In this document: in pieces, positions 1 to 64,000 of the stretch
How positions within the stretch are numbered: the first letter of the stretch is position 1
Layout of the letters: every line of letters starts with the position of its first letter
NCBI GenBank assembly: GCA_017448965.1
Contig: JAFSKK010000011.1
Location: 16,204 to 80,203, forward strand
Reading direction: 5' to 3'
Source of the DNA: Bacteroidaceae bacterium
Lineage (GTDB): Bacteria; Bacteroidota; Bacteroidia; Bacteroidales; Bacteroidaceae
Length of the DNA: 64,000 nt
Notes under the pieces: model-generated
What the model was told of the DNA's origin: nothing
Seen by the model: only the letters and a program-made list of their open reading frames with translations
Database searches by the model: none
Translations under genes and position numbers: made by a program

Positions 1-1
1 G

Positions 2-400
2 ATGCGTAACCTTGGTTCGCTCGAAGAATCGAACCGCCGCACCATCTATCAACTCATCGTCAACACCTCTCTCGAAGAAGGCCCTTGCCAGTTGCAGTTA
101 GGTCTTACGCAGTTGGAGCCGGGTTCTGTGTGGAACACTATGCCACCTCACACACATGGTCGCCGCATCGAGGCATACTACTACTTCAACTTGCCTGAAG
201 GACAAACCGTCAGCCACATCATGGGTGAACCACAGGAAAGCCGCGTCGTATGGCTTCACAACGAGCAGGCTATTATGTCGCCAGAGTGGTCCATTCATGC
301 TGCCTCAGCCACCTACTACTACACCTTCATTTGGGGTATGGCTGGCGAGAACCTCGACTACAACGACAAAGATGTCATCAAGGTGAGCGATATCAAGTAA
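2..400 (+). CDS. kduI: 4-deoxy-L-threo-5-hexosulose-uronate ketol-isomerase, C-terminal part
   Basis: KduI interconverts 5-keto-4-deoxyuronate and 2,5-diketo-3-deoxygluconate in pectin/uronate breakdown; it is a cytosolic cupin-fold metalloenzyme. Only about the last 132 residues are in the window (the family is about 280 aa), so the gene starts upstream and the first methionine here is probably internal. The metal-site pattern [15 protein letters not shown] (two His and one Glu) and the later SPEWSIHAA with the fourth ligand His are visible. A hairpin follows the stop. Neighbouring pectin genes, if any, are outside the window. Confidence 0.93.
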
Positions 401-424
401 ACGGGCATAGGCCTATAAAAAGAA

Positions 425-470
425 ATCGGCGATTGGTAAAATCCACAAAGGAAAGCCAATCGCCGATATT
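425..470. terminator. hairpin terminator between kduI and a convergent gene
   Basis: A perfect 12-bp stem (ATCGGCGATTGG at 425-436, complement at 456-467) is followed by ATTTTGTT on the plus strand. It lies between the convergent kduI and the RidA-like gene and can serve the plus-strand transcript. Confidence 0.75.
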
Positions 471-491
471 TTGTTGGTATGTGTATTTGAA

Positions 492-1631
492 TCAGAAATC
501 GCGGAAATCTGCATTTTGTGCCTTCTTCACAGCCATGCACTCCATCTCGATGAGCCAAGTGGGACGGCAAACGGGTGCAAGCGTGATGACTGTGGGAATG
601 TGTGGGAACTTCTCGTCGAACATCTGCTTCACCACCTGGAAATCAGCGCAGTCACGCAGGTACACCACAATCTGCATCACATCGTCGTAAGTCATTCCGC
701 CCTCAGCCAGCAATGTTTCCACATTTTCCCACATGCGGAACGTCTGCTTTTGTACGTTGCCCACATGCAACACCTCGCCATGATTGTTGATGGAAGCGGT
801 ACCAGAGATGTACACATGGTTGCGGTCACCATACTGCATGAGTGTTCCGCGCTCGAACGTGACACCATACTCGTAAGTCTTGTTGAGATGGGTGGGTGCG
901 TAGAGATAGCGCTGTTGCGCAGGGTCGAAGCCCGTCAATGCATAGCAGCCCATTTGCACGAGAGCCTTGGGGTCAGCAGGAGTGCCGCCGATGCCTGTGG
1001 AGGCGATGAAATGGGTGTCGGGCGTGAGTCCTTGTTCCGCAAAACATTCACGACGTGACTTGACAAGGCCATTGTATTGTGTGTCCACATCGCGCACAAA
1101 GAACCAAGTGCGGATGCAGTTGGCTTCCAATGTGGCGTTGAAGAGTTTGAGCGTGTCGATGTAGGTGAAGAGCGTCTTCCAAGTCTGCATATAGGAAGTG
1201 TCGGCCGTGGTGTTCATCAGCCCCATCGTCCAGATGTGCTGATAGCCATTGTGGCTGATGACTGTGGAACCATTCATCTGGCTCACGGCAGTGCCACGTT
1301 GCAAATAGAACCACACCGCCACTTTCGACCCGTCGAGTGGTGGTTGCTGAATGTAGGAGACCGTGCAATCATGATTCTCCTTGAAGTAAGGTGCCTGATT
1401 GGTGGCATCGCTTAGAAAGTAGCGTTTGAAAACCACCTTTGCTCCCTCTGTCACATCCAACTTCATCAAAGCCTCTTCGCCCTTGTTCAGACGAGCCAAC
1501 TGCTCCTCGAACATGTCGTTGCGATGCTCCACATGCAAGATGGCGTGCAATTCATCCACTTCGCCTGCAGCAAAGCGGGTCAACTCGATTTGAACGCCTA
1601 TTTCTTCTATGTTTATTGACTTGTAATCCAT
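492..1631 (-). CDS. RidA/YjgF-superfamily protein resembling chorismatases (FkbO/Hyg5 type)
   Basis: The 379-aa cytosolic protein ends in a clear RidA/YjgF-like domain (roughly residues 250-370), with a typical tail PTWLIEMECMAV. Chorismatases such as FkbO and Hyg5 are built from RidA-like halves and have similar length; Bacteroidetes homologues are usually annotated as YjgF-family proteins. The real substrate cannot be read from the sequence. A start 12 bases upstream (1643) is possible, but it would fall inside the -7 promoter box at 1641-1648, so 1631 is preferred. That leaves almost no 5' leader. No chorismate-pathway genes lie beside it; it is transcribed alone, convergent with kduI. Confidence 0.75.
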   Translation of the reverse strand: MDYKSINIEEIGVQIELTRFAAGEVDELHAILHVEHRNDMFEEQLARLNKGEEALMKLDVTEGAKVVFKRYFLSDATNQAPYFKENHDCTVSYIQQPPLDGSKVAVWFYLQRGTAVSQMNGSTVISHNGYQHIWTMGLMNTTADTSYMQTWKTLFTYIDTLKLFNATLEANCIRTWFFVRDVDTQYNGLVKSRRECFAEQGLTPDTHFIASTGIGGTPADPKALVQMGCYALTGFDPAQQRYLYAPTHLNKTYEYGVTFERGTLMQYGDRNHVYISGTASINNHGEVLHVGNVQKQTFRMWENVETLLAEGGMTYDDVMQIVVYLRDCADFQVVKQMFDEKFPHIPTVITLAPVCRPTWLIEMECMAVKKAQNADFRDF

Positions 1632-1640
1632 AATCGGGCA

Positions 1641-1648
1641 CAAAGGTA
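1641..1648 (-). promoter_or_regulatory. -7 box TACCTTTG of the RidA-like gene
   Basis: The Bacteroidetes TAnnTTTG box reads on the minus strand only 10 bases before the ATG at 1631, which implies a nearly leaderless mRNA and decides the start. Confidence 0.6.
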
Positions 1649-1688
1649 CGAAAAAGTTAGGAGTTAGAAGTGAGAAGTTGGGAGATTT

Positions 1689-3818
1689 TTATGAGTTTGC
1701 GTAACTGTGGATGCCTCCAAGGAAGAAATTCACCCCAAAGTAGGTGATAATGACCGCTAAAAACGCGAACACCATGTACAGATGAAAATGCTGCGGTTTT
1801 CTCAACCAAGGGAATGACGCGCTGTGCATGGCAAACGCATAGATGAGCATGGTGATGAGCGCCCACACCTCTTTAGGGTCCCATCCCCAGTAGCGTCCCC
1901 AACTCACATTTGCCCAGATGGCACCAATGAAGATGCCTGCCGTGAGGAGGAACAGGGCGGGGTAGAGGAACAACTCCGAAAGCAGGTGCATCTCTTCTGC
2001 CTTTTTGCGGACAATGAGCCCATAGACACCACAGGCGAAGATGATGCTGAAAAGTCCGTATGCCATCATGATGCAACTCACATGGATGCTGAGCAGTGGC
2101 GACGACAGCACAGGCATGATGTTGCTGATTTTGGGATCCATCTGTCCGAGGTGGCTGACCAGCAGCATGAAGCCAGCCAGCAGAAGGCCGAACGTGAGGA
2201 TGATGTGGAACTTGCGGTAAACCAGAAGGGAGGCGAGCATAATCATCCATGCCATGAGCACCATGGTTTCATAGCCGTTGGTCATGGGAATGTAGCCGCT
2301 GATGATCCATCGCAGAGCAAGGCAGAACGTGAGTGAAAGGAACGAAAGGGCGAGCACCGACAAACACAGCCGCTGCATCCATTTCCGTTGCCAAAGACTG
2401 AACAACGCGAAGGTGAGGCACACCATGAACAGAATGGTGGCGAACGGAATGCTGTTGTAGATGTGCTCTGCTTTCAGACGTGCAGCAGAGGGCATATCCT
2501 TTCCGCCAAAGGTGTGCTGATATTTCCCCATCTTCTGTAGCATCTCATCTGCATCGGCAGTATTCCCCTCCTGCACCAGCATGCCAAGCAATGGCAAGGC
2601 ATGTTGAATGTACGCCTTTCTATCTTCTTCCATCGTGTTCGGAAGACTGTCGGTTGGCGCATACCATTTGCCCTCGAAGGGAAACATCCTGAGCCGTTCC
2701 CCTTTCGACATCTGCATGATGAGTATCAGTTTGTCGTCAATCTTCATCACTTCCTCGTGGAATTTGTCGTTACTTCCCATGTAATAATTCTGTATGTGAG
2801 GACCAAGGATATATCCTCCGTCGTCGAACATGGAAGCCAAAGAGACGTATTCCGCAAGATGGAGACGTTGACGCACCTCTCCCGACTTGATGCGGATGAT
2901 GGGTTCTTGGCTCCACTCCTCACGATAGAAGATGAAACCGCACAGCACCTGCTCGGCTGTGTAGCCGTTGTAGGAAGATTTGCCGTAGAGTTTTCGGGTA
3001 AAGTCGAGTGCCAGCGTCTGCACAGGACAAATGCGGTCGTTGTAGTTGATGCACAGATGCCCGAACTGCTCCGCCTGCTGTTCGGAGAGCGTGTTGAGCG
3101 CCTGAGCCTGCATGGGCAACAGCAGCACCAGAGCCGCCATGCTTGCCTTTCGGAGCAGTTGACGGAAACGTCCCTTGGGGTCGACAAGCACCAGCAACAT
3201 GGAGAGGAACAGCATGGCGTATCCGATGTAGGTGACCACGATGCCCCACGGGTCGCTGTTGAGGGCGAGTGTGCTGCCTTCCATATCTTCATCGTAACCA
3301 CTTTGATAGATACGGATGCCGTGGGAGGAATAGATATTGTTCATCGAGACGAAGGCGTTCTCCTTGCCTTCAGACGAAGAAAGTGTGAAGTGCGTCTCAT
3401 AGTCGGCAGCAGCTTCCGTACCCTTGTGGTATTGGATGCAGAAAGAGTCAAGTTGAAGCGTGAAGGGCAGTTCCTTCACCATGTGGATTTCTCCATTCTC
3501 CACCATGCAGGAATTGACGGGTTGTCCCTTGCGAAGATGGACAATTCCCTGCCATGCCGTCAAGTGTGTGAGCAAGGCACCTATCAGGATAACGACGAAT
3601 GCCCCATGCAGCAGCAAGACGCTGAATCGTCTGATTTTCCGTTGGATGATGTAAGCAACACCTCCGACGGCCAGCAATGCCCAAATGGCACAAAACCACC
3701 ATGAGCCGTACACAGCATTGAGCACGTAGGGAGTGCCCTGTGTCTTCTCAACGATAGTAGCCATAGCCATCACAAGGATGACTATAGCATAGAGCGTGAA
3801 TGTTATCTTTTTCAACAT
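1689..3818 (-). CDS. cytochrome c biogenesis protein, ResB-CcsA (CcsBA) fusion
   Basis: System II cytochrome c synthetase: an inner-membrane protein that carries heme across the membrane and attaches it to CxxCH motifs. The 709-aa chain has an N-terminal ResB-like half (several membrane segments in residues 1-90, a long periplasmic part, another segment near 195-215) and a C-terminal CcsA half with about eight segments. The hallmark WWD-type motif is present as VSWGRYWGWDPKEVWALI. It is the last gene of a run starting with the barrel gene at 8348. A 111-bp gap separates it from the di-heme oxidoreductase, so it could have its own promoter, though no TAnnTTTG box is clear there. Its likely client is the neighbouring di-heme protein. 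Confidence 0.9.
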   Translation of the reverse strand: MLKKITFTLYAIVILVMAMATIVEKTQGTPYVLNAVYGSWWFCAIWALLAVGGVAYIIQRKIRRFSVLLLHGAFVVILIGALLTHLTAWQGIVHLRKGQPVNSCMVENGEIHMVKELPFTLQLDSFCIQYHKGTEAAADYETHFTLSSSEGKENAFVSMNNIYSSHGIRIYQSGYDEDMEGSTLALNSDPWGIVVTYIGYAMLFLSMLLVLVDPKGRFRQLLRKASMAALVLLLPMQAQALNTLSEQQAEQFGHLCINYNDRICPVQTLALDFTRKLYGKSSYNGYTAEQVLCGFIFYREEWSQEPIIRIKSGEVRQRLHLAEYVSLASMFDDGGYILGPHIQNYYMGSNDKFHEEVMKIDDKLILIMQMSKGERLRMFPFEGKWYAPTDSLPNTMEEDRKAYIQHALPLLGMLVQEGNTADADEMLQKMGKYQHTFGGKDMPSAARLKAEHIYNSIPFATILFMVCLTFALFSLWQRKWMQRLCLSVLALSFLSLTFCLALRWIISGYIPMTNGYETMVLMAWMIMLASLLVYRKFHIILTFGLLLAGFMLLVSHLGQMDPKISNIMPVLSSPLLSIHVSCIMMAYGLFSIIFACGVYGLIVRKKAEEMHLLSELFLYPALFLLTAGIFIGAIWANVSWGRYWGWDPKEVWALITMLIYAFAMHSASFPWLRKPQHFHLYMVFAFLAVIITYFGVNFFLGGIHSYANS

Positions 3819-3929
3819 TACGTTGGATTCTCTTTATGATATATGTAACGTTTGAACGCCCTTGATATTGTGTCGGAAAGGCGTTATTGATTCCCTTGGG
3901 ATGTCTGTTACAGAGAATAATTTGTGGCG

Positions 3930-5678
3930 TTAGATGGAACGGAGGAACTTTACCACCGCATCGCGGTCTTCTTTCGAGAGGTTGTAGAACCGCAGAGCAG
4001 AGGCGTAAGCATCCGACTGCTTGCTGTAGGCATGCCACATAATGGCTTCAATCTCGTTGCGGGCACGACAGTCGTGCAGACGGTCTTCAGCGCCTGTCAG
4101 ACGAAGTGACAAACCACGTCCCCAAAGTGGAGTGGTGCGGCACCAGCCTGTTCGAATGTCGTTCTCCATATAGAGACGATGCTGCACCATGTCGGTGTAG
4201 GGCCAAATGGTTTGATAAGCGAACTTCGGCAGAATGTTGTTCGGATTCAAACCTTTGGATTCTGCGTATGCCTTGATGCTGTTGTCCACCCAATAGTTGT
4301 CCTCTCTGGTTTGCCAAGATGGACGGTGACAAGTGGCACAACCAATCTGATTAAACACTTTCTTGCCTCGTTGTACGGTAGCATCATCCAGATCGCGGGC
4401 AGCAGGGACCGCAAGACCACGATGCCACACCATGAAGTCGTAGTAGTCCTTGTCGTTCATCTCTGGTTCGCCAAAAGCAGCGGTGTAGTTGTCACCTCCT
4501 TTGGCTGCGGTGTTCATGCTCAGCAAGTTGAGCACTTTCTGCGAGATTCCTTCATCGCTGTCGGCATAATAAGGATGAACCAAAGAGGAAGCATCAGCAC
4601 CGTTCTGGCGAATGTAACTGATGACTTCAGGGTCTTCGCTCATTGCTTGTGCCCAAGCCACTGTTGAGTAGAGGTAGCGACGGTCGGAACGGGTCACGTT
4701 GGTGATGTTCCAGATGGCATTGGCACCTGCACCGTCTTGCAGCGATGCGCGAGTCATGGCATAAGTGAATTTCTTCACCGCCTTCGTTCCGTCAGCTAAC
4801 GTGTAGTAGGCGCTGGCCGCCCAGTCGTTGTTGTTCGCATCCCACATGGCAGGGTTGAGTGACACATAAGGTGCCTCTGCGGCATATTGTGCCTTCATGT
4901 CCTCGGTGCTGATGGCATCGAGCAAGCCTGTTCCGTAGATGCCGATGGTGGATTCGAGACGCACCTCGTAGTTTGTCGGTTTCGGGTTGGTGTTGAAGGC
5001 TGTGACAGGGATGTTGACCTCTGGGTAGATGAGTTCAAACGGCTCATTGTCTGGAAAATGCAAGGGAAGTCCGCTGGGCATGGTTCCCTCCACCTTCTTC
5101 CATTCGATGCTGATTTGTTTTTCGTCCACAGGGGCCTTGAAGGGTTCCATCGCTTTGGTTTGAGGCATGCCCGTCACCTCTGCGATGTAACTGGACGGAG
5201 CGACCGTGTAGCGCACACCATCATCCGTGTAGGCCTCGTTGGGGTGATAAATCACCAGCAGATAGCCGTTGCCGATGGTGTTGGCTTTGTACTCCGTCTG
5301 ACGTTTTCCATGACCGTAGGAAGGATGGCAGTGGATACAACTGCTGCGCACCCATGCAGGACCCAGACCTTTGCGGGGTTCGTCGGAGTAGGTGTAGAGG
5401 TGCTCAAAGAAGTCCTCTCCTTTATTGAAACTCGTCTCCAGACCTAACGATGCTGCACCTGGTGCAACAGCCGAGTAACTGGCTTTCTCTGTTGTGCCCA
5501 GTTCTCCTCCTGGATACCATTCGGCAGCCGTGAAGACATCGTTGGCCTTGCCGAATGGGTTGTCTTCTTCTTCCAGTTCTCCCAAGGAGTTGGAACTGTT
5601 CTCGTCGTTACAGGCGACGAGGACAGTGCAACCCATCAGGAGCAGAAGGGATAGATTGTGTGATAATTTGTGAACCAT
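3930..5678 (-). CDS. di-heme oxidoreductase lipoprotein (DHOR / 'thiol oxidoreductase' family)
   Basis: The 582-aa exported protein has a lipoprotein signal (TVLVAC, Cys23) and two c-type heme sites, CIHCH near residue 118 and CATCH near residue 450. These match the DHOR family, often annotated as di-heme peroxidase or CxxC-motif thiol oxidoreductase. In proteobacteria such genes sit with imelysin genes in iron-regulated clusters, and the same pairing occurs here (17-bp gap to the imelysin gene upstream). The physiological reaction is not known; iron oxidation or electron transfer linked to iron acquisition is a reasonable inference. Heme attachment would need the CcsBA protein encoded just downstream. 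Confidence 0.88.
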   Translation of the reverse strand: MVHKLSHNLSLLLLMGCTVLVACNDENSSNSLGELEEEDNPFGKANDVFTAAEWYPGGELGTTEKASYSAVAPGAASLGLETSFNKGEDFFEHLYTYSDEPRKGLGPAWVRSSCIHCHPSYGHGKRQTEYKANTIGNGYLLVIYHPNEAYTDDGVRYTVAPSSYIAEVTGMPQTKAMEPFKAPVDEKQISIEWKKVEGTMPSGLPLHFPDNEPFELIYPEVNIPVTAFNTNPKPTNYEVRLESTIGIYGTGLLDAISTEDMKAQYAAEAPYVSLNPAMWDANNNDWAASAYYTLADGTKAVKKFTYAMTRASLQDGAGANAIWNITNVTRSDRRYLYSTVAWAQAMSEDPEVISYIRQNGADASSLVHPYYADSDEGISQKVLNLLSMNTAAKGGDNYTAAFGEPEMNDKDYYDFMVWHRGLAVPAARDLDDATVQRGKKVFNQIGCATCHRPSWQTREDNYWVDNSIKAYAESKGLNPNNILPKFAYQTIWPYTDMVQHRLYMENDIRTGWCRTTPLWGRGLSLRLTGAEDRLHDCRARNEIEAIMWHAYSKQSDAYASALRFYNLSKEDRDAVVKFLRSI

Positions 5679-5695
5679 AAAATTAGATTTATTGA

Positions 5696-6976
5696 TTATT
5701 CCTCAGGAAGTTCATCAGCCGTGCGGTCATCATCCTCGTATGGCAGGTTCCAGATGGTGCTGCAATACTTTACGAATGGAGCCGGCATGCTGCCAATCTT
5801 GTTGATGGCATCGTTGAAGAGATTGACCACCGATGTGCTGGTGGCAGATTGGTTGGTGTTGTTGAAGAAGTTGTAGAAACTGGGCACATTGCTGTCGGCC
5901 GAGCCTGTGGTGGTGCCGTACCACACATTTCGAATGGAGCGGATGTTGTCTTGGAAGTCGCTGATGGAGTTGTAACTGTAGGGTGACTCCACATAGAAGA
6001 TGTAGCCGGCAGAGAAGGGGTTGGCAATCTTGGCGGTTCCCACCTCGTTGCCAATGGCAACAGCAGAACCCTCGTCATCGGAGAGCACCTGTGCGATGGC
6101 GTCTTTGAGCGAAGTGAACGTGCTGACAGTTTCGCCAGCCTTTTTCATGTTCTCACCGAAACTGAGGTTCTTGCTGGTCGTGTATTCCAAACCGGCATCT
6201 TTCACCACTTGTACACGTTCGGCATTGTTGGCAGTTTCGCCTTCCCATGCCACCTGCAACTGGAAGGTGCGCTCTTTCAGCAATTTGCACACTTGCTGTG
6301 CATAAAGCAGTTCTTTCGCGCCACTCACGTTGGTGAAACCTTTGTAGGTGTCGTTGCCACGGAACTCTGCCACTTGACGGGGCTGACCGTTGCGGAAGAG
6401 GATGAACTCGAGGGCGTGGAAACCCAGAATGGATGCATCGTCAAGCATGTCCTCATTCATGGAGCCAGAGTTGAAATAGTTGAGCAGGAGTGAGCGGTTG
6501 AGAGGCCAAGAGTCGATGGTTGGGTCGATGTCGAAATCGGAAGCGGCGCCACCCAGGAATGCCTCACTTTGTTCCCAGTTCTTGCGAGCCTTCTTAAACA
6601 AGTCGCAGGCCTTATTGATGTCTGCCTGTGTGATGCTGTTGACATCCAGACCGTTGAGCGTCTCTTCCAAGTCTTCTGTATCGTCGGCAAGGTTCGTGTA
6701 GGTAGGCACAATCACATTGTCCACCAAATTGGAAAGGACTGATTTCAGATACGTCTGCTGTGCCTCGTTGAGCGATGCTGAAGCAATTTTTGTGTTGGCG
6801 TTTTCAAGACCTGTCACAAGTGAATTGCAGGCACTGATGGCATTCTGTCCGTAAGACTTGTCGCTGTACTTGTCGATGCCACCACCGTTGTTGTCGTCGT
6901 CGCTACAAGAGACCGTCGTAAGTGCTACGGCTGCCATCATGGCAATGCCGAGCATTGATTTGATTTTCATGTTCAT
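5696..6976 (-). CDS. imelysin-family lipoprotein
   Basis: The 426-aa lipoprotein has its acylated Cys at residue 24 (TTVSC, then an acidic SDDDNN stretch). The imelysin GxHxxE motif is visible as GFHALE at residues 185-190. Imelysins (IrpA, ICMP, EfeO/EfeM relatives) are periplasmic or surface proteins tied to iron uptake; the GxHxxE motif is thought to bind metal. The first reported activity was insulin cleavage, which is not expected to be its role here. It lies 55 bp after the barrel gene and 17 bp before the di-heme oxidoreductase gene, so the three very probably share one mRNA. Confidence 0.92.
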   Translation of the reverse strand: MNMKIKSMLGIAMMAAVALTTVSCSDDDNNGGGIDKYSDKSYGQNAISACNSLVTGLENANTKIASASLNEAQQTYLKSVLSNLVDNVIVPTYTNLADDTEDLEETLNGLDVNSITQADINKACDLFKKARKNWEQSEAFLGGAASDFDIDPTIDSWPLNRSLLLNYFNSGSMNEDMLDDASILGFHALEFILFRNGQPRQVAEFRGNDTYKGFTNVSGAKELLYAQQVCKLLKERTFQLQVAWEGETANNAERVQVVKDAGLEYTTSKNLSFGENMKKAGETVSTFTSLKDAIAQVLSDDEGSAVAIGNEVGTAKIANPFSAGYIFYVESPYSYNSISDFQDNIRSIRNVWYGTTTGSADSNVPSFYNFFNNTNQSATSTSVVNLFNDAINKIGSMPAPFVKYCSTIWNLPYEDDDRTADELPEE

Positions 6977-7031
6977 TGTTTTGATTTGTTTTGGTTATTA
7001 TTTGATAGAATGAATGATTTTTCAGATTGTC

Positions 7032-8348
7032 CTACAGGAACCATCCCTGATAGGCGATGCCAAGGTTGAGGCTTGGCTCGTTGTTGTATTGGCTCTTGAG
7101 GAAGCGATGGGAGTAATCGGCCTTCACCACCACACCTTTCACGGGGTGGTAGTTGAAGCCCACCGCCATGCGCTTCACATTATTATAATTATACTGCTTC
7201 ATGTTGCTCGAAGCACAGGCGTTGTAGTGTTCGAAGCGTCCGAACAGATAGAGTTGCTGCCCGTCGGCACGCAGTTTCTGGATTTGCGAAAACAGGTCAT
7301 ATCCCGCCTCGATGCCATACGCAAACGCGTTTTGGCTCACAGGCGTGGAGTGGTGGTAAGGCGATTTTTTGTTGATGCGGTTGTAGATGTAGTTCAACTG
7401 TTTCGCGTCACCGATGTATCCGTAGTCGGCCTGACCGCGCACAATCCAGTTGTGGGCATTGTAGGTGAAGTCGAAACTTCCTATTGCCACAGCGCCTTTG
7501 TACTCGCTGTCCACACCATTCTTGTTGCGTGGATAACTGTTGCCGATGCTGTGCCCGTAGTATCCGCTCAGGCCCAACCGCAAACCGCGAATGGAATAGT
7601 TGTCCACTCGGAGCGATGTGCCGTATTTTGTCGCAATCTCAAACTCCAGCGGACTCACGGGGCCTTTGTGAATCCATCCTGTTGTGGTGAAGTTGTCGGC
7701 ATTCAAGCCTGCCAGCAACTGCACTTCATAGCGCCAGTCGCCAGCACGTCCCCAGAAGTCGATACCTGTCTGATGCCATGTGGAAGGAAGAATCGTGTTC
7801 TCTCCCTCAGGACGGTAAACCGTGAAGAAATTCAATGGCTCGTGGTGCGCATTGTTCAGTCCTACAGGCACCACCAGATGTCCGACGCGGATGTTGGCGT
7901 AGTCGGCAAAGGTCTTCTGAATCCAGAACTGCTCCAGTTCCACCTCACCGCCTTTCTCCGTCTCCGATTCCCATTCGCCACCTTCCTCGTCTTCCTTTTC
8001 GTAAGCACCTCCAGTGCCGCCATGCTCAAACTCAATCTCAGTGCTCAGCGACCATCCCTTGCCAAAGTCGTAGCCGACATAGATGACCGCATGTGGAATG
8101 TCAAAACGTCCGTGGCTGGGGTCATTCTTATGTTCGTCGGCCAGGCTGTAGCGACTCACGTTGTCGCTGTAGAAATTTCTCGACAGAGCCACTTCTCCAT
8201 ATCCTCCGATGTGGAAACGCGAGAGTGTCCTTTCGAGTTTGCCCACTCTCGATGTGTCGTTCATGCTTGTTTGTGCCGATGCGTTCACGGTTATCATGCC
8301 CAGAGTGAGCATACAAACCACATTTTTTGCTGTACCTAAAAATTCCAT
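7032..8348 (-). CDS. outer-membrane beta-barrel (porin-like) protein
   Basis: The 438-aa protein starts with a Sec signal peptide (cleavage likely after VNASA, near residue 25) and then shows alternating polar/aromatic strands typical of a 16-18 stranded porin. An acidic Glu/Asp/Gly-rich stretch near residues 120-135 could form an extracellular loop, possibly metal-binding (inference). It heads the operon with imelysin and the di-heme protein; porin-like genes accompany imelysin clusters in other phyla as well. The substrate cannot be read from sequence. The promoter box is at 8418-8425. Confidence 0.82.
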   Translation of the reverse strand: MEFLGTAKNVVCMLTLGMITVNASAQTSMNDTSRVGKLERTLSRFHIGGYGEVALSRNFYSDNVSRYSLADEHKNDPSHGRFDIPHAVIYVGYDFGKGWSLSTEIEFEHGGTGGAYEKEDEEGGEWESETEKGGEVELEQFWIQKTFADYANIRVGHLVVPVGLNNAHHEPLNFFTVYRPEGENTILPSTWHQTGIDFWGRAGDWRYEVQLLAGLNADNFTTTGWIHKGPVSPLEFEIATKYGTSLRVDNYSIRGLRLGLSGYYGHSIGNSYPRNKNGVDSEYKGAVAIGSFDFTYNAHNWIVRGQADYGYIGDAKQLNYIYNRINKKSPYHHSTPVSQNAFAYGIEAGYDLFSQIQKLRADGQQLYLFGRFEHYNACASSNMKQYNYNNVKRMAVGFNYHPVKGVVVKADYSHRFLKSQYNNEPSLNLGIAYQGWFL

Positions 8349-8417
8349 TATCCTTTGTTTTATACCATTATTCTTTGTTTTTATACAATGAAATTACTGT
8401 CTCTCAAAATTCAAGTG

Positions 8418-8425
8418 CAAAGGTA
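8418..8425 (-). promoter_or_regulatory. -7 box TACCTTTG of the barrel-imelysin-DHOR operon
   Basis: TACCTTTG on the minus strand, about 70 bases before the barrel gene start, giving a leader of about 60 nt. Confidence 0.7.
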
Positions 8426-8624
8426 CTAACAAACAATAATGGCAGCAATACCCAATTCTTGTATAAATGAACAGCTGAATGAGTATTCTCAGCAGGTGAA
8501 TACTGCATTTGGGTGAGAAGATACTCACGCAGGAACGTCGGATACTTAATTTTGGGTATTCATTCTTCTCAGCGTCACACGCTCATTGGCTACATGCCCC
8601 ATGTAGCTTATTCGACACTTCCAC

Positions 8625-8709
8625 TGTTACAGATGTAACACTGGCACTGTTACATCTGTAACACTGACGGTGTTACACTTGTAACACTGGCGCTGTAACA
8701 ATTGTTACA
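8625..8709. repeat. array of four 16-bp palindromes at a 23-bp period
   Basis: The gene-free stretch 8349-8734 holds four dyads of the GTTACA-N4-TGTAAC type at 8625-8640, 8648-8663, 8671-8686 and 8694-8709. Each is 16 bp and each is separated by exactly 7 bp (CTGGCAC, CTGACGG, CTGGCGC). The last has its half-sites swapped (TGTAAC-N4-GTTACA). The array lies 26 bp past the stop of the Feo-partner gene and about 200 bp upstream of the barrel-operon promoter. The rest of the stretch has short inverted repeats (for example TACATG-CCC-CATGTA at 8591-8605) and no gene that I can see. Confidence 0.9.
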
Positions 8710-8734
8710 TATAAAGGATGGGAAATGAAGAAAT

Positions 8735-8905
8735 TCAGTCCTCGTGGCAATGACATTGGCAGTCGCCGGTGTGAGGACAACCATGTTGGCAGGAACCGCA
8801 GTTGCATCCACGGCTCTTACCCGTTGCTTGTCTGTAAATATGTCTGACAAGAAAAAAGAAGGCACAGGCGAGGATGAGGTAAACGATGATGTCTTGCAGT
8901 TCCAT
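8735..8905 (-). CDS. FeoB-associated Cys-rich membrane protein
   Basis: A 56-aa protein with one N-terminal membrane segment (residues 4-22, IIVYLILACAFFFLV) and a cytoplasmic tail rich in Cys and His (CNCGSCQHGCPHTGDCQCHC), nine Cys in all. Small proteins of this layout commonly follow feoB in Bacteroidetes and Firmicutes and may form the iron-binding or gating partner of FeoB, in the role of FeoC (inference). It starts 10 bp after the feoB stop, so it is co-transcribed. A longer reading frame upstream exists but overlaps feoB; the ATG at 8905 gives the family length. Confidence 0.88.
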   Translation of the reverse strand: MELQDIIVYLILACAFFFLVRHIYRQATGKSRGCNCGSCQHGCPHTGDCQCHCHED

Positions 8906-8915
8906 GATGAAAGCT

Positions 8916-11231
8916 TTAAAAGAGATGACCAATTTGAAAGACAGCCACAGAGGTGAGCCAAGCCAACAGGGTGGTGTAGAGGGCGGTGAAGACAGCCCAT
9001 TTCCATTTGCCCGATTCACCTTTGATGCTAATGCAGGTTGGAATGCAAGGCATGTAGAGAAGGACAAAAATCATGAAACTGAATGCCACCAGAGGCGTCA
9101 TTCCGCTGGTGGTGATGTCGCCATGATAGAGCACGGCCATGGTGCTCGCTACAATCTCCTTGGCACCCACACCTGCTATGAGAGCCACACCTTCCTTCCA
9201 TTGGAGTCCGCAAGGCTGAATGACGGGTTCTATGGCTTTGCCTATCTGTCCGATATAACTGAGTTCCATCTGCTGCTCCTCGGGCAGTTCTGCATGGCGA
9301 GGGAAGTAGCTGAGTGCCCACACCACGATGCTGGCGAGCAGGATGGTGGTGCCCATCTTCTTGAGGTATTGCTTGCCTTTCTCGCAGGTGTGGCGCGACA
9401 CGCTTTTGGCCGATGGCATACGGTAGGGGGGCAACTCCATGACGAAGGGGCTGCTTTCTCCCCTCACGATGAAGCGGCTGAAAAGTTTTGCCATCAGGAT
9501 GCTGAACACGATGCCGACCAGATACATACAGAAGAGAATGAGTGCCGAGTTCTTGGGGAAGAAAGCACCAATGATGATGATGTAAACGGGCAGTCGTGCC
9601 GAACAGGACATGAGGGGGATGATGAGCATGGTGATGAGACGCGACTTGCGGTCTTCGATGGTGCGTGTGGCCATGATGGCGGGAATGTTGCACCCGAAGC
9701 CCATAATCATGGGAATGAATGACTTGCCGTGCAGCCCCATGCGGTGCATGATCTTGTCCATGATGAAGGCAGCACGCGCCATATAGCCGCTGTCTTCCAT
9801 CCATGAGATGAAGGCATAGAGAATCATGATGTTAGGCAGAAAAACAATCACTCCGCCCACACCGCTGATGATGCCATCGACGATGAGGTCTTTCAGCGCA
9901 CCGTCGGCCATCCATGCACCGACCTGCTCGCCCAGCCATCCAATAGCGGCATCTATCCAATCCATCGGGTATTGCCCGATGTTGAAGGTGCAGAAGAACA
10001 TGAGGTACATGAGCAGGAGAAAAATGGGGTAGCCCCATATCTGATGGGTGACCACAGCATCGATGCGCTTGGTCATGAGGCGTTTGTAGCGGTGCACTTT
10101 CTGGAAGGTCTCCTTCATGGCACCCTGCACAAAGCCATACTTGGCATCGGTGATGGCCGACTCGCTGTCTTCGTCTATCTCGTTGAGGATGGCTTTCTGG
10201 CACGCATCCCGTTCGGCAAGGATGTCGGTGGCGTTGTCGAGTTTGCGCACAATGCCTTCCACCTGCCGGTCGTTTTCTAAAAGTTTGATGGCGAGGAAAC
10301 GGGCGGAATAGTTGTGATGGGGCTCAGGATTGAGACGAATGAGTGCCTCAACCTTGGCAATATTCTCTTCGAGCAACACTCCATGATTGACGTGTATATG
10401 CCTGGCTATCTTTTGTTTACCTTCTGCAATCTGGATGATTTGACGAAAGAGCTCCTTGACTCCTTCGCCAGTCTTTCCGACAGTGGGAACGATGGGTACT
10501 CCGAGGAGGGTGCCGAGTTGCTGCATGTCGAGTTGGTTGCCGCTCTCGCGCAGTTCGTCGTACATGTTGAGCGCCATAATCATGGGCACGTCCATGTCGA
10601 TGAGTTGGGTGGTGAGGTAGAGGTTGCGCTCGAGGTTGCTGGCATCGACCACATTGATGATGATGTCAGGATGCTGCTCGATGATGTATTTGCGCACATA
10701 GAGTTCCTCGGGCGTATAAGCTGAAAGGGAATAAGTGCCAGGGAGATCGACAAGATGGAAGTGATAACCCTCAAAGTTGAAGTGTCCAACCTTGGCATCA
10801 ACGGTTACGCCAGAGTAGTTGCCGACGCGCTCGTGTGCTCCGCTGGCAATGTTGAAAAGAGAGGTTTTGCCGCAGTTGGGATTGCCGACAAAGACCACGT
10901 TGAGTTCGTGCTCTTTCTCTTTGGCCAAGCGGAGAATAAGGTCTTCGCAATCGTTGGCTGGTATGCCTTGAAGGTCGGGATGATGGGCTTTCCACGCTTT
11001 GGCTTCTTCCTCGCTGACCACTTCGACGAGTTCTGCCTCAGCACGGCGAAGGCTAACCTCATAATCCATGATTTTATATTTAACGGGGTCGTGCAGAGGG
11101 GCATTGAGCAACACCTCCACGCTCTTGCCTTTGATGAAGCCCATCTCCACGATGCGTTTGCGAAAACCGCCGTGCCCCATCACTCTCACGATGATACCTT
11201 TTTCTCCCGTCTTTAACGCTGAAAGTTTCAT
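8916..11231 (-). CDS. feoB: ferrous iron transporter, FeoA-FeoB fusion
   Basis: Inner-membrane Fe(II) importer of 771 aa. Residues 1-75 form an FeoA SH3-like domain (start MKLSALKTGEKG), followed by the FeoB G-domain with G1 GNPNCGKT at 116-123, G3 VDLPG and G4 NMYD (a variant of NxxD), and a membrane part with two Gate-like repeats (one contains GFGCNIPAIMATRTIED). The start at 11231 is chosen because it opens the FeoA domain and lies 19 bases after a TAACTTTG box; an in-frame start 39 codons upstream would include the promoter. It is divergent from the hemerythrin-LuxR regulator and followed at 10 bp by the Cys-rich partner. Confidence 0.95.
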   Translation of the reverse strand: MKLSALKTGEKGIIVRVMGHGGFRKRIVEMGFIKGKSVEVLLNAPLHDPVKYKIMDYEVSLRRAEAELVEVVSEEEAKAWKAHHPDLQGIPANDCEDLILRLAKEKEHELNVVFVGNPNCGKTSLFNIASGAHERVGNYSGVTVDAKVGHFNFEGYHFHLVDLPGTYSLSAYTPEELYVRKYIIEQHPDIIINVVDASNLERNLYLTTQLIDMDVPMIMALNMYDELRESGNQLDMQQLGTLLGVPIVPTVGKTGEGVKELFRQIIQIAEGKQKIARHIHVNHGVLLEENIAKVEALIRLNPEPHHNYSARFLAIKLLENDRQVEGIVRKLDNATDILAERDACQKAILNEIDEDSESAITDAKYGFVQGAMKETFQKVHRYKRLMTKRIDAVVTHQIWGYPIFLLLMYLMFFCTFNIGQYPMDWIDAAIGWLGEQVGAWMADGALKDLIVDGIISGVGGVIVFLPNIMILYAFISWMEDSGYMARAAFIMDKIMHRMGLHGKSFIPMIMGFGCNIPAIMATRTIEDRKSRLITMLIIPLMSCSARLPVYIIIIGAFFPKNSALILFCMYLVGIVFSILMAKLFSRFIVRGESSPFVMELPPYRMPSAKSVSRHTCEKGKQYLKKMGTTILLASIVVWALSYFPRHAELPEEQQMELSYIGQIGKAIEPVIQPCGLQWKEGVALIAGVGAKEIVASTMAVLYHGDITTSGMTPLVAFSFMIFVLLYMPCIPTCISIKGESGKWKWAVFTALYTTLLAWLTSVAVFQIGHLF

Positions 11232-11249
11232 GCCGTTGTAATTTGGGTG

Positions 11250-11257
11250 CAAAGTTA
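11250..11257 (-). promoter_or_regulatory. -7 box TAACTTTG of feoAB
   Basis: TAACTTTG on the minus strand, with TTGT about 19 bp upstream as a possible -33 element. It faces away from the regulator promoter at 11357-11364, so the 152-bp spacer is a divergent control region. Confidence 0.72.
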
Positions 11258-11356
11258 CGTCGTTTTGCCGTGCTGTACAATACTCAAAAGTTGGTAATTT
11301 GTACATTATATATAAATAAAAGCCCTTTTTTCGCCTTCTATGTCGCATTTTTTCTT

Positions 11357-11364
11357 TAACTTTG
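11357..11364 (+). promoter_or_regulatory. -7 box TAACTTTG of the hemerythrin-LuxR gene
   Basis: TAACTTTG 19 bases before the ATG at 11384; the predicted leader is only about a dozen bases. Confidence 0.68.
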
Positions 11365-11383
11365 CACCTAATTTGTTAGAATT

Positions 11384-12337
11384 ATGGCTGGTCAGTACAA
11401 ATCGACAGACAAATTGAGTTATGTGATTGCCAACGATTATCGCCTCTTGCAGGTGATGAGCCGTTTTGGCATTTCCTTGGGCTTTGGCGAGAAGACCATC
11501 ACGGCGGTGTGTCGCCAGTGTGGGGTGGATGCTGATACGTTCTTGACCATCATCAACTATGTGAAGGATGGGGCAGAAAATCGTCCGCAACATGTGGAGC
11601 AAGTGAAGGTGGATTCCGTGTTGGGCTACTTGAAGCGCTCCCACTCGTATTTTCTCGGCTATCTCTTTCCGAACATTCGGTTTCATTTGTTGAATGCCAT
11701 CGATTGTTCGGTGCAGAATGAAATCGCCTTTTTGGTGCTGAAGTTCTTTGATGAGTATGTGGAGGAAGTGCGCAGCCACATGGAGTATGAGGAGACGACG
11801 GTGTATGCTTACGTGCAGCGGTTGTTGAATGGCGAGTTTGTGTCTATCGACAACAGTCATTTGCTTTCACGCCACCACGAGGCGATAGAAAGCAAGTTGA
11901 AGGAGTTGAAGAACCTCTTCATGCAGTATTATCCGCAGACGGAAATCAACGAGAAACTGAATGCAGTCATCGTGTCCATCTATCAGGCAGAGGAGGAGGT
12001 GAGCATCCACAGTATGGTGGAGGACAACATCTTTGTGCCTGCTGTTCGCAGGTTGGAACATCAAACAAGGATGAAACAGCCAGATGAGGATGTGCCACAA
12101 AGTAGTTCGCCCAATGCTAACGAGGAACAGTTGTCGGAACGCGAGAAAGAGATTGTGGTGTGTGTGGCGAAAGGAATGTCGAACAAGGAGATTGCTGATG
12201 TGCTTTGCCTCTCTGTGAACACGGTGACGACGCATCGCCGCAATATTGCGCGGAAACTGCAAATCCACTCACCAGCAGGCATTACAATTTATGCGATTGT
12301 GAACAAATTGGTGACATTAGACGAAGTGAATATATAA
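11384..12337 (+). CDS. RIC-type hemerythrin domain fused to a LuxR-type DNA-binding domain
   Basis: A 317-aa cytosolic protein. Residues 8-65 resemble the N-terminal ScdA/YtfE (DUF542) domain but lack its CCGG cysteines (SLGFGEKTI instead). Residues 80-225 form a hemerythrin-like four-helix bundle with His87, His132, Glu136, His164/165, His209 and Glu213, which match in order and spacing the di-iron ligands of the RIC proteins (E. coli YtfE His84, His129, Glu133, His160, His204, Glu208). Residues 248-310 are a GerE/LuxR helix-turn-helix (LSEREKEIVVCVAKGMSNKE). A di-iron-sensing regulator responding to iron, oxygen or NO is a strong inference; its divergent position makes feoAB a probable target. 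It may run on into gmd (18-bp gap). Confidence 0.88.
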   Translation: MAGQYKSTDKLSYVIANDYRLLQVMSRFGISLGFGEKTITAVCRQCGVDADTFLTIINYVKDGAENRPQHVEQVKVDSVLGYLKRSHSYFLGYLFPNIRFHLLNAIDCSVQNEIAFLVLKFFDEYVEEVRSHMEYEETTVYAYVQRLLNGEFVSIDNSHLLSRHHEAIESKLKELKNLFMQYYPQTEINEKLNAVIVSIYQAEEEVSIHSMVEDNIFVPAVRRLEHQTRMKQPDEDVPQSSSPNANEEQLSEREKEIVVCVAKGMSNKEIADVLCLSVNTVTTHRRNIARKLQIHSPAGITIYAIVNKLVTLDEVNI

Positions 12338-12355
12338 ATTATCAAACATTATTAT

Positions 12356-13465
12356 ATGGAAAGAAAAGTTGCTCTTATTACAGGTATCACCGGCCAAGAC
12401 GGTTCTTACCTTTCTGAATTCCTCCTGGCAAAAGGCTATGAGGTGCATGGTACCATTCGTCGTTCATCGGTGGATTATCGTGAACGTATCGCCCATCTGG
12501 AGGGTACTCCTAACTTCCACTTGCATTATGCTGACCTTGGCGACTCGATGTCTATGCTACAGGTGGTCAGCAAGGTGCAGCCAACAGAAATTTACAACCT
12601 CGCTGCTCAGTCGCACGTGCAGGTAAGTTTCGACTCTCCTGAGTTCACGGCCGATGTCGATGCTGTAGGTGTGCTCCGTGTGCTGGAGGCCGTTCGTTTG
12701 TGTGGATTGACTGACAAGTGCCGCATCTACCAAGCTTCCACTTCTGAATTGTATGGTAAGGTGGAGGAGGTTCCGCAGAATGAAAAGACTCCTTTCCATC
12801 CTTATTCTCCATACGCAGTTGCCAAACTCTATGGCTTCTGGATTGTAAAGGAATATCGTGAGGCCTACAACATGTACTGCTGTTCAGGCATCCTGTTCAA
12901 CCACGAGAGTGAACGTCGTGGCGAGACTTTCGTGACTCGCAAGATTACTCTCGCCGCCGCACGTATTGCTCAAGGTAAGCAGGAGAAACTCTATCTTGGC
13001 AATCTCTCTTCACTCCGCGACTGGGGTTATGCTAAGGACTATGTGGAGTGTATGTGGCTCATCCTTCAGCAGGAGAAGCCCGAAGACTTCGTGATTGCTA
13101 CGGGTGTGCAGCACTCTGTACGTGAGTTTGCCTACTATGCATTCAAGGCTGCTGGCATCGAACTGAAGTTTGAGGGTGAAGGCATGGACGAGAAAGGTGT
13201 CTGCATTGCAGGTCCAGAGAACTTGATTGGCAAAACACTCGTTGAAGTTTCTGCTGATTTCTATCGTCCTACAGATGTGGTGAACCTTTGGGGTGACCCC
13301 ACCAAGGCAAAGGAGAAACTGGGTTGGAATCCTCAGACAACATCTTTCGAACAACTCGTTTCCATTATGGTGAAGCATGATATGGAGAAGGTGGCTGCCG
13401 ACCATGTGGCATCGGTGATGCGCACCAACCTTGCTGAATACCTCGAGAAAGGACTTGTGAAGTAA
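12356..13465 (+). CDS. gmd: GDP-mannose 4,6-dehydratase
   Basis: Converts GDP-D-mannose to GDP-4-keto-6-deoxymannose, the first step to GDP-L-fucose. The 369-aa extended short-chain dehydrogenase has the NADP(H) motif [11 protein letters not shown] at residues 8-18, the STSELYGK catalytic loop and the YSPYAVAK (YxxxK) pair near residue 150. The family is 345-375 aa, so it is full length. It lies 18 bp after the regulator and 37 bp before fcl. The products feed fucosylation of capsule and glycoproteins, well known in Bacteroides. Confidence 0.96.
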
Positions 13466-13502
13466 AACAACGAATCGAACGAATAGGACGAATATCTCGA
13501 AT

Positions 13503-14699
13503 ATGACACTCGATAAGAATTCAAAGATCTTTGTGGCAGGTCATCATGGACTGGTGGGCTCTGCCATCTGGAATAACCTGAAGGCGCGTGGTTACGAGAA
13601 TTTGGTGGGCAAGTCTCATGCAGAGTTGGATTTGCTCGACCCTGTTGCAGTCAAAAAATTCTTCGATGAGGAACAGCCTGATGCGGTTGTGTTGGCTGCC
13701 GCTCATGTGGGGGGTATCATGGCAAACCTACAATACCGTGCCGACTTCATCTATCAGAACCTGCAGATTCAGCAGAATGTGATTGGCGAGGCATGGAAGC
13801 ACGGAGTGAAGAAACTCCTCTTTCTCGGCTCCACCTGCATTTATCCAGGCGAAGCACCTCAGCCAATGCCTGAAGATTGCTTGCTCACCTCTCCACTCGA
13901 ATACACGAACGAACCATACGCCATCGCCAAGATTGCTGGGTTGAAGATGTGTGAGTCGTTCAACCTTCAATATGGCACCAACTACATCGCTGTGATGCCT
14001 ACGAATCTGTATGGTCCTAACGACAATTTCCACCTCGAGAACTCTCATGTGCTTCCAGCCATGATTCGTAAGATTTATCTGGCAAAATGCCTGAACGAGG
14101 GTGATTGGGAGGCTGTTCGCAAAGACTTGGGGCTTCGTCCCGTATCGATGAAAGTTCCTAAGATGGTGGATGGACAAGGTGCTCCAGAAGAGAATGCATC
14201 GAAAGCCACACAAACCATTATGGCGACAGCGATGAGCGACGAATACACCATCCTTCAGGTGTTGCGTCATTATGGCATCACTCCAGAAGCCGTCACGCTA
14301 TGGGGAACAGGTGCACCTATGCGTGAGTTCCTCTGGAGCGAGGAGATGGCTGATGCTTCAGTGCATTGCCTCTTGAATGTGGACTTCCAGGATGTGATTG
14401 AGAAGAGCAACTTCGTTGTGAACCGTGATGGCATCAAGGAAATCCGCAACTGTCACATCAATGTGGGTACTGGAAAGGAAATCTCCATCAAGGAAGTGGC
14501 AGAGAAAATCATGCAGGAGATTGGTTTCAAGGGTGAACTCCGTTGGGATGCTTCGAAGCCCGATGGAACGCTGAAGAAACTGACTGATGTGGAGAAGCTG
14601 CATCGTCTTGGATGGCATCACACCATCGAGATAGATGAGGGCATTCATCGTCTGTATGAATGGTATCTGAAAGGCATTTGTATTAACCACAAACAGTGA
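13503..14699 (+). CDS. fcl: GDP-L-fucose synthase
   Basis: Epimerase/reductase that makes GDP-L-fucose from the Gmd product. The 398-aa protein has the nucleotide-binding motif GHHGLVGSAI (residues 13-22), GSTCIYPGEAPQPM and the catalytic YAIAK. It is longer than the E. coli enzyme (about 320 aa) because of an insertion around residues 200-250 (after LENSHVLPAMIRK); Bacteroidales homologues carry a similar insertion. The TGA stop overlaps the GTG start of the methyltransferase gene that follows. Confidence 0.95.
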   Translation: MTLDKNSKIFVAGHHGLVGSAIWNNLKARGYENLVGKSHAELDLLDPVAVKKFFDEEQPDAVVLAAAHVGGIMANLQYRADFIYQNLQIQQNVIGEAWKHGVKKLLFLGSTCIYPGEAPQPMPEDCLLTSPLEYTNEPYAIAKIAGLKMCESFNLQYGTNYIAVMPTNLYGPNDNFHLENSHVLPAMIRKIYLAKCLNEGDWEAVRKDLGLRPVSMKVPKMVDGQGAPEENASKATQTIMATAMSDEYTILQVLRHYGITPEAVTLWGTGAPMREFLWSEEMADASVHCLLNVDFQDVIEKSNFVVNRDGIKEIRNCHINVGTGKEISIKEVAEKIMQEIGFKGELRWDASKPDGTLKKLTDVEKLHRLGWHHTIEIDEGIHRLYEWYLKGICINHKQ

Positions 14700-15466
14700 T
14701 TAGCAAAAACAAAATCAAATATATCCGTTCGCTGGAGATGAAGAAGCATCGTAAGGCGAACGGTGTGTTTGTAGCTGAAGGCTACAAACTGGTTGGTGAT
14801 TTGCTGAATCATTTCGAATGCGTGTATGTTGCAGCTACCTCTGACTGGCTTTCAACACATGAAGGATGGTTCAATGCGCAGCGTGAAAAGGACTTGGAAG
14901 TAGATGAAGTGACGGATGAAGAACTCCGTAAAATCAGTTTTCAGGAGACTCCGCAACAGGTGTTGGCCATTTTCAGACAGCCCGACGAATCGGTGGAGGC
15001 TTCAGTTGTGATGAAAACCCAACTCTGCTTGGCTCTTGACGATGTGCAAAATCCTGGAAATCTGGGCACGATTGTGCGTTTGGCAGATTGGTTTGGCATC
15101 GAACACATCTTTTGTTCTCGTGGATGTGCTGACATCTATAATTCCAAAACTGTACAGGCAACGATGGGTGCAATGGCTCGTGTGCAGGTTCACTATGTGG
15201 ATTTGCTAGAAGTGCTGAGCAGTTTGGATCAAAACACTCCTGTTTATGGAACTTTTCTTGATGGAGAGAATCTCTATAATAAGGAACTGGAGAACAGGGG
15301 TGTTATTGTGATGGGAAATGAAGGTAAAGGCGTATCCAAGGATGTGGAGATGTTTGTTACCGAACGGCTCTACATCCCAAATTATCCTACAGGACGGGAA
15401 ACTTCAGAGTCTTTGAATGTGGCCATCGCCACAGCTATCGTATGTGCTGAGTTCCGCAGGAGATAG
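14696..15466 (+). CDS. TrmH/SpoU-family RNA 2'-O-methyltransferase
   Basis: AdoMet-dependent ribose methyltransferase of rRNA or tRNA; the target cannot be told from sequence. The 256-aa SPOUT protein has an N-terminal substrate-binding domain (start ISKNKIKYIRSLEMKK) and the three SpoU motifs: NPGNLGTIVR, MGNEGKGVS and SLNVAIATAI. The start is GTG at 14696, overlapping the fcl stop (GTGA), so translation is probably coupled. Its 3' end overlaps a convergent small gene by 63 bp. Confidence 0.92.
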   Translation: MISKNKIKYIRSLEMKKHRKANGVFVAEGYKLVGDLLNHFECVYVAATSDWLSTHEGWFNAQREKDLEVDEVTDEELRKISFQETPQQVLAIFRQPDESVEASVVMKTQLCLALDDVQNPGNLGTIVRLADWFGIEHIFCSRGCADIYNSKTVQATMGAMARVQVHYVDLLEVLSSLDQNTPVYGTFLDGENLYNKELENRGVIVMGNEGKGVSKDVEMFVTERLYIPNYPTGRETSESLNVAIATAIVCAEFRRR

Positions 15467-15652
15467 CACTTCCTGTGTATGATAAGCCTCTTTTCCTCGG
15501 ATGATGATAGTACCACCAAGCCATTCGGTCATGGGTAGTTCGTTGGTAAGGGGATAATGATTCATCACCAAATGTTCAAAGAGTTCTACAACGTAATTGT
15601 TGTGGAACTCTTTTTCGTTGATAAATACTCTTGATGCAGCCACTCGTCTCAT
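15404..15652 (-). CDS. small conserved-looking protein of unknown function
   Basis: An 82-aa soluble protein without signal peptide (MRRVAASRVFINEKEFHNN...). The central part, LPMTEWLGGTIII, recalls the short strand-rich N-terminal module found before amidohydrolase domains, and small Bacteroidetes proteins of this type exist; this is only an impression. It begins 19 bp after the DUF4296 gene stop, in line with the ileS-lspA operon, and its last 20 codons overlap the 3' end of the convergent methyltransferase gene. The tail after EVLSPAEL may be an artefact of reading into that gene. Confidence 0.6.
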   Translation of the reverse strand: MRRVAASRVFINEKEFHNNYVVELFEHLVMNHYPLTNELPMTEWLGGTIIIRGKEAYHTQEVLSPAELSTYDSCGDGHIQRL

Positions 15653-15671
15653 ATCTCATACCTCCTACATC

Positions 15672-16634
15672 TTACCTTTTCCTTCTTCTCGGCCCAATGG
15701 AATTTGGAGTACGCACAGAGGGTGCTTTCTGAATCTTGATTTGTTCTCCAGATTTGTTCTGTTGGCGAAGTTCTTCTGGCGAGAGACGACGTTTCACCTC
15801 TTGGAAGGCTGAATCCTCTTTTATCGTATCTTCCGGTAAACTGTCGGTTGGCTCTTCCACTATTTCTTTGGGCTTCTCGTGCATACGAACCAATGATATG
15901 TCGTCAATCAAACAGAGATTTCGGATGGTTTTCTTCCCTTGATAATAGAAAAATCCGGTAATGTTCTTGATGTCCTTGGTGGCATCAGTTTGCAAGGTGA
16001 GTTGTTGTGTGCCATTGGATGTAATGACACGTGAAACCCCTGCTGTTTTTCCGTCCGTGTAACAGACACCTAATCCGACACTCAGCATCATGTCGTAAGT
16101 GGACATATCTTCCCTGATAAACACGGGAGTGAGGGTCAAAATGAACTGGTCATTTCTTCGGAAACTGGTATCAGCATGGATGGTGAAACTTTCGTGGTTC
16201 AGTAAATCTTTGCTATGCAGGGCAAGTGTACGGGCAGAACTCCAAAGGTTCGTTGTGTCACCTCCCGTTGCATAAATCGCCATCATGTCGTTATTGCCGT
16301 TCACAATCTGAACTTCTTCGTTGATGGATGTATAACGCTCTTTCAGATGAGTGTAGATTTTATACAAATCTTTGGGATGGCGATTGTAATAAACGATAGA
16401 TGAATCAAACTGCTCTTCGGTGATGCCATGCTTCGCATATACAGAATTGATATAGTCTTGTGCCTTCTCCATCCGTTCTTCCGATGTCGGAAGTTGGTCA
16501 ATAACGCCTTGCATCAAATGGTAGTCATACAGCACATCCTCCATTTTGCCGCGTGAAAGCACGTCTTTCGGACGGTCATCGCATGCCACAAAAAGGAACA
16601 TGATGAAAACGGGGATGGCAAAACGGAAACTCAT
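15672..16634 (-). CDS. DUF4296-type lipoprotein
   Basis: A 320-aa exported protein with a lipoprotein signal ending FLFVAC (Cys18). Residues 25-115 show the DUF4296 pattern (short helices, MEDVLYDYHLMQGV, then YAKHGITEEQFDSSIVYY); the rest is a beta-rich domain of unknown role and a basic, Pro-rich C-terminus. The family is nearly confined to Bacteroidetes and has no known function. It lies 15 bp after lspA, the enzyme that would cleave its own signal peptide. Confidence 0.83.
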   Translation of the reverse strand: MSFRFAIPVFIMFLFVACDDRPKDVLSRGKMEDVLYDYHLMQGVIDQLPTSEERMEKAQDYINSVYAKHGITEEQFDSSIVYYNRHPKDLYKIYTHLKERYTSINEEVQIVNGNNDMMAIYATGGDTTNLWSSARTLALHSKDLLNHESFTIHADTSFRRNDQFILTLTPVFIREDMSTYDMMLSVGLGVCYTDGKTAGVSRVITSNGTQQLTLQTDATKDIKNITGFFYYQGKKTIRNLCLIDDISLVRMHEKPKEIVEEPTDSLPEDTIKEDSAFQEVKRRLSPEELRQQNKSGEQIKIQKAPSVRTPNSIGPRRRKR

Positions 16635-16649
16635 GGCTACTTCAATCTT

Positions 16650-17279
16650 TCAATTCTTCTTGATCTGATATTGGCTGATTAACTTGTGATAGAACAGCAA
16701 CAATGCCACGATGCCACACGAGATGGCTGCGTCAGCAAAGTTAAAGATAGGGGAGAAGAACACACAATGCTGCCCCGAATAGACCGGCATCCAATCAGGC
16801 ATATCCCATTCAATCAGAGGGAAGTAGAACATATCGACCACCTTGCCATAGAGGAACTCACCATATCCTTCTCCCCAAGGCTGAAAATCTGCCACCTGCG
16901 GATAAGGAGGATTGTTGAAAATAAGTCCGTAGAAAAGACAATCGATGATGTTGCCTGCCGCACCTGCTGCGATGAGAGTGAGACAGACAATGTATCCTAT
17001 GGGTCGTCTGCGTCGAATTTCTTTGAAAATGAACCAGCCAATCAGACAGACAGCCACGATGCGGAAGAGGGTGAGGAAGAGTTTTCCGCCCCACAGTTCC
17101 CATCCGAAAGCCATACCGTTGTTTTCCACAAACAGGAGGCTGAACCAACTGGTGATTTCGATGCGTTCACCCAAATACATGCCCGTCTTGACACTGACCT
17201 TGATGATTTGGTCAATGACAAGAACGGCCATGAATAGGACGATGGAAAGAATATGCTTGTTCTTTCTGTTCATCTGCAA
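16650..17279 (-). CDS. lspA: lipoprotein signal peptidase II
   Basis: Inner-membrane aspartyl protease that removes signal peptides of prolipoproteins. The 209-aa protein has four membrane segments, the NNGMAFG motif, AAGNIIDCLFYG with the first catalytic Asp, and FNFADAAISCG with the second. A loop of about 30 residues between them (residues 125-155) is typical of Bacteroidetes LspA. The start codon directly abuts the ileS stop; an ATG two codons later is also possible. Many lipoproteins in this window would be substrates. Confidence 0.95.
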   Translation of the reverse strand: MQMNRKNKHILSIVLFMAVLVIDQIIKVSVKTGMYLGERIEITSWFSLLFVENNGMAFGWELWGGKLFLTLFRIVAVCLIGWFIFKEIRRRRPIGYIVCLTLIAAGAAGNIIDCLFYGLIFNNPPYPQVADFQPWGEGYGEFLYGKVVDMFYFPLIEWDMPDWMPVYSGQHCVFFSPIFNFADAAISCGIVALLLFYHKLISQYQIKKN

Positions 17280-20200
17280 TTAGTCTTTCTGAACAGTGAT
17301 GACAGCCTTGAAGTCGTCGAAGTCAATCGCTTCACCTTTAGGATTGCCTAACTCGATGGAGTTGGCAAGCACCTGTGCAGCGATGTTGTCCTTGAAGGAT
17401 GCAAGCACTTCTGCAGTTTCTGGCGTGTCGGTGATAACCACCTTGATGCGGTCGGTAATCTCGAAGCCCTGCGACTTGCGGAGACCCTGAATCTGCTTGA
17501 TGACTTTGCGGGCATTGCCTTCTGTCTTCAATGCAGGTGTGATAGTGATGTCAAGAGCCACCGTCGTGGTACCTTCGTTGGCAACGCTCCATCCCGGGAT
17601 GTCTTGCGACATGATATCGACATCAGCCAATTCAATGACAGCATCCTGGCCTTCGGTCTGCAACGTCACTTGTCCGTTGGCTTCGAGTTCGGCAATCTGT
17701 GCCTGCGACATCTCTGCCACCGCATTGCTCACTGCCTTCATCATCTTGCCGAACTTCTTGCCCATCACACGGAAGTTACACTTCACGTTCTTCACGAGCA
17801 TCTTGCCGTCCATCAATTGGAGTTCCTTCACGTTCAACTCTTTCATGATGATGTCCTTCATGCGCTCGATGCGACCGCTGAACACTGTATCTGTGTCAGG
17901 AATAGCAATCGACTGCAATGCCTGAATCACAGGAATCTTCACCTTCTTGCGAATGGAGAGTCCCATCGAAGTGACCTTCATAGCCGCCTCCATCGCTGCC
18001 TCCAACTCGGAGTCGATGTAAGCCTCGTTGAAGGTTGGGAATTTCGCCAGATGCACGCTCTTCGCCGTGTCCTTGCCTGTTGCAGCGTTCAGGTCGCGGA
18101 AGAGTTGGTCGGCATAGAACGGAGCCACAGGAGCAATCAAGCGGCTCAGTGTGTCGAGACAAGTATAGAGGGTCTGATAAGCCGAGAGCTTGTCGGCAGT
18201 CATCTCGCCACCCCAGAAACGAGGCTTATTGAGACGGATGTACCAGTTGGAGAGATTGTCGATGACGAACGACTGAATGAGACGACCAGCAGGGGTCGGG
18301 TCGTAGTCATCGAGGTATGTCTGCACATTCTTAACTAATGTATTCAGCTCAGACAGCAACCAGCGGTCGAAGTCAGGACGATCGGCATAGGCAATATCAG
18401 CCTCCTTATATTCGAAGCCATCCACATTCGCATACATCGTGAAGAATGAGTAAGCCTGTTGCAACTTGATGAAGAACTGGCTCGTCACTTCCTTCACACC
18501 CTCGGGGTCGAACGAGAGGTTGTCCCATGGTGAGGAGTTGGTAATCATGTACCAACGAACCGCATCAGCACCATACGTTCCGATGCACTCGAATGGGTTG
18601 ATTACGTTGCCCAGACGCTTCGACATCTTAATGCCGTTCTTATCAAGCACAAGACCATTGGAAATCACCGCCTTGTAAGCCACCGAGTCGAACACCATCG
18701 TGGCGATGGCATGCAGGGTGAAGAACCAACCACGTGTCTGGTCCACTCCTTCGGCAATGAAGTCGGCAGGGTAGGCGATACCCTTATCAATCAAGTCCTT
18801 GTTCTCAAATGGATAATGAACTTGAGCGTAAGGCATAGCACCCGAATCAAACCACACGTCAATGAGATCGAGTTCGCGGGTCAGCACATTGCCCTTGTCG
18901 GAAACGAGTTTGATATCATCTACGTATGGACGGTGCAAATCAATCTTGTCGTAGTTCTCCTGACTCATATCACCAGGCGCAAAGCCCTTGTCCTTCAATG
19001 GGTTTGATGCCATCACACCTGCTTTCACTGACTTCTCTATCTCGTTGTAGAGTTCCTCTACAGAACCGATGCACACTTCTTCACGGGTGTCACGATTGCG
19101 CCAAATAGGCAGAGGGGTTCCCCAGTAGCGAGAACGGGATAGGTTCCAGTCGTTGAGGTTCTCGAGCCACTTGCCGAAGCGACCTGTACCTGTCGATTCT
19201 GGCTTCCACTGGATGGTCTTGTTCAACTCAAACATGCGGTCTTTCTTCGCCGTCGATTTGATGAACCAAGAGTCGAGAGGGTAGTAGAGCACGGGCTTGT
19301 CGGTGCGCCAGCAGTGAGGATAATTGTGGACGTGCTTCTCAATCTTGAAGGCTGTTCCTTCTTCTTTCATCTCCAAGCAGAGCACCACGTTCAAGTCCAT
19401 ATCCTTGTTGGCAGCCTTCTCATCGTATTTGCCACCCTGATTGTATTTCGGGTCGTAAGCGTTCTTGACAAAGTCGCCACTATGCTTCCAATAACTTTCA
19501 TTGACACAGAGACTTACGAACTCCTCGTTCATGTCGTCCTTTACGAAATACTTACCTGTGAAGTCCACCATTGGACGGGTGTCACCAGCCTTGTCGATGA
19601 TGAAGAGCGATGGAATGCCAGCATCCTTTGCCACCTTGGCGTCGTCGGCACCAAACGTTGGAGCGATGTGTACGATACCTGTACCATCCTCCGTGGTCAC
19701 ATAGTCGCCGGGGATGACACGGAAGGCTTCGTCTTCCTTCACCACCACCTTGTTGTTCTCCAATGCACAAGGTTTCACCCAAGGCATCAACTGCTCGTAG
19801 TGCAAGCCCACAAGGTCGGTACCCCTGCCTTTCCACAAAATCTCAAGCGGCTTCTCGTTGCCTTCCTCGTCTTTCTCTGCCTGGAAATAAGCCGACAGAC
19901 GCGCCTCTGCCATGATGTAGATGGCCTCCTCGTCGCTGTATGGGTTCTTTCCCTTGACAGCTACATAGTCAATCTTAGGACCTACACAAAGCGCTGTATT
20001 AGATGGAAGTGTCCATGGCGTGGTTGTCCAAGCAAGGATGTAGGTCGGAGTATTCTGATTATTCAGTGTACTCGGAGCTTCTTTGAGGAGGAACTGCGCC
20101 GTCACTGTCGTGTCTTTCACATCGCGGTAGCAACCAGGTTGGTTCAACTCATGTGAGGAAAGACCCGTACCTGCTGCTGGCGAATACGGCTGGATGGTGT

Positions 20201-20726
20201 ACCCCTTATAAAGCAACCCCTTCTGGTAGAGTTGCTTCAGAAGATACCACAGGGTCTCGATGTACTTGTTGTCATAGGTGATATAAGGGTGCTCCAAATC
20301 CACCCAGTAGCCCATCTTGTCGGTGAGTTCTGTCCACTCGTTGGTGTACATCATCACGTTCTTGCGGCAGGCATCGTTGTAGTCATCCACACTGATCCTC
20401 TTGCCGATGTCCTCCTTCGTGATGCCCAACGACTTCTCCACACTCAGTTCTACAGGCAGACCGTGGGTGTCCCAACCAGCCTTGCGCTTCACCTGGAAGC
20501 CCTGCATCGTCTTATAGCGTAGGAAAGTATCTTTGATTGTTCTGCCCATCACATGGTGGATGCCCGGATGTCCGTTGGCAGATGGTGGTCCTTCAAAAAA
20601 GATGAATTGAGGACAGCCTTCGCGTTCCTCAATGCTCTTGTGGAACATATCCTCAGCGTTCCACTGTTCCAAAACCTCTTTATTCACATCAGAGAGGTTC
20701 AGCTTTGCTCGTTCTGTAAACTTCAT
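17280..20726 (-). CDS. ileS: isoleucine--tRNA ligase
   Basis: Class I aminoacyl-tRNA synthetase of 1148 aa. Visible are the HIGH-type motif in PSANGHPGIHHVMGR, a CP1 editing domain, KMSKRLGN, and an anticodon-binding C-terminal region with a long extension. The length is that of the type-2 (eukaryote-like) IleS group, which tends to be mupirocin-insensitive. The start at 20726 (MKFTERAKL) is chosen because the 13 extra upstream codons are low-complexity and fall in the repeat-rich leader. The next gene, lspA, follows with no gap. Confidence 0.95.
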   Translation of the reverse strand: MKFTERAKLNLSDVNKEVLEQWNAEDMFHKSIEEREGCPQFIFFEGPPSANGHPGIHHVMGRTIKDTFLRYKTMQGFQVKRKAGWDTHGLPVELSVEKSLGITKEDIGKRISVDDYNDACRKNVMMYTNEWTELTDKMGYWVDLEHPYITYDNKYIETLWYLLKQLYQKGLLYKGYTIQPYSPAAGTGLSSHELNQPGCYRDVKDTTVTAQFLLKEAPSTLNNQNTPTYILAWTTTPWTLPSNTALCVGPKIDYVAVKGKNPYSDEEAIYIMAEARLSAYFQAEKDEEGNEKPLEILWKGRGTDLVGLHYEQLMPWVKPCALENNKVVVKEDEAFRVIPGDYVTTEDGTGIVHIAPTFGADDAKVAKDAGIPSLFIIDKAGDTRPMVDFTGKYFVKDDMNEEFVSLCVNESYWKHSGDFVKNAYDPKYNQGGKYDEKAANKDMDLNVVLCLEMKEEGTAFKIEKHVHNYPHCWRTDKPVLYYPLDSWFIKSTAKKDRMFELNKTIQWKPESTGTGRFGKWLENLNDWNLSRSRYWGTPLPIWRNRDTREEVCIGSVEELYNEIEKSVKAGVMASNPLKDKGFAPGDMSQENYDKIDLHRPYVDDIKLVSDKGNVLTRELDLIDVWFDSGAMPYAQVHYPFENKDLIDKGIAYPADFIAEGVDQTRGWFFTLHAIATMVFDSVAYKAVISNGLVLDKNGIKMSKRLGNVINPFECIGTYGADAVRWYMITNSSPWDNLSFDPEGVKEVTSQFFIKLQQAYSFFTMYANVDGFEYKEADIAYADRPDFDRWLLSELNTLVKNVQTYLDDYDPTPAGRLIQSFVIDNLSNWYIRLNKPRFWGGEMTADKLSAYQTLYTCLDTLSRLIAPVAPFYADQLFRDLNAATGKDTAKSVHLAKFPTFNEAYIDSELEAAMEAAMKVTSMGLSIRKKVKIPVIQALQSIAIPDTDTVFSGRIERMKDIIMKELNVKELQLMDGKMLVKNVKCNFRVMGKKFGKMMKAVSNAVAEMSQAQIAELEANGQVTLQTEGQDAVIELADVDIMSQDIPGWSVANEGTTTVALDITITPALKTEGNARKVIKQIQGLRKSQGFEITDRIKVVITDTPETAEVLASFKDNIAAQVLANSIELGNPKGEAIDFDDFKAVITVQKD

Positions 20727-20752
20727 TATATGAAAAGTTGAAAGTGATAAGT

Positions 20753-20829
20753 GAAAAGTGAACAATTTGCTGCCGCACTTGCAATCTACCTACAGATAAT
20801 CTCATGCGGTAGCAAATTTTTCACTTTTC
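20753..20829. repeat. 25-bp imperfect inverted repeat between pyrI and ileS
   Basis: The arms at 20753-20777 and 20805-20829 pair over 25 bp with two mismatches (GAAAAGTGAA... against ...TTCACTTTTC), with a 27-bp loop. It occupies most of the 114-bp gap. It could end the pyrBI mRNA or be a dispersed palindromic repeat. Confidence 0.78.
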
Positions 20830-20840
20830 ATTTTTCGTTT

Positions 20841-21290
20841 TTACTTTAATTTTATATCTTTCAGTTTTTGTTCCTTGCCACAATATCTGCACTTCAGCGT
20901 CTCCATGTCCTTGCGGTAGAAGACCGTCTTCATCGGCTCATTGTTCGTGATGCAAACGGGGTTGGCGCATTTCACGATGTTGGTCAACTTTTCAGGCAGC
21001 GTCACCTCACGCTTCTCCGTCACTTCGTAGTTGCGGATGACCGTCAGTCGGATGTTGGGACAGAGCACTGCCAACTTGCTGATTTCAGCTTCAGAGAAGA
21101 ACTTGCCAGCAATCTTGATGATGCCTTTCTTCCCCATGATTTGGCTTTCGAGGTTGTTGCCGATAAGCACTGGCTCAGTACACAGTTCCAGTTGAAGCAG
21201 TTGAGCCACTGTGAAAAGTTTATCTGTTGGTATGTGGTCGATCACTGAGCCGTTCTCCAGCGCAGCCACCAGTTTCTGTTGCTTTTCCAT
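20841..21290 (-). CDS. pyrI: aspartate carbamoyltransferase regulatory chain
   Basis: The allosteric subunit that binds CTP/ATP and docks on PyrB trimers. The 149-aa protein has an N-terminal nucleotide-binding domain and a C-terminal zinc domain with the four Cys in order: CANPVC, then CRYCGK near the end. Length is that of the family (about 150). It starts 2 bp after pyrB, the standard order for the holoenzyme. Confidence 0.95.
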   Translation of the reverse strand: MEKQQKLVAALENGSVIDHIPTDKLFTVAQLLQLELCTEPVLIGNNLESQIMGKKGIIKIAGKFFSEAEISKLAVLCPNIRLTVIRNYEVTEKREVTLPEKLTNIVKCANPVCITNNEPMKTVFYRKDMETLKCRYCGKEQKLKDIKLK

Positions 21291-21292
21291 GA

Positions 21293-22237
21293 TTAGTCGA
21301 TGATTGTGTTGTCGTTCTTAATTTGGTCGAGTGTGATGCCCAGCACATCACAAATCAGTGCCTCACGTGCATACAAGCCATTCTGTGCCTGCTCAAAGTA
21401 GTAAGCGTGCTTGCTCTCGTCCACATCATATTCAATCTCGTTCACACGGGGCAGCGGGTGCAGAATCTTCATGTTCTCCTTGCACTTGCCCAGCATGTTC
21501 GCTTTCAGGATGTAGGCATCCTTCACACGTTCATACTCCATCAAATCTGTGAAACGTTCCCGTTGCACTCTCGTCATGTAGAGAATGTCGGCATCAGCAA
21601 TAGTGTCCTCCGTAAAGTCCTGCTGCTCGATGTATTTGATTGCGTTCTGTTGGCAGTAGAGTTTATATTCCTCTGGCATCTCCAACTCCTTTGGCGCAAT
21701 GAAATGGAACGTGGGGTTGTATTTTCTCATCGACATCAGCAGAGAGTGTACCGTGCGGCCATACTTCAAGTCGCCCACCATGTAGATGTTCAGGTTTTCC
21801 AGGGTTCCCTGTGTCTTATAGATGGAATAGAGGTCAAGCATTGTCTGCGAAGGGTGCAGATTCGAACCGTCGCCTGCATTGATGATGGGGATGTTGGTCA
21901 CCTCGCTGGCATAGAGGGCTGCACCCTCCAACTTGTGACGCATCACAATCACGTCAGCATAGTTGCTCACCATCTTAATCGTGTCCTTCAGCGTCTCGCC
22001 CTTCGACGAACTCGTCACCTTGGGGTCTGTGAAGCCAATCACACGGGCACCCAAACGGTTGGCTGCCGTTTCAAAAGAAAGTCTCGTGCGGGTGCTTGGC
22101 TCGAAGAACAGCGTGGCGACTACCTTGCCCTTCAGAATCTGGCGGTTGGGATGAGCCTCAAACTCAGTCGCCATGTCGAGCAGATACTGAATTTTCTCCT
22201 TTCCGTAGTCAGCAATCGAAACAATGCTTCTATTCAT
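21293..22237 (-). CDS. pyrB: aspartate carbamoyltransferase catalytic chain
   Basis: Condenses carbamoyl phosphate with aspartate, the committed step of pyrimidine synthesis. The 314-aa protein has the carbamoyl-phosphate loop [12 protein letters not shown], the 80s-loop [10 protein letters not shown] and the HPLPR loop. It is transcribed with pyrI from a box at 22308-22315, leaving a leader of about 65 nt. I see no UMP-type attenuator (no U-run hairpin) in that leader. Confidence 0.96.
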
Positions 22238-22307
22238 ATAAATTCTTCAGTTTAGTTGTTCAAGTTCTAAAATCCGGCCAGTGCATGGTTGCAGGCCAAA
22301 AATCATG

Positions 22308-22315
22308 CAAAGGTA
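22308..22315 (-). promoter_or_regulatory. -7 box TACCTTTG of pyrBI
   Basis: Minus-strand TACCTTTG, 70 bases before pyrB; divergent from the glnN promoter. Confidence 0.7.
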
Positions 22316-22410
22316 CGAAAATATTTGTGATAACTCACAATCGAGGATGCTAATATATATAAAAATGGTGATAAATGAGAGAATGTTGTGTTTGTTCTTA
22401 CAAAATATTG

Positions 22411-22418
22411 TAACTTTG
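22411..22418 (+). promoter_or_regulatory. -7 box TAACTTTG of glnN
   Basis: TAACTTTG with TTTG at 22391-22394 in the -33 position; the glnN ATG is 22 bases further on. Confidence 0.72.
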
Positions 22419-22440
22419 CAGCCAAAATTGCAAAGAAATT

Positions 22441-24630
22441 ATGGCTGCAAGACTAAGATTCAAGGTTGTGGACGAGGCGTTCAAACGTGCTCCCGTCTTT
22501 GTGGAACAACCCAAAGAACGCCCCAGTGAGTATTTTGGCAAATACGTTTTCAACAAGCAGAAGATGTATAAGTATTTGCCAGCGAACGTGTATAATAAAA
22601 TGTGTGATGTGATAGACAATGGCGCTCCTTTCGACCGTGCCATTGCTGATGCTGTGGCTCAAGGCATCAAGACCTGGGCTATCGAGAATGGCGTCACACA
22701 CTATACGCACTGGTTCCAGCCTCTCACCGAAGGTACGGCTCAGAAGCATGACGGCTTTGTGGAGCACGACTGGAAAGGCGGTATGGTGGAAGAATTTGAG
22801 GGGAAACTGCTTGTGCAGCAAGAACCTGACGCGTCGAGTTTCCCATCAGGTGGTATCCGCTCCACCTTCGAGGCACGTGGTTATTCCGCGTGGGATCCCA
22901 CATCACCTGTGTTCATCATTGGCGATACGCTGATGATTCCCACCATCTTCATCTCTTACACAGGTGAGGCTCTCGACTACAAAGTGCCCCTCAAGAAGGC
23001 TCTCCATGCAGTCGATAAGGCAGCTACGGCAGTGGCACAATATTTTTATCCTGAAGTGAAGAAGGTGATTTCCAACCTGGGTTGGGAACAAGAATACTTC
23101 CTCGTGGACGAGTCGCTCTATGCTGCTCGTCCTGACCTCGTGATGACAGGTCGCACCCTGATGGGACATGACTCTGCCAAGAACCAGCAGATGGACGATC
23201 ATTACTTTGGTTCCATCCCTGCGCGTGTGGAGGAATTTATGAAGGACATCGAGATTCAGGCGCTCGAATTGGGCATTCCCTGCAAGACGCGCCACAACGA
23301 GGTGGCACCCAACCAGTTTGAGTTGGCGCCCATTTTCGAGGAGACCAACCTTGCTGTCGATCATAATATGCTGATGATGGCCATCATGAAGCGTGTGGCT
23401 CGCAAACACGGATTCCGTTGCCTCCTGCACGAGAAACCTTTCAAAGGTGTGAATGGTTCAGGAAAGCACAACAACTGGTCGTTGGCCACTGACACAGGCG
23501 TGTTGCTCCATGCACCGGGCAAGACAACACTGGACAACCTGCGTTTCGTCACGTTCACAGTTGAGACCCTCAAGGCCGTTTACGACCACAATGGGTTGAT
23601 CAAAGCATCTATCATGAGTGCTACCAATGCTCATCGTCTGGGTGCTAACGAGGCTCCTCCTGCCATCATCTCTTCCTTCCTCGGAAAGACCGTCACCGAC
23701 CTGCTCGAACATGTGGAAAAGGCTGATGATGACTCCCTCTCGATGGCTGGAAAAACAGCTTTCAAACTTGATTTACCTTCGCTTCCGGAACTCCTCATCG
23801 ACAACACCGACCGCAACCGCACCTCTCCTTTTGCCTTCACGGGCAATCGCTTCGAGTTCCGTGCGGTAGGTAGCGAGGCCAATTGCGCTTCTGCCATGCT
23901 TACGCTCAACAGCGCTGTGGCTGAAGCACTTATCCATTTCAAGGAGAGAGTGGATGCCCTCATTGAGAAAGGTGAAGCCAAGGAAGCAGCCATCTTGAAG
24001 GTGGTGCGCGAAGACATCAAGCACATCAAGCCTATCATCTTCAACGGCAACGGCTACAGCGAAGAATGGAAGGCTGAAGCAGCACAACGTGGACTTGATT
24101 GTGAAACATCCGCTCCGTTGGTGTTCGACAACTATCTGACCGACAGCTCCGTCAAGATGTTTGAAACCGCCCATGTGATGACACGCTTCGAACTGGAAGC
24201 CCGCAACGAAATCAAGTGGGAGACCTACACCAAGAAGATACAGATAGAGTCGCGCATCTTTGGCGACCTCTGTCTCAACCATATCATCCCTGTGGTCACC
24301 AAATATCAAACGGTGCTCATCGACAATGTTCACAAAGTGCAGGGCATCTTTCCTGCCGACAAGGCTAAGAAGATATCGGAAGAGAATCTCTATCTGATAG
24401 AGAAAATATCTGATCACGAGAGCTTCATCATCGAAAACGTGGAAAAGATGGTGAATGCACGCAAGGTCGCCAATCGCATCGAGTCGGAGCGCGAGAAAGC
24501 CATCGCCTACCACGACACAGTGGCGCCCCTCATTGAGGAAATCCGCTATCATGTGGACAAACTCGAAACCATCGTTGACGATGAAGCATGGCCGTTGCCG
24601 AAATACCGCGAACTGCTGTTCATCCGATAA
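22441..24630 (+). CDS. glnN: glutamine synthetase, type III
   Basis: ATP-dependent ligation of ammonia to glutamate; GSIII is the large dodecameric form typical of Bacteroidetes and cyanobacteria. The 729-aa length and the sequences SFPSGGIRSTFEARGY, NGSGKHNNWSL (ATP-site region) and RLGANEAPPAI are those of the GSIII family. There is no adenylylation-loop Tyr of the GSI-beta type. It is a single-gene unit with its own promoter and ends at the palindrome array at 24659-24756, which likely terminates it. Confidence 0.97.
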   Translation: MAARLRFKVVDEAFKRAPVFVEQPKERPSEYFGKYVFNKQKMYKYLPANVYNKMCDVIDNGAPFDRAIADAVAQGIKTWAIENGVTHYTHWFQPLTEGTAQKHDGFVEHDWKGGMVEEFEGKLLVQQEPDASSFPSGGIRSTFEARGYSAWDPTSPVFIIGDTLMIPTIFISYTGEALDYKVPLKKALHAVDKAATAVAQYFYPEVKKVISNLGWEQEYFLVDESLYAARPDLVMTGRTLMGHDSAKNQQMDDHYFGSIPARVEEFMKDIEIQALELGIPCKTRHNEVAPNQFELAPIFEETNLAVDHNMLMMAIMKRVARKHGFRCLLHEKPFKGVNGSGKHNNWSLATDTGVLLHAPGKTTLDNLRFVTFTVETLKAVYDHNGLIKASIMSATNAHRLGANEAPPAIISSFLGKTVTDLLEHVEKADDDSLSMAGKTAFKLDLPSLPELLIDNTDRNRTSPFAFTGNRFEFRAVGSEANCASAMLTLNSAVAEALIHFKERVDALIEKGEAKEAAILKVVREDIKHIKPIIFNGNGYSEEWKAEAAQRGLDCETSAPLVFDNYLTDSSVKMFETAHVMTRFELEARNEIKWETYTKKIQIESRIFGDLCLNHIIPVVTKYQTVLIDNVHKVQGIFPADKAKKISEENLYLIEKISDHESFIIENVEKMVNARKVANRIESEREKAIAYHDTVAPLIEEIRYHVDKLETIVDDEAWPLPKYRELLFIR

Positions 24631-24658
24631 CAACATTCGCTTCCTCCTTTCTTCCACA

Positions 24659-24756
24659 CGAGAAGTCGTTCATAAGTTTTGAACAATTATCCATAAGTTA
24701 TGAATAATTATCCGTAACTTATGAACAATTATCCATAAGTTATGAACGACTTCTCG
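24659..24756. repeat. 98-bp palindromic element with four 21-bp units; bidirectional terminator
   Basis: The outer arms are a perfect 17-bp inverted repeat (CGAGAAGTCGTTCATAA at 24659-24675, complement at 24740-24756). Inside are four tandem 21-bp units (starting 24670, 24691, 24712, 24733), each centred on CATAAGTTATG or a close variant and separated by AATT. Seven Ts follow at 24757-24763. It lies between the convergent glnN and C11-protease genes. Confidence 0.88.
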
Positions 24757-24774
24757 TTTTTTTCTCCTTTTCCC

Positions 24775-26187
24775 TTATAATTTGTAGCGTTCCATGAAGT
24801 AATTGGCTAGGTATTTGACGGCGAAGATGTCCGTCTCGTCCAGCCCTGTATCTGCCCATCCGCCTGCGGTCCACCAGCTGAAGGAGTTCTTGAAGTAGGT
24901 GTTCCAGCCTAAATAGCAGTAACGATTAGTGTCGTTGAACAGATAGAAATCATATTGTTGCTGTGGCACATTCATGGATATGCCACTGTAGTGGTCGGGG
25001 TCTTGTAGCGTGTTGTAGTAGGTGATAGGATCGTTGCTCAATCCCCAATGCTCGGAGGGAGTGAGTTTGTAGGGCACTGCTTTGTCGAGTAGGGGACGCC
25101 ACTGGGTATATTCTTCGGGTGTGAGCACTTTGTGCATGAGGCTACCCATATCGTAGCGGATGGGACCGGTTATGTAACATGAACCATCGTCCTCTGGTTC
25201 TGTGATGATATTTCTGTCGGAATACACTTGTGCATCTTTTTCCCCTTCGGGCATGGTGTCGGAGAAGTATTTGACGATGAGGGGGGCTGTGGCATCAGCC
25301 AGTGCTTGCAGTTCGCTGGTCTTCACAGCAGAGAAGGGGAAAGTGGGCACATCGGTCAGCCGCGAATAGAAATCCTTGTAGGTTTTCATGACACCCTCGA
25401 TGTCGGCATTGCACAGGGCTTTTGCAGCAGTGGTGTAGGGTGCTCCATAGGCAGACGCCTCGGCGGGTGAGCCGATAACCCAGTCAGTCTGCTTGCGCAG
25501 TTCGTAGGCCACTTCTATGGTTTGCATGAAACAGGCATCCCAAAGGAGGTAATCAAGGTGAATGTCCAGTTTTTCGAGCACCCATTTCACGGATGATATG
25601 TTCATGTCATAGTCCCCATCCTCGCTATCATCGTTCAGACCGTTGTCAATGCCAAAAGCTCGTCTGTTGGTGCGTTGCTCTTGCATTTCTTCCAAGAGTT
25701 CCTTCTGCAATCTTGCATACTGTTGTTTCTGTGTTTCCAAAGTTGGCATCCATCCGTCGCCGTGCGACCAGAGCACAAGAGAGTAGTGCTCGGCTGGGGC
25801 GTACTCCACCATTTCGTGCAACACTTGGAGCATCACGGTGGAGTCGGCACTGTTTTGGTCTTGCTTCCATGTCTTGAGAACTTTCGACTTCTTTTTGTTG
25901 TAGAGCGTGATGCTGGGCATGTCCACTCCGTCGTTGTAAACAATCACATTGCAGTCTTGCGGTATGCTTCCCGCTCTTGAAGCATAGAGAATCTCTTCGA
26001 TGTCGTAGTCGACCACGTTGTTGAGGTCGTTTTCCGATATTAAGTAGACAAGTACGGTGCGGCGCATTGTCCCGTCCTCTTCTCCTCCGGAGGATGTTTC
26101 GCCATCGTCGCTGGAACATGCGGTAAAGATTCCACCCAACAGCAAAAGGGGCAGCAACAACCAAATTCTGGTCAAATTTTTTTTCAT
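24775..26187 (-). CDS. clostripain-family (C11) cysteine protease, lipoprotein
   Basis: The 470-aa lipoprotein (signal GGIFTAC, Cys24, then an acidic linker) carries the caspase-like C11 fold: catalytic His in LVLWSHGDGW (about residue 141) and catalytic Cys in YLLWDACFMQTIE (about residue 220). C11 proteases of Bacteroidetes cut after basic residues and are often surface-exposed; host or microbial protein substrates are possible but unknown. It follows a secreted hypothetical protein at a 29-bp gap, probably in one mRNA. Confidence 0.9.
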   Translation of the reverse strand: MKKNLTRIWLLLPLLLLGGIFTACSSDDGETSSGGEEDGTMRRTVLVYLISENDLNNVVDYDIEEILYASRAGSIPQDCNVIVYNDGVDMPSITLYNKKKSKVLKTWKQDQNSADSTVMLQVLHEMVEYAPAEHYSLVLWSHGDGWMPTLETQKQQYARLQKELLEEMQEQRTNRRAFGIDNGLNDDSEDGDYDMNISSVKWVLEKLDIHLDYLLWDACFMQTIEVAYELRKQTDWVIGSPAEASAYGAPYTTAAKALCNADIEGVMKTYKDFYSRLTDVPTFPFSAVKTSELQALADATAPLIVKYFSDTMPEGEKDAQVYSDRNIITEPEDDGSCYITGPIRYDMGSLMHKVLTPEEYTQWRPLLDKAVPYKLTPSEHWGLSNDPITYYNTLQDPDHYSGISMNVPQQQYDFYLFNDTNRYCYLGWNTYFKNSFSWWTAGGWADTGLDETDIFAVKYLANYFMERYKL

Positions 26188-26216
26188 GTCAAGAATCGCA
26201 TTATCAGATTATTGTA

Positions 26217-27074
26217 CTATTTCTCCGTGTTCTCATCTTTAGGTTGCAACCCCTTCAGATAGCGATACACATCCCAGATGCTTTCTCCGCCCCAGCGCAT
26301 GGGTGGATAGTTGTTGCAACTGAAGGATGCATCAGCAAACTTGACGGACACGGATGAAGAGGGTGCGTCGAGCAAGAGCATGGGTTCGTCGTAGTATTGA
26401 GGCATCTTGTACACTTCTCCCTTGATGAGCATCTGGCGGACGGTATCCACTTGTGCCTGCGTGAGGGTGATGGTGTCCACACGCTCGAAGTCTTTGGTGT
26501 CGAGAATGACGGTATAAGTGCCGTTTTTTTGCCTTTCGAGGATGGATTGCAGCGGTGGACGATGCACCATGCCTCCTCCCTGGTGGAAGTAGAAGTAGGT
26601 GAGATCGCCCTTGGGGACGGTGAACACTTCTTGTTCCTTTCTCTTGAGGACAGGATAGGCTTCCATCACCAGACGGTTGTACATGGCTTCGTTCTGATGG
26701 GCTTTGGCAAAGAGTTGTTTGGCCTTCGTTGTATCCTTGAAATAACGGGCGAGGCTCTGCTCGGCCTTTTTTGTGCCAGGCTTTGCGTATATCTGACTTT
26801 CCAGTTGGAGAATGCGTTCGTTGTTCTTGTGCCACTCTTCCGACATGTCGAGCACGGTGGTGATGTCGTCCACACAGCGGCCACCAATGGTGCTGAGGTA
26901 GTAGTTAAGCCTGCTTTCGTCCTCCAGCCAAATGATGTAGGTGCATGTGAAGCGCCAATCTGTCTCCATCGATTTGGCTGTTGCCTCAAGTTCTGCTTCG
27001 GAGAGTTTCTTCTGGGCATAAATGCTGGGGCATAATGTGGCCATCATGATGACGGCAAAGAGTATTTTTTTCAT
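26217..27074 (-). CDS. exported protein of unknown function upstream of the C11 protease
   Basis: A 285-aa protein with a Sec signal peptide (MKKILFAVIMMATLCPSIYA, cleavage near residue 20). The mature part is helix-rich at first (residues 22-160, Lys/Glu/Gln-rich) and then beta-rich. I recognise no domain. The start at 27074 is chosen since a TACCTTTG box sits at 27111-27118 and the extra upstream codons would overlap it. Co-transcription suggests it works with the C11 protease, for example as a partner or inhibitor (speculative). Confidence 0.72.
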   Translation of the reverse strand: MKKILFAVIMMATLCPSIYAQKKLSEAELEATAKSMETDWRFTCTYIIWLEDESRLNYYLSTIGGRCVDDITTVLDMSEEWHKNNERILQLESQIYAKPGTKKAEQSLARYFKDTTKAKQLFAKAHQNEAMYNRLVMEAYPVLKRKEQEVFTVPKGDLTYFYFHQGGGMVHRPPLQSILERQKNGTYTVILDTKDFERVDTITLTQAQVDTVRQMLIKGEVYKMPQYYDEPMLLLDAPSSSVSVKFADASFSCNNYPPMRWGGESIWDVYRYLKGLQPKDENTEK

Positions 27075-27110
27075 GATGCAAAATTTTAGGTGAGTATAGA
27101 AATTGTTGGG

Positions 27111-27118
27111 CAAAGGTA
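27111..27118 (-). promoter_or_regulatory. -7 box TACCTTTG of the C11-protease operon
   Basis: Minus-strand TACCTTTG, 37 bases before the ATG of the exported protein gene; it fixes that start. Confidence 0.65.
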
Positions 27119-27149
27119 ATCGAAAAGAAAGGAAACCACAAAAAATAAT

Positions 27150-27192
27150 CGCTAAAAATGTCCTTTTATATGAAGAAGGAACATTTTTAGCG
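27150..27192 (-). terminator. terminator downstream of the POT transporter
   Basis: Arms CGCTAAAAATGT (27150-27161) and its complement (27181-27192) form a 12-bp stem that extends past a 1-nt bulge; on the minus strand ATTATTTTTTG follows. Confidence 0.78.
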
Positions 27193-27217
27193 ATAAATGG
27201 AAGTGCTGCGTTTCGAA

Positions 27218-28840
27218 TTATTTCACACCCTGCATCATTTTTTTCAGCAATGGGCAGAGGCAGAAGAGGAGAAGTGCTGCTGCACCTGCCATGATGGCAA
27301 AGAGCATGAAGAACTGGTCGAGTGTGCTAATCTCGAAGCCAAGGAATGAATGAGCGGGTTGTCCCTCGACAGGCAGCAATGCCGCTAATTTTCCAGCAAG
27401 GATGTTGGAGGCTGCATTCGACATGAACCATACGCCCATGAGCAACGATGCCAAGTGGGCAGGGGAGAGTTTGGTCACCATCGAAAGGCCGATGGGAGAG
27501 AGGGAAAGTTCGCCCAGCGTGTGGATGAAATAGAGGGCCAAAAGCCAAAACATTGACACTTTGATGCCTGGAGCCAAATCTTTCGTGGCAAAAGCGATGA
27601 CAAGATAGCCGATGGCGAGCAGCAAAAGACCGATGGCCTGTTTCACGGGCGAATCTGGCTCCATGTTGCGCTTGCCAAGGAATTGCCAGAGGGCTGCCAT
27701 CACAGGGGCGAAAATCACCACACAGACAGCATTGACGGATTGGAACCACGTGGTCTTCACCTCGAACGAACCGATGTTTCGATCAACCTGACGGTCGGCA
27801 AACAGCGTGAGAGACGAGCCTGCCTGCTCAAATGCCGACCAGAAGAAAATGACGAACAGAGCAATGATGTAGATGACCCCAATGCGCATTTTTTCAGCCT
27901 TTGTCAGCGTGCGGTCAGTGATGATGAACACAGGAAGACCGATGGATATGGCATAGATGGCACCTGAGATGTAGTCGTTGAAAGACTCTGCACCCTGCAC
28001 AAAGAGCACAAACAGGGCAATGGCACCCAGGAGGCATCCCCACAAACGGAGAGGTGAGTTTTTCCGAACGGCTTGTGCTGTGGTTTCTTCCTTTTGTGCA
28101 GCCGCCTCAGCAGCATCTTTCTCAGCGCGCAACTCGCTCTCCTTAGGTGGCAGACCGATACCCTTACCGTCGGGGGTGACCAAGTATTTGTTCTTTAGCG
28201 TCCAGAAGACTGCCACTGACAGCAACATGGCGATGCAGGCACAGAGGAATCCCCACTTGAAAGGCGCGAGATTGTTCCATGAACCCTCGCCAAGAGTACC
28301 GCACGCAATAGGTGCGATTGTGGCTCCCACATTGATGCCCATATAGAAAATGGTGAATGCGGCATCTCTGCGCTTGTCCTCTTTGGTGTAGAGGTCGCCC
28401 ACCATGGTGGAAATATTTGGTTTGAAGAAACCATTTCCAAAAATGAGTGCTGCCAATCCGCAGAACATCAGCGTAAGGGCAAGGGTGTTATCTACAGACG
28501 CATCGATGCCGCCTCCCTTGGTGGGGTCGGAGAAGATGCTTTGCTGTACAAAACATGCGCTGAGGAACATTAGGAACTGTCCCACGGCCATCATCAATCC
28601 ACCAGCAATGATGCTACGACGGTTACCCCAATAGCGGTCCGCAATGTATCCGCCCAGCAGTGGTGTAAGGTAAACAAGACCTGTGTATGAGCCATAGAGT
28701 TGAGAGGCCATGCCCTCATTGAAAAATGCCGCTACCAAGTAGAGCACAAAGAGCGCTCTCATGCCATAGTAACTGAAACGCTCCGCCATCTCTGTCACGA
28801 AGAGCAGGTAGAGCCCCTTTGGATGTCCTTTTTGTTCCAT
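27218..28840 (-). CDS. POT-family proton-coupled peptide transporter
   Basis: Inner-membrane major-facilitator protein that imports di- and tripeptides with protons. The 540-aa sequence has the signature EMAERFSYYG (ExxERFxYYG) at residues 17-26, the GGYIADRYWG PTR2 motif and about 14 membrane segments. Its start is 9 bp after the yidC stop, so it is probably read from the yidC promoter; the yidC-POT pairing is common in Bacteroidales. Peptide import fits an amino-acid-fermenting lifestyle. Confidence 0.93.
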   Translation of the reverse strand: MEQKGHPKGLYLLFVTEMAERFSYYGMRALFVLYLVAAFFNEGMASQLYGSYTGLVYLTPLLGGYIADRYWGNRRSIIAGGLMMAVGQFLMFLSACFVQQSIFSDPTKGGGIDASVDNTLALTLMFCGLAALIFGNGFFKPNISTMVGDLYTKEDKRRDAAFTIFYMGINVGATIAPIACGTLGEGSWNNLAPFKWGFLCACIAMLLSVAVFWTLKNKYLVTPDGKGIGLPPKESELRAEKDAAEAAAQKEETTAQAVRKNSPLRLWGCLLGAIALFVLFVQGAESFNDYISGAIYAISIGLPVFIITDRTLTKAEKMRIGVIYIIALFVIFFWSAFEQAGSSLTLFADRQVDRNIGSFEVKTTWFQSVNAVCVVIFAPVMAALWQFLGKRNMEPDSPVKQAIGLLLLAIGYLVIAFATKDLAPGIKVSMFWLLALYFIHTLGELSLSPIGLSMVTKLSPAHLASLLMGVWFMSNAASNILAGKLAALLPVEGQPAHSFLGFEISTLDQFFMLFAIMAGAAALLLFCLCPLLKKMMQGVK

Positions 28841-28849
28841 GATATGAGG

Positions 28850-30739
28850 TTATTTATGATTGTTTCTTTCTTGTTGTTGCTTCAGAATCTCCAACTGCTT
28901 TTCTTGCATCGCTTGCAGACGTCCCATAATGCTGGAAGTCTTCTTCTTGTCGCCAACATTGGCCTTACGCTCAGCATGGCGCTTCTCCAGTTTGCGAAGC
29001 AATTCGGCATCGTCAGTCGTCTTGCGGAGGAACCACATCATGATGATGCTCACGAGACCTGAAATGAAGTAGTACCAGTTGAGACCTGCGCTGTAACTGT
29101 TGAATGAGAAGAAGAAGATGACAGGCATCAGATAAGTCATCCACTTCATCATGCTCATCTGTTGCTGTTGTTCCTCAGTCATAGCATATTGCTGCTGACG
29201 CTGTGTGATGATGGAGTTGAACACGGTGGACAAACACCAGAGAATACAGAAGAGCGAGAGGTGGTCGCCAATGCCCCAGATGTTGAAACCCCAGTTGATG
29301 ACATCGTCATAGGTGGAGAGGTCGTCTGCCCAAAGGAAGGACTGGCCACGCATTTCAATATAGTTAGGAATGAAATTGAAGAGCGCAATCCAGATAGGCA
29401 TCTGAATGACCATAGGCAGACAGCCACCCATTGGGCTTACACCATATTCGCTGTAGAGTTTCATCACCTCTTGCTGTTTCAGCATGGCATCCTCCTTCTT
29501 CGGGTACTTAGCGCTAATTTCATCCATCTTTGGACGCAACACACGCATGTTGGCCGATGCAATGTAGGATTTTTTCATCAGTGGGAACACGAGGAACTTC
29601 ACGATGAGCGTGAGCAGCACGAGCACAATGCCCATGTTCAAACCGAGGCTCGTGAGGAAGTCGAACGCATAGAGGAATATAAAACGGTTAATCCATTTGA
29701 TGACGGGCCAACCCATATAAACGAGAGACTGGAGGTCAAGGTCATCGCCCGATGCCAGCAGCTCTTCATTCTCCTTCAGCGTGGAGAACTTGTTGGGGCC
29801 AAGGTAGAGATGGAAACTGGTGGGTTTGATGCCCTTCGGATCGAAATCTGCCTCAAATGCCGTCTTGTAAGTCTTCAAATAGCCAGAGCCTTTCTCCAAC
29901 TGCTCCGACGACATCTTGCTGACTGAAACAGGTTGTTCGGCGATAAGTATCTGACTGAAGAATTGGGTTTTATAGGTAATCCATTTAAGTTTTTCTTCAA
30001 ATTCATCTTCCTCTTCATCTCCACCACTGACGGAGAGCTCGTGAGTGTCGCCATCCACATCGCGATAAGTGACGGTAGAGTAGCGTGTCTCGAAGTCATA
30101 ACCCTTCTCCTGTTGCTTCATGTCTTCTTTCCATTCAATCTGCATGGAGTTAGTCTTCGATGGGAAGAAACCCTCCAATCCTGTCGCCTTCACATCCATG
30201 TCGAGCATATAGGCGTTGGGCTTGAGCGAATAGACGATGTCGAACGAGCCACCCGCAACGGGCAAATGCATGGTCACACCTGTCTTGGAGACCTCTGTTG
30301 GTGTGAAGAATAGTTCGTCAGTCACGATGTTGGCGGTCTTGCCATCCACCATGAATTTCATGTTCTGGTCTTTTCCGTCGAAGAGCACGACATTGCCTCC
30401 TTCGCGGCTTTTGTAGGTGCTGTCCTTCAGCTCAACTTTCTGCAACTGGCCGCCTTTCGTGGTGAGTGTCACCTTGAGCAGTTCGTTTTCGATGACGACG
30501 GAGCTCGCCTTGCCTTGTCTTGCCTCAAAGAGAGGATTGAGCGTGTCAGCAGCCTCTTCCGCCTTCTGCTTCAGTTCTTTCTGCTGTGCCTTCAACTGCT
30601 TCTGTGCCTCTACTTGGGCAATGGAATCCAGCACCGCCTGTTCTTCCATCTGAGTGCGGCGTGCATAGTTTTCATAGGCCATAAAGCCGAAAACGACCAC
30701 CGCCATCAGGATGAACGCTGTGAGTGTGTTTTTGTTCAT
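28850..30739 (-). CDS. yidC: membrane protein insertase YidC
   Basis: Inserts proteins into the inner membrane alone or with SecYEG. The 629-aa protein has an N-terminal membrane anchor (residues 5-22), a coiled linker rich in Lys/Gln/Glu, a large periplasmic beta domain (about residues 80-350) and five C-terminal membrane segments with the Gram-negative YidC pattern (GCLPMVIQMPIWIALFNF). A short basic tail (KRHAERKANVGDKKK) may contact ribosomes. It is driven by a box at 30790-30797. Confidence 0.95.
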   Translation of the reverse strand: MNKNTLTAFILMAVVVFGFMAYENYARRTQMEEQAVLDSIAQVEAQKQLKAQQKELKQKAEEAADTLNPLFEARQGKASSVVIENELLKVTLTTKGGQLQKVELKDSTYKSREGGNVVLFDGKDQNMKFMVDGKTANIVTDELFFTPTEVSKTGVTMHLPVAGGSFDIVYSLKPNAYMLDMDVKATGLEGFFPSKTNSMQIEWKEDMKQQEKGYDFETRYSTVTYRDVDGDTHELSVSGGDEEEDEFEEKLKWITYKTQFFSQILIAEQPVSVSKMSSEQLEKGSGYLKTYKTAFEADFDPKGIKPTSFHLYLGPNKFSTLKENEELLASGDDLDLQSLVYMGWPVIKWINRFIFLYAFDFLTSLGLNMGIVLVLLTLIVKFLVFPLMKKSYIASANMRVLRPKMDEISAKYPKKEDAMLKQQEVMKLYSEYGVSPMGGCLPMVIQMPIWIALFNFIPNYIEMRGQSFLWADDLSTYDDVINWGFNIWGIGDHLSLFCILWCLSTVFNSIITQRQQQYAMTEEQQQQMSMMKWMTYLMPVIFFFSFNSYSAGLNWYYFISGLVSIIMMWFLRKTTDDAELLRKLEKRHAERKANVGDKKKTSSIMGRLQAMQEKQLEILKQQQERNNHK

Positions 30740-30789
30740 TTTTTATCTTATCGTTTTGTTTTAATTCTTAAAAGATACAAAAAATCGTG

Positions 30790-30797
30790 CAAAGATA
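30790..30797 (-). promoter_or_regulatory. -7 box TATCTTTG of yidC
   Basis: Minus-strand TATCTTTG about 50 bases before yidC, divergent from the DUF1573 promoter. Confidence 0.68.
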
Positions 30798-30841
30798 GTG
30801 AATTTTTCGGAAACGGGATGGAGGAATGGACAATTATTCAT

Positions 30842-30849
30842 TATCTTTG
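30842..30849 (+). promoter_or_regulatory. -7 box TATCTTTG of the DUF1573 gene
   Basis: TATCTTTG 29 bases before the ATG at 30878. Confidence 0.68.
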
Positions 30850-30877
30850 CATCAAATTAACAAAAAGAAACGACAAT

Positions 30878-31297
30878 ATGAAGACAAAATTATTGATGCT
30901 GATAGCGGTTTTGACGTTGGCTGTCAGTGCGCAGGCACAAAAGTACGCTCAGATAAAGTTTGAAAAGACCACCATTGATATGGGAACATTTTCAATGGAT
31001 TCGCCCGTGCGCAAGTGCGTGTTCAAATTTACAAACGTGGGAGATGCCAAATTGGTCATCACCTCTGTTCAGGTGTCATGTGGCTGCACTGTGGCCGACT
31101 ATCCGAAGGACTTCATTGCCCCTGGTGCATCAGGCGAAATATCTGTTACTTATAACGGACAGGGAAAGATGCCTGGTAAGTTCAATAAAAACATCCGTGT
31201 GTACTCCAACAGCAAGGAAGAAATGACCCGACTTTTCATTAAAGGTGACATGACGGATGTGCCCACCAGCAAGAAAGACCATCCAGCCAACCCCTGA
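30878..31297 (+). CDS. exported DUF1573 protein
   Basis: A 139-aa secreted protein: signal peptide MKTKLLMLIAVLTLAVSAQA, then one immunoglobulin-like DUF1573 domain with the usual VSCGCTVADYP Cys pair. DUF1573 proteins are abundant in Bacteroidetes; their function is unproven. The start at 30878 follows a promoter box and opens the signal peptide; the frame is open much further upstream but that part runs through the yidC promoter. It precedes a tRNA operon that has its own promoter. Confidence 0.88.
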   Translation: MKTKLLMLIAVLTLAVSAQAQKYAQIKFEKTTIDMGTFSMDSPVRKCVFKFTNVGDAKLVITSVQVSCGCTVADYPKDFIAPGASGEISVTYNGQGKMPGKFNKNIRVYSNSKEEMTRLFIKGDMTDVPTSKKDHPANP

Positions 31298-31354
31298 TAT
31301 TTCAAGAGGCACGGATGCTTTTTTTCTCCAAAGTTGAAAAAAAACTCTTTTTTA

Positions 31355-31386
31355 TTTTGCCGTGTTCAAATTTTGTGCTACCTTTG
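31355..31386 (+). promoter_or_regulatory. promoter of the tRNA-Ser/Glu/Glu operon
   Basis: TTTTG at 31355-31359 and TACCTTTG at 31379-31386, spaced by 19 bp, match the Bacteroidetes -33/-7 pair. The same pair and spacing precede the tRNA-Asp operon. Confidence 0.75.
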
Positions 31387-31462
31387 CACTCGCAATTGAC
31401 AAGGGGTGCCTTTAGCAAAGGAAAAACACGCGTTGTCAAAGCAGTTCAGAACGCACGGTTCA

Positions 31463-31549
31463 GGAAGGATGGGTGAGTGGCTGAAACCACCAGTTTGCTA
31501 AACTGACGTACGGGTTACCGTACCGGGGGTTCGAATCCCCCTCCTTCCG
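31463..31549 (+). tRNA. tRNA-Ser(GCU)
   Basis: A class II tRNA: acceptor GGAAGGA pairs with TCCTTCC, the anticodon loop is TTGCTAA (anticodon GCT), a long variable arm (GTACGG-GTTA-CCGTAC) is present, and the T-arm is GGGGGTTCGAATCCCCC. Discriminator is G; CCA is not encoded. Confidence 0.95.
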
Positions 31550-31565
31550 CAACCACTTCTGAAAA

Positions 31566-31637
31566 GGCGCTTTCGTCTAGCGGCTAGGACACATGCCTCT
31601 CACGCATGGAACACGAGTTCGATTCTCGTAGGCGCTA
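31566..31637 (+). tRNA. tRNA-Glu(CUC), copy 1
   Basis: Acceptor GGCGCTT pairs with AGGCGCT (with G-U pairs), anticodon stem CATGC/GCATG encloses CTCTCAC, so the anticodon is CTC. T-arm is ACGAG-TTCGATT-CTCGT. CCA is not encoded. Confidence 0.93.
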
Positions 31638-31671
31638 CAATCTGAAATCAAAGTTTCAACCAAGAGAATAG

Positions 31672-31743
31672 GGCGCTTTCGTCTAGCGGCTAGGACACAT
31701 GCCTCTCACGCATGGAACACGGGTTCGATTCCCGTAGGCGCTA
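31672..31743 (+). tRNA. tRNA-Glu(CUC), copy 2
   Basis: Identical to copy 1 except for one compensated T-stem pair (ACGGG/CCCGT in place of ACGAG/CTCGT), which keeps the stem paired and argues that both genes are functional. Confidence 0.93.
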
Positions 31744-31753
31744 CAAATTATCA

Positions 31754-31795
31754 AAAAAAGAGCATAACATCAACAATGATGCTATGCTCTTTTTC
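31754..31795 (+). terminator. terminator of the tRNA operon
   Basis: AAAAAGAGCATAACATCA pairs with TGATGCTATGCTCTTTTT with one mismatch and a short loop; Ts continue to 31800. Confidence 0.85.
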
Positions 31796-31838
31796 TTTTT
31801 GTAAAATGTTTTTCGATACTGTAGTCCCATAGTTTTAA

Positions 31839-31874
31839 TCCCTTCCACTTACTCTTCGTGTTAAGTGGAAGGGA
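31839..31874. repeat. perfect 13-bp inverted repeat in the tRNA-DraG spacer
   Basis: TCCCTTCCACTTA (31839-31851) and its exact complement (31862-31874) flank a 10-bp loop. No T-run follows on either strand. The rest of the 31800-31980 stretch shows no gene to me. Confidence 0.75.
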
Positions 31875-31980
31875 CTCATTATAGTACCTGTCGGCTGTAA
31901 ATTTACACCACCATGGTGCCCAAAGTTTGGCTACTGGCTACCACAGAAGAATACAATTAAAGAAACTATAGATTGAAATA

Positions 31981-32289
31981 CTAATCGTAATATTCAATCT
32001 GCAGCTCGTCGCTTACGACATACACATCGTGTGCGTCCTTGCCATAAAGATAGACGATGCGAAGCCCACGATAGGCAGCAGGCACTTTCAGCGTATCGAG
32101 TAGGTGCCAGCGAGGTGGCCCAAAATCATACGAAGCCCGGTCAAGTATGAGGCTGTTGCTTGTCCAGTCAAACTGGTAATATCCACCGCCCAGGCACACA
32201 TCCTTGCTAATCAGCAAATCCTTATGCAGATTGACCACGCCCATACGGAAGTAGCCTTCCTTTGTGATAATGAATTTCGGTAGAAGCAT
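31981..32289 (-). CDS. small protein of unknown function, last gene of the DraG operon
   Basis: A 102-aa soluble, beta-rich protein (start MLLPKFIITKEGYFRMG). No signal peptide and no domain that I recognise; the sequence looks ordered (RWHLLDTLKVPAAYRGLRIV), so it is probably a real folded protein. It follows the ADP-ribosylglycohydrolase gene by 7 bp. The ATG at 32289 is chosen since the alternative at 32322 overlaps that gene. Confidence 0.68.
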   Translation of the reverse strand: MLLPKFIITKEGYFRMGVVNLHKDLLISKDVCLGGGYYQFDWTSNSLILDRASYDFGPPRWHLLDTLKVPAAYRGLRIVYLYGKDAHDVYVVSDELQIEYYD

Positions 32290-32296
32290 ATTATTA

Positions 32297-33106
32297 CTAC
32301 TTGTATCGGTATTGATTTTCAAATTCTTTCACGATAGCAAGTAATGCTGGTGGCAATGATTGCTTTCCAAAAGTTCTAATATCATTAGGAATGCCAAAAA
32401 GAGCTTCAGCTATTGCCCCAGAAATACAACCAATTGTATCAGAATCTCCTCCAATGCTGATTGCGTTGCGAACGGCATCTTCAAAACTCTTCGCGTCAAG
32501 TGCACATGTAATAGCTTGGGGTACACTTCCTTGACAGGTACCTCCAGATATCATTCCATCCAACCCTTGCCATGAGTATCGAGGACGTATTTCATCTACG
32601 CTCAATGACAAGTCATATCCGAAATCACTTTGAATCCTATCTTTTATCTCAGATGGAGATTTGTCATTACGTGCAAGGAAAATACAAAGAGAGACAGCTT
32701 GCGCACCCTTGATTCCTTCTGGATGATTGTGGGTGCCTTCAGCTGAAATCTTAGCGGCATCCAATGTCGCTTCCTCTGTATCAAACGCCCAACCAACTGG
32801 GCCAACACGCATAGCTGAGCCATTACCGCAACTGTTATATGGTTGCATAACACCACGACGCGAACGATGTACCCACTCCACAAACATTGTACCATAGCTC
32901 CCCATTGGATATGGATAGTCTGTAGCATACTTGAGATAATAATACCCTACGTTTCCACCATGCAACAGCCAATCTGCTGTAGCAATCGTAAGAATACTAT
33001 CGTCAGTATATTCCATTCTTTCATCAAAGAAGGGAAATTCTTTAGATTTGATATTTTCAAACTCATATATTGAGCCAACTATGTCTCCAATAATAGCACC
33101 TAGCAT
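32297..33106 (-). CDS. ADP-ribosylglycohydrolase family protein
   Basis: A 269-aa protein of the DraG/ARH fold, which removes ADP-ribose from proteins, nucleic acids or small molecules. The dinuclear Mg site motifs are visible: GDIVGS near residue 7, YTDDS near 33 and GGDSDTIGCISG near 220. The substrate is unknown. It is the middle gene of a tight three-gene minus-strand operon (15 bp after a small membrane protein, 7 bp before a small soluble protein). Stand-alone DraG-like proteins often act in reversal of ADP-ribosylating toxins or in phage conflict; that role here is inference. Confidence 0.9.
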   Translation of the reverse strand: MLGAIIGDIVGSIYEFENIKSKEFPFFDERMEYTDDSILTIATADWLLHGGNVGYYYLKYATDYPYPMGSYGTMFVEWVHRSRRGVMQPYNSCGNGSAMRVGPVGWAFDTEEATLDAAKISAEGTHNHPEGIKGAQAVSLCIFLARNDKSPSEIKDRIQSDFGYDLSLSVDEIRPRYSWQGLDGMISGGTCQGSVPQAITCALDAKSFEDAVRNAISIGGDSDTIGCISGAIAEALFGIPNDIRTFGKQSLPPALLAIVKEFENQYRYK

Positions 33107-33121
33107 ATTGATTATATGATT

Positions 33122-33415
33122 TTATTCTTTAGATTTTTCTGTATCGCTTTTCTTTTTATCCTCTGTACTTTTATAGACATCATGGGTGAGTCCGAAGATG
33201 AAACCTGCGGCGGCGAAGAGGATGAAACAAAGCCAACTCTCGAAGATCAAACCGAGGACTATCCCAAGTATTGTGCCGACAACAGCAATCTTGCTGCCTG
33301 TAGTTATTTTTTCATCAGAACTTCCAGACGAGTATTTCGGGGAAGAATTATTCTCTTCCTCCTCCATCGCATCATTGATGGCCATGAATGCCAAGAAATC
33401 TCGGATGTTAAACAT
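33122..33415 (-). CDS. small membrane protein of unknown function
   Basis: A 97-aa protein with an acidic N-terminus (residues 17-35) and two adjoining hydrophobic segments (residues 43-75, KIAVVGTILGIVLGLIF and LCFILFAAAGFIFG), then a charged Lys/Glu tail. No family recognised. First gene of the DraG operon; promoter box at 33500-33507. Confidence 0.72.
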   Translation of the reverse strand: MFNIRDFLAFMAINDAMEEEENNSSPKYSSGSSDEKITTGSKIAVVGTILGIVLGLIFESWLCFILFAAAGFIFGLTHDVYKSTEDKKKSDTEKSKE

Positions 33416-33499
33416 GTGCTATTTTGATTGTGTTATACAAATTCGTCATACATCGGCTGTTCCCTCGCATTGGGTGTGCTCTCTGGGTAGATGCATTTG

Positions 33500-33507
33500 C
33501 AAAAATA
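33500..33507 (-). promoter_or_regulatory. -7 box TATTTTTG of the DraG operon
   Basis: Minus-strand TATTTTTG (TAnnTTTG), about 85 bases before the membrane-protein gene. Confidence 0.55.
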
Positions 33508-33647
33508 CGAAAGATTTTTGAACCGAACAACTATTCTTGGAAAAATGTTGTTTTCTGGATGGTGCATCTGTTGGCATGATGAAAGAACTGCGCAGACGAG
33601 TGTGGCGTTTTCTCCATATTGAAACTTCCACAGCCTCCTTTTCGATG

Positions 33648-33794
33648 CTTCCACTGCCTCGGAAACGGTGTGACTCACACCGCCACCCTCGGTCTGAGTC
33701 AGACCGACCCCCTCGGTGTGATTCACACCGATTTTGGGGTAGTGGAGGTGTCGTGTCGGTGGTTCTTCAACAGGGTAACATGCGGCAGTGGAAG
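33648..33794 (+). repeat. 147-bp MITE-like element, copy A
   Basis: Begins with CTTCCACTGCC (33648-33658) and ends with its inverse complement (33784-33794). Inside are three perfect 17-bp palindromes at an exact 24-bp period (33666, 33690, 33714; CGGTGTGACTCACACCG and variants) with 7-bp spacers. An inverted copy of equal length is at 49862-50008; hand alignment gives 136 of 147 identical positions without gaps, and identity extends 13 bp further on the left (33635). It fills part of the gene-free stretch 33416-33993; the rest holds two promoter boxes and no gene I can support. Confidence 0.9.
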
Positions 33795-33910
33795 TGGAGA
33801 AGGTTCAACGCGTATTTAGTTACGTGTGTCCATATATGAAAAAACATATAAAATATGTCTCCACACTTCATTTTTCCTGATTTCACAAAGGTCTATTCAA
33901 AAATTAGTTG

Positions 33911-33918
33911 TACCTTTG
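33911..33918 (+). promoter_or_regulatory. -7 box TACCTTTG upstream of the small secreted protein and uvrD
   Basis: TACCTTTG 76 bases before the ATG at 33994. The leader between them contains CGGTAACTTCCGAAGTT (33956-33972), a word that recurs in inverted form at 51483-51500. Confidence 0.65.
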
Positions 33919-33993
33919 TGTCGAAAATTGAGGAGAGATGGAAGTGGGGGCGAAGCGGTAACTTCCGAAGTTAAATAGAAAATACTGTTGGAC

Positions 33994-34401
33994 ATGAAAA
34001 AGATGCTTTTTACACTTTGTATGATGCTTGCTGCCGCATCGGGTTGGGCACAGGAACAGTTCCAAGGAATGTGGCAATGTGAGGACTTGAGGGCTACGAT
34101 GGTCATCAATCTGGCTGAGAAGAATATCACCCTGAAGGATTTTGAGGGGGAGGAAACCTATGGTTATGTGAAGGGGAATTTCAACGGCACGTGGGTGATT
34201 CTGAAAGTGAAGAAGGTGGAGGAGAAGAAGGCGCTGGTGAGAATGGTGAGCGACATCGGCTACGATGCGCAGGATGTGGAGTTCCGCCTGACAGGAGAGG
34301 GTGTGATGGAGATGAGATTGGTGGGTGACCAGGTGATGAAGACCGTTGAGAACGGGAAGTATGTGAAGATGCCGAAGGTGGCTGTGTTTAAGAAAGAATG
34401 A
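33994..34401 (+). CDS. small exported protein of unknown function
   Basis: A 135-aa protein with signal peptide MKKMLFTLCMMLAAASGWAQ (cleavage near WA-Q) and a beta-rich mature part (FQGMWQCEDLRATMVINLAEKN...) that suggests a small barrel or lipocalin-like fold; no family assigned. The ATG at 33994 is preferred to a TTG two codons earlier. uvrD starts 16 bp after its stop, so they probably share an mRNA. Confidence 0.75.
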   Translation: MKKMLFTLCMMLAAASGWAQEQFQGMWQCEDLRATMVINLAEKNITLKDFEGEETYGYVKGNFNGTWVILKVKKVEEKKALVRMVSDIGYDAQDVEFRLTGEGVMEMRLVGDQVMKTVENGKYVKMPKVAVFKKE

Positions 34402-34417
34402 CGTTGAAACGTAAGGA

Positions 34418-36784
34418 ATGACAGATTATCTGGAGACTTTTAATCCTCCGCAACGGGCAGCGGTGGAATATTGCGAGGGACCATCGCTGGTGATTGCTGG
34501 TGCGGGTTCTGGCAAGACGAGGGTGCTGACCTATAAGATTGCCTATCTGATGGAGCACGGTTATCAGCCGTGGTCAATTTTGGCGTTGACATTCACCAAC
34601 AAGGCGGCTGGCGAGATGAAAGACCGCATTGCAAAGATTGTGGGAGTGGATTATGCGAGGATGTTGTGGATGGGGACGTTCCACAGCATCTTTCTTCGTA
34701 TTCTGCGGCAGGAACATGAAAGGATTGGCTTCTCGGCAAACTTCACCATTTACGATGCGGCTGATAGCAAGAGTCTGCTCAAGACCATCATCAAGGAGAT
34801 GGATCTGGATGACAAATCGTATAAGCCAGGCACGGTGCAAGGAGCCATCTCGAACGCGAAGAACCACTTGGTGACAGCAGAGCAGTATCTTTCGAATCCT
34901 GCAAACCGACAAGCTGATGCACGCCGCAGTATGGTGGCGTTGGGGCAGATATTCCAACGCTATTGCAACCGTTGCAAGCAGAGTGATGCGATGGATTTTG
35001 ATGATATTTTGCTCTATACATATTTGTTGTTTGAACAACATCCTGAAGTGTTGGAGAAATGGGAACAACGTTTCAGGTATGTCTTGGTAGATGAGTATCA
35101 AGACACGAACTTTGCCCAGCATCGCATTGTGTGGCAGTTGACCCGTCGCCATCAACATGTTTGTGTGGTGGGAGATGATGCACAAAGCATCTATAGTTTC
35201 CGTGGAGCAAACATTGACAACATCTTGACGTTCCAAAAGATATACGAAAGTGCCAAGTTGTTCAAGCTGGAGAGGAATTATCGTTCCACGCAGAATATTG
35301 TGGAAGCGGCAAACAGTCTCATCAAAAAGAATAGCCACCAGATTCAGAAAGACATTTTCTCAGAGAATGACAAGGGTGAGAAACTGCATGTGTTGGACAC
35401 TCATTCAGATATCGAAGAGGCCAAGATGGTGGTGAATGCCATCCGAAGTGTGAAGCGGAGAGAAGGGTGTGAATATTCTGATTTTGCTATCCTCTACAGA
35501 ACTAACGCCCAAAGCCGTGTGTTTGAAGACACGCTTCGGAAGGAGGCGTTGCCATATCGCATCTATGGAGGACTTTCGTTCTATCAACGCAAGGAAATCA
35601 AGGATGTCATTGCTTATTTCCGCTTGGCTGTGAATCCGAATGATGAGGAGGCTTTCAAGCGTGTCATCAATTATCCCGCGCGTGGTATCGGGCAGACAAC
35701 GGTGTCGAAGATTCTGGAGGTGGCAACAAGGAATGAGGTGAGCCTTTGGAGTGTCATCAACAACCCCGCACAATTTGAGTTGGGTGTGAATAAGGGAACG
35801 TTGGCAAAGATTGATAGGTTCCGCGAGATGATAGACTCGTTCATTGAACAGGCACAGAAACTGCCTGCCAATCAGATGGGTGTCATGATTGTGAAGGAGA
35901 GCGGCATCACCACAGACATCTATCAGGACACAACGCCAGAGAACCTTTCCCGACAGGAGAATGTGGAGGAACTCATCAATGGTATGCAGGACTTTTGCGA
36001 CATGCGCATGGAAGAGGGAAACGAGAATATCTCGTTGAACGATTATCTGTCGGAAGTGTCGCTGATGAGCGATGTGGACAGCGACAAAGGGGATGATGAG
36101 CATAAGGTCACGCTCATGACGATTCACTCGGCCAAAGGTCTGGAATTTGGCACCGTGTTTGTAGTAGGTCTCGAAGAAGGCCTCTTTCCCAGCGACATGG
36201 TGTCGGGCAATCCACGTGAGATGGAGGAGGAACGACGCCTTTTCTATGTTGCCATCACTCGTGCCAAGACACATTGCTATCTGTCGTATGCTCAATGCCG
36301 TTTCCGCTATGGTCAGATGGAGTTCTCGGCTCCCAGCCGCTTCCTGAAAGACATCGATCCCAAGTATCTGGACAGAAATCAGAGCATGTTCACTTCAAGG
36401 AAAATGGCAGATGACAACGTCGAACTGCCGTGGAAACGCAAGAGTCTTTTTGGAGACAACACCAAAGCAGGGGAGTCATTCGCTCAGCGTCCCTATCGAC
36501 CAATCATACCTAAACCTGCTTCATCCCAACCACCGAAAAGCTCACCAGCTTTCACTCGTTACCCTCGTGAGCTTAGTGGAACAAAGCTCGTGGATGAAGC
36601 GTCGGTGCGCTCTACCTCAGTCGGCCTCGCTGTGGGCAAGCACATCATCCACAACCGCTTCGGACGTGGAGAAGTCCTCCGTGTGGAAGGAACAGGCGAC
36701 AACACCAAAGCCACCGTCCAGTTCGAGAATGTCGGCACCAAACAGCTATTGTTGAAGTTCGCTAAGTTTGAAGTGTTGGACTGA
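34418..36784 (+). CDS. uvrD: UvrD/PcrA-type DNA helicase
   Basis: SF1A 3'-5' helicase for nucleotide-excision and mismatch repair and replication-fork clearing. The 788-aa protein has Walker A AGAGSGKTR (about residues 27-35), TFTNKAAGEMK (Ia), DEYQDTN (II), GDDAQSIYSFRGA (III), LERNYRST (IV), TIHSAKGLEF (V) and ERRLFYVAITRAK (VI). The C-terminal 60 residues fold as the usual Tudor-like tail (HNRFGRGEVLRVEG). UvrD and PcrA cannot be separated by motif alone. It converges with the CHAT gene, 7 bp away. Confidence 0.94.
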   Translation: MTDYLETFNPPQRAAVEYCEGPSLVIAGAGSGKTRVLTYKIAYLMEHGYQPWSILALTFTNKAAGEMKDRIAKIVGVDYARMLWMGTFHSIFLRILRQEHERIGFSANFTIYDAADSKSLLKTIIKEMDLDDKSYKPGTVQGAISNAKNHLVTAEQYLSNPANRQADARRSMVALGQIFQRYCNRCKQSDAMDFDDILLYTYLLFEQHPEVLEKWEQRFRYVLVDEYQDTNFAQHRIVWQLTRRHQHVCVVGDDAQSIYSFRGANIDNILTFQKIYESAKLFKLERNYRSTQNIVEAANSLIKKNSHQIQKDIFSENDKGEKLHVLDTHSDIEEAKMVVNAIRSVKRREGCEYSDFAILYRTNAQSRVFEDTLRKEALPYRIYGGLSFYQRKEIKDVIAYFRLAVNPNDEEAFKRVINYPARGIGQTTVSKILEVATRNEVSLWSVINNPAQFELGVNKGTLAKIDRFREMIDSFIEQAQKLPANQMGVMIVKESGITTDIYQDTTPENLSRQENVEELINGMQDFCDMRMEEGNENISLNDYLSEVSLMSDVDSDKGDDEHKVTLMTIHSAKGLEFGTVFVVGLEEGLFPSDMVSGNPREMEEERRLFYVAITRAKTHCYLSYAQCRFRYGQMEFSAPSRFLKDIDPKYLDRNQSMFTSRKMADDNVELPWKRKSLFGDNTKAGESFAQRPYRPIIPKPASSQPPKSSPAFTRYPRELSGTKLVDEASVRSTSVGLAVGKHIIHNRFGRGEVLRVEGTGDNTKATVQFENVGTKQLLLKFAKFEVLD

Positions 36785-36791
36785 GAGGTTC

Positions 36792-38921
36792 TCATTCCAA
36801 TCCATCCAACAAAATGAAGGCTGCCCAATATTTGGGATCGTTCCAACCTTTTTCCTTGTGAGAACGAACCGATTGCTTGGCTGCTTCCAGTGCATCATGT
36901 TTGTTCATCTTCTCTGCGATCCAATTTTTGTAAAATTCTGTCATCAGCAGACAGGTGGCTTCATCGTCCACTTTCCACAACGACATGAGGATGCTCTGGG
37001 CACCTGCCTTCTTGAAACCGCGTTGCAGGCCAAAGACACCTTCGCTGGTGATGTCGCCTTGTGCAGTTTCGCAGGCGCTGAGAGTAGTGAGATCAAGTCC
37101 GCGTAAGTCAAGTGTGGCTATTTCGGCAGCGGTCAGGATTCCGTCTTCGATGCCTTGTGGCAAAGTCATGCCTTGATACTTGTTGTCGGCTCCAGCGAAA
37201 AGGAGTCCACATCGAGACAACACATCGCTTGATGCAGATGATGCAGACGTTGGTGCGCTTTGATAGAAACCATGAGTCGCGACATGAATGAGGCGTTTGA
37301 ATTGTCCGCTTAGATTCTTGAAGGAAGCTTCCGTGCCCTGGTCGGCCAATAGCGCTTCAGCATGCATTTCTTTGTGCGAAGCATTGTTGATGGTCTTCAC
37401 GATGTTTTGTGCTTCGGTTTTGGTGCCAGCCAAATAGGGGATTCCATCGTTGATAGCACCACGGAGATTATAGGCATAACGTGTTTCGCCGCGCTGTTGC
37501 GGATACCGTGTGGCATCTTGTTTCATGCTCTCAATGCTGGTATCGTAGGCCAAACCTCCATACACGACAGCATCTTTACCTTCGACGGGTTCTGTGTTGA
37601 GCGCCAGCCAGCGGGTGGATGAAACGCGGTACATCTTGTAAACTTCTCCAATCAGACGACCGTCGGACAGTTGAAGTGATTCGATGGGCAGTTGGTAAAG
37701 AAGTCCTGATGGAGCAAAATAAATGCGTTGCACATTGCTGCCACCCATCTTGATGATAGGTTGCCAGATTCGTTCGGCCAGATTGCTGGGATTGCTTTCC
37801 AGTTCTTTCTTCTCTATGAGTGGCAAGAAATGCACATGATTCCATTGAGGCGACATGATGAGGGCTGCGTACATAGTGCTGTCCTTGCCCACACGATAGT
37901 CGACGAACTCTATCGCGAGGTCTGTCGCCGTCAGTTTTGCGCGTACATCACCTTGGTGCACTTGCAGGAAATCCATGAATTGATGCAGGCCATTGGCCGA
38001 TTCACCCAGTTCGCGCTCCAAGCGGTCGGCTTCCAATGTGGCGGCATTGGCTTGTGCTGGCGGCGTTTGGGCATCAGAGGCTCTTTTTCGCAATAGGCGG
38101 ATTTTCTTATATTGTGCAGATAGTAGTGAATCATTGTCGATGGTTCGTTGCAAAGCACTTTCAGCAGTGAGGAGAAGACCCTTTGCCAGCAGTTGCTGGT
38201 CGAAGAGCGCATCGGTGAAGTCGCTGTCAAATTCCTGTAACTTATGAGCAAAAGCGTACATGATGGTAGTTGCACCCAAATTCTTGTTCCAATATGCTGT
38301 ACGTTCCGTGGCTGTCAAATAAACAAAGTTGCGTTCCACGTTCTTCTGGATGATGTTGAATATGGCTTTGCGGTCGTTGAGGGCGACAGCCTTCTGGTTC
38401 AGAAATCCTGCTATGTTGGAACGATAGTTATAGGCATCCTGTGTTTCCGAATGGAGCGGACCATAGTAGTCAATGGCCGTTTCCACGCATTTATCGGCCG
38501 CCTGCATGGTCTCATCTTTCTTGTCCAAATAGTAATAAGCTTGTGACAGTTGCATCCATGCAATGGAAAGGTCGTCTTTTGCTGCATCGCCGGCTTGTTG
38601 CAGCAATGCAAGCGCGCGTTGTATATCCGTGACTGTTCTTTCGTATTGCTTCATGTGCGAATACCCATTGGCACGTGCACTATAATATGAAGCCAAATCC
38701 TTGGACGGATACCCTGTCGTTTTCTCGCTGCGGTCAATTAGTTTGGTTAGCGTGTCAATCCCTTCGGAATACTTTTGGTTTTGTATAATATTTTTTACTG
38801 CGCGTTCGTAAGACCTCACATCTGCCTTGTAGGCATTGAGGGCACTCTCATTGAGTTGTGCGGAGGCCATGAGGCTGATAGTGTATGCCACCATTAGCCA
38901 TGCAAATCGTTTTTTCGTCAT
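36792..38921 (-). CDS. exported TPR-CHAT (caspase-like) protease
   Basis: A 709-aa protein: signal peptide (residues 1-21, ending MASAQ), TPR helices over about residues 30-330, and a C-terminal CHAT protease domain (about 420-705). The caspase-clan dyad is visible: His550 in VATHGF and Cys617 in LSACETAQG, followed by the typical SLWKVDDEAT. CHAT proteases act in bacterial conflict systems, as in TPR-CHAT (Csx29) and gasdermin-activating proteases. Here the signal peptide would place it outside the cytoplasm, which is unusual. It is the last gene of the five-gene TIR/RyR operon and lies 1 bp after the TPR gene. Confidence 0.9.
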   Translation of the reverse strand: MTKKRFAWLMVAYTISLMASAQLNESALNAYKADVRSYERAVKNIIQNQKYSEGIDTLTKLIDRSEKTTGYPSKDLASYYSARANGYSHMKQYERTVTDIQRALALLQQAGDAAKDDLSIAWMQLSQAYYYLDKKDETMQAADKCVETAIDYYGPLHSETQDAYNYRSNIAGFLNQKAVALNDRKAIFNIIQKNVERNFVYLTATERTAYWNKNLGATTIMYAFAHKLQEFDSDFTDALFDQQLLAKGLLLTAESALQRTIDNDSLLSAQYKKIRLLRKRASDAQTPPAQANAATLEADRLERELGESANGLHQFMDFLQVHQGDVRAKLTATDLAIEFVDYRVGKDSTMYAALIMSPQWNHVHFLPLIEKKELESNPSNLAERIWQPIIKMGGSNVQRIYFAPSGLLYQLPIESLQLSDGRLIGEVYKMYRVSSTRWLALNTEPVEGKDAVVYGGLAYDTSIESMKQDATRYPQQRGETRYAYNLRGAINDGIPYLAGTKTEAQNIVKTINNASHKEMHAEALLADQGTEASFKNLSGQFKRLIHVATHGFYQSAPTSASSASSDVLSRCGLLFAGADNKYQGMTLPQGIEDGILTAAEIATLDLRGLDLTTLSACETAQGDITSEGVFGLQRGFKKAGAQSILMSLWKVDDEATCLLMTEFYKNWIAEKMNKHDALEAAKQSVRSHKEKGWNDPKYWAAFILLDGLE

Positions 38922-38922
38922 A

Positions 38923-39750
38923 TCAATCGTTATTTTTTAATTCATCAGTTCGTTGTTGCCATAGTGCGGCTTTCTCAGCATCAGGAATGTCGCTTGTGTA
39001 TAGGTTTGTCAGTTTCTGTGCCAATAGCTGTGCGTAGATTTGTGCATCTTTCGTAGGGTCTGCCTTGCAGAGATTATATCCTTTTTCGAGATGGGGTAAT
39101 GCTAGTTGAAACCGCTCGGATTCCATCTCTATGCTCCCCAGCGTGTAGAGTGCCTTACCTTGCAGAAGATTACGCTCTGTATTGCCCTCACATTCGCTCA
39201 CAATCTGCAATAATAACGACTCGGCTTCATCATTTTTCAGAAGAGAATGCAACATGTTGGCTCTTGATGTTTGTTCTCTTAGTCGTTTCTCTGGAGCTTT
39301 TGCCAAGTCGAAATATCGCTCGGCCTCCAGACTTAGTTCAATGGCCTGCTCCAAATCGCCATTTTCCATTCGGATGTTAAGCGACTGTACACTATGCCAT
39401 TGACCCATCCATGAGTAAATCATATAATATGCCTTTCCCTCAGGCTTGGCGTTCGCGAGCGCTTTTTCCAAATGTTCTTTCGCGGTGGGAAAGTCTTTGT
39501 TATCCATCGCATTCACACCCATGTATAGGTAGTTAATGGCTACGAAATTTCTGACGGTGGGAATCAGAGAATCTCTTCCCGTTTCCTTCAGCAGAGTGAT
39601 CGCCTTTTCGTAACACTCGCTCGACTTTGCATACTCCTTCTGTTTGAACAAGGTCTGTGCTTCAGCCATGAGTTCATCATAGCTTCCTGTTTGAGCCTGA
39701 CATCCCAGCGTGGCAAGTATCAGAAATAAAATGGTTAATGTTCTTTTCAT
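38923..39750 (-). CDS. exported TPR-repeat protein
   Basis: A 275-aa protein with a signal peptide (MKRTLTILFLILATLGCQAQ; cleavage after QA-Q, or lipidation at Cys17, whose context is weak) followed by about five TPR-like helical pairs (AQTLFKQKEYAKSSECYEKA is the clearest). TPR proteins are scaffolds; it probably pairs with the TPR part of the CHAT protease, which starts 1 bp downstream. An in-frame start 26 codons upstream overlaps the previous gene and lacks the signal peptide at the N-terminus, so it is rejected. Confidence 0.82.
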   Translation of the reverse strand: MKRTLTILFLILATLGCQAQTGSYDELMAEAQTLFKQKEYAKSSECYEKAITLLKETGRDSLIPTVRNFVAINYLYMGVNAMDNKDFPTAKEHLEKALANAKPEGKAYYMIYSWMGQWHSVQSLNIRMENGDLEQAIELSLEAERYFDLAKAPEKRLREQTSRANMLHSLLKNDEAESLLLQIVSECEGNTERNLLQGKALYTLGSIEMESERFQLALPHLEKGYNLCKADPTKDAQIYAQLLAQKLTNLYTSDIPDAEKAALWQQRTDELKNND

Positions 39751-39766
39751 GATGCAGATGTTTTTT

Positions 39767-40414
39767 TTAATTGCTGATAACCACAACGCTGCAGTCCTTC
39801 TTTCCGCAGTTGATAATTTCCAGTTCAACAGTGTTTCGTTTGTCGGTTGGGAGTTCGAAAGAGGTCTTGCGGTGGGGTTGCCCTTTTTTCACGTCGCGAG
39901 TGTCGTCATAACGTTTGTTGAGCCCTGCGTCATTGGTGACGTGAATGCGCATCGTGACGAGGCCGCCCGCTTCGGCTACGACAGCAAGTTCTTGATGCCC
40001 TTTGGAACCGAAGGTGTATTTGGTGCTTTGACCAGCTTTGACAAAGCAAGTTTTGGTGAGGATGGAACCATTGGGAGTCTGACCACGGTGAATGCCTGAA
40101 CGGCTCAGTTTGTCTGCATCCCGATAGACATCGATGCCTTCTGCAAGACTGTCGGCAAAGGTTTCGTTGAAGACAAGGTGGCCATTGAGGGATGCGACAG
40201 AGTCATCTTGGCAGTTCAAGGTGCTGAAGTCAGCGGTTTGGCAGTTGCGTAGTGCTGCAGCTGACTGTCTGATGGCAGCCGTATCGTTGGTGGCCACGGC
40301 GTCGCGCATGGCAATGCAGGCTTCGAACACAGCCTGAATGTCGCTGTCGCCTTTCTGGGCATAAACAGACAACGTGGTGAGAACTGCAAGGAACGGAAGA
40401 ATCAGTCTTTTCAT
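39767..40414 (-). CDS. exported protein of unknown function in the TIR/CHAT operon
   Basis: A 215-aa protein with signal peptide MKRLILPFLAVLTTLSVYA. The first half is helical (residues 20-70) and the second is a compact beta-rich domain (TKYTFGSKGHQELAVVAEAG ... NCGKKDCSVVVIS) reminiscent of the jelly-roll pre-peptidase modules, by impression only. Four Cys could pair. It sits 61 bp after the TIR-SUMF gene and 16 bp before the TPR gene. No family recognised. Confidence 0.75.
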   Translation of the reverse strand: MKRLILPFLAVLTTLSVYAQKGDSDIQAVFEACIAMRDAVATNDTAAIRQSAAALRNCQTADFSTLNCQDDSVASLNGHLVFNETFADSLAEGIDVYRDADKLSRSGIHRGQTPNGSILTKTCFVKAGQSTKYTFGSKGHQELAVVAEAGGLVTMRIHVTNDAGLNKRYDDTRDVKKGQPHRKTSFELPTDKRNTVELEIINCGKKDCSVVVISN

Positions 40415-40475
40415 GTTGCCGAGATTTTACGGTTATACAGTTACGGGGTTTTGATAGCGTGTGAATAGAGATTGC

Positions 40476-41780
40476 TTAGGGCTGGGCTTTGCGGATGACG
40501 AGGCGAAAACCGACCGTCTTTTCTTTGGCATCCGTGTTGAGACCTGCACGTGAAGAAATGGCGACCTCTTCAACAGGCGAATTATAGTGTCCGCCGCAGA
40601 CGGTCCATTGTGCCCCGTCGGTTGCAGAGATGATGGGCGTATTGCACCATTCGGCCACGTTTCCACTCATGTCGTAGAGGTCAAGCATGTTGGGTGTCTT
40701 ACCCTGTTGTCCATCACAGGGATGTGCGTGTCCGTTGGAGTTGAGGCGATACCATGCTACGGAATCGGCATTGTTGCTGCCAGCGTAAGTGGTCTGTTCT
40801 TGGTGCCATGCTCCATGCGCGGCATATTCCCACTCTTCGACCGAAGGAAGATCAAACTCAAGGTTGGTCATATTGCGCAGGGTGTCAAGGTAGGTCATGT
40901 TGATCTCACCAAAAGACACTTCTGCCATGGGCATGTTTGCTTCAGCCTCGTCATACGTTTCACCCATAATTCCGTGCCACCAACCCACAGTACATTCGAA
41001 CTGGCTCATCCACAGAGTGTCAGGTCTGACAGGCACCATGCGACTGAGCATATTGTCGAGAGTGACCATTTGTTCCATGGTAAGGTTGTTGCTGAGATAG
41101 AGGCCGAAGTCGCTGTATTTCTTTTCCAGTTCTGTGCGCATGGACTCCATCTTTTGTTGTTCGTCAATCCTTTGCCAGAAAAGGTAACAAGTGCCCAGAA
41201 CGATTAGCACGATAGCAATAACGCCAGTCACACTGAGCCATTTCATGAATCTGTTATGGGCATCCTGTTTTCGAAGCGACTCTTGTGCCGTGTCGAAATC
41301 TTCGTCCTTGTGTTCTTGCGAACTGCGTTGTCCAAGTGTAGGAACCAAACGGTTCTTAATCATCAGGTCGATAGTGGCACCAAGCGCCTGTCCGAAACTG
41401 ATTTCCGAATGCTGATGTGAGCCGATGGCATCCTGAAGGTTTTGTGGCATGCCATCAGGAAAACCGTCAAACCCGTTGTCGGGGTTGATCGGGATTATTT
41501 TCTTCTGCTGTTCAAGGGCAAGCGTTATCTCCTGACGTACCCAATCACCCTCATTAGCGCATCGCTGCATAGAGTTTTTAGACAGCACCAGCATGAACAC
41601 AGGGGCTTCCTTGATGGCCGCTTTGATTTTATCGCTGAAGATGCCATCGGTCAGTTCGTCATAGTCGAGAAAAACTCTGTAGCCGCGTTGGATAAGCATC
41701 AGCTGCAGGATGCGGGCATATTGTGCGCCTCCTGTCCTTCGGTAACTGATGAATATATCGTATGGCTGTTGGTCTTTCAT
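40476..41780 (-). CDS. TIR domain - transmembrane helix - SUMF1/FGE-like domain fusion
   Basis: A 434-aa type II-like membrane protein. Residues 6-145 are a TIR domain (YDIFISYRRTGGAQYA) with the NADase-type Glu84 in DWVRQEITLALE, very like the SARM1 active-site strand. Residues 181-202 form one membrane helix. Residues 205-230 are a short coiled stretch, and 250-430 are a formylglycine-generating-enzyme/sulfatase-modifying-factor fold (LPSVEEWEYAAHG, DMSGNVAEWC, TVGFRLVI). The catalytic FGE Cys pair is not evident (a single Cys395 in VCGGHYNS), so this part is probably a binding or sensing domain. Its ATG overlaps the RyR gene stop (ATGA). Predicted topology: TIR in the cytosol, SUMF in the periplasm. 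Confidence 0.92.
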   Translation of the reverse strand: MKDQQPYDIFISYRRTGGAQYARILQLMLIQRGYRVFLDYDELTDGIFSDKIKAAIKEAPVFMLVLSKNSMQRCANEGDWVRQEITLALEQQKKIIPINPDNGFDGFPDGMPQNLQDAIGSHQHSEISFGQALGATIDLMIKNRLVPTLGQRSSQEHKDEDFDTAQESLRKQDAHNRFMKWLSVTGVIAIVLIVLGTCYLFWQRIDEQQKMESMRTELEKKYSDFGLYLSNNLTMEQMVTLDNMLSRMVPVRPDTLWMSQFECTVGWWHGIMGETYDEAEANMPMAEVSFGEINMTYLDTLRNMTNLEFDLPSVEEWEYAAHGAWHQEQTTYAGSNNADSVAWYRLNSNGHAHPCDGQQGKTPNMLDLYDMSGNVAEWCNTPIISATDGAQWTVCGGHYNSPVEEVAISSRAGLNTDAKEKTVGFRLVIRKAQP

Positions 41781-42421
41781 TTCTTCTCGATTTTGTACCC
41801 CATTGCAAGGAGGTATTTGAGGGTGTTGGTTGCCATCAGGCGGTCATATTGTTTTTCGGTTTCGGGCAGTTCCGAGTAGGGCACCATGTCTGGGGTCTGC
41901 ATCTTGTCGTCGTTGCGTTGTAGTCCATAACTCCAGCCTTCGCTTTGACGCTCCAATGCCCACACATTATGTGCATTGGACGCCATCATTTCTCCCAGTT
42001 TTTTCAAGTCGTCTGAAAGTTCTATATGCGACAAGTCGGCTGGGGTGGGGAGATAGGTCTTGCTGTCCACCTTGAATGCTGTGATGCAGTCGCTGCCATC
42101 GGCAATCCATTGTTGCAGGAATGTGGGCAACGGGAATATTTCCGTTTCATCTGCGATAGGGTTGTAGAGCGTGATCTTGTCCGCTGGACGGTTCACCATC
42201 ACAATGACTGTGTAGATGAGTCCGTCGTTCACGGCTCCGAAGAACCTGCCGCTGATGATGGGCATAATCACTCCTCCCTTACCTACAGCCGAGAAGATGG
42301 CTTGTGGATTGAAGTCGTAACGTTTATACACTCGCAAGCCTGCTTCTTCCAGCGTTGTGCCTGCCATTCTCCGTTGTTCCAATGCGAACTTGACGCATTG
42401 TTCGTAATACTGGATGTTCAT
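41777..42421 (-). CDS. RyR-domain protein
   Basis: A 214-aa cytosolic protein. The C-terminal 75 residues match the RyR repeat domain: NAHNVWALERQSEGWSYG, then TPDMVPYSELPETEKQYD and the closing TLKYLLAMGY. Prokaryotic RyR domains occur in nucleotide-centred conflict systems and may bind nucleotide-derived ligands. The N-terminal 130 residues (VIMPIISGRF..., KITLYNPIADETEIFPL, FLQQW) vaguely recall the second half of C39-like papain folds, with no clear catalytic Cys. First gene of the operon; an alternative start 9 codons upstream (42448) is possible, but this ATG opens the first predicted helix. Confidence 0.88.
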   Translation of the reverse strand: MNIQYYEQCVKFALEQRRMAGTTLEEAGLRVYKRYDFNPQAIFSAVGKGGVIMPIISGRFFGAVNDGLIYTVIVMVNRPADKITLYNPIADETEIFPLPTFLQQWIADGSDCITAFKVDSKTYLPTPADLSHIELSDDLKKLGEMMASNAHNVWALERQSEGWSYGLQRNDDKMQTPDMVPYSELPETEKQYDRLMATNTLKYLLAMGYKIEKK

Positions 42422-42503
42422 GGTTATGTCTGATTTAATGATTGACAAAGCTATTCATTCTTCAAAGCGATAGAATGTTTAGTTTTAGGTGATTGTTGGG
42501 TGG

Positions 42504-42511
42504 CAAAGGTA
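42504..42511 (-). promoter_or_regulatory. -7 box TACCTTTG of the RyR-TIR-CHAT operon
   Basis: Minus-strand TACCTTTG, 83 bases before the RyR start. It would drive all five genes down to 36792. Confidence 0.68.
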
Positions 42512-42603
42512 CATCTTTTTTCTTATACAACAAAAAAAGGTGTGGATTTTTTGTTGTGTCAGGAAAATATTGTGCATGTGTGTGATGTGTAGAAATAATT
42601 GTG

Positions 42604-42611
42604 TAACTTTG
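42604..42611 (+). promoter_or_regulatory. -7 box TAACTTTG of nspC
   Basis: TAACTTTG 18 bases before the ATG at 42629; divergent from the TIR operon promoter. Confidence 0.68.
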
Positions 42612-42628
42612 CAGATAAAATGTGAAAT

Positions 42629-43807
42629 ATGACTTTGTTAGAAGAGAATATCAATCAGATTCCGTCGCCTTGTTATGTGATGGAAGAGACGTTGCTGCGT
42701 CGGAATTTGTCACTCATCAGCAGTGTAGCCACTCGTGCCGACGTGGAAATCATCTTGGCATTTAAGGCTTTTGCTCTGTGGAAGAGTTTCCCCATCTTTC
42801 GTGAATACATCCACCACACCACTGCATCGTCGCTTTTCGAGGCACGATTGGCAAAGGAGGAGTTTGGCAGCAAGGCGCACACCTATTCACCCGCATATAC
42901 AGAAGAAGAATTTGAAGATATTGTGGGATGCTCCAGTCACATCACGTTCAATTCGCTGAGCCAGTATGAGCGTTTTGCCAAGCAAGTGCAGGGTAGGGCT
43001 TCCATCGGATTGCGAGTGAATCCAGAATACAGCGAGATTGAAACGGAACTATACAATCCCTGTGCACCAGGTTCCCGCTTTGGTGTTTTGGCTTCCGGCC
43101 TTCCAGAGCAGTTGCCAGATGATATTGAGGGGTTCCATATCCATTGCCACTGTGAATCGGGCAGCGATGTGTTTGAACGTACTTTGCAGCATATTGAGGA
43201 GAAGTTCGCCAAGTGGTTCTCTCAAATCAAGTGGATCAATTTTGGTGGAGGCCATCTGATGACACGGAAAGATTATGATGTGGAACTGCTCATCAACACG
43301 CTCAACGCTTTTCATGCACGTTATCCCCATCTGAAAGTGATTCTCGAACCAGGCAGCGCATTTGCTTGGCAGACGGGTCCCCTTGTTGCGAAGGTGGTTG
43401 ATATTGTAGAAAACAGCGGCATCAAGACCGCCATCATCAATGCCAGTTTCACATGCCACATGCCCGATTGTCTGGAAATGCCTTATATGCCAGCCATCCG
43501 AGGTGCTGAAATCGTCGAATCTGAAACAGGAGAACTTCAATCCTTCAATTTTTCAACTTTTCAATTCTCATATCGTATTGGTGGAAACTCTTGTCTTTCA
43601 GGCGATTTCTTGGGCATGTGGAAGTTTGACCACGAATTGCAGATAGGGGAGACCCTCATCTTCGAGGACATGATACATTACACGACCGTGAAGACCACGA
43701 TGTTCAACGGCATTGGTCATCCTTCCATTGGCATGTTACACAAAGACGGAACATTTGAATTGTTCCGTCAGTTCACTTACGAAGATTACCGTGACCGCAT
43801 GTGCTGA
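42629..43807 (+). CDS. nspC: carboxynorspermidine decarboxylase
   Basis: PLP-dependent alanine-racemase-fold enzyme that makes norspermidine or spermidine by the carboxy route used in gut Bacteroidetes. The 392-aa protein has the PLP Lys in ILAFKAFALW (about residue 47), FHIHCHCES, INFGGGHLM and the C-terminal GGNSCLSGDFLG with the active-site Cys. Just before it, residues 302-315 (LQSFNFSTFQFS) are encoded by a low-complexity stretch (43533-43570) that matches an arm of the inverted repeat at 54703, so a repeat seems to have entered the reading frame without breaking it. The partner carboxyspermidine dehydrogenase is not in the window. Confidence 0.93.
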   Translation: MTLLEENINQIPSPCYVMEETLLRRNLSLISSVATRADVEIILAFKAFALWKSFPIFREYIHHTTASSLFEARLAKEEFGSKAHTYSPAYTEEEFEDIVGCSSHITFNSLSQYERFAKQVQGRASIGLRVNPEYSEIETELYNPCAPGSRFGVLASGLPEQLPDDIEGFHIHCHCESGSDVFERTLQHIEEKFAKWFSQIKWINFGGGHLMTRKDYDVELLINTLNAFHARYPHLKVILEPGSAFAWQTGPLVAKVVDIVENSGIKTAIINASFTCHMPDCLEMPYMPAIRGAEIVESETGELQSFNFSTFQFSYRIGGNSCLSGDFLGMWKFDHELQIGETLIFEDMIHYTTVKTTMFNGIGHPSIGMLHKDGTFELFRQFTYEDYRDRMC

Positions 43808-43836
43808 GTCCTAAGGAAACCTCCATCCTTATTTTT

Positions 43837-46785
43837 TTAGAAGCGTCCACCGCCTCCTCCGAAGCCTCCGCCACCGAAGCCTCCACGTCCGCCACCGCCT
43901 TCGGGTCTGCCTTCTGGACGTCCTTCACCACCGAAGTCTGGACGTTCGTTCATGAAGCTACGCATCTCACGGAGATTCTGTCGTGATGTTCTGTCTCCAA
44001 ACAGATTGAAGCGGTAGATGAAGTGTGCCATCACGTAACTGTAGATGCTGTTCGTCTCGCGGTCCTGACGAGAGTATGCACTGATGGTACGGCTGATGTT
44101 GCTGCGCTGATGCAAGAGGTCATACGCCTGCAACGAGATGGTGGCTTGCTTCTTCTGAAGGAATCGGTAACTGACCTGTGCGTTCCAAATGAGTTCGTTC
44201 GTGTTCATGTTGGCCGAAGAGTAACCGCGACGAGAACTCATGCGGATGTCGGTGGAGAATCCGAAACCATTCTCGAAGTTGCCTGTCGAAGAAAGGCCAT
44301 AGTTGAAGTTGAATGTGTTTTGGTTGTTGGCAGCGGTTAATTTGCTGCTCGACTTCGACCAGGTGACACCTCCGTTGGCACGGATGTCGAAGTTGTTCAA
44401 CCTCAGCGTGATGCTCATGTTTTCGCCCAGCGACGTTTGTTTCACGTCGTTTTTGTACGTTTCATGATTCTGGTAGATGTAGCCCACATTGTGGCGCAAA
44501 GACGCTGTGGTGTTGGTGTTCAGGGTCAGTTTTTCCCATCCCAGTGGCGTGTTGAAGCCAATGTTTCCATTGATGCCCCAGTTGCCGTTGATGTTCTCTG
44601 GACGTGTTGTTTGTCCACCCGTTTCAGGGTTATATTCCGTTCTGTTGCTGATGCTGTTCAATGTGTTGTTGAACGAGAAGCGTCCAAAGATGGATTGCTT
44701 CGTGGCTTCCAGGTAGTTGTTGTAGTCAAGGTTGATGTTGTTGGTGAACGACGGTTTCAGGTCTGGATTACCTTCACGGATGTTGAGCGGGTTGCTGTTA
44801 TCGGTCAGATTGAAGAGATCCGTCATTTCAGGCTGACTGGTGTTGCCACGATAAGTGATACGCAAGGTGTGCTGTCTCGTGAAGCGGAAACGTGCATTCA
44901 GTGTTGGCGAGATGCGCGAGATGTTACGGCTTGCGATGGTGTCGAGTCCTTGATACTGATACGACATTTGCTGATGCTGCTGCTCGATGCGTACACCGGC
45001 GCTGATGTTGAGCAACTGTGTGATATAACGGAACGAGATGTCCAGATTGTGTGTCTTGTTGATGTTCTCCGTGTAGCGGGAAAGGGAGTCGCTGAGGAAC
45101 TCAAAGTAGTTAGGCGCCAACATGCCATATTGCCCATAGTTCTCCCACAATTCCTGTCCGATGGCATCCACCTTGGCAAAGTCATACGTCTGACCATCGC
45201 TGTGGCGCTTCGAGTAGTTGTAACTGTAGTTGAGTTGCGCGAACAGATTCCGCATGATAGGCTCGGAGTAGGAGAGACCGAGGCTGTAGTTCTTGTTGCT
45301 GTTGGGAGTGTTGCGATGACGGTAAGTCAAGTCCGTCGAGTCATTACGCTGATGGTAGATGACGTTGGAGAAGTTGAAGTTCTTGTTCTTGTTGCTGCTG
45401 GTCGAACCATTCAACCTCAGGCTGATGTTGCGGCCATTGCTGCCTGTTACAGCACTGGGACCAAACCAGGGGCCACCACCCAGACGGCGGTTCAGCATCA
45501 GGTTTCCACTCACGTTGTAGTTGTCACCGTTGCTCCAGTTGCTCGAAGTGTTCTCGTTGATTTTGATGTCATTGCTGATTTCATCCATCTGCGCCAACGG
45601 GTCGCGGACGCCATTCTGGTAAGGGTCGTCGTTGAAGGTGGCCGATGAATTGCTTGATGAACTCTTCGAATCTCCTGTCGAGAAGCGTGGGCTAAAGACC
45701 AGTGTGGTCAACGAGTCAATTTTCCATTCAGCCTTGAAATCTCCATTGATGTTTGCGTTTTTGTTTGTGTTTGTGTTGTGGCTATTGCTGAATGAAGCGT
45801 TGGTGGATACGAAGTTTTGTGTGCTGTTGTATGTTTGATTGTTGGTCTTGTTATAATTGTATCGTATATTTCCTCCGAACTCGAAGTTCTTCACATCGAA
45901 GACCAGTCGTCCTCCTAATTGCTTGTTGGTTGTGTTTCCGTTGTTGCCTGTGTTGTTCTGCGAGCCTATCACATTCGACTGGAATCCGTCGGAAAAGCGG
46001 TTCACCATCGCACGGCCCGAATACCGTTCATACGATCCGTATGCTGCATCAACGTTTCCGAACCATCCTTTTTGCATGCCCTTCTTGATGGTCAGGTCAA
46101 TCACCGTCTCCTCCTCTCCATCATCAATGCCCGTGATGCGGCTGAAGTCCGATTGCTTGTCGTAGGTCTTCACCTTATCCACAATCTCGGCAGGCAGGTT
46201 CTTCATCGACATGTTCTGGTCGTTGCCGAAAAACTCTTTGCCACCCACCAGAATCTTCTTCACCGTCTTGCCGTTCACCTTCACCACGCCATCCTCTATT
46301 GTCACGCCAGGCAGTTTTTTGATCAATTCCTCCAGCACACTTCCTTCTGGCACCTTGAACGCATCGGCATTGAAGATGAGCGTATCCTCCTTCACTTCCA
46401 CCTCCTTCAGTTGTCCTGTCACCACGGCCTGCTTCAGTTCCACCGTGTTGGGGGTGAGCAATACCGTTCCGATAGTTTGTGTACCTCCGTTCTCGGATCT
46501 CTTCACGTTGATGGAACGAAAGAAGTTGTGGTAACCGATGTAGGAAATCTTCAGGATGTAAGAGCCGTCCTTCACGTTCTTCACATTGAACGAGCCATCT
46601 TTTGCTGTGGTTGCTCCTGTCACCATACGGGCCGTGTCCGCCGTCATCACCAACACCGTGCTCTGCACAAGCGTTTCGCCGTTTTCGCTATCAACCACCT
46701 TGCCTTTCAGCGTCGATTGTGCGAAGGCGCCCATCGAGAGGCAGGCCAGTAGCAGTGTGAAAAGAAACTTTCGTGGAAATGTCAT
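43837..46785 (-). CDS. outer-membrane beta-barrel receptor-like protein (TonB-receptor relative)
   Basis: A 982-aa outer-membrane protein: signal peptide (residues 1-22, MGAFAQ), a carboxypeptidase-regulatory-like domain (about 25-105, STLKGKVVDSENGETL), a plug-like domain (about 120-220, EELIKKLPGVTIEDG) and a large Asn/Ser/Thr-rich barrel. It fits the 'outer membrane beta-barrel family' of Bacteroidetes; no SusD-like partner is adjacent, so the substrate is unknown. The C-terminus is odd: after the barrel come about 45 residues of Gly/Arg/Pro/Glu-rich sequence (GRPEGRPEGGGGRGG) ending in Phe. No clear TAnnTTTG box is seen upstream. Confidence 0.88.
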   Translation of the reverse strand: MTFPRKFLFTLLLACLSMGAFAQSTLKGKVVDSENGETLVQSTVLVMTADTARMVTGATTAKDGSFNVKNVKDGSYILKISYIGYHNFFRSINVKRSENGGTQTIGTVLLTPNTVELKQAVVTGQLKEVEVKEDTLIFNADAFKVPEGSVLEELIKKLPGVTIEDGVVKVNGKTVKKILVGGKEFFGNDQNMSMKNLPAEIVDKVKTYDKQSDFSRITGIDDGEEETVIDLTIKKGMQKGWFGNVDAAYGSYERYSGRAMVNRFSDGFQSNVIGSQNNTGNNGNTTNKQLGGRLVFDVKNFEFGGNIRYNYNKTNNQTYNSTQNFVSTNASFSNSHNTNTNKNANINGDFKAEWKIDSLTTLVFSPRFSTGDSKSSSSNSSATFNDDPYQNGVRDPLAQMDEISNDIKINENTSSNWSNGDNYNVSGNLMLNRRLGGGPWFGPSAVTGSNGRNISLRLNGSTSSNKNKNFNFSNVIYHQRNDSTDLTYRHRNTPNSNKNYSLGLSYSEPIMRNLFAQLNYSYNYSKRHSDGQTYDFAKVDAIGQELWENYGQYGMLAPNYFEFLSDSLSRYTENINKTHNLDISFRYITQLLNISAGVRIEQQHQQMSYQYQGLDTIASRNISRISPTLNARFRFTRQHTLRITYRGNTSQPEMTDLFNLTDNSNPLNIREGNPDLKPSFTNNINLDYNNYLEATKQSIFGRFSFNNTLNSISNRTEYNPETGGQTTRPENINGNWGINGNIGFNTPLGWEKLTLNTNTTASLRHNVGYIYQNHETYKNDVKQTSLGENMSITLRLNNFDIRANGGVTWSKSSSKLTAANNQNTFNFNYGLSSTGNFENGFGFSTDIRMSSRRGYSSANMNTNELIWNAQVSYRFLQKKQATISLQAYDLLHQRSNISRTISAYSRQDRETNSIYSYVMAHFIYRFNLFGDRTSRQNLREMRSFMNERPDFGGEGRPEGRPEGGGGRGGFGGGGFGGGGGRF

Positions 46786-46883
46786 GTCGAGGATTGTTTT
46801 GTTTTTATACTTCGTATGACACGTCCACGACTCGAAGGTTTAATCACGATCGAAAAAAAAGTGACAAAAAATGTGCTACAAGG

Positions 46884-46924
46884 AAAAGGGGTTTCCAAAC
46901 GTTATGCTTGGAAACCCCTTTTTT
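46884..46924. terminator. hairpin after the tRNA-Asp pair
   Basis: AAAAGGGGTTTCCAA pairs with TTGGAAACCCCTTTT across a 9-nt loop; it has runs of A and T on both sides and can work in both directions. It lies between the tRNA-Asp genes and the barrel gene. Confidence 0.85.
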
Positions 46925-46928
46925 CGTG

Positions 46929-47002
46929 CGGTGCGTACGAGATTCGAACTCGTGACCCCATGCGTGACAGGCATGTATTCTAACCTACTGAACTAACGCA
47001 CC
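46929..47002 (-). tRNA. tRNA-Asp(GUC), copy 1
   Basis: On the minus strand acceptor GGTGCGT pairs with ACGCACC, discriminator G; anticodon loop CTGTCAC gives GTC; T-arm ACGAGTTCGAATCTCGT. CCA is not encoded. Confidence 0.95.
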
Positions 47003-47066
47003 ATTCTGTATGTATGTTTTGATGATTTTGTGAAGAGGCCTCACATCAACCTTGGCCTTTAGGTAG

Positions 47067-47140
47067 CGGTGCGTACGAGACTCGAACTCGTGACCCCATG
47101 CGTGACAGGCATGTATTCTAACCTACTGAACTAACGCACC
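47067..47140 (-). tRNA. tRNA-Asp(GUC), copy 2
   Basis: Near-identical to copy 1, differing in the T-arm (TCGAGTCTCG against TCGAATCTCG). The two genes are 64 bp apart and share one promoter. Confidence 0.95.
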
Positions 47141-47192
47141 ATTTTTTCTGGTTTTGCAATGCTGGAAAACCTCCGTTCCCGTTTTGCGAGTG

Positions 47193-47224
47193 CAAAGGTA
47201 GCACAAAATTTATATACCACAAAA
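47193..47224 (-). promoter_or_regulatory. promoter of the tRNA-Asp operon
   Basis: Minus strand TTTTG (47224-47220) and TACCTTTG (47200-47193) spaced by 19 bp, identical in layout to the tRNA-Ser operon promoter. Confidence 0.75.
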
Positions 47225-47255
47225 TAAAACGGGGATTTTTTTCATCTTTCACAAA

Positions 47256-47292
47256 AAAAAGGGAACCTCACAGTGGTGTGGGGTTCCCTTTA
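47256..47292 (-). terminator. terminator of the Nfn-like gene
   Basis: GGGAACC (from 47261) pairs with GGTTCCC (47282-47288), with inner pairs TCACA/TGTGG; A and T runs flank it. It lies 33 bp past the stop of the minus-strand gene. Confidence 0.8.
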
Positions 47293-47324
47293 TTATATAT
47301 AAATATGTGTAGTATGAGCAGTTT

Positions 47325-49679
47325 TTACTTTGCCTGTCCTTTCAGCATCGCATCGATGTTGGCAGCAGCCTTGCGACCGTCACCCATTGCGAGGATGACT
47401 GTTGCACCACCACGCACGATGTCGCCACCGGCGAAGATGGTTGGGATGTTCGACTGCATCTGATCGTTCACGGCAATCGTGTTCTTGCGACCCAACTCAA
47501 GACCCTCTACAGACTTAGGCACGATTGGGTTTGGAGACACACCGACAGCCACCACAGCGAGGTTGATGTCGCGAGTGACAATCTGACCTTCCACAGGAAC
47601 AGGAGAACGACGGCCAGAAGCATCAGGCTCGCCAAGTTCCATCACTTGCAGTTTCACCTGAGTCACATTGCCTTTCTCGTCAGCGAGGTACTCGATAGGG
47701 TTGTGGAGGGTGAGGAATTCGATGCCCTCTTCCTTAGCATGCTTCACCTCTTCGAGACGTGCAGGCATTTCAGCCTCGCTACGACGGTATGCGATGAACA
47801 CATGCTCAGCACCAAGACGCTTCGCTGTGCGACAAGAGTCCATAGCCGTGTTGCCACCACCGACAACCATCACGTTCTTGGCCTTCATGATAGGCGTGTC
47901 AGATGCAGGGTTGGAAGCATCCATGAGGTTGATACGGGTGAGGTATTCGTTTGAAGACATGATGCCCACGCTGTTCTCGCCAGGAATGTTCATGAAGTTT
48001 GGCAGACCTGCGCCAGATGCCACGAAGATGGCCTTGTAGCCTTCCTTCTCGAGGTCTTCCACCGTGATGGTCTTGCCCACAATGCAGTCCTTCACGAAGG
48101 TGACACCAATCTTGCGGAGGTTCTCGATTTCCACATCCACGATGGCATTGGGCAGACGGAACTCTGGGATACCATATTTGAGCACACCACCAATCTCATG
48201 CAGAGCCTCGAACACAGTCACATCATAACCAGCCTTGGCCAAGTCGCCAGCACAAGAAAGACCTGCAGGACCTGAACCCACAATGGCCACCTTGATGCCG
48301 TTCTTTGGAGCACACTCTGGCAGCGCCATCTTGCCCGACTGACGCTCGAAGTCAGCAGCGAAACGCTCCAGGTTACCGATAGCCACAGCCTTGTGACCCA
48401 TCTTCAGGTGGATACACTTGCTCTCGCACTGCTTCTCCTGTGGACATACACGACCACACACAGCAGGCAGGGCGCTGGTAGCCTTGAGCACCTTGGCAGC
48501 CTCGAGGAACTGACCGCGCTCAATGTTCTTCACGAACGATGGGATGTTGATGCTCACAGGGCAACCTTCCATACAAGAAGGCTTCACACAGTCGAGACAA
48601 CGCTTGGCTTCAGTAAGAGCCTGATCGATGGTGAGACCCGTGTTCACCTCCTCTGTGCGAGTGGTGGCACGATAGACAGGGTCGAGTTCGCCCATCACAC
48701 AACGTTCGATTTCACCACGCTCCTTGGCCTTCATGCTGCCAGCCAACTCCTTGCGCCATGCAGCGTTGCGGTCGAGAAGTTCGGCAAGGGGAGTGTCTGT
48801 TGTCATGCCCGTTGGGTCAGCCTTAGCCTCAGCCTTCTTGGTGACTGTGATGCCTTCCACGTGCTCCTCCAGTTTCTTCATCTCCTCAATCTCGATAGGC
48901 TTGAAGGCACCCATACGCTTGAACATCTCGTCGAAGTCCACCTCATGACCGTCAAACTCAGGACCATCCACGCAGACGAAACGAGTCTTGCCACCTACCG
49001 TGATACGGCAAGCACCGCACATACCCGTACCGTCCACCATGATGGTGTTGAGCGACACATCCGTAGGCACATTATATTTCTTTGTCAAGAGGCAGCAGAA
49101 CTTCATCATGATGGCAGGACCAATGGCGAAGCACTTGTCCACCTTCTCACGCTGAATCACCTGCTCGATACCCACAGTCACCACACCCTTCTGGCCGTAA
49201 GAGCCATCGTCCGTCATGATGATGACCTCGTCGGAGTGCTTGCGCACCTCGTCTTCCAGAATGATGAGTTCCTTTGTGCGGCCAGCCAACACAGAAACCA
49301 CCTTGTTGCCGGCAGCCTTCAATGCCTTGATGATGGGAAGCATAGGCGCTACACCCACACCACCTCCAGCACAAACGACGGTGCCGAACTTCTCGATGTG
49401 AGTTGCCTGACCCAGAGGACCCACCACGTCGGTGATGTAGTCGCCCTCATTGAGGTTACAGAGTTTGGTGGAAGAGTAACCCACCTTCTGCACAACAAGT
49501 GTGATGGTGCCAGCCTCCACGTCAGAGTCGGCAATGGTGAGTGGCATACGTTCGCCCTGTTCGCCCACGCGAACAATCACGAAGTGACCAGCTTTGCGAG
49601 ATTTTGCGATCAGTGGAGCTTCAACAACCAATTTGAAGACCTTCTCACTGAACTGCTCTTTCTTAACAATCTTATTCAT
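47325..49679 (-). CDS. Nfn-like fusion: ferredoxin-NADP reductase subunit + GltD-like subunit
   Basis: A 784-aa cytosolic flavo-iron-sulfur protein. Residues 1-280 match the PyrK/SudB/NfnA type (FAD and NAD(P) domains, [2Fe-2S] Cys in GMCGACRITVGG and FVCVDGPEF). Residues 320-780 match GltD/SudA/NfnB, with [4Fe-4S] Cys sets CLDCVKPSCMEGCP and CGRVCPQEKQCESKC and the FAD motif GSGPAGLSCAGDLA. In clostridia the two parts are separate subunits of NADH-dependent reduced ferredoxin:NADP oxidoreductase, which bifurcates electrons. Bacteroidetes copies are often labelled as bifunctional dihydroorotate dehydrogenase NAD subunit/glutamate synthase; a transhydrogenase role is likelier (inference). Single gene, own promoter. 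Confidence 0.92.
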   Translation of the reverse strand: MNKIVKKEQFSEKVFKLVVEAPLIAKSRKAGHFVIVRVGEQGERMPLTIADSDVEAGTITLVVQKVGYSSTKLCNLNEGDYITDVVGPLGQATHIEKFGTVVCAGGGVGVAPMLPIIKALKAAGNKVVSVLAGRTKELIILEDEVRKHSDEVIIMTDDGSYGQKGVVTVGIEQVIQREKVDKCFAIGPAIMMKFCCLLTKKYNVPTDVSLNTIMVDGTGMCGACRITVGGKTRFVCVDGPEFDGHEVDFDEMFKRMGAFKPIEIEEMKKLEEHVEGITVTKKAEAKADPTGMTTDTPLAELLDRNAAWRKELAGSMKAKERGEIERCVMGELDPVYRATTRTEEVNTGLTIDQALTEAKRCLDCVKPSCMEGCPVSINIPSFVKNIERGQFLEAAKVLKATSALPAVCGRVCPQEKQCESKCIHLKMGHKAVAIGNLERFAADFERQSGKMALPECAPKNGIKVAIVGSGPAGLSCAGDLAKAGYDVTVFEALHEIGGVLKYGIPEFRLPNAIVDVEIENLRKIGVTFVKDCIVGKTITVEDLEKEGYKAIFVASGAGLPNFMNIPGENSVGIMSSNEYLTRINLMDASNPASDTPIMKAKNVMVVGGGNTAMDSCRTAKRLGAEHVFIAYRRSEAEMPARLEEVKHAKEEGIEFLTLHNPIEYLADEKGNVTQVKLQVMELGEPDASGRRSPVPVEGQIVTRDINLAVVAVGVSPNPIVPKSVEGLELGRKNTIAVNDQMQSNIPTIFAGGDIVRGGATVILAMGDGRKAAANIDAMLKGQAK

Positions 49680-49719
49680 ACTAATATCTTTTTACCATTA
49701 GATTACGTAAAAACCGGTG

Positions 49720-49727
49720 CAAAGTTA
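49720..49727 (-). promoter_or_regulatory. -7 box TAACTTTG of the Nfn-like gene
   Basis: Minus-strand TAACTTTG, 41 bases before the ATG. Confidence 0.7.
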
Positions 49728-49861
49728 CGAAAAAATGCTCTAATAAGCACCCATTTTGTCAAAGAATCATCATTTTCTGAGGAAAAATGGTTTTTATCAT
49801 CTCATTTCATGAACATCTTTGCCATGAGAATTGTATCAACACAAGAACCATTGTCTTCCGA

Positions 49862-50008
49862 CTTCCACTGCCACATGTTACTCAGTTGAAGAACCACCAA
49901 CACGACACTTCCACTACCTCAAAATCGGTCTGAGTCACACCGAGGGGGTCGGTGTGACTCAGACCGAGGGTGGCGGTGTGACTCACACCGTTTCTGAGGC
50001 AGTGGAAG
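49862..50008 (-). repeat. 147-bp MITE-like element, copy B (inverted relative to copy A)
   Basis: Same length and terminal inverted repeats as copy A (CTTCCACTGCC at 49862-49872, complement at 49998-50008). The three 17-bp palindromes at 49926, 49950 and 49974 keep the 24-bp period, but only the last is a perfect palindrome; the others mix GTGTGA and GTCTGA half-sites. Similarity to copy A extends 13 bp past the right end, to 50021, 1 bp before the stop codon of the pseudogene. Apart from a promoter box the 49680-50022 stretch holds no gene that I see. Confidence 0.9.
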
Positions 50009-50022
50009 CATCGAAAAGGAGA

Positions 50023-51278
50023 TTACAGGTGCGTGCAATACATGCAGAGCTCAGGGTAGTCTTCGTATTCGAAGTGGGGACAGGTCTCAAAGCGGACACC
50101 GCCCTGCTTGTGGACAATGCCTGCGCGGTCGTCTGCTAACTTGAGGTAGATAAACTTCTCTTCGGTATAAGGCGTTTTCTTGCCGACGCAGTAGGACACG
50201 GCCACGCCGAGGCCGATGTTCAGTGTGCCGCAGTTGCTGAGGTCGCAGGAGCCGACGCCACCTGCCTAGTCTCGTAGTCGTAGTTCTCGTGGTCGAAGTA
50301 GCCCTCGGTATAGGCTTTGAGCGTGTTGCCACTGTTGATGTTGACGTTGATGGTGCCGCACTTGTTGTCCTTGCCAGCACCGATGCCAGCACCCTTGCCA
50401 CTGCCGTGGGACTCGATGTCGCCGCCGGTGATGTTGATGATGCCCGAGTCGAAATGGGTTCCTGTGGGAGATTTCGCGCCAGTGCCGATGCCCGCGCCGT
50501 CCTCGCCGCCGTAGGCTAAGACGATGCCGCCGCTGATGTTAATGCTTTTGTAAATATGGTATATGCCACTACTACAATATCCACAGCCAATGCCTGCTGC
50601 ATATTTTCCGCCGGAAGCATAGACGTCGCCACCGGTGATGGTGATGTCACCGCATCTCCCAGCACCCGCCAGGTCCCCAGAGCCGCCTATGCCGACACTA
50701 CTTTTCCCGCCCTCAGCGATGACGGTGCCGCCACTGATGGTGATGTTGCCGCAATTATATATCATACCAGCCCCGATGCCAGAAGAAAACACATAGCCAT
50801 AAGCCTTGATGGTGCCGCTTTGAATCTCAAGGTTACCAGCATTTCTATAACTAGAGCCAAAGAGGCCAGAAGCGAGGCCGTAACTTCTTACTTCGAGCGT
50901 GCCGGTCAGCGTGCTGCCGTTGGCCACAATGATGTTCTCCTTCACTTCCGAGAGGTCGATGGTGCCCTCGGCAGCACCACCGTGCCATTCTGTATACCAT
51001 GCCATGATTAGCTCGCGCTCCTCCTCGGTAGAGTGGCGGAACACCCTGCCGTCGGGATCGGTCAACCCATTGTCGGCAAAGCTCAACGTCCAGGTTGAAA
51101 CAACATCCCCATCGTAGATGTCAGCGAGATGAATCAAGACTTTATCATTTGAAACGATGTACTCGAAGTCGCCGTTCTCGCCACGCAGGTTGCTGGCAAA
51201 CACCATCTCATCGTCCTTCAGCAGATAGTGCTCGTAGTAACCTGTGCCGTCATCGAAGAATTCATAGACCTTCACCAC
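50023..51278 (-). pseudogene. decayed Gly-rich repeat protein (frameshifted, no proper start)
   Basis: The reading frame from 51278 encodes about 350 residues: a beta-rich part (KVYEFFDDGTGYYEHYLLKD) and then about seven parallel-beta-like repeats of the type ITGGDVYASGGKYAAGIGCG. Near 50265-50280 the frame must shift to continue the pattern (GGVGSCDLSNCGTLNIGLGV), after which about 80 residues run to a stop at 50023, ending in a Cys-rich tail (CPHFEYEDYPELCMYC). No ATG opens the frame: the 5' end starts at GTG and continues upstream only into a G-rich run and a stop. So both ends look damaged. Similar repeat proteins are secreted in Prevotella; no signal peptide survives here. Confidence 0.7.
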
Positions 51279-51450
51279 GCGGTCATGGGGGATGTCCCCC
51301 TTTACTCCCCCCTCAACTCCCCCCTCTTATCTTTATGATGGTATGGCAGTAAGGAGCGTCTTTCGTGTTTTCAGAGGTGTTTTCTGCCTTTTTTTCATCG
51401 TTCTTGTGATGTTGTTGGAGAAATCGCCAAAATGTTAGAAAAAGTTTTTG

Positions 51451-51458
51451 TAACTTTG
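51451..51458 (+). promoter_or_regulatory. -7 box TAACTTTG of the carboxylesterase gene
   Basis: TAACTTTG 250 bases before the ATG, giving an unusually long leader of about 240 nt. Confidence 0.6.
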
Positions 51459-51482
51459 CAAGCACTACCTACTATTACTTAC

Positions 51483-51655
51483 TGAACTTTCGGAAGTTAC
51501 CGGTTCTTTGCGAGCAAAGCGCTACGCGATGGCGCTCAGGAGTTAAAGGAGTTATAGGAGTTAAAGCCTATACTCTGTCAACTGTGGAGAGGAGTTTTCA
51601 CGCCAGCATTACATTCGGCTTTAACTCCTCAAACTCCTTTAACTTCTTTAACTCC
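51483..51655. repeat. inverted-repeat element in the carboxylesterase leader
   Basis: The gene-free stretch 51279-51700 has a C-rich run (51297-51327), the promoter box, and an element with AACTTTCGGAAGTTACCG (51483-51500) followed by arms of repeated GGAGTTAAA words: GGAGTTAAAGGAGTTATAGG at 51538 on, and the complement CCTCAAACTCCTTTAACTTC ending in TTTAACTCC at 51655. The arms could fold as a long hairpin in the mRNA leader. The first motif recurs inverted at 33956-33972. Confidence 0.65.
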
Positions 51656-51700
51656 AAGAAAGTGGAGCTTGCGAAACTTAAGTTACTTACTTAAACCTTT

Positions 51701-53206
51701 ATGATTATGAGAAAATTATTCTTGTTGTTGCCACTGCTGGCAATGATGGGCTGCACTTCGTCGCAGAAGGAAGCGGACAACCCTGTGCTGACGGTCGAGG
51801 GCGGTCAGATTCAAGGTGTTCTGGCAGAGAATCCTGGTGTGTATGTTTATCGAGGCATTCCTTATGCTGCACCTCCCATTGGCGACTTGCGCTGGAAGGA
51901 ACCACAGCCTGTTGTGGCATGGGACTCTGTGCGCATTTGCGACCGATTCGGCCATCCTGGCTATCAGACGGTTCACTATCCTGGTGGCTACACCTCGGAA
52001 TGGGGCTATGGCGAAGAGGCTCCCTATAGCGAGGATTGCCTCTATCTGAATGTATGGACGAAGGCGCCCGGGCAGGTGGACAAGAAACTGCCTGTGGCAT
52101 TATGGATTCATGGTGGCGGTTTCCGCGAGGGCTGGGGCTCTGAACCTGAATTTGATGGACAGGAGTGGGCGTCGAAGGATGTGGTGCTGGTGTCCATCAA
52201 CTACCGCTTGGGCATCTTTGGCTTCATGACCCATCCTGCGTTGTCGGCAGAAAGTCCCAACCACGTCAGTGGCAATTACGGCATTCTCGACCAGATTCAG
52301 TCGCTGAAATGGATCAAGGAGAACATTGCGCAGTTTGGTGGAGACCCCGACAACGTGACCATCTTTGGTCAGAGTGCTGGAGCTGGAAGTGTACGAACGC
52401 TTTGCGAAAGTCCCTTGGCTCGTGGTCTGTTCCATAAGGCAGTTATCATGAGCGGTGGTGGCATCAATGTCCCCGGTCAGGAAGGCGCTGCACCCAAGCC
52501 TGCCACACCGATGGTCAAGTTCTTCACCTACAACCCCACGTTGCAAGAGAGTGAGGCAGAGACCAAGAAGGTGATGGACTGGGCAGGACTCACCGATCTG
52601 GAGAAACTGCGTTCTGCTTCGACGGAAGTGCTGTACACGGTAGGGCAGTTGTATAACATGGTCAACAACACTGACGTGTTCCTCATGCAGCGTCCCATTG
52701 TTGACGGCTATGTGTCGTTGAAGAATTTTGACGAGGCTACCCGTGCTGGCACCATCGTGGATGTGCCCTACATGATTGGCTACACGCTCAACGATATGGG
52801 GTCGATGGGACCTGGCATCGCAGAGTTTTGCAAAGTGCGCCAACAGCAAGGTGGCAAGGCTTGGGCGTATGAGTTTGCCCGTCCGCTGCCCGATGATGGC
52901 CTGCACCCCGACATCACCAAGCGTCTGAAAGGAGCCTTCCACAGCAGCGACTTGTGGTATGTGTTCAAGAGCCTGAAACATTGTTGGCGCCCTTGGACTC
53001 AGGGTGACTGGGATTTGTCGGAGAAGATGCTGACGGCTTGGACTAACTTTGTCAAATATGGTGATCCGAACGGTGAAGGAGAAGGTTTGGGATGGAAGCC
53101 CTGCACGGCAGAGAATCCGCAGTTCATGCTCTTCAAACTGGATGCCAACGACCAGGAGGCTTCGGAAATGGGCGAGCCCATCGTGCCTGAACCTCCCAAG
53201 CCATAA
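51701..53206 (+). CDS. type-B carboxylesterase/lipase-family lipoprotein
   Basis: A 501-aa alpha/beta hydrolase of the carboxylesterase type-B family, exported as a lipoprotein (LLAMMGC). Visible: DCLYLNVWTK, the oxyanion hole HGGGF, the nucleophile Ser in FGQSAGAGS and a C-terminal His in GAFHSSDLWYVF; the acidic residue is probably in the 320-330 region. It would hydrolyse esters in the periplasm or at the surface (for example acyl or feruloyl groups on glycans), but the substrate is unknown. ATG at 51707 two codons later is an equally good start. Confidence 0.9.
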   Translation: MIMRKLFLLLPLLAMMGCTSSQKEADNPVLTVEGGQIQGVLAENPGVYVYRGIPYAAPPIGDLRWKEPQPVVAWDSVRICDRFGHPGYQTVHYPGGYTSEWGYGEEAPYSEDCLYLNVWTKAPGQVDKKLPVALWIHGGGFREGWGSEPEFDGQEWASKDVVLVSINYRLGIFGFMTHPALSAESPNHVSGNYGILDQIQSLKWIKENIAQFGGDPDNVTIFGQSAGAGSVRTLCESPLARGLFHKAVIMSGGGINVPGQEGAAPKPATPMVKFFTYNPTLQESEAETKKVMDWAGLTDLEKLRSASTEVLYTVGQLYNMVNNTDVFLMQRPIVDGYVSLKNFDEATRAGTIVDVPYMIGYTLNDMGSMGPGIAEFCKVRQQQGGKAWAYEFARPLPDDGLHPDITKRLKGAFHSSDLWYVFKSLKHCWRPWTQGDWDLSEKMLTAWTNFVKYGDPNGEGEGLGWKPCTAENPQFMLFKLDANDQEASEMGEPIVPEPPKP

Positions 53207-53246
53207 CGGCAAGCAATTGTGAAATTGGCTGCTCTGTGCAACCCCC

Positions 53247-53299
53247 AAAAAATGTCCGGATGACATGAACGCTCAGTTCACATCATCCGGACATTTTTA
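53247..53299. terminator. bidirectional terminator between the carboxylesterase and serS
   Basis: AAAAATGTCCGGATGA pairs with TCATCCGGACATTTTT, and inner GAAC/GTTC extend the stem; A- and T-runs on both ends fit two convergent genes. Confidence 0.88.
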
Positions 53300-53314
53300 T
53301 AGATGTTGTCTTGT

Positions 53315-54628
53315 TTAGTCGATCAGTTCAAAACCGGTGTAAGGCACCAATGCCTTAGGAATACGGATTCCCTCAGGGGTTTGGTTGTCTTCGAGAATGG
53401 CAGCCACGATGCGGGGCAAAGCGAGTGCAGAGCCGTTGAGCGTGTGGCAGAGCTGCACCTTCTTGTCAGCATTGCGGTAGCGGCACTTCAGACGGTTGGC
53501 CTGGTAGGTGTCGAAGTTGGAGACGGAAGAAACCTCGAGCCAACGACCCTGTGCCTCGCTGTACACCTCGAAATCGTAGCAGATGGCAGAAGTAAAGCTC
53601 TGGTCACCACCACAAAGACGAAGAATGCGGTAGGGGAGTTCGAGTTTCTTCAAGAGGCCTTCCACATGGTCGAGCATCTCTTGGTGGCTCTCCTTGGAGT
53701 GCTCTGGCTTGTCGATGCGTACAATCTCAATCTTGGAGAACTCGTGCAGACGGTTCAAACCACGCACATCCTTGCCGTAGGAACCTGCCTCACGACGGAA
53801 GCACTGTGTGTAAGCACAATTCTTGATGGGAAGGTCTTTCTCGTCGAGAATGACATCACGGTAGATATTCGTAACAGGCACCTCTGCAGTGGGGATGAGA
53901 TAGAGGTCATCCACCTCACAGTGGTACATCTGACCCTCCTTGTCTGGCAACTGGCCTGTGCCATAGCCAGAAGCGGCATTCACCACTGTTGGAGGCATGA
54001 TTTCAGTATATCCAGCCTTGCTGGCCTCGGCGAGGAAGAAGTTGATGAGGGCACGCTGGAGTTGTGCACCCTTGCCGATGTAAACGGGGAAACCAGCGCC
54101 CGTAATCTTCACACCAAGGTCGAAATCGATGAGGTTGTATTTCTTAGCCAACTCCCAGTGAGGAAGTTTTGCATTGCCATTGTTGGGCACCGTGTCCCAG
54201 TTGCCGACGGTGTCGCCTGGCTTGCACTCGCGAAGCGATGACTTCACCACCACGTTGTCTTCTGCACATGCACCTTCGGGCACTTCGTCGTAGGGGATGT
54301 TGGGGATGGTGCAGAGGTGAGCTGTCAGCTCGTTCTCTGCTTCCGACTTGGCTGTTTCGAGTGTGGCAGCTTCGGCTTTGAGTTTGGCCACTTCAGCCTT
54401 GGCAGCCTCTGCTTCGTCCTTCTTGCCTGCCTTCATCAGTTGACCAATCTGAGCTGCATACTTCTTGCTTTCGGCAAGAATGGCATCCAGTTTTGTCTGT
54501 GCTTCACGACGCTGCTTGTCGATGGCAATGGCCTTTTCTACAGCTTCTTTTGCACCTTGAAAGTGCTTCTTCTCGAGACCTTTGATGACGCGTTCGGTCT
54601 CTTCTGTGATGAGTTTGAGTGTAAGCAT
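53315..54628 (-). CDS. serS: serine--tRNA ligase
   Basis: Class II synthetase of 437 aa: N-terminal coiled-coil arm (residues 1-115) that grips tRNA-Ser, then the catalytic core with motif 2 QCFRREAGSYGKDVRGLNR and motif 3 NGSALALPRIVAAILE. The start at 54628 (MLTLKLITEE) is chosen because upstream codons run through the inverted repeat at 54648-54724. It follows spt after a 112-bp gap filled by that repeat. Confidence 0.95.
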   Translation of the reverse strand: MLTLKLITEETERVIKGLEKKHFQGAKEAVEKAIAIDKQRREAQTKLDAILAESKKYAAQIGQLMKAGKKDEAEAAKAEVAKLKAEAATLETAKSEAENELTAHLCTIPNIPYDEVPEGACAEDNVVVKSSLRECKPGDTVGNWDTVPNNGNAKLPHWELAKKYNLIDFDLGVKITGAGFPVYIGKGAQLQRALINFFLAEASKAGYTEIMPPTVVNAASGYGTGQLPDKEGQMYHCEVDDLYLIPTAEVPVTNIYRDVILDEKDLPIKNCAYTQCFRREAGSYGKDVRGLNRLHEFSKIEIVRIDKPEHSKESHQEMLDHVEGLLKKLELPYRILRLCGGDQSFTSAICYDFEVYSEAQGRWLEVSSVSNFDTYQANRLKCRYRNADKKVQLCHTLNGSALALPRIVAAILEDNQTPEGIRIPKALVPYTGFELID

Positions 54629-54647
54629 ATTGTAAAGTTGTAGAATC

Positions 54648-54724
54648 GAAAAATTGAAGAATTGAAGTTTCCCAATCACGATGTATGAACAAACCGAAAG
54701 GCAACTTCAATTCTTCAATTTTTC
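54648..54724. repeat. perfect 22-bp inverted repeat between spt and serS
   Basis: Arms at 54648-54669 and 54703-54724 are exact complements (GAAAAATTGAAGAATTGAAG... against ...CTTCAATTCTTCAATTTTTC) with a 33-bp loop. A 24-bp stretch at 43533-43556 inside nspC matches the right arm and its next bases with one mismatch. Confidence 0.87.
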
Positions 54725-54740
54725 AATTGTTGAATTTTAA

Positions 54741-55928
54741 TTATTTGAGAAGTCCTAATTCCTTGAATGTGTCCACGAGGATGGCAACACAACGGTCAAC
54801 CTGCTCTTTGGTGTGAGTGGCCATGAGAGCCACACGAATCAAGGTGTCTTGTGGTGCACATGCAGGTGGAACGACTGAGTTGACAAACACGCCCTTGTCA
54901 AAAGCCATCTTGGTGACTTGGAAAGTCTTGAAGGCGTCACGCACATAAAGAGGAATGATTGGACTCTCGGTGTCGCCAATCTCGAAACCTGCTTGCTTGA
55001 ATTGCTCGAGGGCGTAGTTGGTGATCTTCCAGAGATTCTCCTGACGCTCAGGCTCAGCCTTGAGGATGTGGAGGGCTTCCAATGCTGCTGCTGTGGCGGC
55101 AGGGGTGTTGGAGGCACTGAAAATGTAGGTACGGCTGTTGTGACGCAGCCAGTTGATGGTGTCGCTGTCGGAAGCGATGAAACCACCGATGGAAGCGAGA
55201 CTCTTGGAGAATGTACCCATGATGAGGTCAACGTCGTCGGTCACGCCGAAGTGGTTGCACACACCACGGCCGTTTTTGCCAAACACACCCAAACCGTGTG
55301 CCTCGTCCACCATCACAGTGGCGTTGTAGCGCTTCTTGAGGTCAATGATTTCGGGGAGTTTTGCCAAGTCACCTTCCATAGAGAAGAGACCGTCGATAAC
55401 AATTAACTTGAGAGAGTCAGGATTACAGCGCATCAGCTGATGCTCCAAATCCTCCATGTCGTTGTGCTTGTAGTGGAAGAACTGTGAGAAAGAAAGACGG
55501 CGTCCGTCCACGATAGATGCGTGGTCGCGGTCATCGCCGATAATGTAGTCGTTTCTTCCTGTCAGACATGACACCACACCGGAATTGACAGTAAAACCGG
55601 TAGAGTAGACCAGTGCCTCATCCTTACCCACAAAATCTGCCAGTTCCTTTTCCAATTGGATGTGGAGGTCGAGTGTGCCATTCAGGAATCGTGAACCAGC
55701 ACATCCAGTGCCGTACTTCTTGATGGCGTTGATAGCGGCCTCACAGATTCTCTTGTCGTATGTGAGACCCATGTAAGAGTTCGAACCAAACATGAGGACG
55801 TGCTTCCCACTCATCAACACCTCTGTGTCCTGATGGCTGTCAATTTCTCTAAAGTAAGGATAGACACCCGCATTGATGTACTTCTGCGGCTCTCTGTACT
55901 TACTCATTCTTTCTTGTAATAAACCCAT
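54741..55928 (-). CDS. spt: serine palmitoyltransferase-type alpha-oxoamine synthase
   Basis: A 395-aa PLP enzyme that condenses serine with acyl-CoA to 3-ketosphinganine, the entry to the sphingolipids typical of Bacteroidetes. Visible: FGSNSYMGLTYD, the DEAHGLGVFGKNGRG substrate/cofactor segment and the PLP Lys in GTFSKSLASIGGF. The same fold covers 8-amino-7-oxononanoate synthase and 2-amino-3-ketobutyrate ligase. SPT is preferred because the N-terminal KYREPQKYINAGVYPYFREI and the neighbouring lipid-kinase gene fit the Bacteroides arrangement. Confidence 0.85.
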   Translation of the reverse strand: MGLLQERMSKYREPQKYINAGVYPYFREIDSHQDTEVLMSGKHVLMFGSNSYMGLTYDKRICEAAINAIKKYGTGCAGSRFLNGTLDLHIQLEKELADFVGKDEALVYSTGFTVNSGVVSCLTGRNDYIIGDDRDHASIVDGRRLSFSQFFHYKHNDMEDLEHQLMRCNPDSLKLIVIDGLFSMEGDLAKLPEIIDLKKRYNATVMVDEAHGLGVFGKNGRGVCNHFGVTDDVDLIMGTFSKSLASIGGFIASDSDTINWLRHNSRTYIFSASNTPAATAAALEALHILKAEPERQENLWKITNYALEQFKQAGFEIGDTESPIIPLYVRDAFKTFQVTKMAFDKGVFVNSVVPPACAPQDTLIRVALMATHTKEQVDRCVAILVDTFKELGLLK

Positions 55929-56072
55929 AGTTAAAATGTGTGTTTCGGTGCTTGATTGACTGGCGACACATGGATTTCGCCTGATGAAATGTTTCTTGTC
56001 AACACCGAAATAGACACGCTATTTTTTTATTGATGTTTTCTAACTTTTCTGTGGTTTCACACAAAAACGGTG

Positions 56073-56080
56073 CAAAGTTA
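56073..56080 (-). promoter_or_regulatory. -7 box TAACTTTG of spt
   Basis: Minus-strand TAACTTTG, 145 bases before spt. The leader of about 135 nt contains GTTTCGGTG (55942) and CACCGAAAT (56005), a loose inverted repeat. The rest of 55929-56282 carries the divergent promoters and no gene. Confidence 0.6.
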
Positions 56081-56175
56081 GTAAAAAAAGAACGTTTCTT
56101 CCGCATGATTTCTGAAAAAAAATGAATAAAGACAAAAAACAAGAGTGGGATAGGGTGTTTTGTTGAAAAAAATCG

Positions 56176-56183
56176 TACTTTTG
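56176..56183 (+). promoter_or_regulatory. -7 box TACTTTTG of the lipid kinase gene
   Basis: TACTTTTG (TAnnTTTG), about 100 bases before the chosen ATG at 56283. Confidence 0.55.
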
Positions 56184-56282
56184 CAGACGTTTCTTAAAGA
56201 AGAATAGATTTTGCTCTCTCGGCTTCGCATACACATTATTATATATATGCGTATGGAGACACCCAGTGTTACAAGCAAAAAT

Positions 56283-57347
56283 ATGGCAGAGAAAAAGACG
56301 ATATTATTTGTGGTGAACCCCATATCGGGCACTTCAGGAAAGAACTTCATCTTGCGGTTGATTGATGATTATCTCGACAGCGGAAAATACAGCCATGAGG
56401 TGGTGAGAACGGATTATACGGGGCATGCCACGGAGTTGGCTCACGAGGCTGCAAGGCTGGGTGTGGACGTGGTGTGTGCTGTTGGGGGAGACGGAACGGT
56501 GAACGAGGTGGCTACAGGACTTATTCATTCGAACACGGCTTTGGCCATCATCCCTTCGGGATCGGGAAACGGTTTGGCACGCCATCTTTGCATTCCCGCC
56601 GACCCGCTCAGCGCCATAAAGATCATCAATCGCGGACAGACCCAGGCAATGGATTATGGGACAGTGAACAAACGCCCCTTCTTCTGCACTTGCGGTGTGG
56701 GATTCGATGCTTTCATCTCGCAACGATTCGCTGAGTCGGGCAAGCGAGGCCCTGTGTCATATATGGAGAATGTGTTGAACAGCAGTTTGAAGTATCACCC
56801 TGAGACCTACGATGTGGAAATCATCAACAACAGGGAAGGGGAAGAGGTGCGGCAGGTGTATAAGGCTTTCCTCATCTCATGCGCCAACGCCTCCCAATAC
56901 GGCAACAATGCTTACATCGCTCCGTCGGCTTCTGTGCGTGACGGCATCATGGACGTGACACTCATCGAGCCTTTCACGCCGATTGAGGCTCCGCAGATTG
57001 CCATCCAACTCTTCAATGGCACCATCGAACAAAATTCGCGCATCAAGACCTTCCAATGTCAGCAGGCCATCATCCGCCGCTCGAAACCAGGAGTGGTGCA
57101 CTATGACGGCGACCCGATGCAGACGGGGAAAAAGGTGGACGTGAAGATTGTTCCCGCTGGACTTCTGTGCATCTCTCCCATGGAAGAAGGAGTGCCTGCG
57201 GTGGAGGTGAGAGTGCAGAATTTCATCACCGAACATTTCCGTCTCATGTACACAAAAACGGAAGAACTGATCCAGGAGAATATTCGCAAAAGTCAACGCA
57301 TTGCACAGCGAAATAAGGACTTCATTCGGAAACTTTCAGGCAAATAA
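56283..57347 (+). CDS. diacylglycerol/sphingosine-kinase-family lipid kinase
   Basis: A 354-aa soluble kinase of the DAGK catalytic family: FVVNPISGTSGKN (residues 9-21), the ATP motif GGDGTVNEV and SGSGNGLARHL. It phosphorylates a lipid hydroxyl; diacylglycerol, ceramide and sphingoid bases are all possible. Its position divergent from spt makes a sphingolipid substrate an attractive inference. ATG at 56283 (MAEKKTILFVV) gives the family N-terminus; in-frame ATGs at 56247 and 56253 add a poor extension. Confidence 0.9.
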   Translation: MAEKKTILFVVNPISGTSGKNFILRLIDDYLDSGKYSHEVVRTDYTGHATELAHEAARLGVDVVCAVGGDGTVNEVATGLIHSNTALAIIPSGSGNGLARHLCIPADPLSAIKIINRGQTQAMDYGTVNKRPFFCTCGVGFDAFISQRFAESGKRGPVSYMENVLNSSLKYHPETYDVEIINNREGEEVRQVYKAFLISCANASQYGNNAYIAPSASVRDGIMDVTLIEPFTPIEAPQIAIQLFNGTIEQNSRIKTFQCQQAIIRRSKPGVVHYDGDPMQTGKKVDVKIVPAGLLCISPMEEGVPAVEVRVQNFITEHFRLMYTKTEELIQENIRKSQRIAQRNKDFIRKLSGK

Positions 57348-57376
57348 GCACGTTTTTCTAAAAAAAAACGGAAAAG

Positions 57377-57409
57377 TTTTGGAAGATTGGAAGAAACTGC
57401 CTATATTTG
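57377..57409 (+). promoter_or_regulatory. promoter of ppdK
   Basis: TTTTG at 57377-57381 and TATATTTG at 57402-57409, 20 bp apart. The leader is about 105 nt and has a G-rich start (AGAGGGGGCGTCTCTGCC). Confidence 0.7.
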
Positions 57410-57519
57410 CAAAATAACGAAAGAGGGGGCGTCTCTGCCGAAGGGTGAGGACTACTCCTCTAGCATGAAAACATTTTGATTAACAACCTTAAATAATTAA
57501 CAAAACAAAAGAAAAAGTT

Positions 57520-60240
57520 ATGGCTCAAAAAAGAGTTTACACCTTCGGAAATGGACAGGCTGAAGGTAACGCGCAAATGCGCGAGGCTCTCGGTGGCAAG
57601 GGTGCTAACCTTGCTGAGATGAACCTCATTGGTGTGCCAGTGCCTCCGGGCTTCACAATCACTACAGACTGCTGTAATGAGTATTACGAAGTGGGCGAGG
57701 AGAAAATCAAGGAGCTTCTTCAGGACGAAGTGAATGCCGCTGTGGCTCACGTGGAGAAACTGATGAACTGCAAGTTCGGTGATGTGAACAATCCGCTGCT
57801 CGTTTCTGTACGTTCAGGCGCCCGCGCTTCCATGCCTGGTATGATGGACACCATCCTCAACCTCGGTCTGAACGACGAAGTGGCTGAAGGTATGGCTAAG
57901 AAGACCAACAATCCACACTTTGTTTACGACTCCTATCGTCGTTTCGTTCAGATGTATGGCGACGTGGTGATGGGTTTGAAGCCTGTAAACAAGGAAGACA
58001 TCGATCCATTCGAGGAAATTATTGAGAAGGTGAAGGAAGAGCAGGGCGTGACCCTCGACAAGGACCTCTCTGTAGAGTCTCTCAAGAAGTTGGTTGAGCT
58101 CTTCAAGAAGGCCATTAAGGAGCGTACAGGTCAGGACTTCCCAACCGATCCAATCGTTCAGCTTTGGGGTGCTATCTGCGCCGTGTTCCGCAGCTGGATG
58201 AACGAGCGTGCTATCCTCTATCGTAAGATGGAAGGCATTCCAGACGAGTGGGGTACTGCTGTGTCTGTGATGGCGATGGTATTTGGTAACATGGGCGATA
58301 CTTCCGCTACAGGTGTTTGCTTCTCTCGCGACGCAGGTAACGGTGAGAACCTCTTCAACGGTGAGTACCTCATCAATGCACAGGGTGAAGACGTGGTGGC
58401 TGGTATCCGTACTCCACAGCAGATTACCAAGATTGGTTCACAGCGTTGGGCTGAGCGTGCTGGTATCTCTGAGGCTGAGCGTGCTGCCAAGTATCCTTCA
58501 ATGGAAGAGGCTATGCCAGCGCTTTATGCTGAACTGAACGACATTCAGGACAAGCTGGAGAAGCACTACAAGGATATGCAGGATATGGAATTCACCGTGC
58601 AGGAAGGCAAGCTCTGGTTCCTCCAGACTCGTAACGGTAAGCGTACAGGTACTGCAATGGTAAAGATTGCCATGGACCTCGTTCGCGAAGGCCTCATCGA
58701 CGAGAAGACTGCTATCCTCCGTTGCGAACCTCAGAAACTTGATGAACTCTTGCACCCAGTATTTGACAAGGATGCTCTGAAGAAGGCAAAGGTCATCACT
58801 CAGGGTCTTCCTGCATCTCCAGGTGCTGCTTGCGGTCAGATTGTGTTCCACGCTGACGATGCTCAGGAGTGGCATGCCAATGGCCATAAAGTCATCATGG
58901 TACGTATCGAGACTTCACCTGAAGACCTCGCTGGTATGGCATCAGCAGAAGGCATCCTCACGGCTCGTGGCGGTATGACTTCTCACGCAGCTGTGGTGGC
59001 TCGTGGTATGGGTAAGTGCTGCGTTTCTGGTGCAGGTGCCATCAATGTTGACTACAAGACCAAGACTGTTGAAATCGAAGGCGTTACCTACAAGGAAGGC
59101 GACTTCATCTCTTTGAACGGCTCTACAGGTCAGGTTTATGCAGGCGAAATCAAGACAAAGGCTGCCGAACTCTCTGGCGATTTTAAGGCTCTTATGGACC
59201 TCTGCGACAAATACACCAAGTTGCAGGTTCGCACCAACGCCGACACGCCACACGACGCCGAGGTGGCTCGTGCATTCGGTGCCAAGGGTATCGGTCTGAC
59301 TCGCACAGAGCACATGTTCTTCGACGACCAGAAGATTATCGCCATGCGCGAGATGATTCTTTCCGACACAGTTGAAGGTCGTGAAAAAGCCCTTGCCAAG
59401 TTGCTCCCATATCAGAAGGCCGACTTCTACGGAATCCTCAAGGCTATGGACGGTCTCCACGTGAACATCCGTCTGCTTGACCCACCATTGCACGAGTTCG
59501 TTCCACATGACCTGAAGGGTCAGGAAGTGATGGCTAAGGAAATGGGCGTAGATGTGAAGGTTATCCAGCAGCGTGTAGCTTCTCTCGCTGAGAACAATCC
59601 AATGCTTGGTCACCGTGGTTGCCGTCTCGGTATCACATTCCCTGAAATCACAGCCATGCAGACACGCGCCATCCTCGGTGCTGCTTGCCAACTGAAGAAG
59701 GAAGGTTTCGATCCTCATCCAGAAATCATGGTTCCGCTCATTGGCATCCTCTATGAGTTGAAGCAGCAGAAGGAAGTGATTCAGGCTACAGCAAAGGAAG
59801 TCTTTGCAGAAGAAGGCATCGAAATCCCATTCGAAATCGGAACAATGATTGAGATTCCTCGTGCAGCCCTTACGGCAGACCGCATTGCAACAGAGGCTGA
59901 ATACTTCTCATTCGGTACGAACGACCTCACTCAGATGACCTTCGGATATTCTCGTGACGACATCGCTTCATTCCTCCCAGTATATCTGGAGAAGAAGATT
60001 CTGAAGGTTGACCCATTCCAGGTGCTCGACCAGAAGGGTGTTGGCCAACTCATCAAGATGGCAGTAGAGAAGGGTCGTGCCGTTCGTCCAGGCATGCGCA
60101 CTGGTATCTGCGGTGAACATGGTGGTGAACCATCATCCGTGAAGTTCTGCGCCAAGATTGGCATGAACTACGCATCTTGTTCTCCATTCCGTGTGCCAAT
60201 CGCACGTTTAGCCGCCGCGCAGGCGGCTGTAGAGGAATAA
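57520..60240 (+). CDS. ppdK: pyruvate, phosphate dikinase
   Basis: Interconverts pyruvate, ATP and Pi with PEP, AMP and PPi; in anaerobes it often runs towards pyruvate and ATP. The 906-aa protein has an N-terminal ATP-grasp domain (GGKGANLAEMN, SVRSGARASMPGMMDT), the swivelling domain with the phospho-His in GGMTSHAAVVARGMG, and the C-terminal PEP/pyruvate barrel (GTNDLTQMTFGYSRDD, CGEHGGEP). Codon use is strongly biased towards C-ending codons, as in highly expressed genes. Single-gene unit with its own promoter and terminator. Confidence 0.97.
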   Translation: MAQKRVYTFGNGQAEGNAQMREALGGKGANLAEMNLIGVPVPPGFTITTDCCNEYYEVGEEKIKELLQDEVNAAVAHVEKLMNCKFGDVNNPLLVSVRSGARASMPGMMDTILNLGLNDEVAEGMAKKTNNPHFVYDSYRRFVQMYGDVVMGLKPVNKEDIDPFEEIIEKVKEEQGVTLDKDLSVESLKKLVELFKKAIKERTGQDFPTDPIVQLWGAICAVFRSWMNERAILYRKMEGIPDEWGTAVSVMAMVFGNMGDTSATGVCFSRDAGNGENLFNGEYLINAQGEDVVAGIRTPQQITKIGSQRWAERAGISEAERAAKYPSMEEAMPALYAELNDIQDKLEKHYKDMQDMEFTVQEGKLWFLQTRNGKRTGTAMVKIAMDLVREGLIDEKTAILRCEPQKLDELLHPVFDKDALKKAKVITQGLPASPGAACGQIVFHADDAQEWHANGHKVIMVRIETSPEDLAGMASAEGILTARGGMTSHAAVVARGMGKCCVSGAGAINVDYKTKTVEIEGVTYKEGDFISLNGSTGQVYAGEIKTKAAELSGDFKALMDLCDKYTKLQVRTNADTPHDAEVARAFGAKGIGLTRTEHMFFDDQKIIAMREMILSDTVEGREKALAKLLPYQKADFYGILKAMDGLHVNIRLLDPPLHEFVPHDLKGQEVMAKEMGVDVKVIQQRVASLAENNPMLGHRGCRLGITFPEITAMQTRAILGAACQLKKEGFDPHPEIMVPLIGILYELKQQKEVIQATAKEVFAEEGIEIPFEIGTMIEIPRAALTADRIATEAEYFSFGTNDLTQMTFGYSRDDIASFLPVYLEKKILKVDPFQVLDQKGVGQLIKMAVEKGRAVRPGMRTGICGEHGGEPSSVKFCAKIGMNYASCSPFRVPIARLAAAQAAVEE

Positions 60241-60269
60241 ACTACAGAATGCTGATAATTAGTGAAATA

Positions 60270-60314
60270 CGAGGCAAGGACTTGGAAAACAGGTTCTTGT
60301 CTCGGTTCTTTTTG
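60270..60314 (+). terminator. terminator of ppdK
   Basis: CGAGGCAAGGACTTG pairs with CAGGTTCTTGTCTCG over all 15 positions as RNA (three G-U pairs) around a GAAAA loop; TTCTTTTT follows. It marks the end of the ancestral gene next to the mobile element. Confidence 0.85.
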
Positions 60315-60345
60315 CTCATATTCTGCACGTTACGCAAGCAGAACA

Positions 60346-60482
60346 TGCTGACCAAAAACCCCAATTTGTTGACCAGATTTTTGTGTCATGTTGACCAAGC
60401 AAAAAATCGGCATCTGCAAAAACGACGAAAAATCCCCCTAAGTTGACCAAATGTTGACCAGATTTTGGGGTAATGTTGACCA
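60346..60482 (+). repeat. six direct TGACCA-core repeats upstream of the integrase
   Basis: TGTTGACCA or a near form occurs at 60346 (TGCTGACCA), 60367, 60389, 60441 (AGTTGACCA), 60452 and 60474; three are followed by GATTT. Spacings are irregular (about 22, 22, 52, 11, 22). They could be arm-type binding sites for the recombinase or regulatory sites; this stretch, 60241-60565, has no gene. Confidence 0.75.
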
Positions 60483-60565
60483 GATTTATTTCCGTTTTTT
60501 AAGGGATTCATGGATTGCAAAACAAGTCATAACAGTATTAAACAATTTCACTAATTATTAAAAGT

Positions 60566-62020
60566 ATGGCAACGCTTAGACCGACAGTAAAGTCAAAACT
60601 CAAAACGGGGGTGTACATAGTTTACATCCGCGTAGTACAAAACAGACAGAGTTCTTTTATCAGAACCTCATGGATGGTGAATGATAAAGGTGTCAGAGGT
60701 AAGGAGGTGATAGATCCTTTCGTGATTCAGCAGACATCAATTTTGATTAGCCGTTATTATAACGTGCTGAACCAAATCGACACGTCAAGCTGGACAGCAT
60801 CAGAGGTTGTAGCCTACCTTACTACATCCACAGAGGATATGTCGTTCTCTGATTATGCAAGAAAGCATATCGAAAAGATGAAAGCAAGAGGGCAAGCACG
60901 TACAGCCCGCAATTACAAGTGGGCAATCCAACATATGGAACGCTTTGCAGAGACCGACAACATCATGTTCTCACGATTGACATCTGCTTTTCTTAACCGA
61001 TGGATAGAGAATTTATCTTTGACCAATCGTTGCAAGGAACAATACCCAGTTTGTATGCGCGAAGTGTATAAAGCTGCTATGAGGGAGTTCAATGATGAAG
61101 AACAGGGAATCGCAAGACTGAAGAACCCATGGGGAAATGTCGTTATTCCCAGAAGCGACGTTCCAGAAAAACGTGCCATTCCTGCGAGTATGTTGCGTAA
61201 GTTCTTCAGTGTAGTTCCTGACAGAAGTCGATTCACCAATCCACTCATGGAGGTTGGTCAGGATGTGGCTCTTATTTCATTCTGTATGTGTGGCTTGAAT
61301 GCCGTTGACATCTTCAATGCAGAGAAGGATCAGTATGTCAATGGTATCTTCCATTACGAAAGACAGAAGACGAGAAAGACTCGTGCGGACAAGGGCTACT
61401 TTGAGGTACGTGTACCAGAATTTTTGAAGCCGACATTCGAGAAATACCTCTCTAAGAATGTTGATTCACCGTGGCTTTTCAATTTCCATGACCGATTATC
61501 CACCTCTGATTCTTTTTGTGCAAATGTGAATTGTGGCATAAGGCAGATATGGGAAAAGGTTGACCCGAACTTTAAGGCCTCCCTATATGCCTTTCGTCAC
61601 AGTTGGGCAACTATAGCACAGAATGAATGTGGTGCGACTTTGAATGAAGTTGACTTTGGACTCAATCACTCTATTAACAAGATGGCTAAGGTTTATGTAA
61701 AGGTTGACTACACTCCTGCTTGGATTCTAAACGAGAAGGTCATTGATTTCATCTTCTTTACCAATAAAGAGTCGAAGCATGTAGAGAAAGAAGACAAGAC
61801 TTTTGAGAGAATATCAAAGTACAACAATGTCCGTGCAGAGGCGTATGTGATGGGAAAAAAGGTTTGTGCCGTTGAAGACACAGGTTTCTCAAATGTTGAC
61901 CAAGTGATGGATAAACTAGTTACCCTACTCCCTAAGAAAACGAGAAATGTTCGTGTGCAGTTCAAGATTACGAATGTTGACAAGAACCTCACTCAGATGT
62001 ATCAACGTTTAATTCCGTAG
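60566..62020 (+). CDS. int: tyrosine recombinase (integrase) of a mobile element
   Basis: A 484-aa site-specific recombinase: N-terminal arm-binding-like part, SAM-like core-binding domain (residues 88-190, FSDYARKHIEKMKARGQ), catalytic domain (about 215-400). The C-terminal catalytic motifs are visible: FRHSWATIA (Arg and His), GLNHSINKMAKVYVKVDY (His and the likely nucleophile Tyr). The first catalytic Arg is not evident: the expected place reads CMCGLNAVDIFN, with Asn, as in a subgroup of Bacteroidetes integrases. About 85 residues follow the catalytic domain. It lies at the left end of the element, 325 bp after ppdK. Confidence 0.9.
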   Translation: MATLRPTVKSKLKTGVYIVYIRVVQNRQSSFIRTSWMVNDKGVRGKEVIDPFVIQQTSILISRYYNVLNQIDTSSWTASEVVAYLTTSTEDMSFSDYARKHIEKMKARGQARTARNYKWAIQHMERFAETDNIMFSRLTSAFLNRWIENLSLTNRCKEQYPVCMREVYKAAMREFNDEEQGIARLKNPWGNVVIPRSDVPEKRAIPASMLRKFFSVVPDRSRFTNPLMEVGQDVALISFCMCGLNAVDIFNAEKDQYVNGIFHYERQKTRKTRADKGYFEVRVPEFLKPTFEKYLSKNVDSPWLFNFHDRLSTSDSFCANVNCGIRQIWEKVDPNFKASLYAFRHSWATIAQNECGATLNEVDFGLNHSINKMAKVYVKVDYTPAWILNEKVIDFIFFTNKESKHVEKEDKTFERISKYNNVRAEAYVMGKKVCAVEDTGFSNVDQVMDKLVTLLPKKTRNVRVQFKITNVDKNLTQMYQRLIP

Positions 62021-62055
62021 AGATTCCTCTTTGGCCGATAAGACAAAAAGAAAGA

Positions 62056-62090
62056 CTCAGATAAAGCCTTGTGCCATATCTGAGCCTTTT
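62056..62090. terminator. terminator between integrase and a convergent small gene
   Basis: CTCAGATA pairs with TATCTGAG across a 13-nt loop, with AAAG before and CCTTTTC after. Confidence 0.7.
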
Positions 62091-62106
62091 CTTATGTGTT
62101 CGTATG

Positions 62107-62388
62107 CTACAGAAGATAGTTTTGCTGAATGCTTGCCAATTTCTGTAAGTCAATTAGACTATACCGTTTCTTTCCTGGTGATATTCGAACAGGATGTAAC
62201 TTCCCATTTTTTATCCATCTTTCAACATCTGCTCTCCCAAATAATTTGAAAGCCTGTGATTGGCTTATTTCAAGCTCGCCTTTCTCAATTTGATGCATTC
62301 TTAAAGCAACTTTTGTAGCAAGCGTATCAACGAACTGCGTAAAAGTAACAGTCTGATCTGCAAAGTGAAGTTCTGATTTATCGTCCAT
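62107..62388 (-). CDS. small putative DNA-binding protein of the mobile element
   Basis: A 93-aa protein. Residues 40-88 (ISQSQAFKLFGRADVERWIK, then GKLHPVRISPGKKRYSL) have the look of a MerR/excisionase-like winged helix in which a specificity helix is followed by a wing. Such proteins in integrative elements act as excisionases or regulators of the integrase. Its promoter (box at 62453-62460) overlaps an inverted repeat, which would fit autoregulation. Confidence 0.7.
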   Translation of the reverse strand: MDDKSELHFADQTVTFTQFVDTLATKVALRMHQIEKGELEISQSQAFKLFGRADVERWIKNGKLHPVRISPGKKRYSLIDLQKLASIQQNYLL

Positions 62389-62418
62389 ATTTCTTATGAT
62401 TTAGTTACGATGTCAAAG

Positions 62419-62466
62419 AGGGGCTACCTCCGTTCTTGAATGAATTCGGATGCAAAGGTAGCCCCT
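62419..62466. promoter_or_regulatory. inverted repeat over the promoter of the small DNA-binding protein gene
   Basis: AGGGGCTACCT (62419-62429) and its exact complement (62456-62466) flank 26 bp. The right arm contains most of the minus-strand -7 box TACCTTTG (62453-62460), so a protein bound here would block transcription. Confidence 0.65.
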
Positions 62467-62560
62467 ATAAATCATAAGCGTACAGATAGCAACTATATAC
62501 GATTTCTTATATAGTTGTTATATCGTTCTCTTCTTTGCAGTTTGTTATACTGCTTGCATT

Positions 62561-63322
62561 TTACAGACTTTCTTTCAGTCTTATCACGAAACTCCTGCAT
62601 GTGGACTCGAACCCAATTTCATCATCCTTCTGGCTGGTTCTTTGCTTCTTGCCAAGTTTCGTGTTCTTAGCCTGTGACAGACTACAACGGAGTTGGCTGG
62701 CACGAAGAGGCTCATTATTCGTGGAGGAAGCCAACAGTCTGTACCTCTCCAGAATCATTTGCCATTGGAATGGCAGGAGTCCATGTTCACGGAGAGCACC
62801 GAAGAATAAAGCAACCTTTCTGTTGTTATTCGCTTGTAATGGTTTTGCAAGCTTACACTCAAACAGTTCCCTGACGATTCTCTCTGTGACTTCTATCCTA
62901 AACAGACTGGCCGATGTTATAAACTCGGTTATACGCGCTATCTGCTCATCAGAAAAGTGAGCAAGGTAGTCTTCCTGTGGCTCGATGGTCTTCCCTGAGT
63001 TGAACAGATAGAGCATCTGTTGGCAGTCCTTCACCTCAAACTTATCTTTTGAGAAGAAAGCTTCCACGAGATCACGACGTTCTTCAAGTAACTCCTTGAT
63101 TTCGCAGACATGCATGAAGTGGGTTCTCATGTCCACTTCACTCATAGCAGGAACAGGTAAATGATAGTAGAATAAATCATTCACATAACGAGAATAGGCT
63201 TTCTCGCCATTGATGATTTCGGACTTGTACTGCTCGTAGGCAATACGACAAAGTTGCCAGAGTTCGTCCTCTGGCAACTCAATCTCTGCTTTCTTGGTGC
63301 AGCTTGCGCAGCTTGGACACAA
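62561..63322 (-). CDS. unknown protein of the mobile element, probably frameshifted near its start
   Basis: A 253-aa helical, soluble protein (ELWQLCRIAYEQYKSEIING, EERRDLVEAFFSKDKF) with no recognised domain. The frame begins at a TTG (63322) with CPSCASC, a possible zinc knuckle. An ATG at 63359 with a good N-terminus (MTRLKNNSVLSLF) is in another frame and would join this one if one T were lost or gained in the run of five at 63321-63325. So the true protein may be about 265 aa, starting at 63359. The basic C-terminus (KLGKKQRTSQK) may bind nucleic acid. Confidence 0.6.
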   Translation of the reverse strand: MCPSCASCTKKAEIELPEDELWQLCRIAYEQYKSEIINGEKAYSRYVNDLFYYHLPVPAMSEVDMRTHFMHVCEIKELLEERRDLVEAFFSKDKFEVKDCQQMLYLFNSGKTIEPQEDYLAHFSDEQIARITEFITSASLFRIEVTERIVRELFECKLAKPLQANNNRKVALFFGALREHGLLPFQWQMILERYRLLASSTNNEPLRASQLRCSLSQAKNTKLGKKQRTSQKDDEIGFESTCRSFVIRLKESL

Positions 63323-63487
63323 AAAGAGAGAGAACGGAGTTGTTCTTTAACCGTGTCATTTTCTTTCTGTGTTAATTAAAAATGTTACTAAAAATGAATC
63401 TATTACGTACATATGTACATCCAAAACAATACTTTATCTTTTACTGATTTCATACTCTGTCATTGTATTACTTTTCAAATTCTGGTG

Positions 63488-63495
63488 CAAAGGTA
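63488..63495 (-). promoter_or_regulatory. -7 box TACCTTTG of the unknown mobile-element gene
   Basis: Minus-strand TACCTTTG about 130 bases before the ATG at 63359. The gene-free stretch 63360-63772 is AT-rich and otherwise shows only the divergent promoter at 63708. Confidence 0.6.
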
Positions 63496-63707
63496 TGGTG
63501 ATATTGTGAAGTCTATCTTCACAAAGGTCATAAATATGATTTTGGCACCATAGAATCGTTTAATATCGTGCAGATTTTGCATGTTATCATGAAATAAAAT
63601 CGTGAAAATGCCAACAAATCCAAGCAAAAGAAACGAACCGAGCGATATAACAACGATACATCTGTTCGTATATAGTAGCCTTTAGAATGTAAGTCATTAA
63701 CTCCCCC

Positions 63708-63715
63708 TACCTTTG
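63708..63715 (+). promoter_or_regulatory. -7 box TACCTTTG of the helix-turn-helix gene at the window edge
   Basis: TACCTTTG 58 bases before the ATG at 63773. GGGGCTTGCCCC (63739-63750) in the leader is a short hairpin. Confidence 0.65.
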
Positions 63716-63772
63716 CAGTCGAATTGAATCAAATATATGGGGCTTGCCCCATCAAACTCAAAACTCCATAAT

Positions 63773-64000
63773 ATGGCAAAGAAAGAAATTGAACGATTAG
63801 AGAAACGCATTGAGCTATTGGAAATGCAGATAAAAGAATTGAAATCGGTTGAGCCGGATGTTATCAACCAGCGTTTCAAGTCAATCGAAGAAGCACTTTA
63901 CTCTACCAAAGACATCCTGAACATGAAAGAGGTGTGTCAGTACCTTGACATATCTCAGAGCCTTCTCTATAAGCTTACCTGCAATGGAGAGATTCCACAC
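63773..64000 (+). CDS. helix-turn-helix (excisionase-type) protein, N-terminal part
   Basis: The frame is open to the window end (76 codons seen). An N-terminal coiled coil (EIERLEKRIELLEMQIKELK) is followed by a helix-turn-helix of the HTH_17 type (NMKEVCQYLDISQSLLYKLT). Such genes are standard second genes of Bacteroidetes integrative elements, where they regulate excision. The stop lies beyond the window. Confidence 0.85.
   Translation, partial: MAKKEIERLEKRIELLEMQIKELKSVEPDVINQRFKSIEEALYSTKDILNMKEVCQYLDISQSLLYKLTCNGEIPH

Follow-up and report, generated by a model that had tools for sequence, protein, structure and literature searches.

The stretch of DNA analysed here (64,000 nucleotides; hereafter, the window) carries on its minus strand five tightly packed genes, all with ATG starts, in the order RyR, TIR-SUMF, unnamed, TPR and CHAT (Table 1). 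The RyR and TIR-SUMF genes overlap by 4 bases, and gaps of 61, 16 and 1 bases precede the unnamed, TPR and CHAT genes. The pattern upstream of the first gene is what we take to be the Bacteroidetes promoter consensus. An earlier note on this DNA had described the five genes, their spacing, their strand and the promoter box; the coordinates and the pattern match bear this description out, and the domains that it named (RyR, TIR, FGE-sulfatase, TPR and CHAT) all score above the Pfam curated cut-offs. Between the window and the copy in another genome of the family (G127), the dN/dS values of all five genes are 0.04–0.10, which indicates purifying selection. Signal-peptide-like N-termini were recognized by eye on the unnamed, TPR and CHAT proteins, and the membrane orientation given below for the operon products is that predicted from hydropathy and from these N-termini.

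Table 1. Coordinates of the operon features in the window and of a membrane protein with a RyR-like tail in a related locus
Feature	Position (strand)	Length (aa)	Description
Promoter	42504..42534 (-)		TTTG-N19-TAccTTTG, pattern match; end lies 82 bases 5' of first ATG
Gene 1, RyR	41777..42421 (-)	214	Degenerate C39-peptidase-like N-terminal half; RyR (residues 123-213)
Gene 2, TIR-SUMF	40476..41780 (-)	434	TIR (9-101); TM segment (182-200); SUMF/FGE-like ectodomain (274-428)
Gene 3, unnamed exported family	39767..40414 (-)	215
Gene 4, exported TPR protein	38923..39750 (-)	275
Gene 5, exported TPR-CHAT	36792..38921 (-)	709	Caspase-like protease
Membrane RyR-tail protein	L139:4583-6775		Relatives in L066, L074, L078, L083, L118, L122 and L123

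The RyR domain of gene 1 (PF02026) was matched by Pfam at 3e-31, with 107.8 bits against a cut-off of 27.4. Its residues H151, W154, T176 and D193 have the spacing (+3, +25, +42) of the pocket of RyDEP, a phage PF02026 protein described in a 2026 preprint, of which we draw on a part (PMC13232231). H75, W78 and D117 of RyDEP correspond to H151, W154 and D193, and T176 occupies the position of H100, which binds phosphate in RyDEP; gene 1 holds three of the four residues of the H-W-H-D ligand set. The third position is T in the window, G127, L056 and L065 and H in the other canonical RyR rows of the alignment. Gene 1 further differs from RyDEP in being chromosomal, in lying beside a TIR gene and in its N-terminal half. 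This half aligns with longer proteins, two of which give weak C39-peptidase matches (the better one has an E value of 9e-5 and, at 23.5 bits, falls just short of the cut-off of 24). A Cys and a His conserved in eight aligned longer forms are, by eye, missing from the window, G127 and L056. The plain label "RyR-domain protein" of the earlier note holds for the C-terminal half and had overlooked the degenerate C39-peptidase-like half.

Gene 2 is matched by TIR_2 (5e-13) and by FGE-sulfatase (2.7e-15), the latter over profile positions 82-254 of 255. Four Cys residues lie in this region. The TIR domain contains a candidate catalytic residue, Glu84, whose role in catalysis we assume. Hydropathy gives a single TM segment. 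Gene 2 is predicted to span the membrane, with a probable sensor outside and a signal-making TIR domain inside. The idea of a hypervariable sensor was rejected, as the dN/dS of TIR-SUMF relative to G127 is 0.10; 20 of the 38 differences from G127 are in residues 151-211, that is, in the linker and membrane segment and not in SUMF. The TIR halves of L075 and L082 are near-identical by eye and are joined to different SUMF halves, which points to an exchangeable sensor part. A broken TIR domain in these two loci, suspected from ATG-only gene calls, was dismissed after stop-free reading gave open frames; no ATG precedes TIR in them, so another start codon is likely. In L080, TIR, SUMF and the unnamed domain are fused in a single frame, and because no TM segment is predicted, the SUMF and unnamed parts may be cytoplasmic there. 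Gene 2 was not accepted as the T9SS component GldK/PorK (38.6 bits against an equivalog cut-off of 350).

The unnamed protein has no Pfam match at E values up to 1, and the best PDB match to its profile has an E value of 0.12. Gene 4 is matched by TPR_2 (5e-12), and gene 5 by CHAT (PF12770; 4e-51, 174.6 bits against a cut-off of 24). Gene 5 contains His550 and Cys617, which we take to be the CHAT catalytic pair; by pattern, the His or Cys motif is missing in some relatives. Most full-length CHAT relatives begin with a signal peptide, as judged by eye. The separate TPR and CHAT genes noted before are correct for the window, whereas in several relatives, such as L056, the two form one protein.

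We searched 151 genomes of the same family and 45 genomes of the genus; many of those compared were assembled from metagenomes, and that of the window has a completeness of 86%. TIR-SUMF was matched at E values up to 1e-10 in 47 of the 151 genomes, mostly via its SUMF half. The RyR protein was matched in 21 and CHAT in 38. The TIR-SUMF matches are near-complete for the genome of the window and for G127, G113 and G042, to which the genus search added G157, and G112 has a diverged full-length form (29% identical). The unnamed protein was matched in six genomes (E values up to 0.001, one at just 4.6e-4) and is the most specific marker of the module. When 84,980 species genomes were scanned for patterns from its alignment, 220 stretches matched and gave 15 loci, 14 of them from Bacteroidales and one labelled only Bacteroidetes. 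Among 301 family genomes, a profile search found the unnamed protein in nine, including four distant ones that were new and outside the query. These four and the 15 from the pattern scan constitute 19 anchored loci, with the window excluded and with identical loci counted once (L069 = G127, L073 = G113, L075 = G042, L077 = G157 and L083 = G112). Neither 72,556 plasmid records nor a single scan of viral contigs gave a match to the protein.

TIR-SUMF is present in 17 of the 19 anchored loci (absent from L140 and L141) and CHAT in 18 (absent from L074). The unnamed gene follows next after TIR-SUMF, or is fused with it, in 16 of the 17 loci that have both; the exception is L079, where a TPR-CHAT gene lies between them. 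A canonical RyR domain is found in eight loci (L069, L072, L075, L080, L081, L082, L083 on the opposite strand, and L139). Four more (L071, L074, L076 and L078) have a divergent RyR-like tail alone, which gives 12 of 19 when divergent tails are counted in loci that had themselves supplied the two profiles concerned; those tested with Pfam were below the RyR cut-off or gave no score. The other in-house profiles used for locus annotation were likewise built in part from the annotated loci. No RyR-type domain was found in the sequence covered of the remaining seven (L070, L073, L077, L079, L138, L140 and L141), some of which are on short contigs. In L139, one of the four loci outside the query, a single strand carries C39-RyR, a RyR-tailed membrane protein, TIR-TM-SUMF, the unnamed gene, TPR-CHAT and a lone RyR gene, interrupted by two short unnamed frames. 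L056 has the RyR protein closest to that of the window after G127 (70%), and beside it a TIR protein with a carboxypeptidase-regulatory-like domain in place of TIR-SUMF.

The interpretation given in the earlier note is partly borne out. In Bacteroidales the genes do recur as neighbours, but the exact five-gene order was found in the window and G127 alone. Conservation is better for the unit made up of TIR-SUMF, the unnamed protein and TPR-CHAT, which is well supported as one functional module, and RyR is optional. In L140 (8950-9621) and L141 (9009-9632), the unnamed protein adjoins CHAT in loci that lack TIR-SUMF; because of this pairing, it may be primarily a partner of CHAT.

RyR was found in two of 198 genomes sampled across the class, one of them the window's own, and because of this rarity its linkage to TIR was tested inside the family only. 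Among 32 RyR places in the 151 genomes, 11 have a TIR match above the Pfam cut-off at a distance of up to 5 kb and 13 at up to 10 kb, compared with 0.37 and 0.73 expected from random RyR placement per genome, a model that ignores contig ends and relatedness. The counts become 9 and 11 of 30 when the window and G127 are left out (0.34 and 0.69 expected). Including TIR matches below the cut-off, 14 of the 32 places are within 10 kb (0.81 expected; P 2e-15), or 12 of 26 with one place per contig. A TIR match is present in 17 of the 21 RyR genomes and in 28 of the 130 others, and seven of the 32 RyR places are within 10 kb of a CHAT match. As a control, we used the type I methylase, which is likewise accessory (135 of 151 genomes): among the matches listed, none was seen by eye on a RyR contig, and seven of the 21 RyR genomes have no listed match. 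The linkage and the pocket residues support the view that RyR would be tied to TIR signalling in this family, although no TIR gene is close to most of the RyR places. The earlier suggestion that RyR reads the TIR product is made plausible by this linkage and by the preprint, in the part used here, from which the putative ligand is also taken: phage RyR domains bind or cleave 2'/3'cADPR produced by TIR proteins (PMC13232231).

Eight related proteins of about 730-870 amino acids have a RyR-like tail in which H, W, H and D are invariant at the same spacing (Table 1). In the 151 family genomes, this family was found in eight. Hydropathy predicts two to six membrane segments each in seven of the eight. 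Profile comparison relates the tails to canonical RyR with 96% probability, and one protein (that of L139) exceeds the Pfam RyR cut-off. A second family of the same layout shows a weak RyR likeness (38%). The proteins are possible ADP-ribose-gated membrane effectors. A TrkA_N-like middle part rests on a single weak match (L066, E 0.0014). A K+ filter of the TVGYG type was discounted: in the first 400 residues of 13 membrane RyR proteins, the sole match is at residue 395 of L122_5, distant from the membrane segments. The family is near RyR genes in six of eight places, a count that is partly circular: five of these six had entered the query because they lay beside RyR genes, and of three new places outside the query, one is near a RyR gene. 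A search for this family alone did not find it in the window's genome.

The operon lies between uvrD and nspC. In the genus, nspC is present in 44 of 45 genomes, and 30 loci were examined. With the window and G127 excluded, uvrD adjoins nspC in 20 of 28, and the apparent gap between them ranges from -1 to 136 bases. Of the eight loci that remain, one ends with its contig; in the other seven, longer stretches 5' of nspC contain different genes but lack uvrD. An accessory insertion at the uvrD-nspC junction is the best reading of the operon, and the 20 empty sites support this accessory status. In L131, L132, L135 and L136, from four species, frame lengths alone suggest a different common gene block before nspC, and the junction may be a variable site. 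The window also encodes an ADP-ribosylglycohydrolase (32300-33106; PF03747, 3e-37) 3.7 kb from the operon, of which no relative was found in the comparison loci. From the flanks of other loci, 86 proteins of 200-1200 amino acids were collected, with end-touching ones and matches to the core profiles excluded. PADLOC matches among them (1e-10) are few (among the best 25 of 45 families, two have two proteins and the rest one), and the best 25 of 92 Pfam families are mostly housekeeping-like. The flanking genes neither favour nor exclude a defence role.

Several known systems share parts with the operon. As in Thoeris, in the published account as far as it is used here (PMC12847820), a TIR signal maker is encoded next to partner proteins, and type IV Thoeris pairs TIR with a caspase-like protease as its effector, comparable to the TIR and CHAT of the operon. 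Unlike in Thoeris types I, II and IV, the TIR domain of the operon is on a predicted transmembrane receptor and CHAT is exported. The TIR protein could not be identified as ThsB (PADLOC ThsB models, E 9e-4 at best; NCBIfam ThcB4, 35.2 bits against 220), and none of the five proteins matches ThsA at E values up to 1. On these two features, the operon was not assigned to Thoeris. VMAP, iSTAND and related conflict systems share with the operon a kit of TIR, caspase-like and FGS (SUMF) domains, in which FGS is C-terminal, in the portions of two studies on which we rely (PMC7159879, PMC8195603); the former does not use the word ryanodine in its text, and the latter has it in the reference list only. 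A VMAP ternary system was rejected, with no MoxR or vWA match by Pfam in the five genes and six flanking genes. The literature searched, which excluded most subscription journals, yielded no description of a bacterial TIR-RyR operon.

With moderate confidence, we interpret the operon as a TIR signalling module that is accessory, faces the envelope and is probably protective, and in which RyR would read or erase the TIR product. On the input side would be the SUMF domain, placed outside the inner membrane, with the exported unnamed and TPR-CHAT proteins. The receptor would cluster in response to an event in the periplasm, where CHAT possibly acts by cleavage or by binding, and the clustered cytoplasmic TIR domains would then convert NAD+ into what is probably a cyclic isomer of ADP-ribose. 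In the cytoplasm, the RyR protein would bind or destroy this product and would relay, limit or end the response. This proposal builds on gene order, homology, conserved residues, recurrence, fusions and accessory status, all obtained in the analysis; from them we infer the enzyme activities, the direction of signalling, the ligand, the purpose and any phage protection. The seven anchored loci that lack a RyR-type domain, the four with divergent tails alone, the two lacking TIR-SUMF and the one lacking CHAT count against it, as do the L080 fusion with no predicted TM segment, the T at the H100 position, the CHAT relatives with a motif missing, the mostly housekeeping-like flanks and the RyR places far from a TIR match.

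It is unlikely that unrelated accessory genes have simply gathered in variable islands, so that their neighbourhood is uninformative on joint function. All of the genes are sporadic (the unnamed protein in nine of 301 family genomes), the exact order was seen in two genomes, and for 19 of the 32 RyR places the surrounding 10 kb hold no TIR match above the cut-off, all of which fits such gathering; the recurrent order, the fusions, the purifying selection and the type I methylase control argue otherwise, and for TIR-SUMF, the unnamed protein and CHAT the idea is largely refuted. CHAT as the effector, which once activated would destroy envelope proteins, is also unlikely, if less so. The caspase-like effector of type IV Thoeris and the several CHAT genes in some loci would suit it, but the signal peptide on the window CHAT, read by eye, would put the protease out of direct reach of a TIR product made in the cytoplasm; a CHAT protein that is exported cannot read a signal there.

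Two other readings keep most of the proposed relay and are each possible, though short of probable. In one, the relay responds not to phage but to envelope stress, or to an attack by other bacteria or by host peptides. The sensor parts seem to face the periplasm and known defence proteins are few in the flanks examined, which fits this reading, whereas the bacterial TIR and RyR chemistry is known from phage conflict, as far as the parts of the two sources used here extend (PMC13232231, PMC12847820). In the other, which deserves about the same weight, RyR is an off switch that degrades or soaks up the TIR product, and TIR is an effector that drains NAD+. H151 and D193 match the RyDEP catalytic pair, the phage RyR proteins are erasers or sponges in the same part of the preprint (PMC13232231), and the RyR-tailed membrane family was not found in the window's genome, which is incomplete and was searched for one of the two such families. 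On the other side, six of eight tested homologues bound the signals and those besides RyDEP showed no cleavage in the part of the preprint cited (PMC13232231), and the fusions of RyR with membrane and C39-like proteins that occur in relatives fit a reader.

In animal Toll-like receptors, an ectodomain, a single membrane pass and a cytoplasmic TIR domain are combined with a protease on the outer side. The operon resembles this arrangement in layout only, the ectodomain being unrelated. A rather doubtful extension of the envelope-facing module would make it a bacterial Toll-like pathway, with an exported caspase-like protease upstream of a single-pass receptor, a cyclic ADP-ribose messenger made by TIR, and RyR domains as dedicated readers, including the RyR-tailed membrane proteins of relatives, which could be ion channels. 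If so, the ligand-reading domain of the animal ryanodine-receptor channels would have bacterial relatives that are already at work in TIR signalling. The module as proposed above would itself amount to a TIR pathway whose predicted sensor lies outside the inner membrane, and chromosomal RyR domains would gain a partner and a probable ligand. RyR domains are known from the calcium channels of animals, and the old question of why gut bacteria have them becomes testable in this way.

Two minor observations concern other RyR proteins. A short gene lies directly 5' of long C39-like/RyR proteins in L060, L062, L065, L066, L067, L075 and L081. Its product is above the Pfam sigma-70 region 4 cut-off in L067 and close to it in L060, with no match in the others tested, and it is a possible transcription switch read by RyR. 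Two unannotated phage contigs from human faeces, MT836850.1 and MT837259.1, encode RyR domains that share 45-51% identity with that of the window and are possible anti-TIR proteins.
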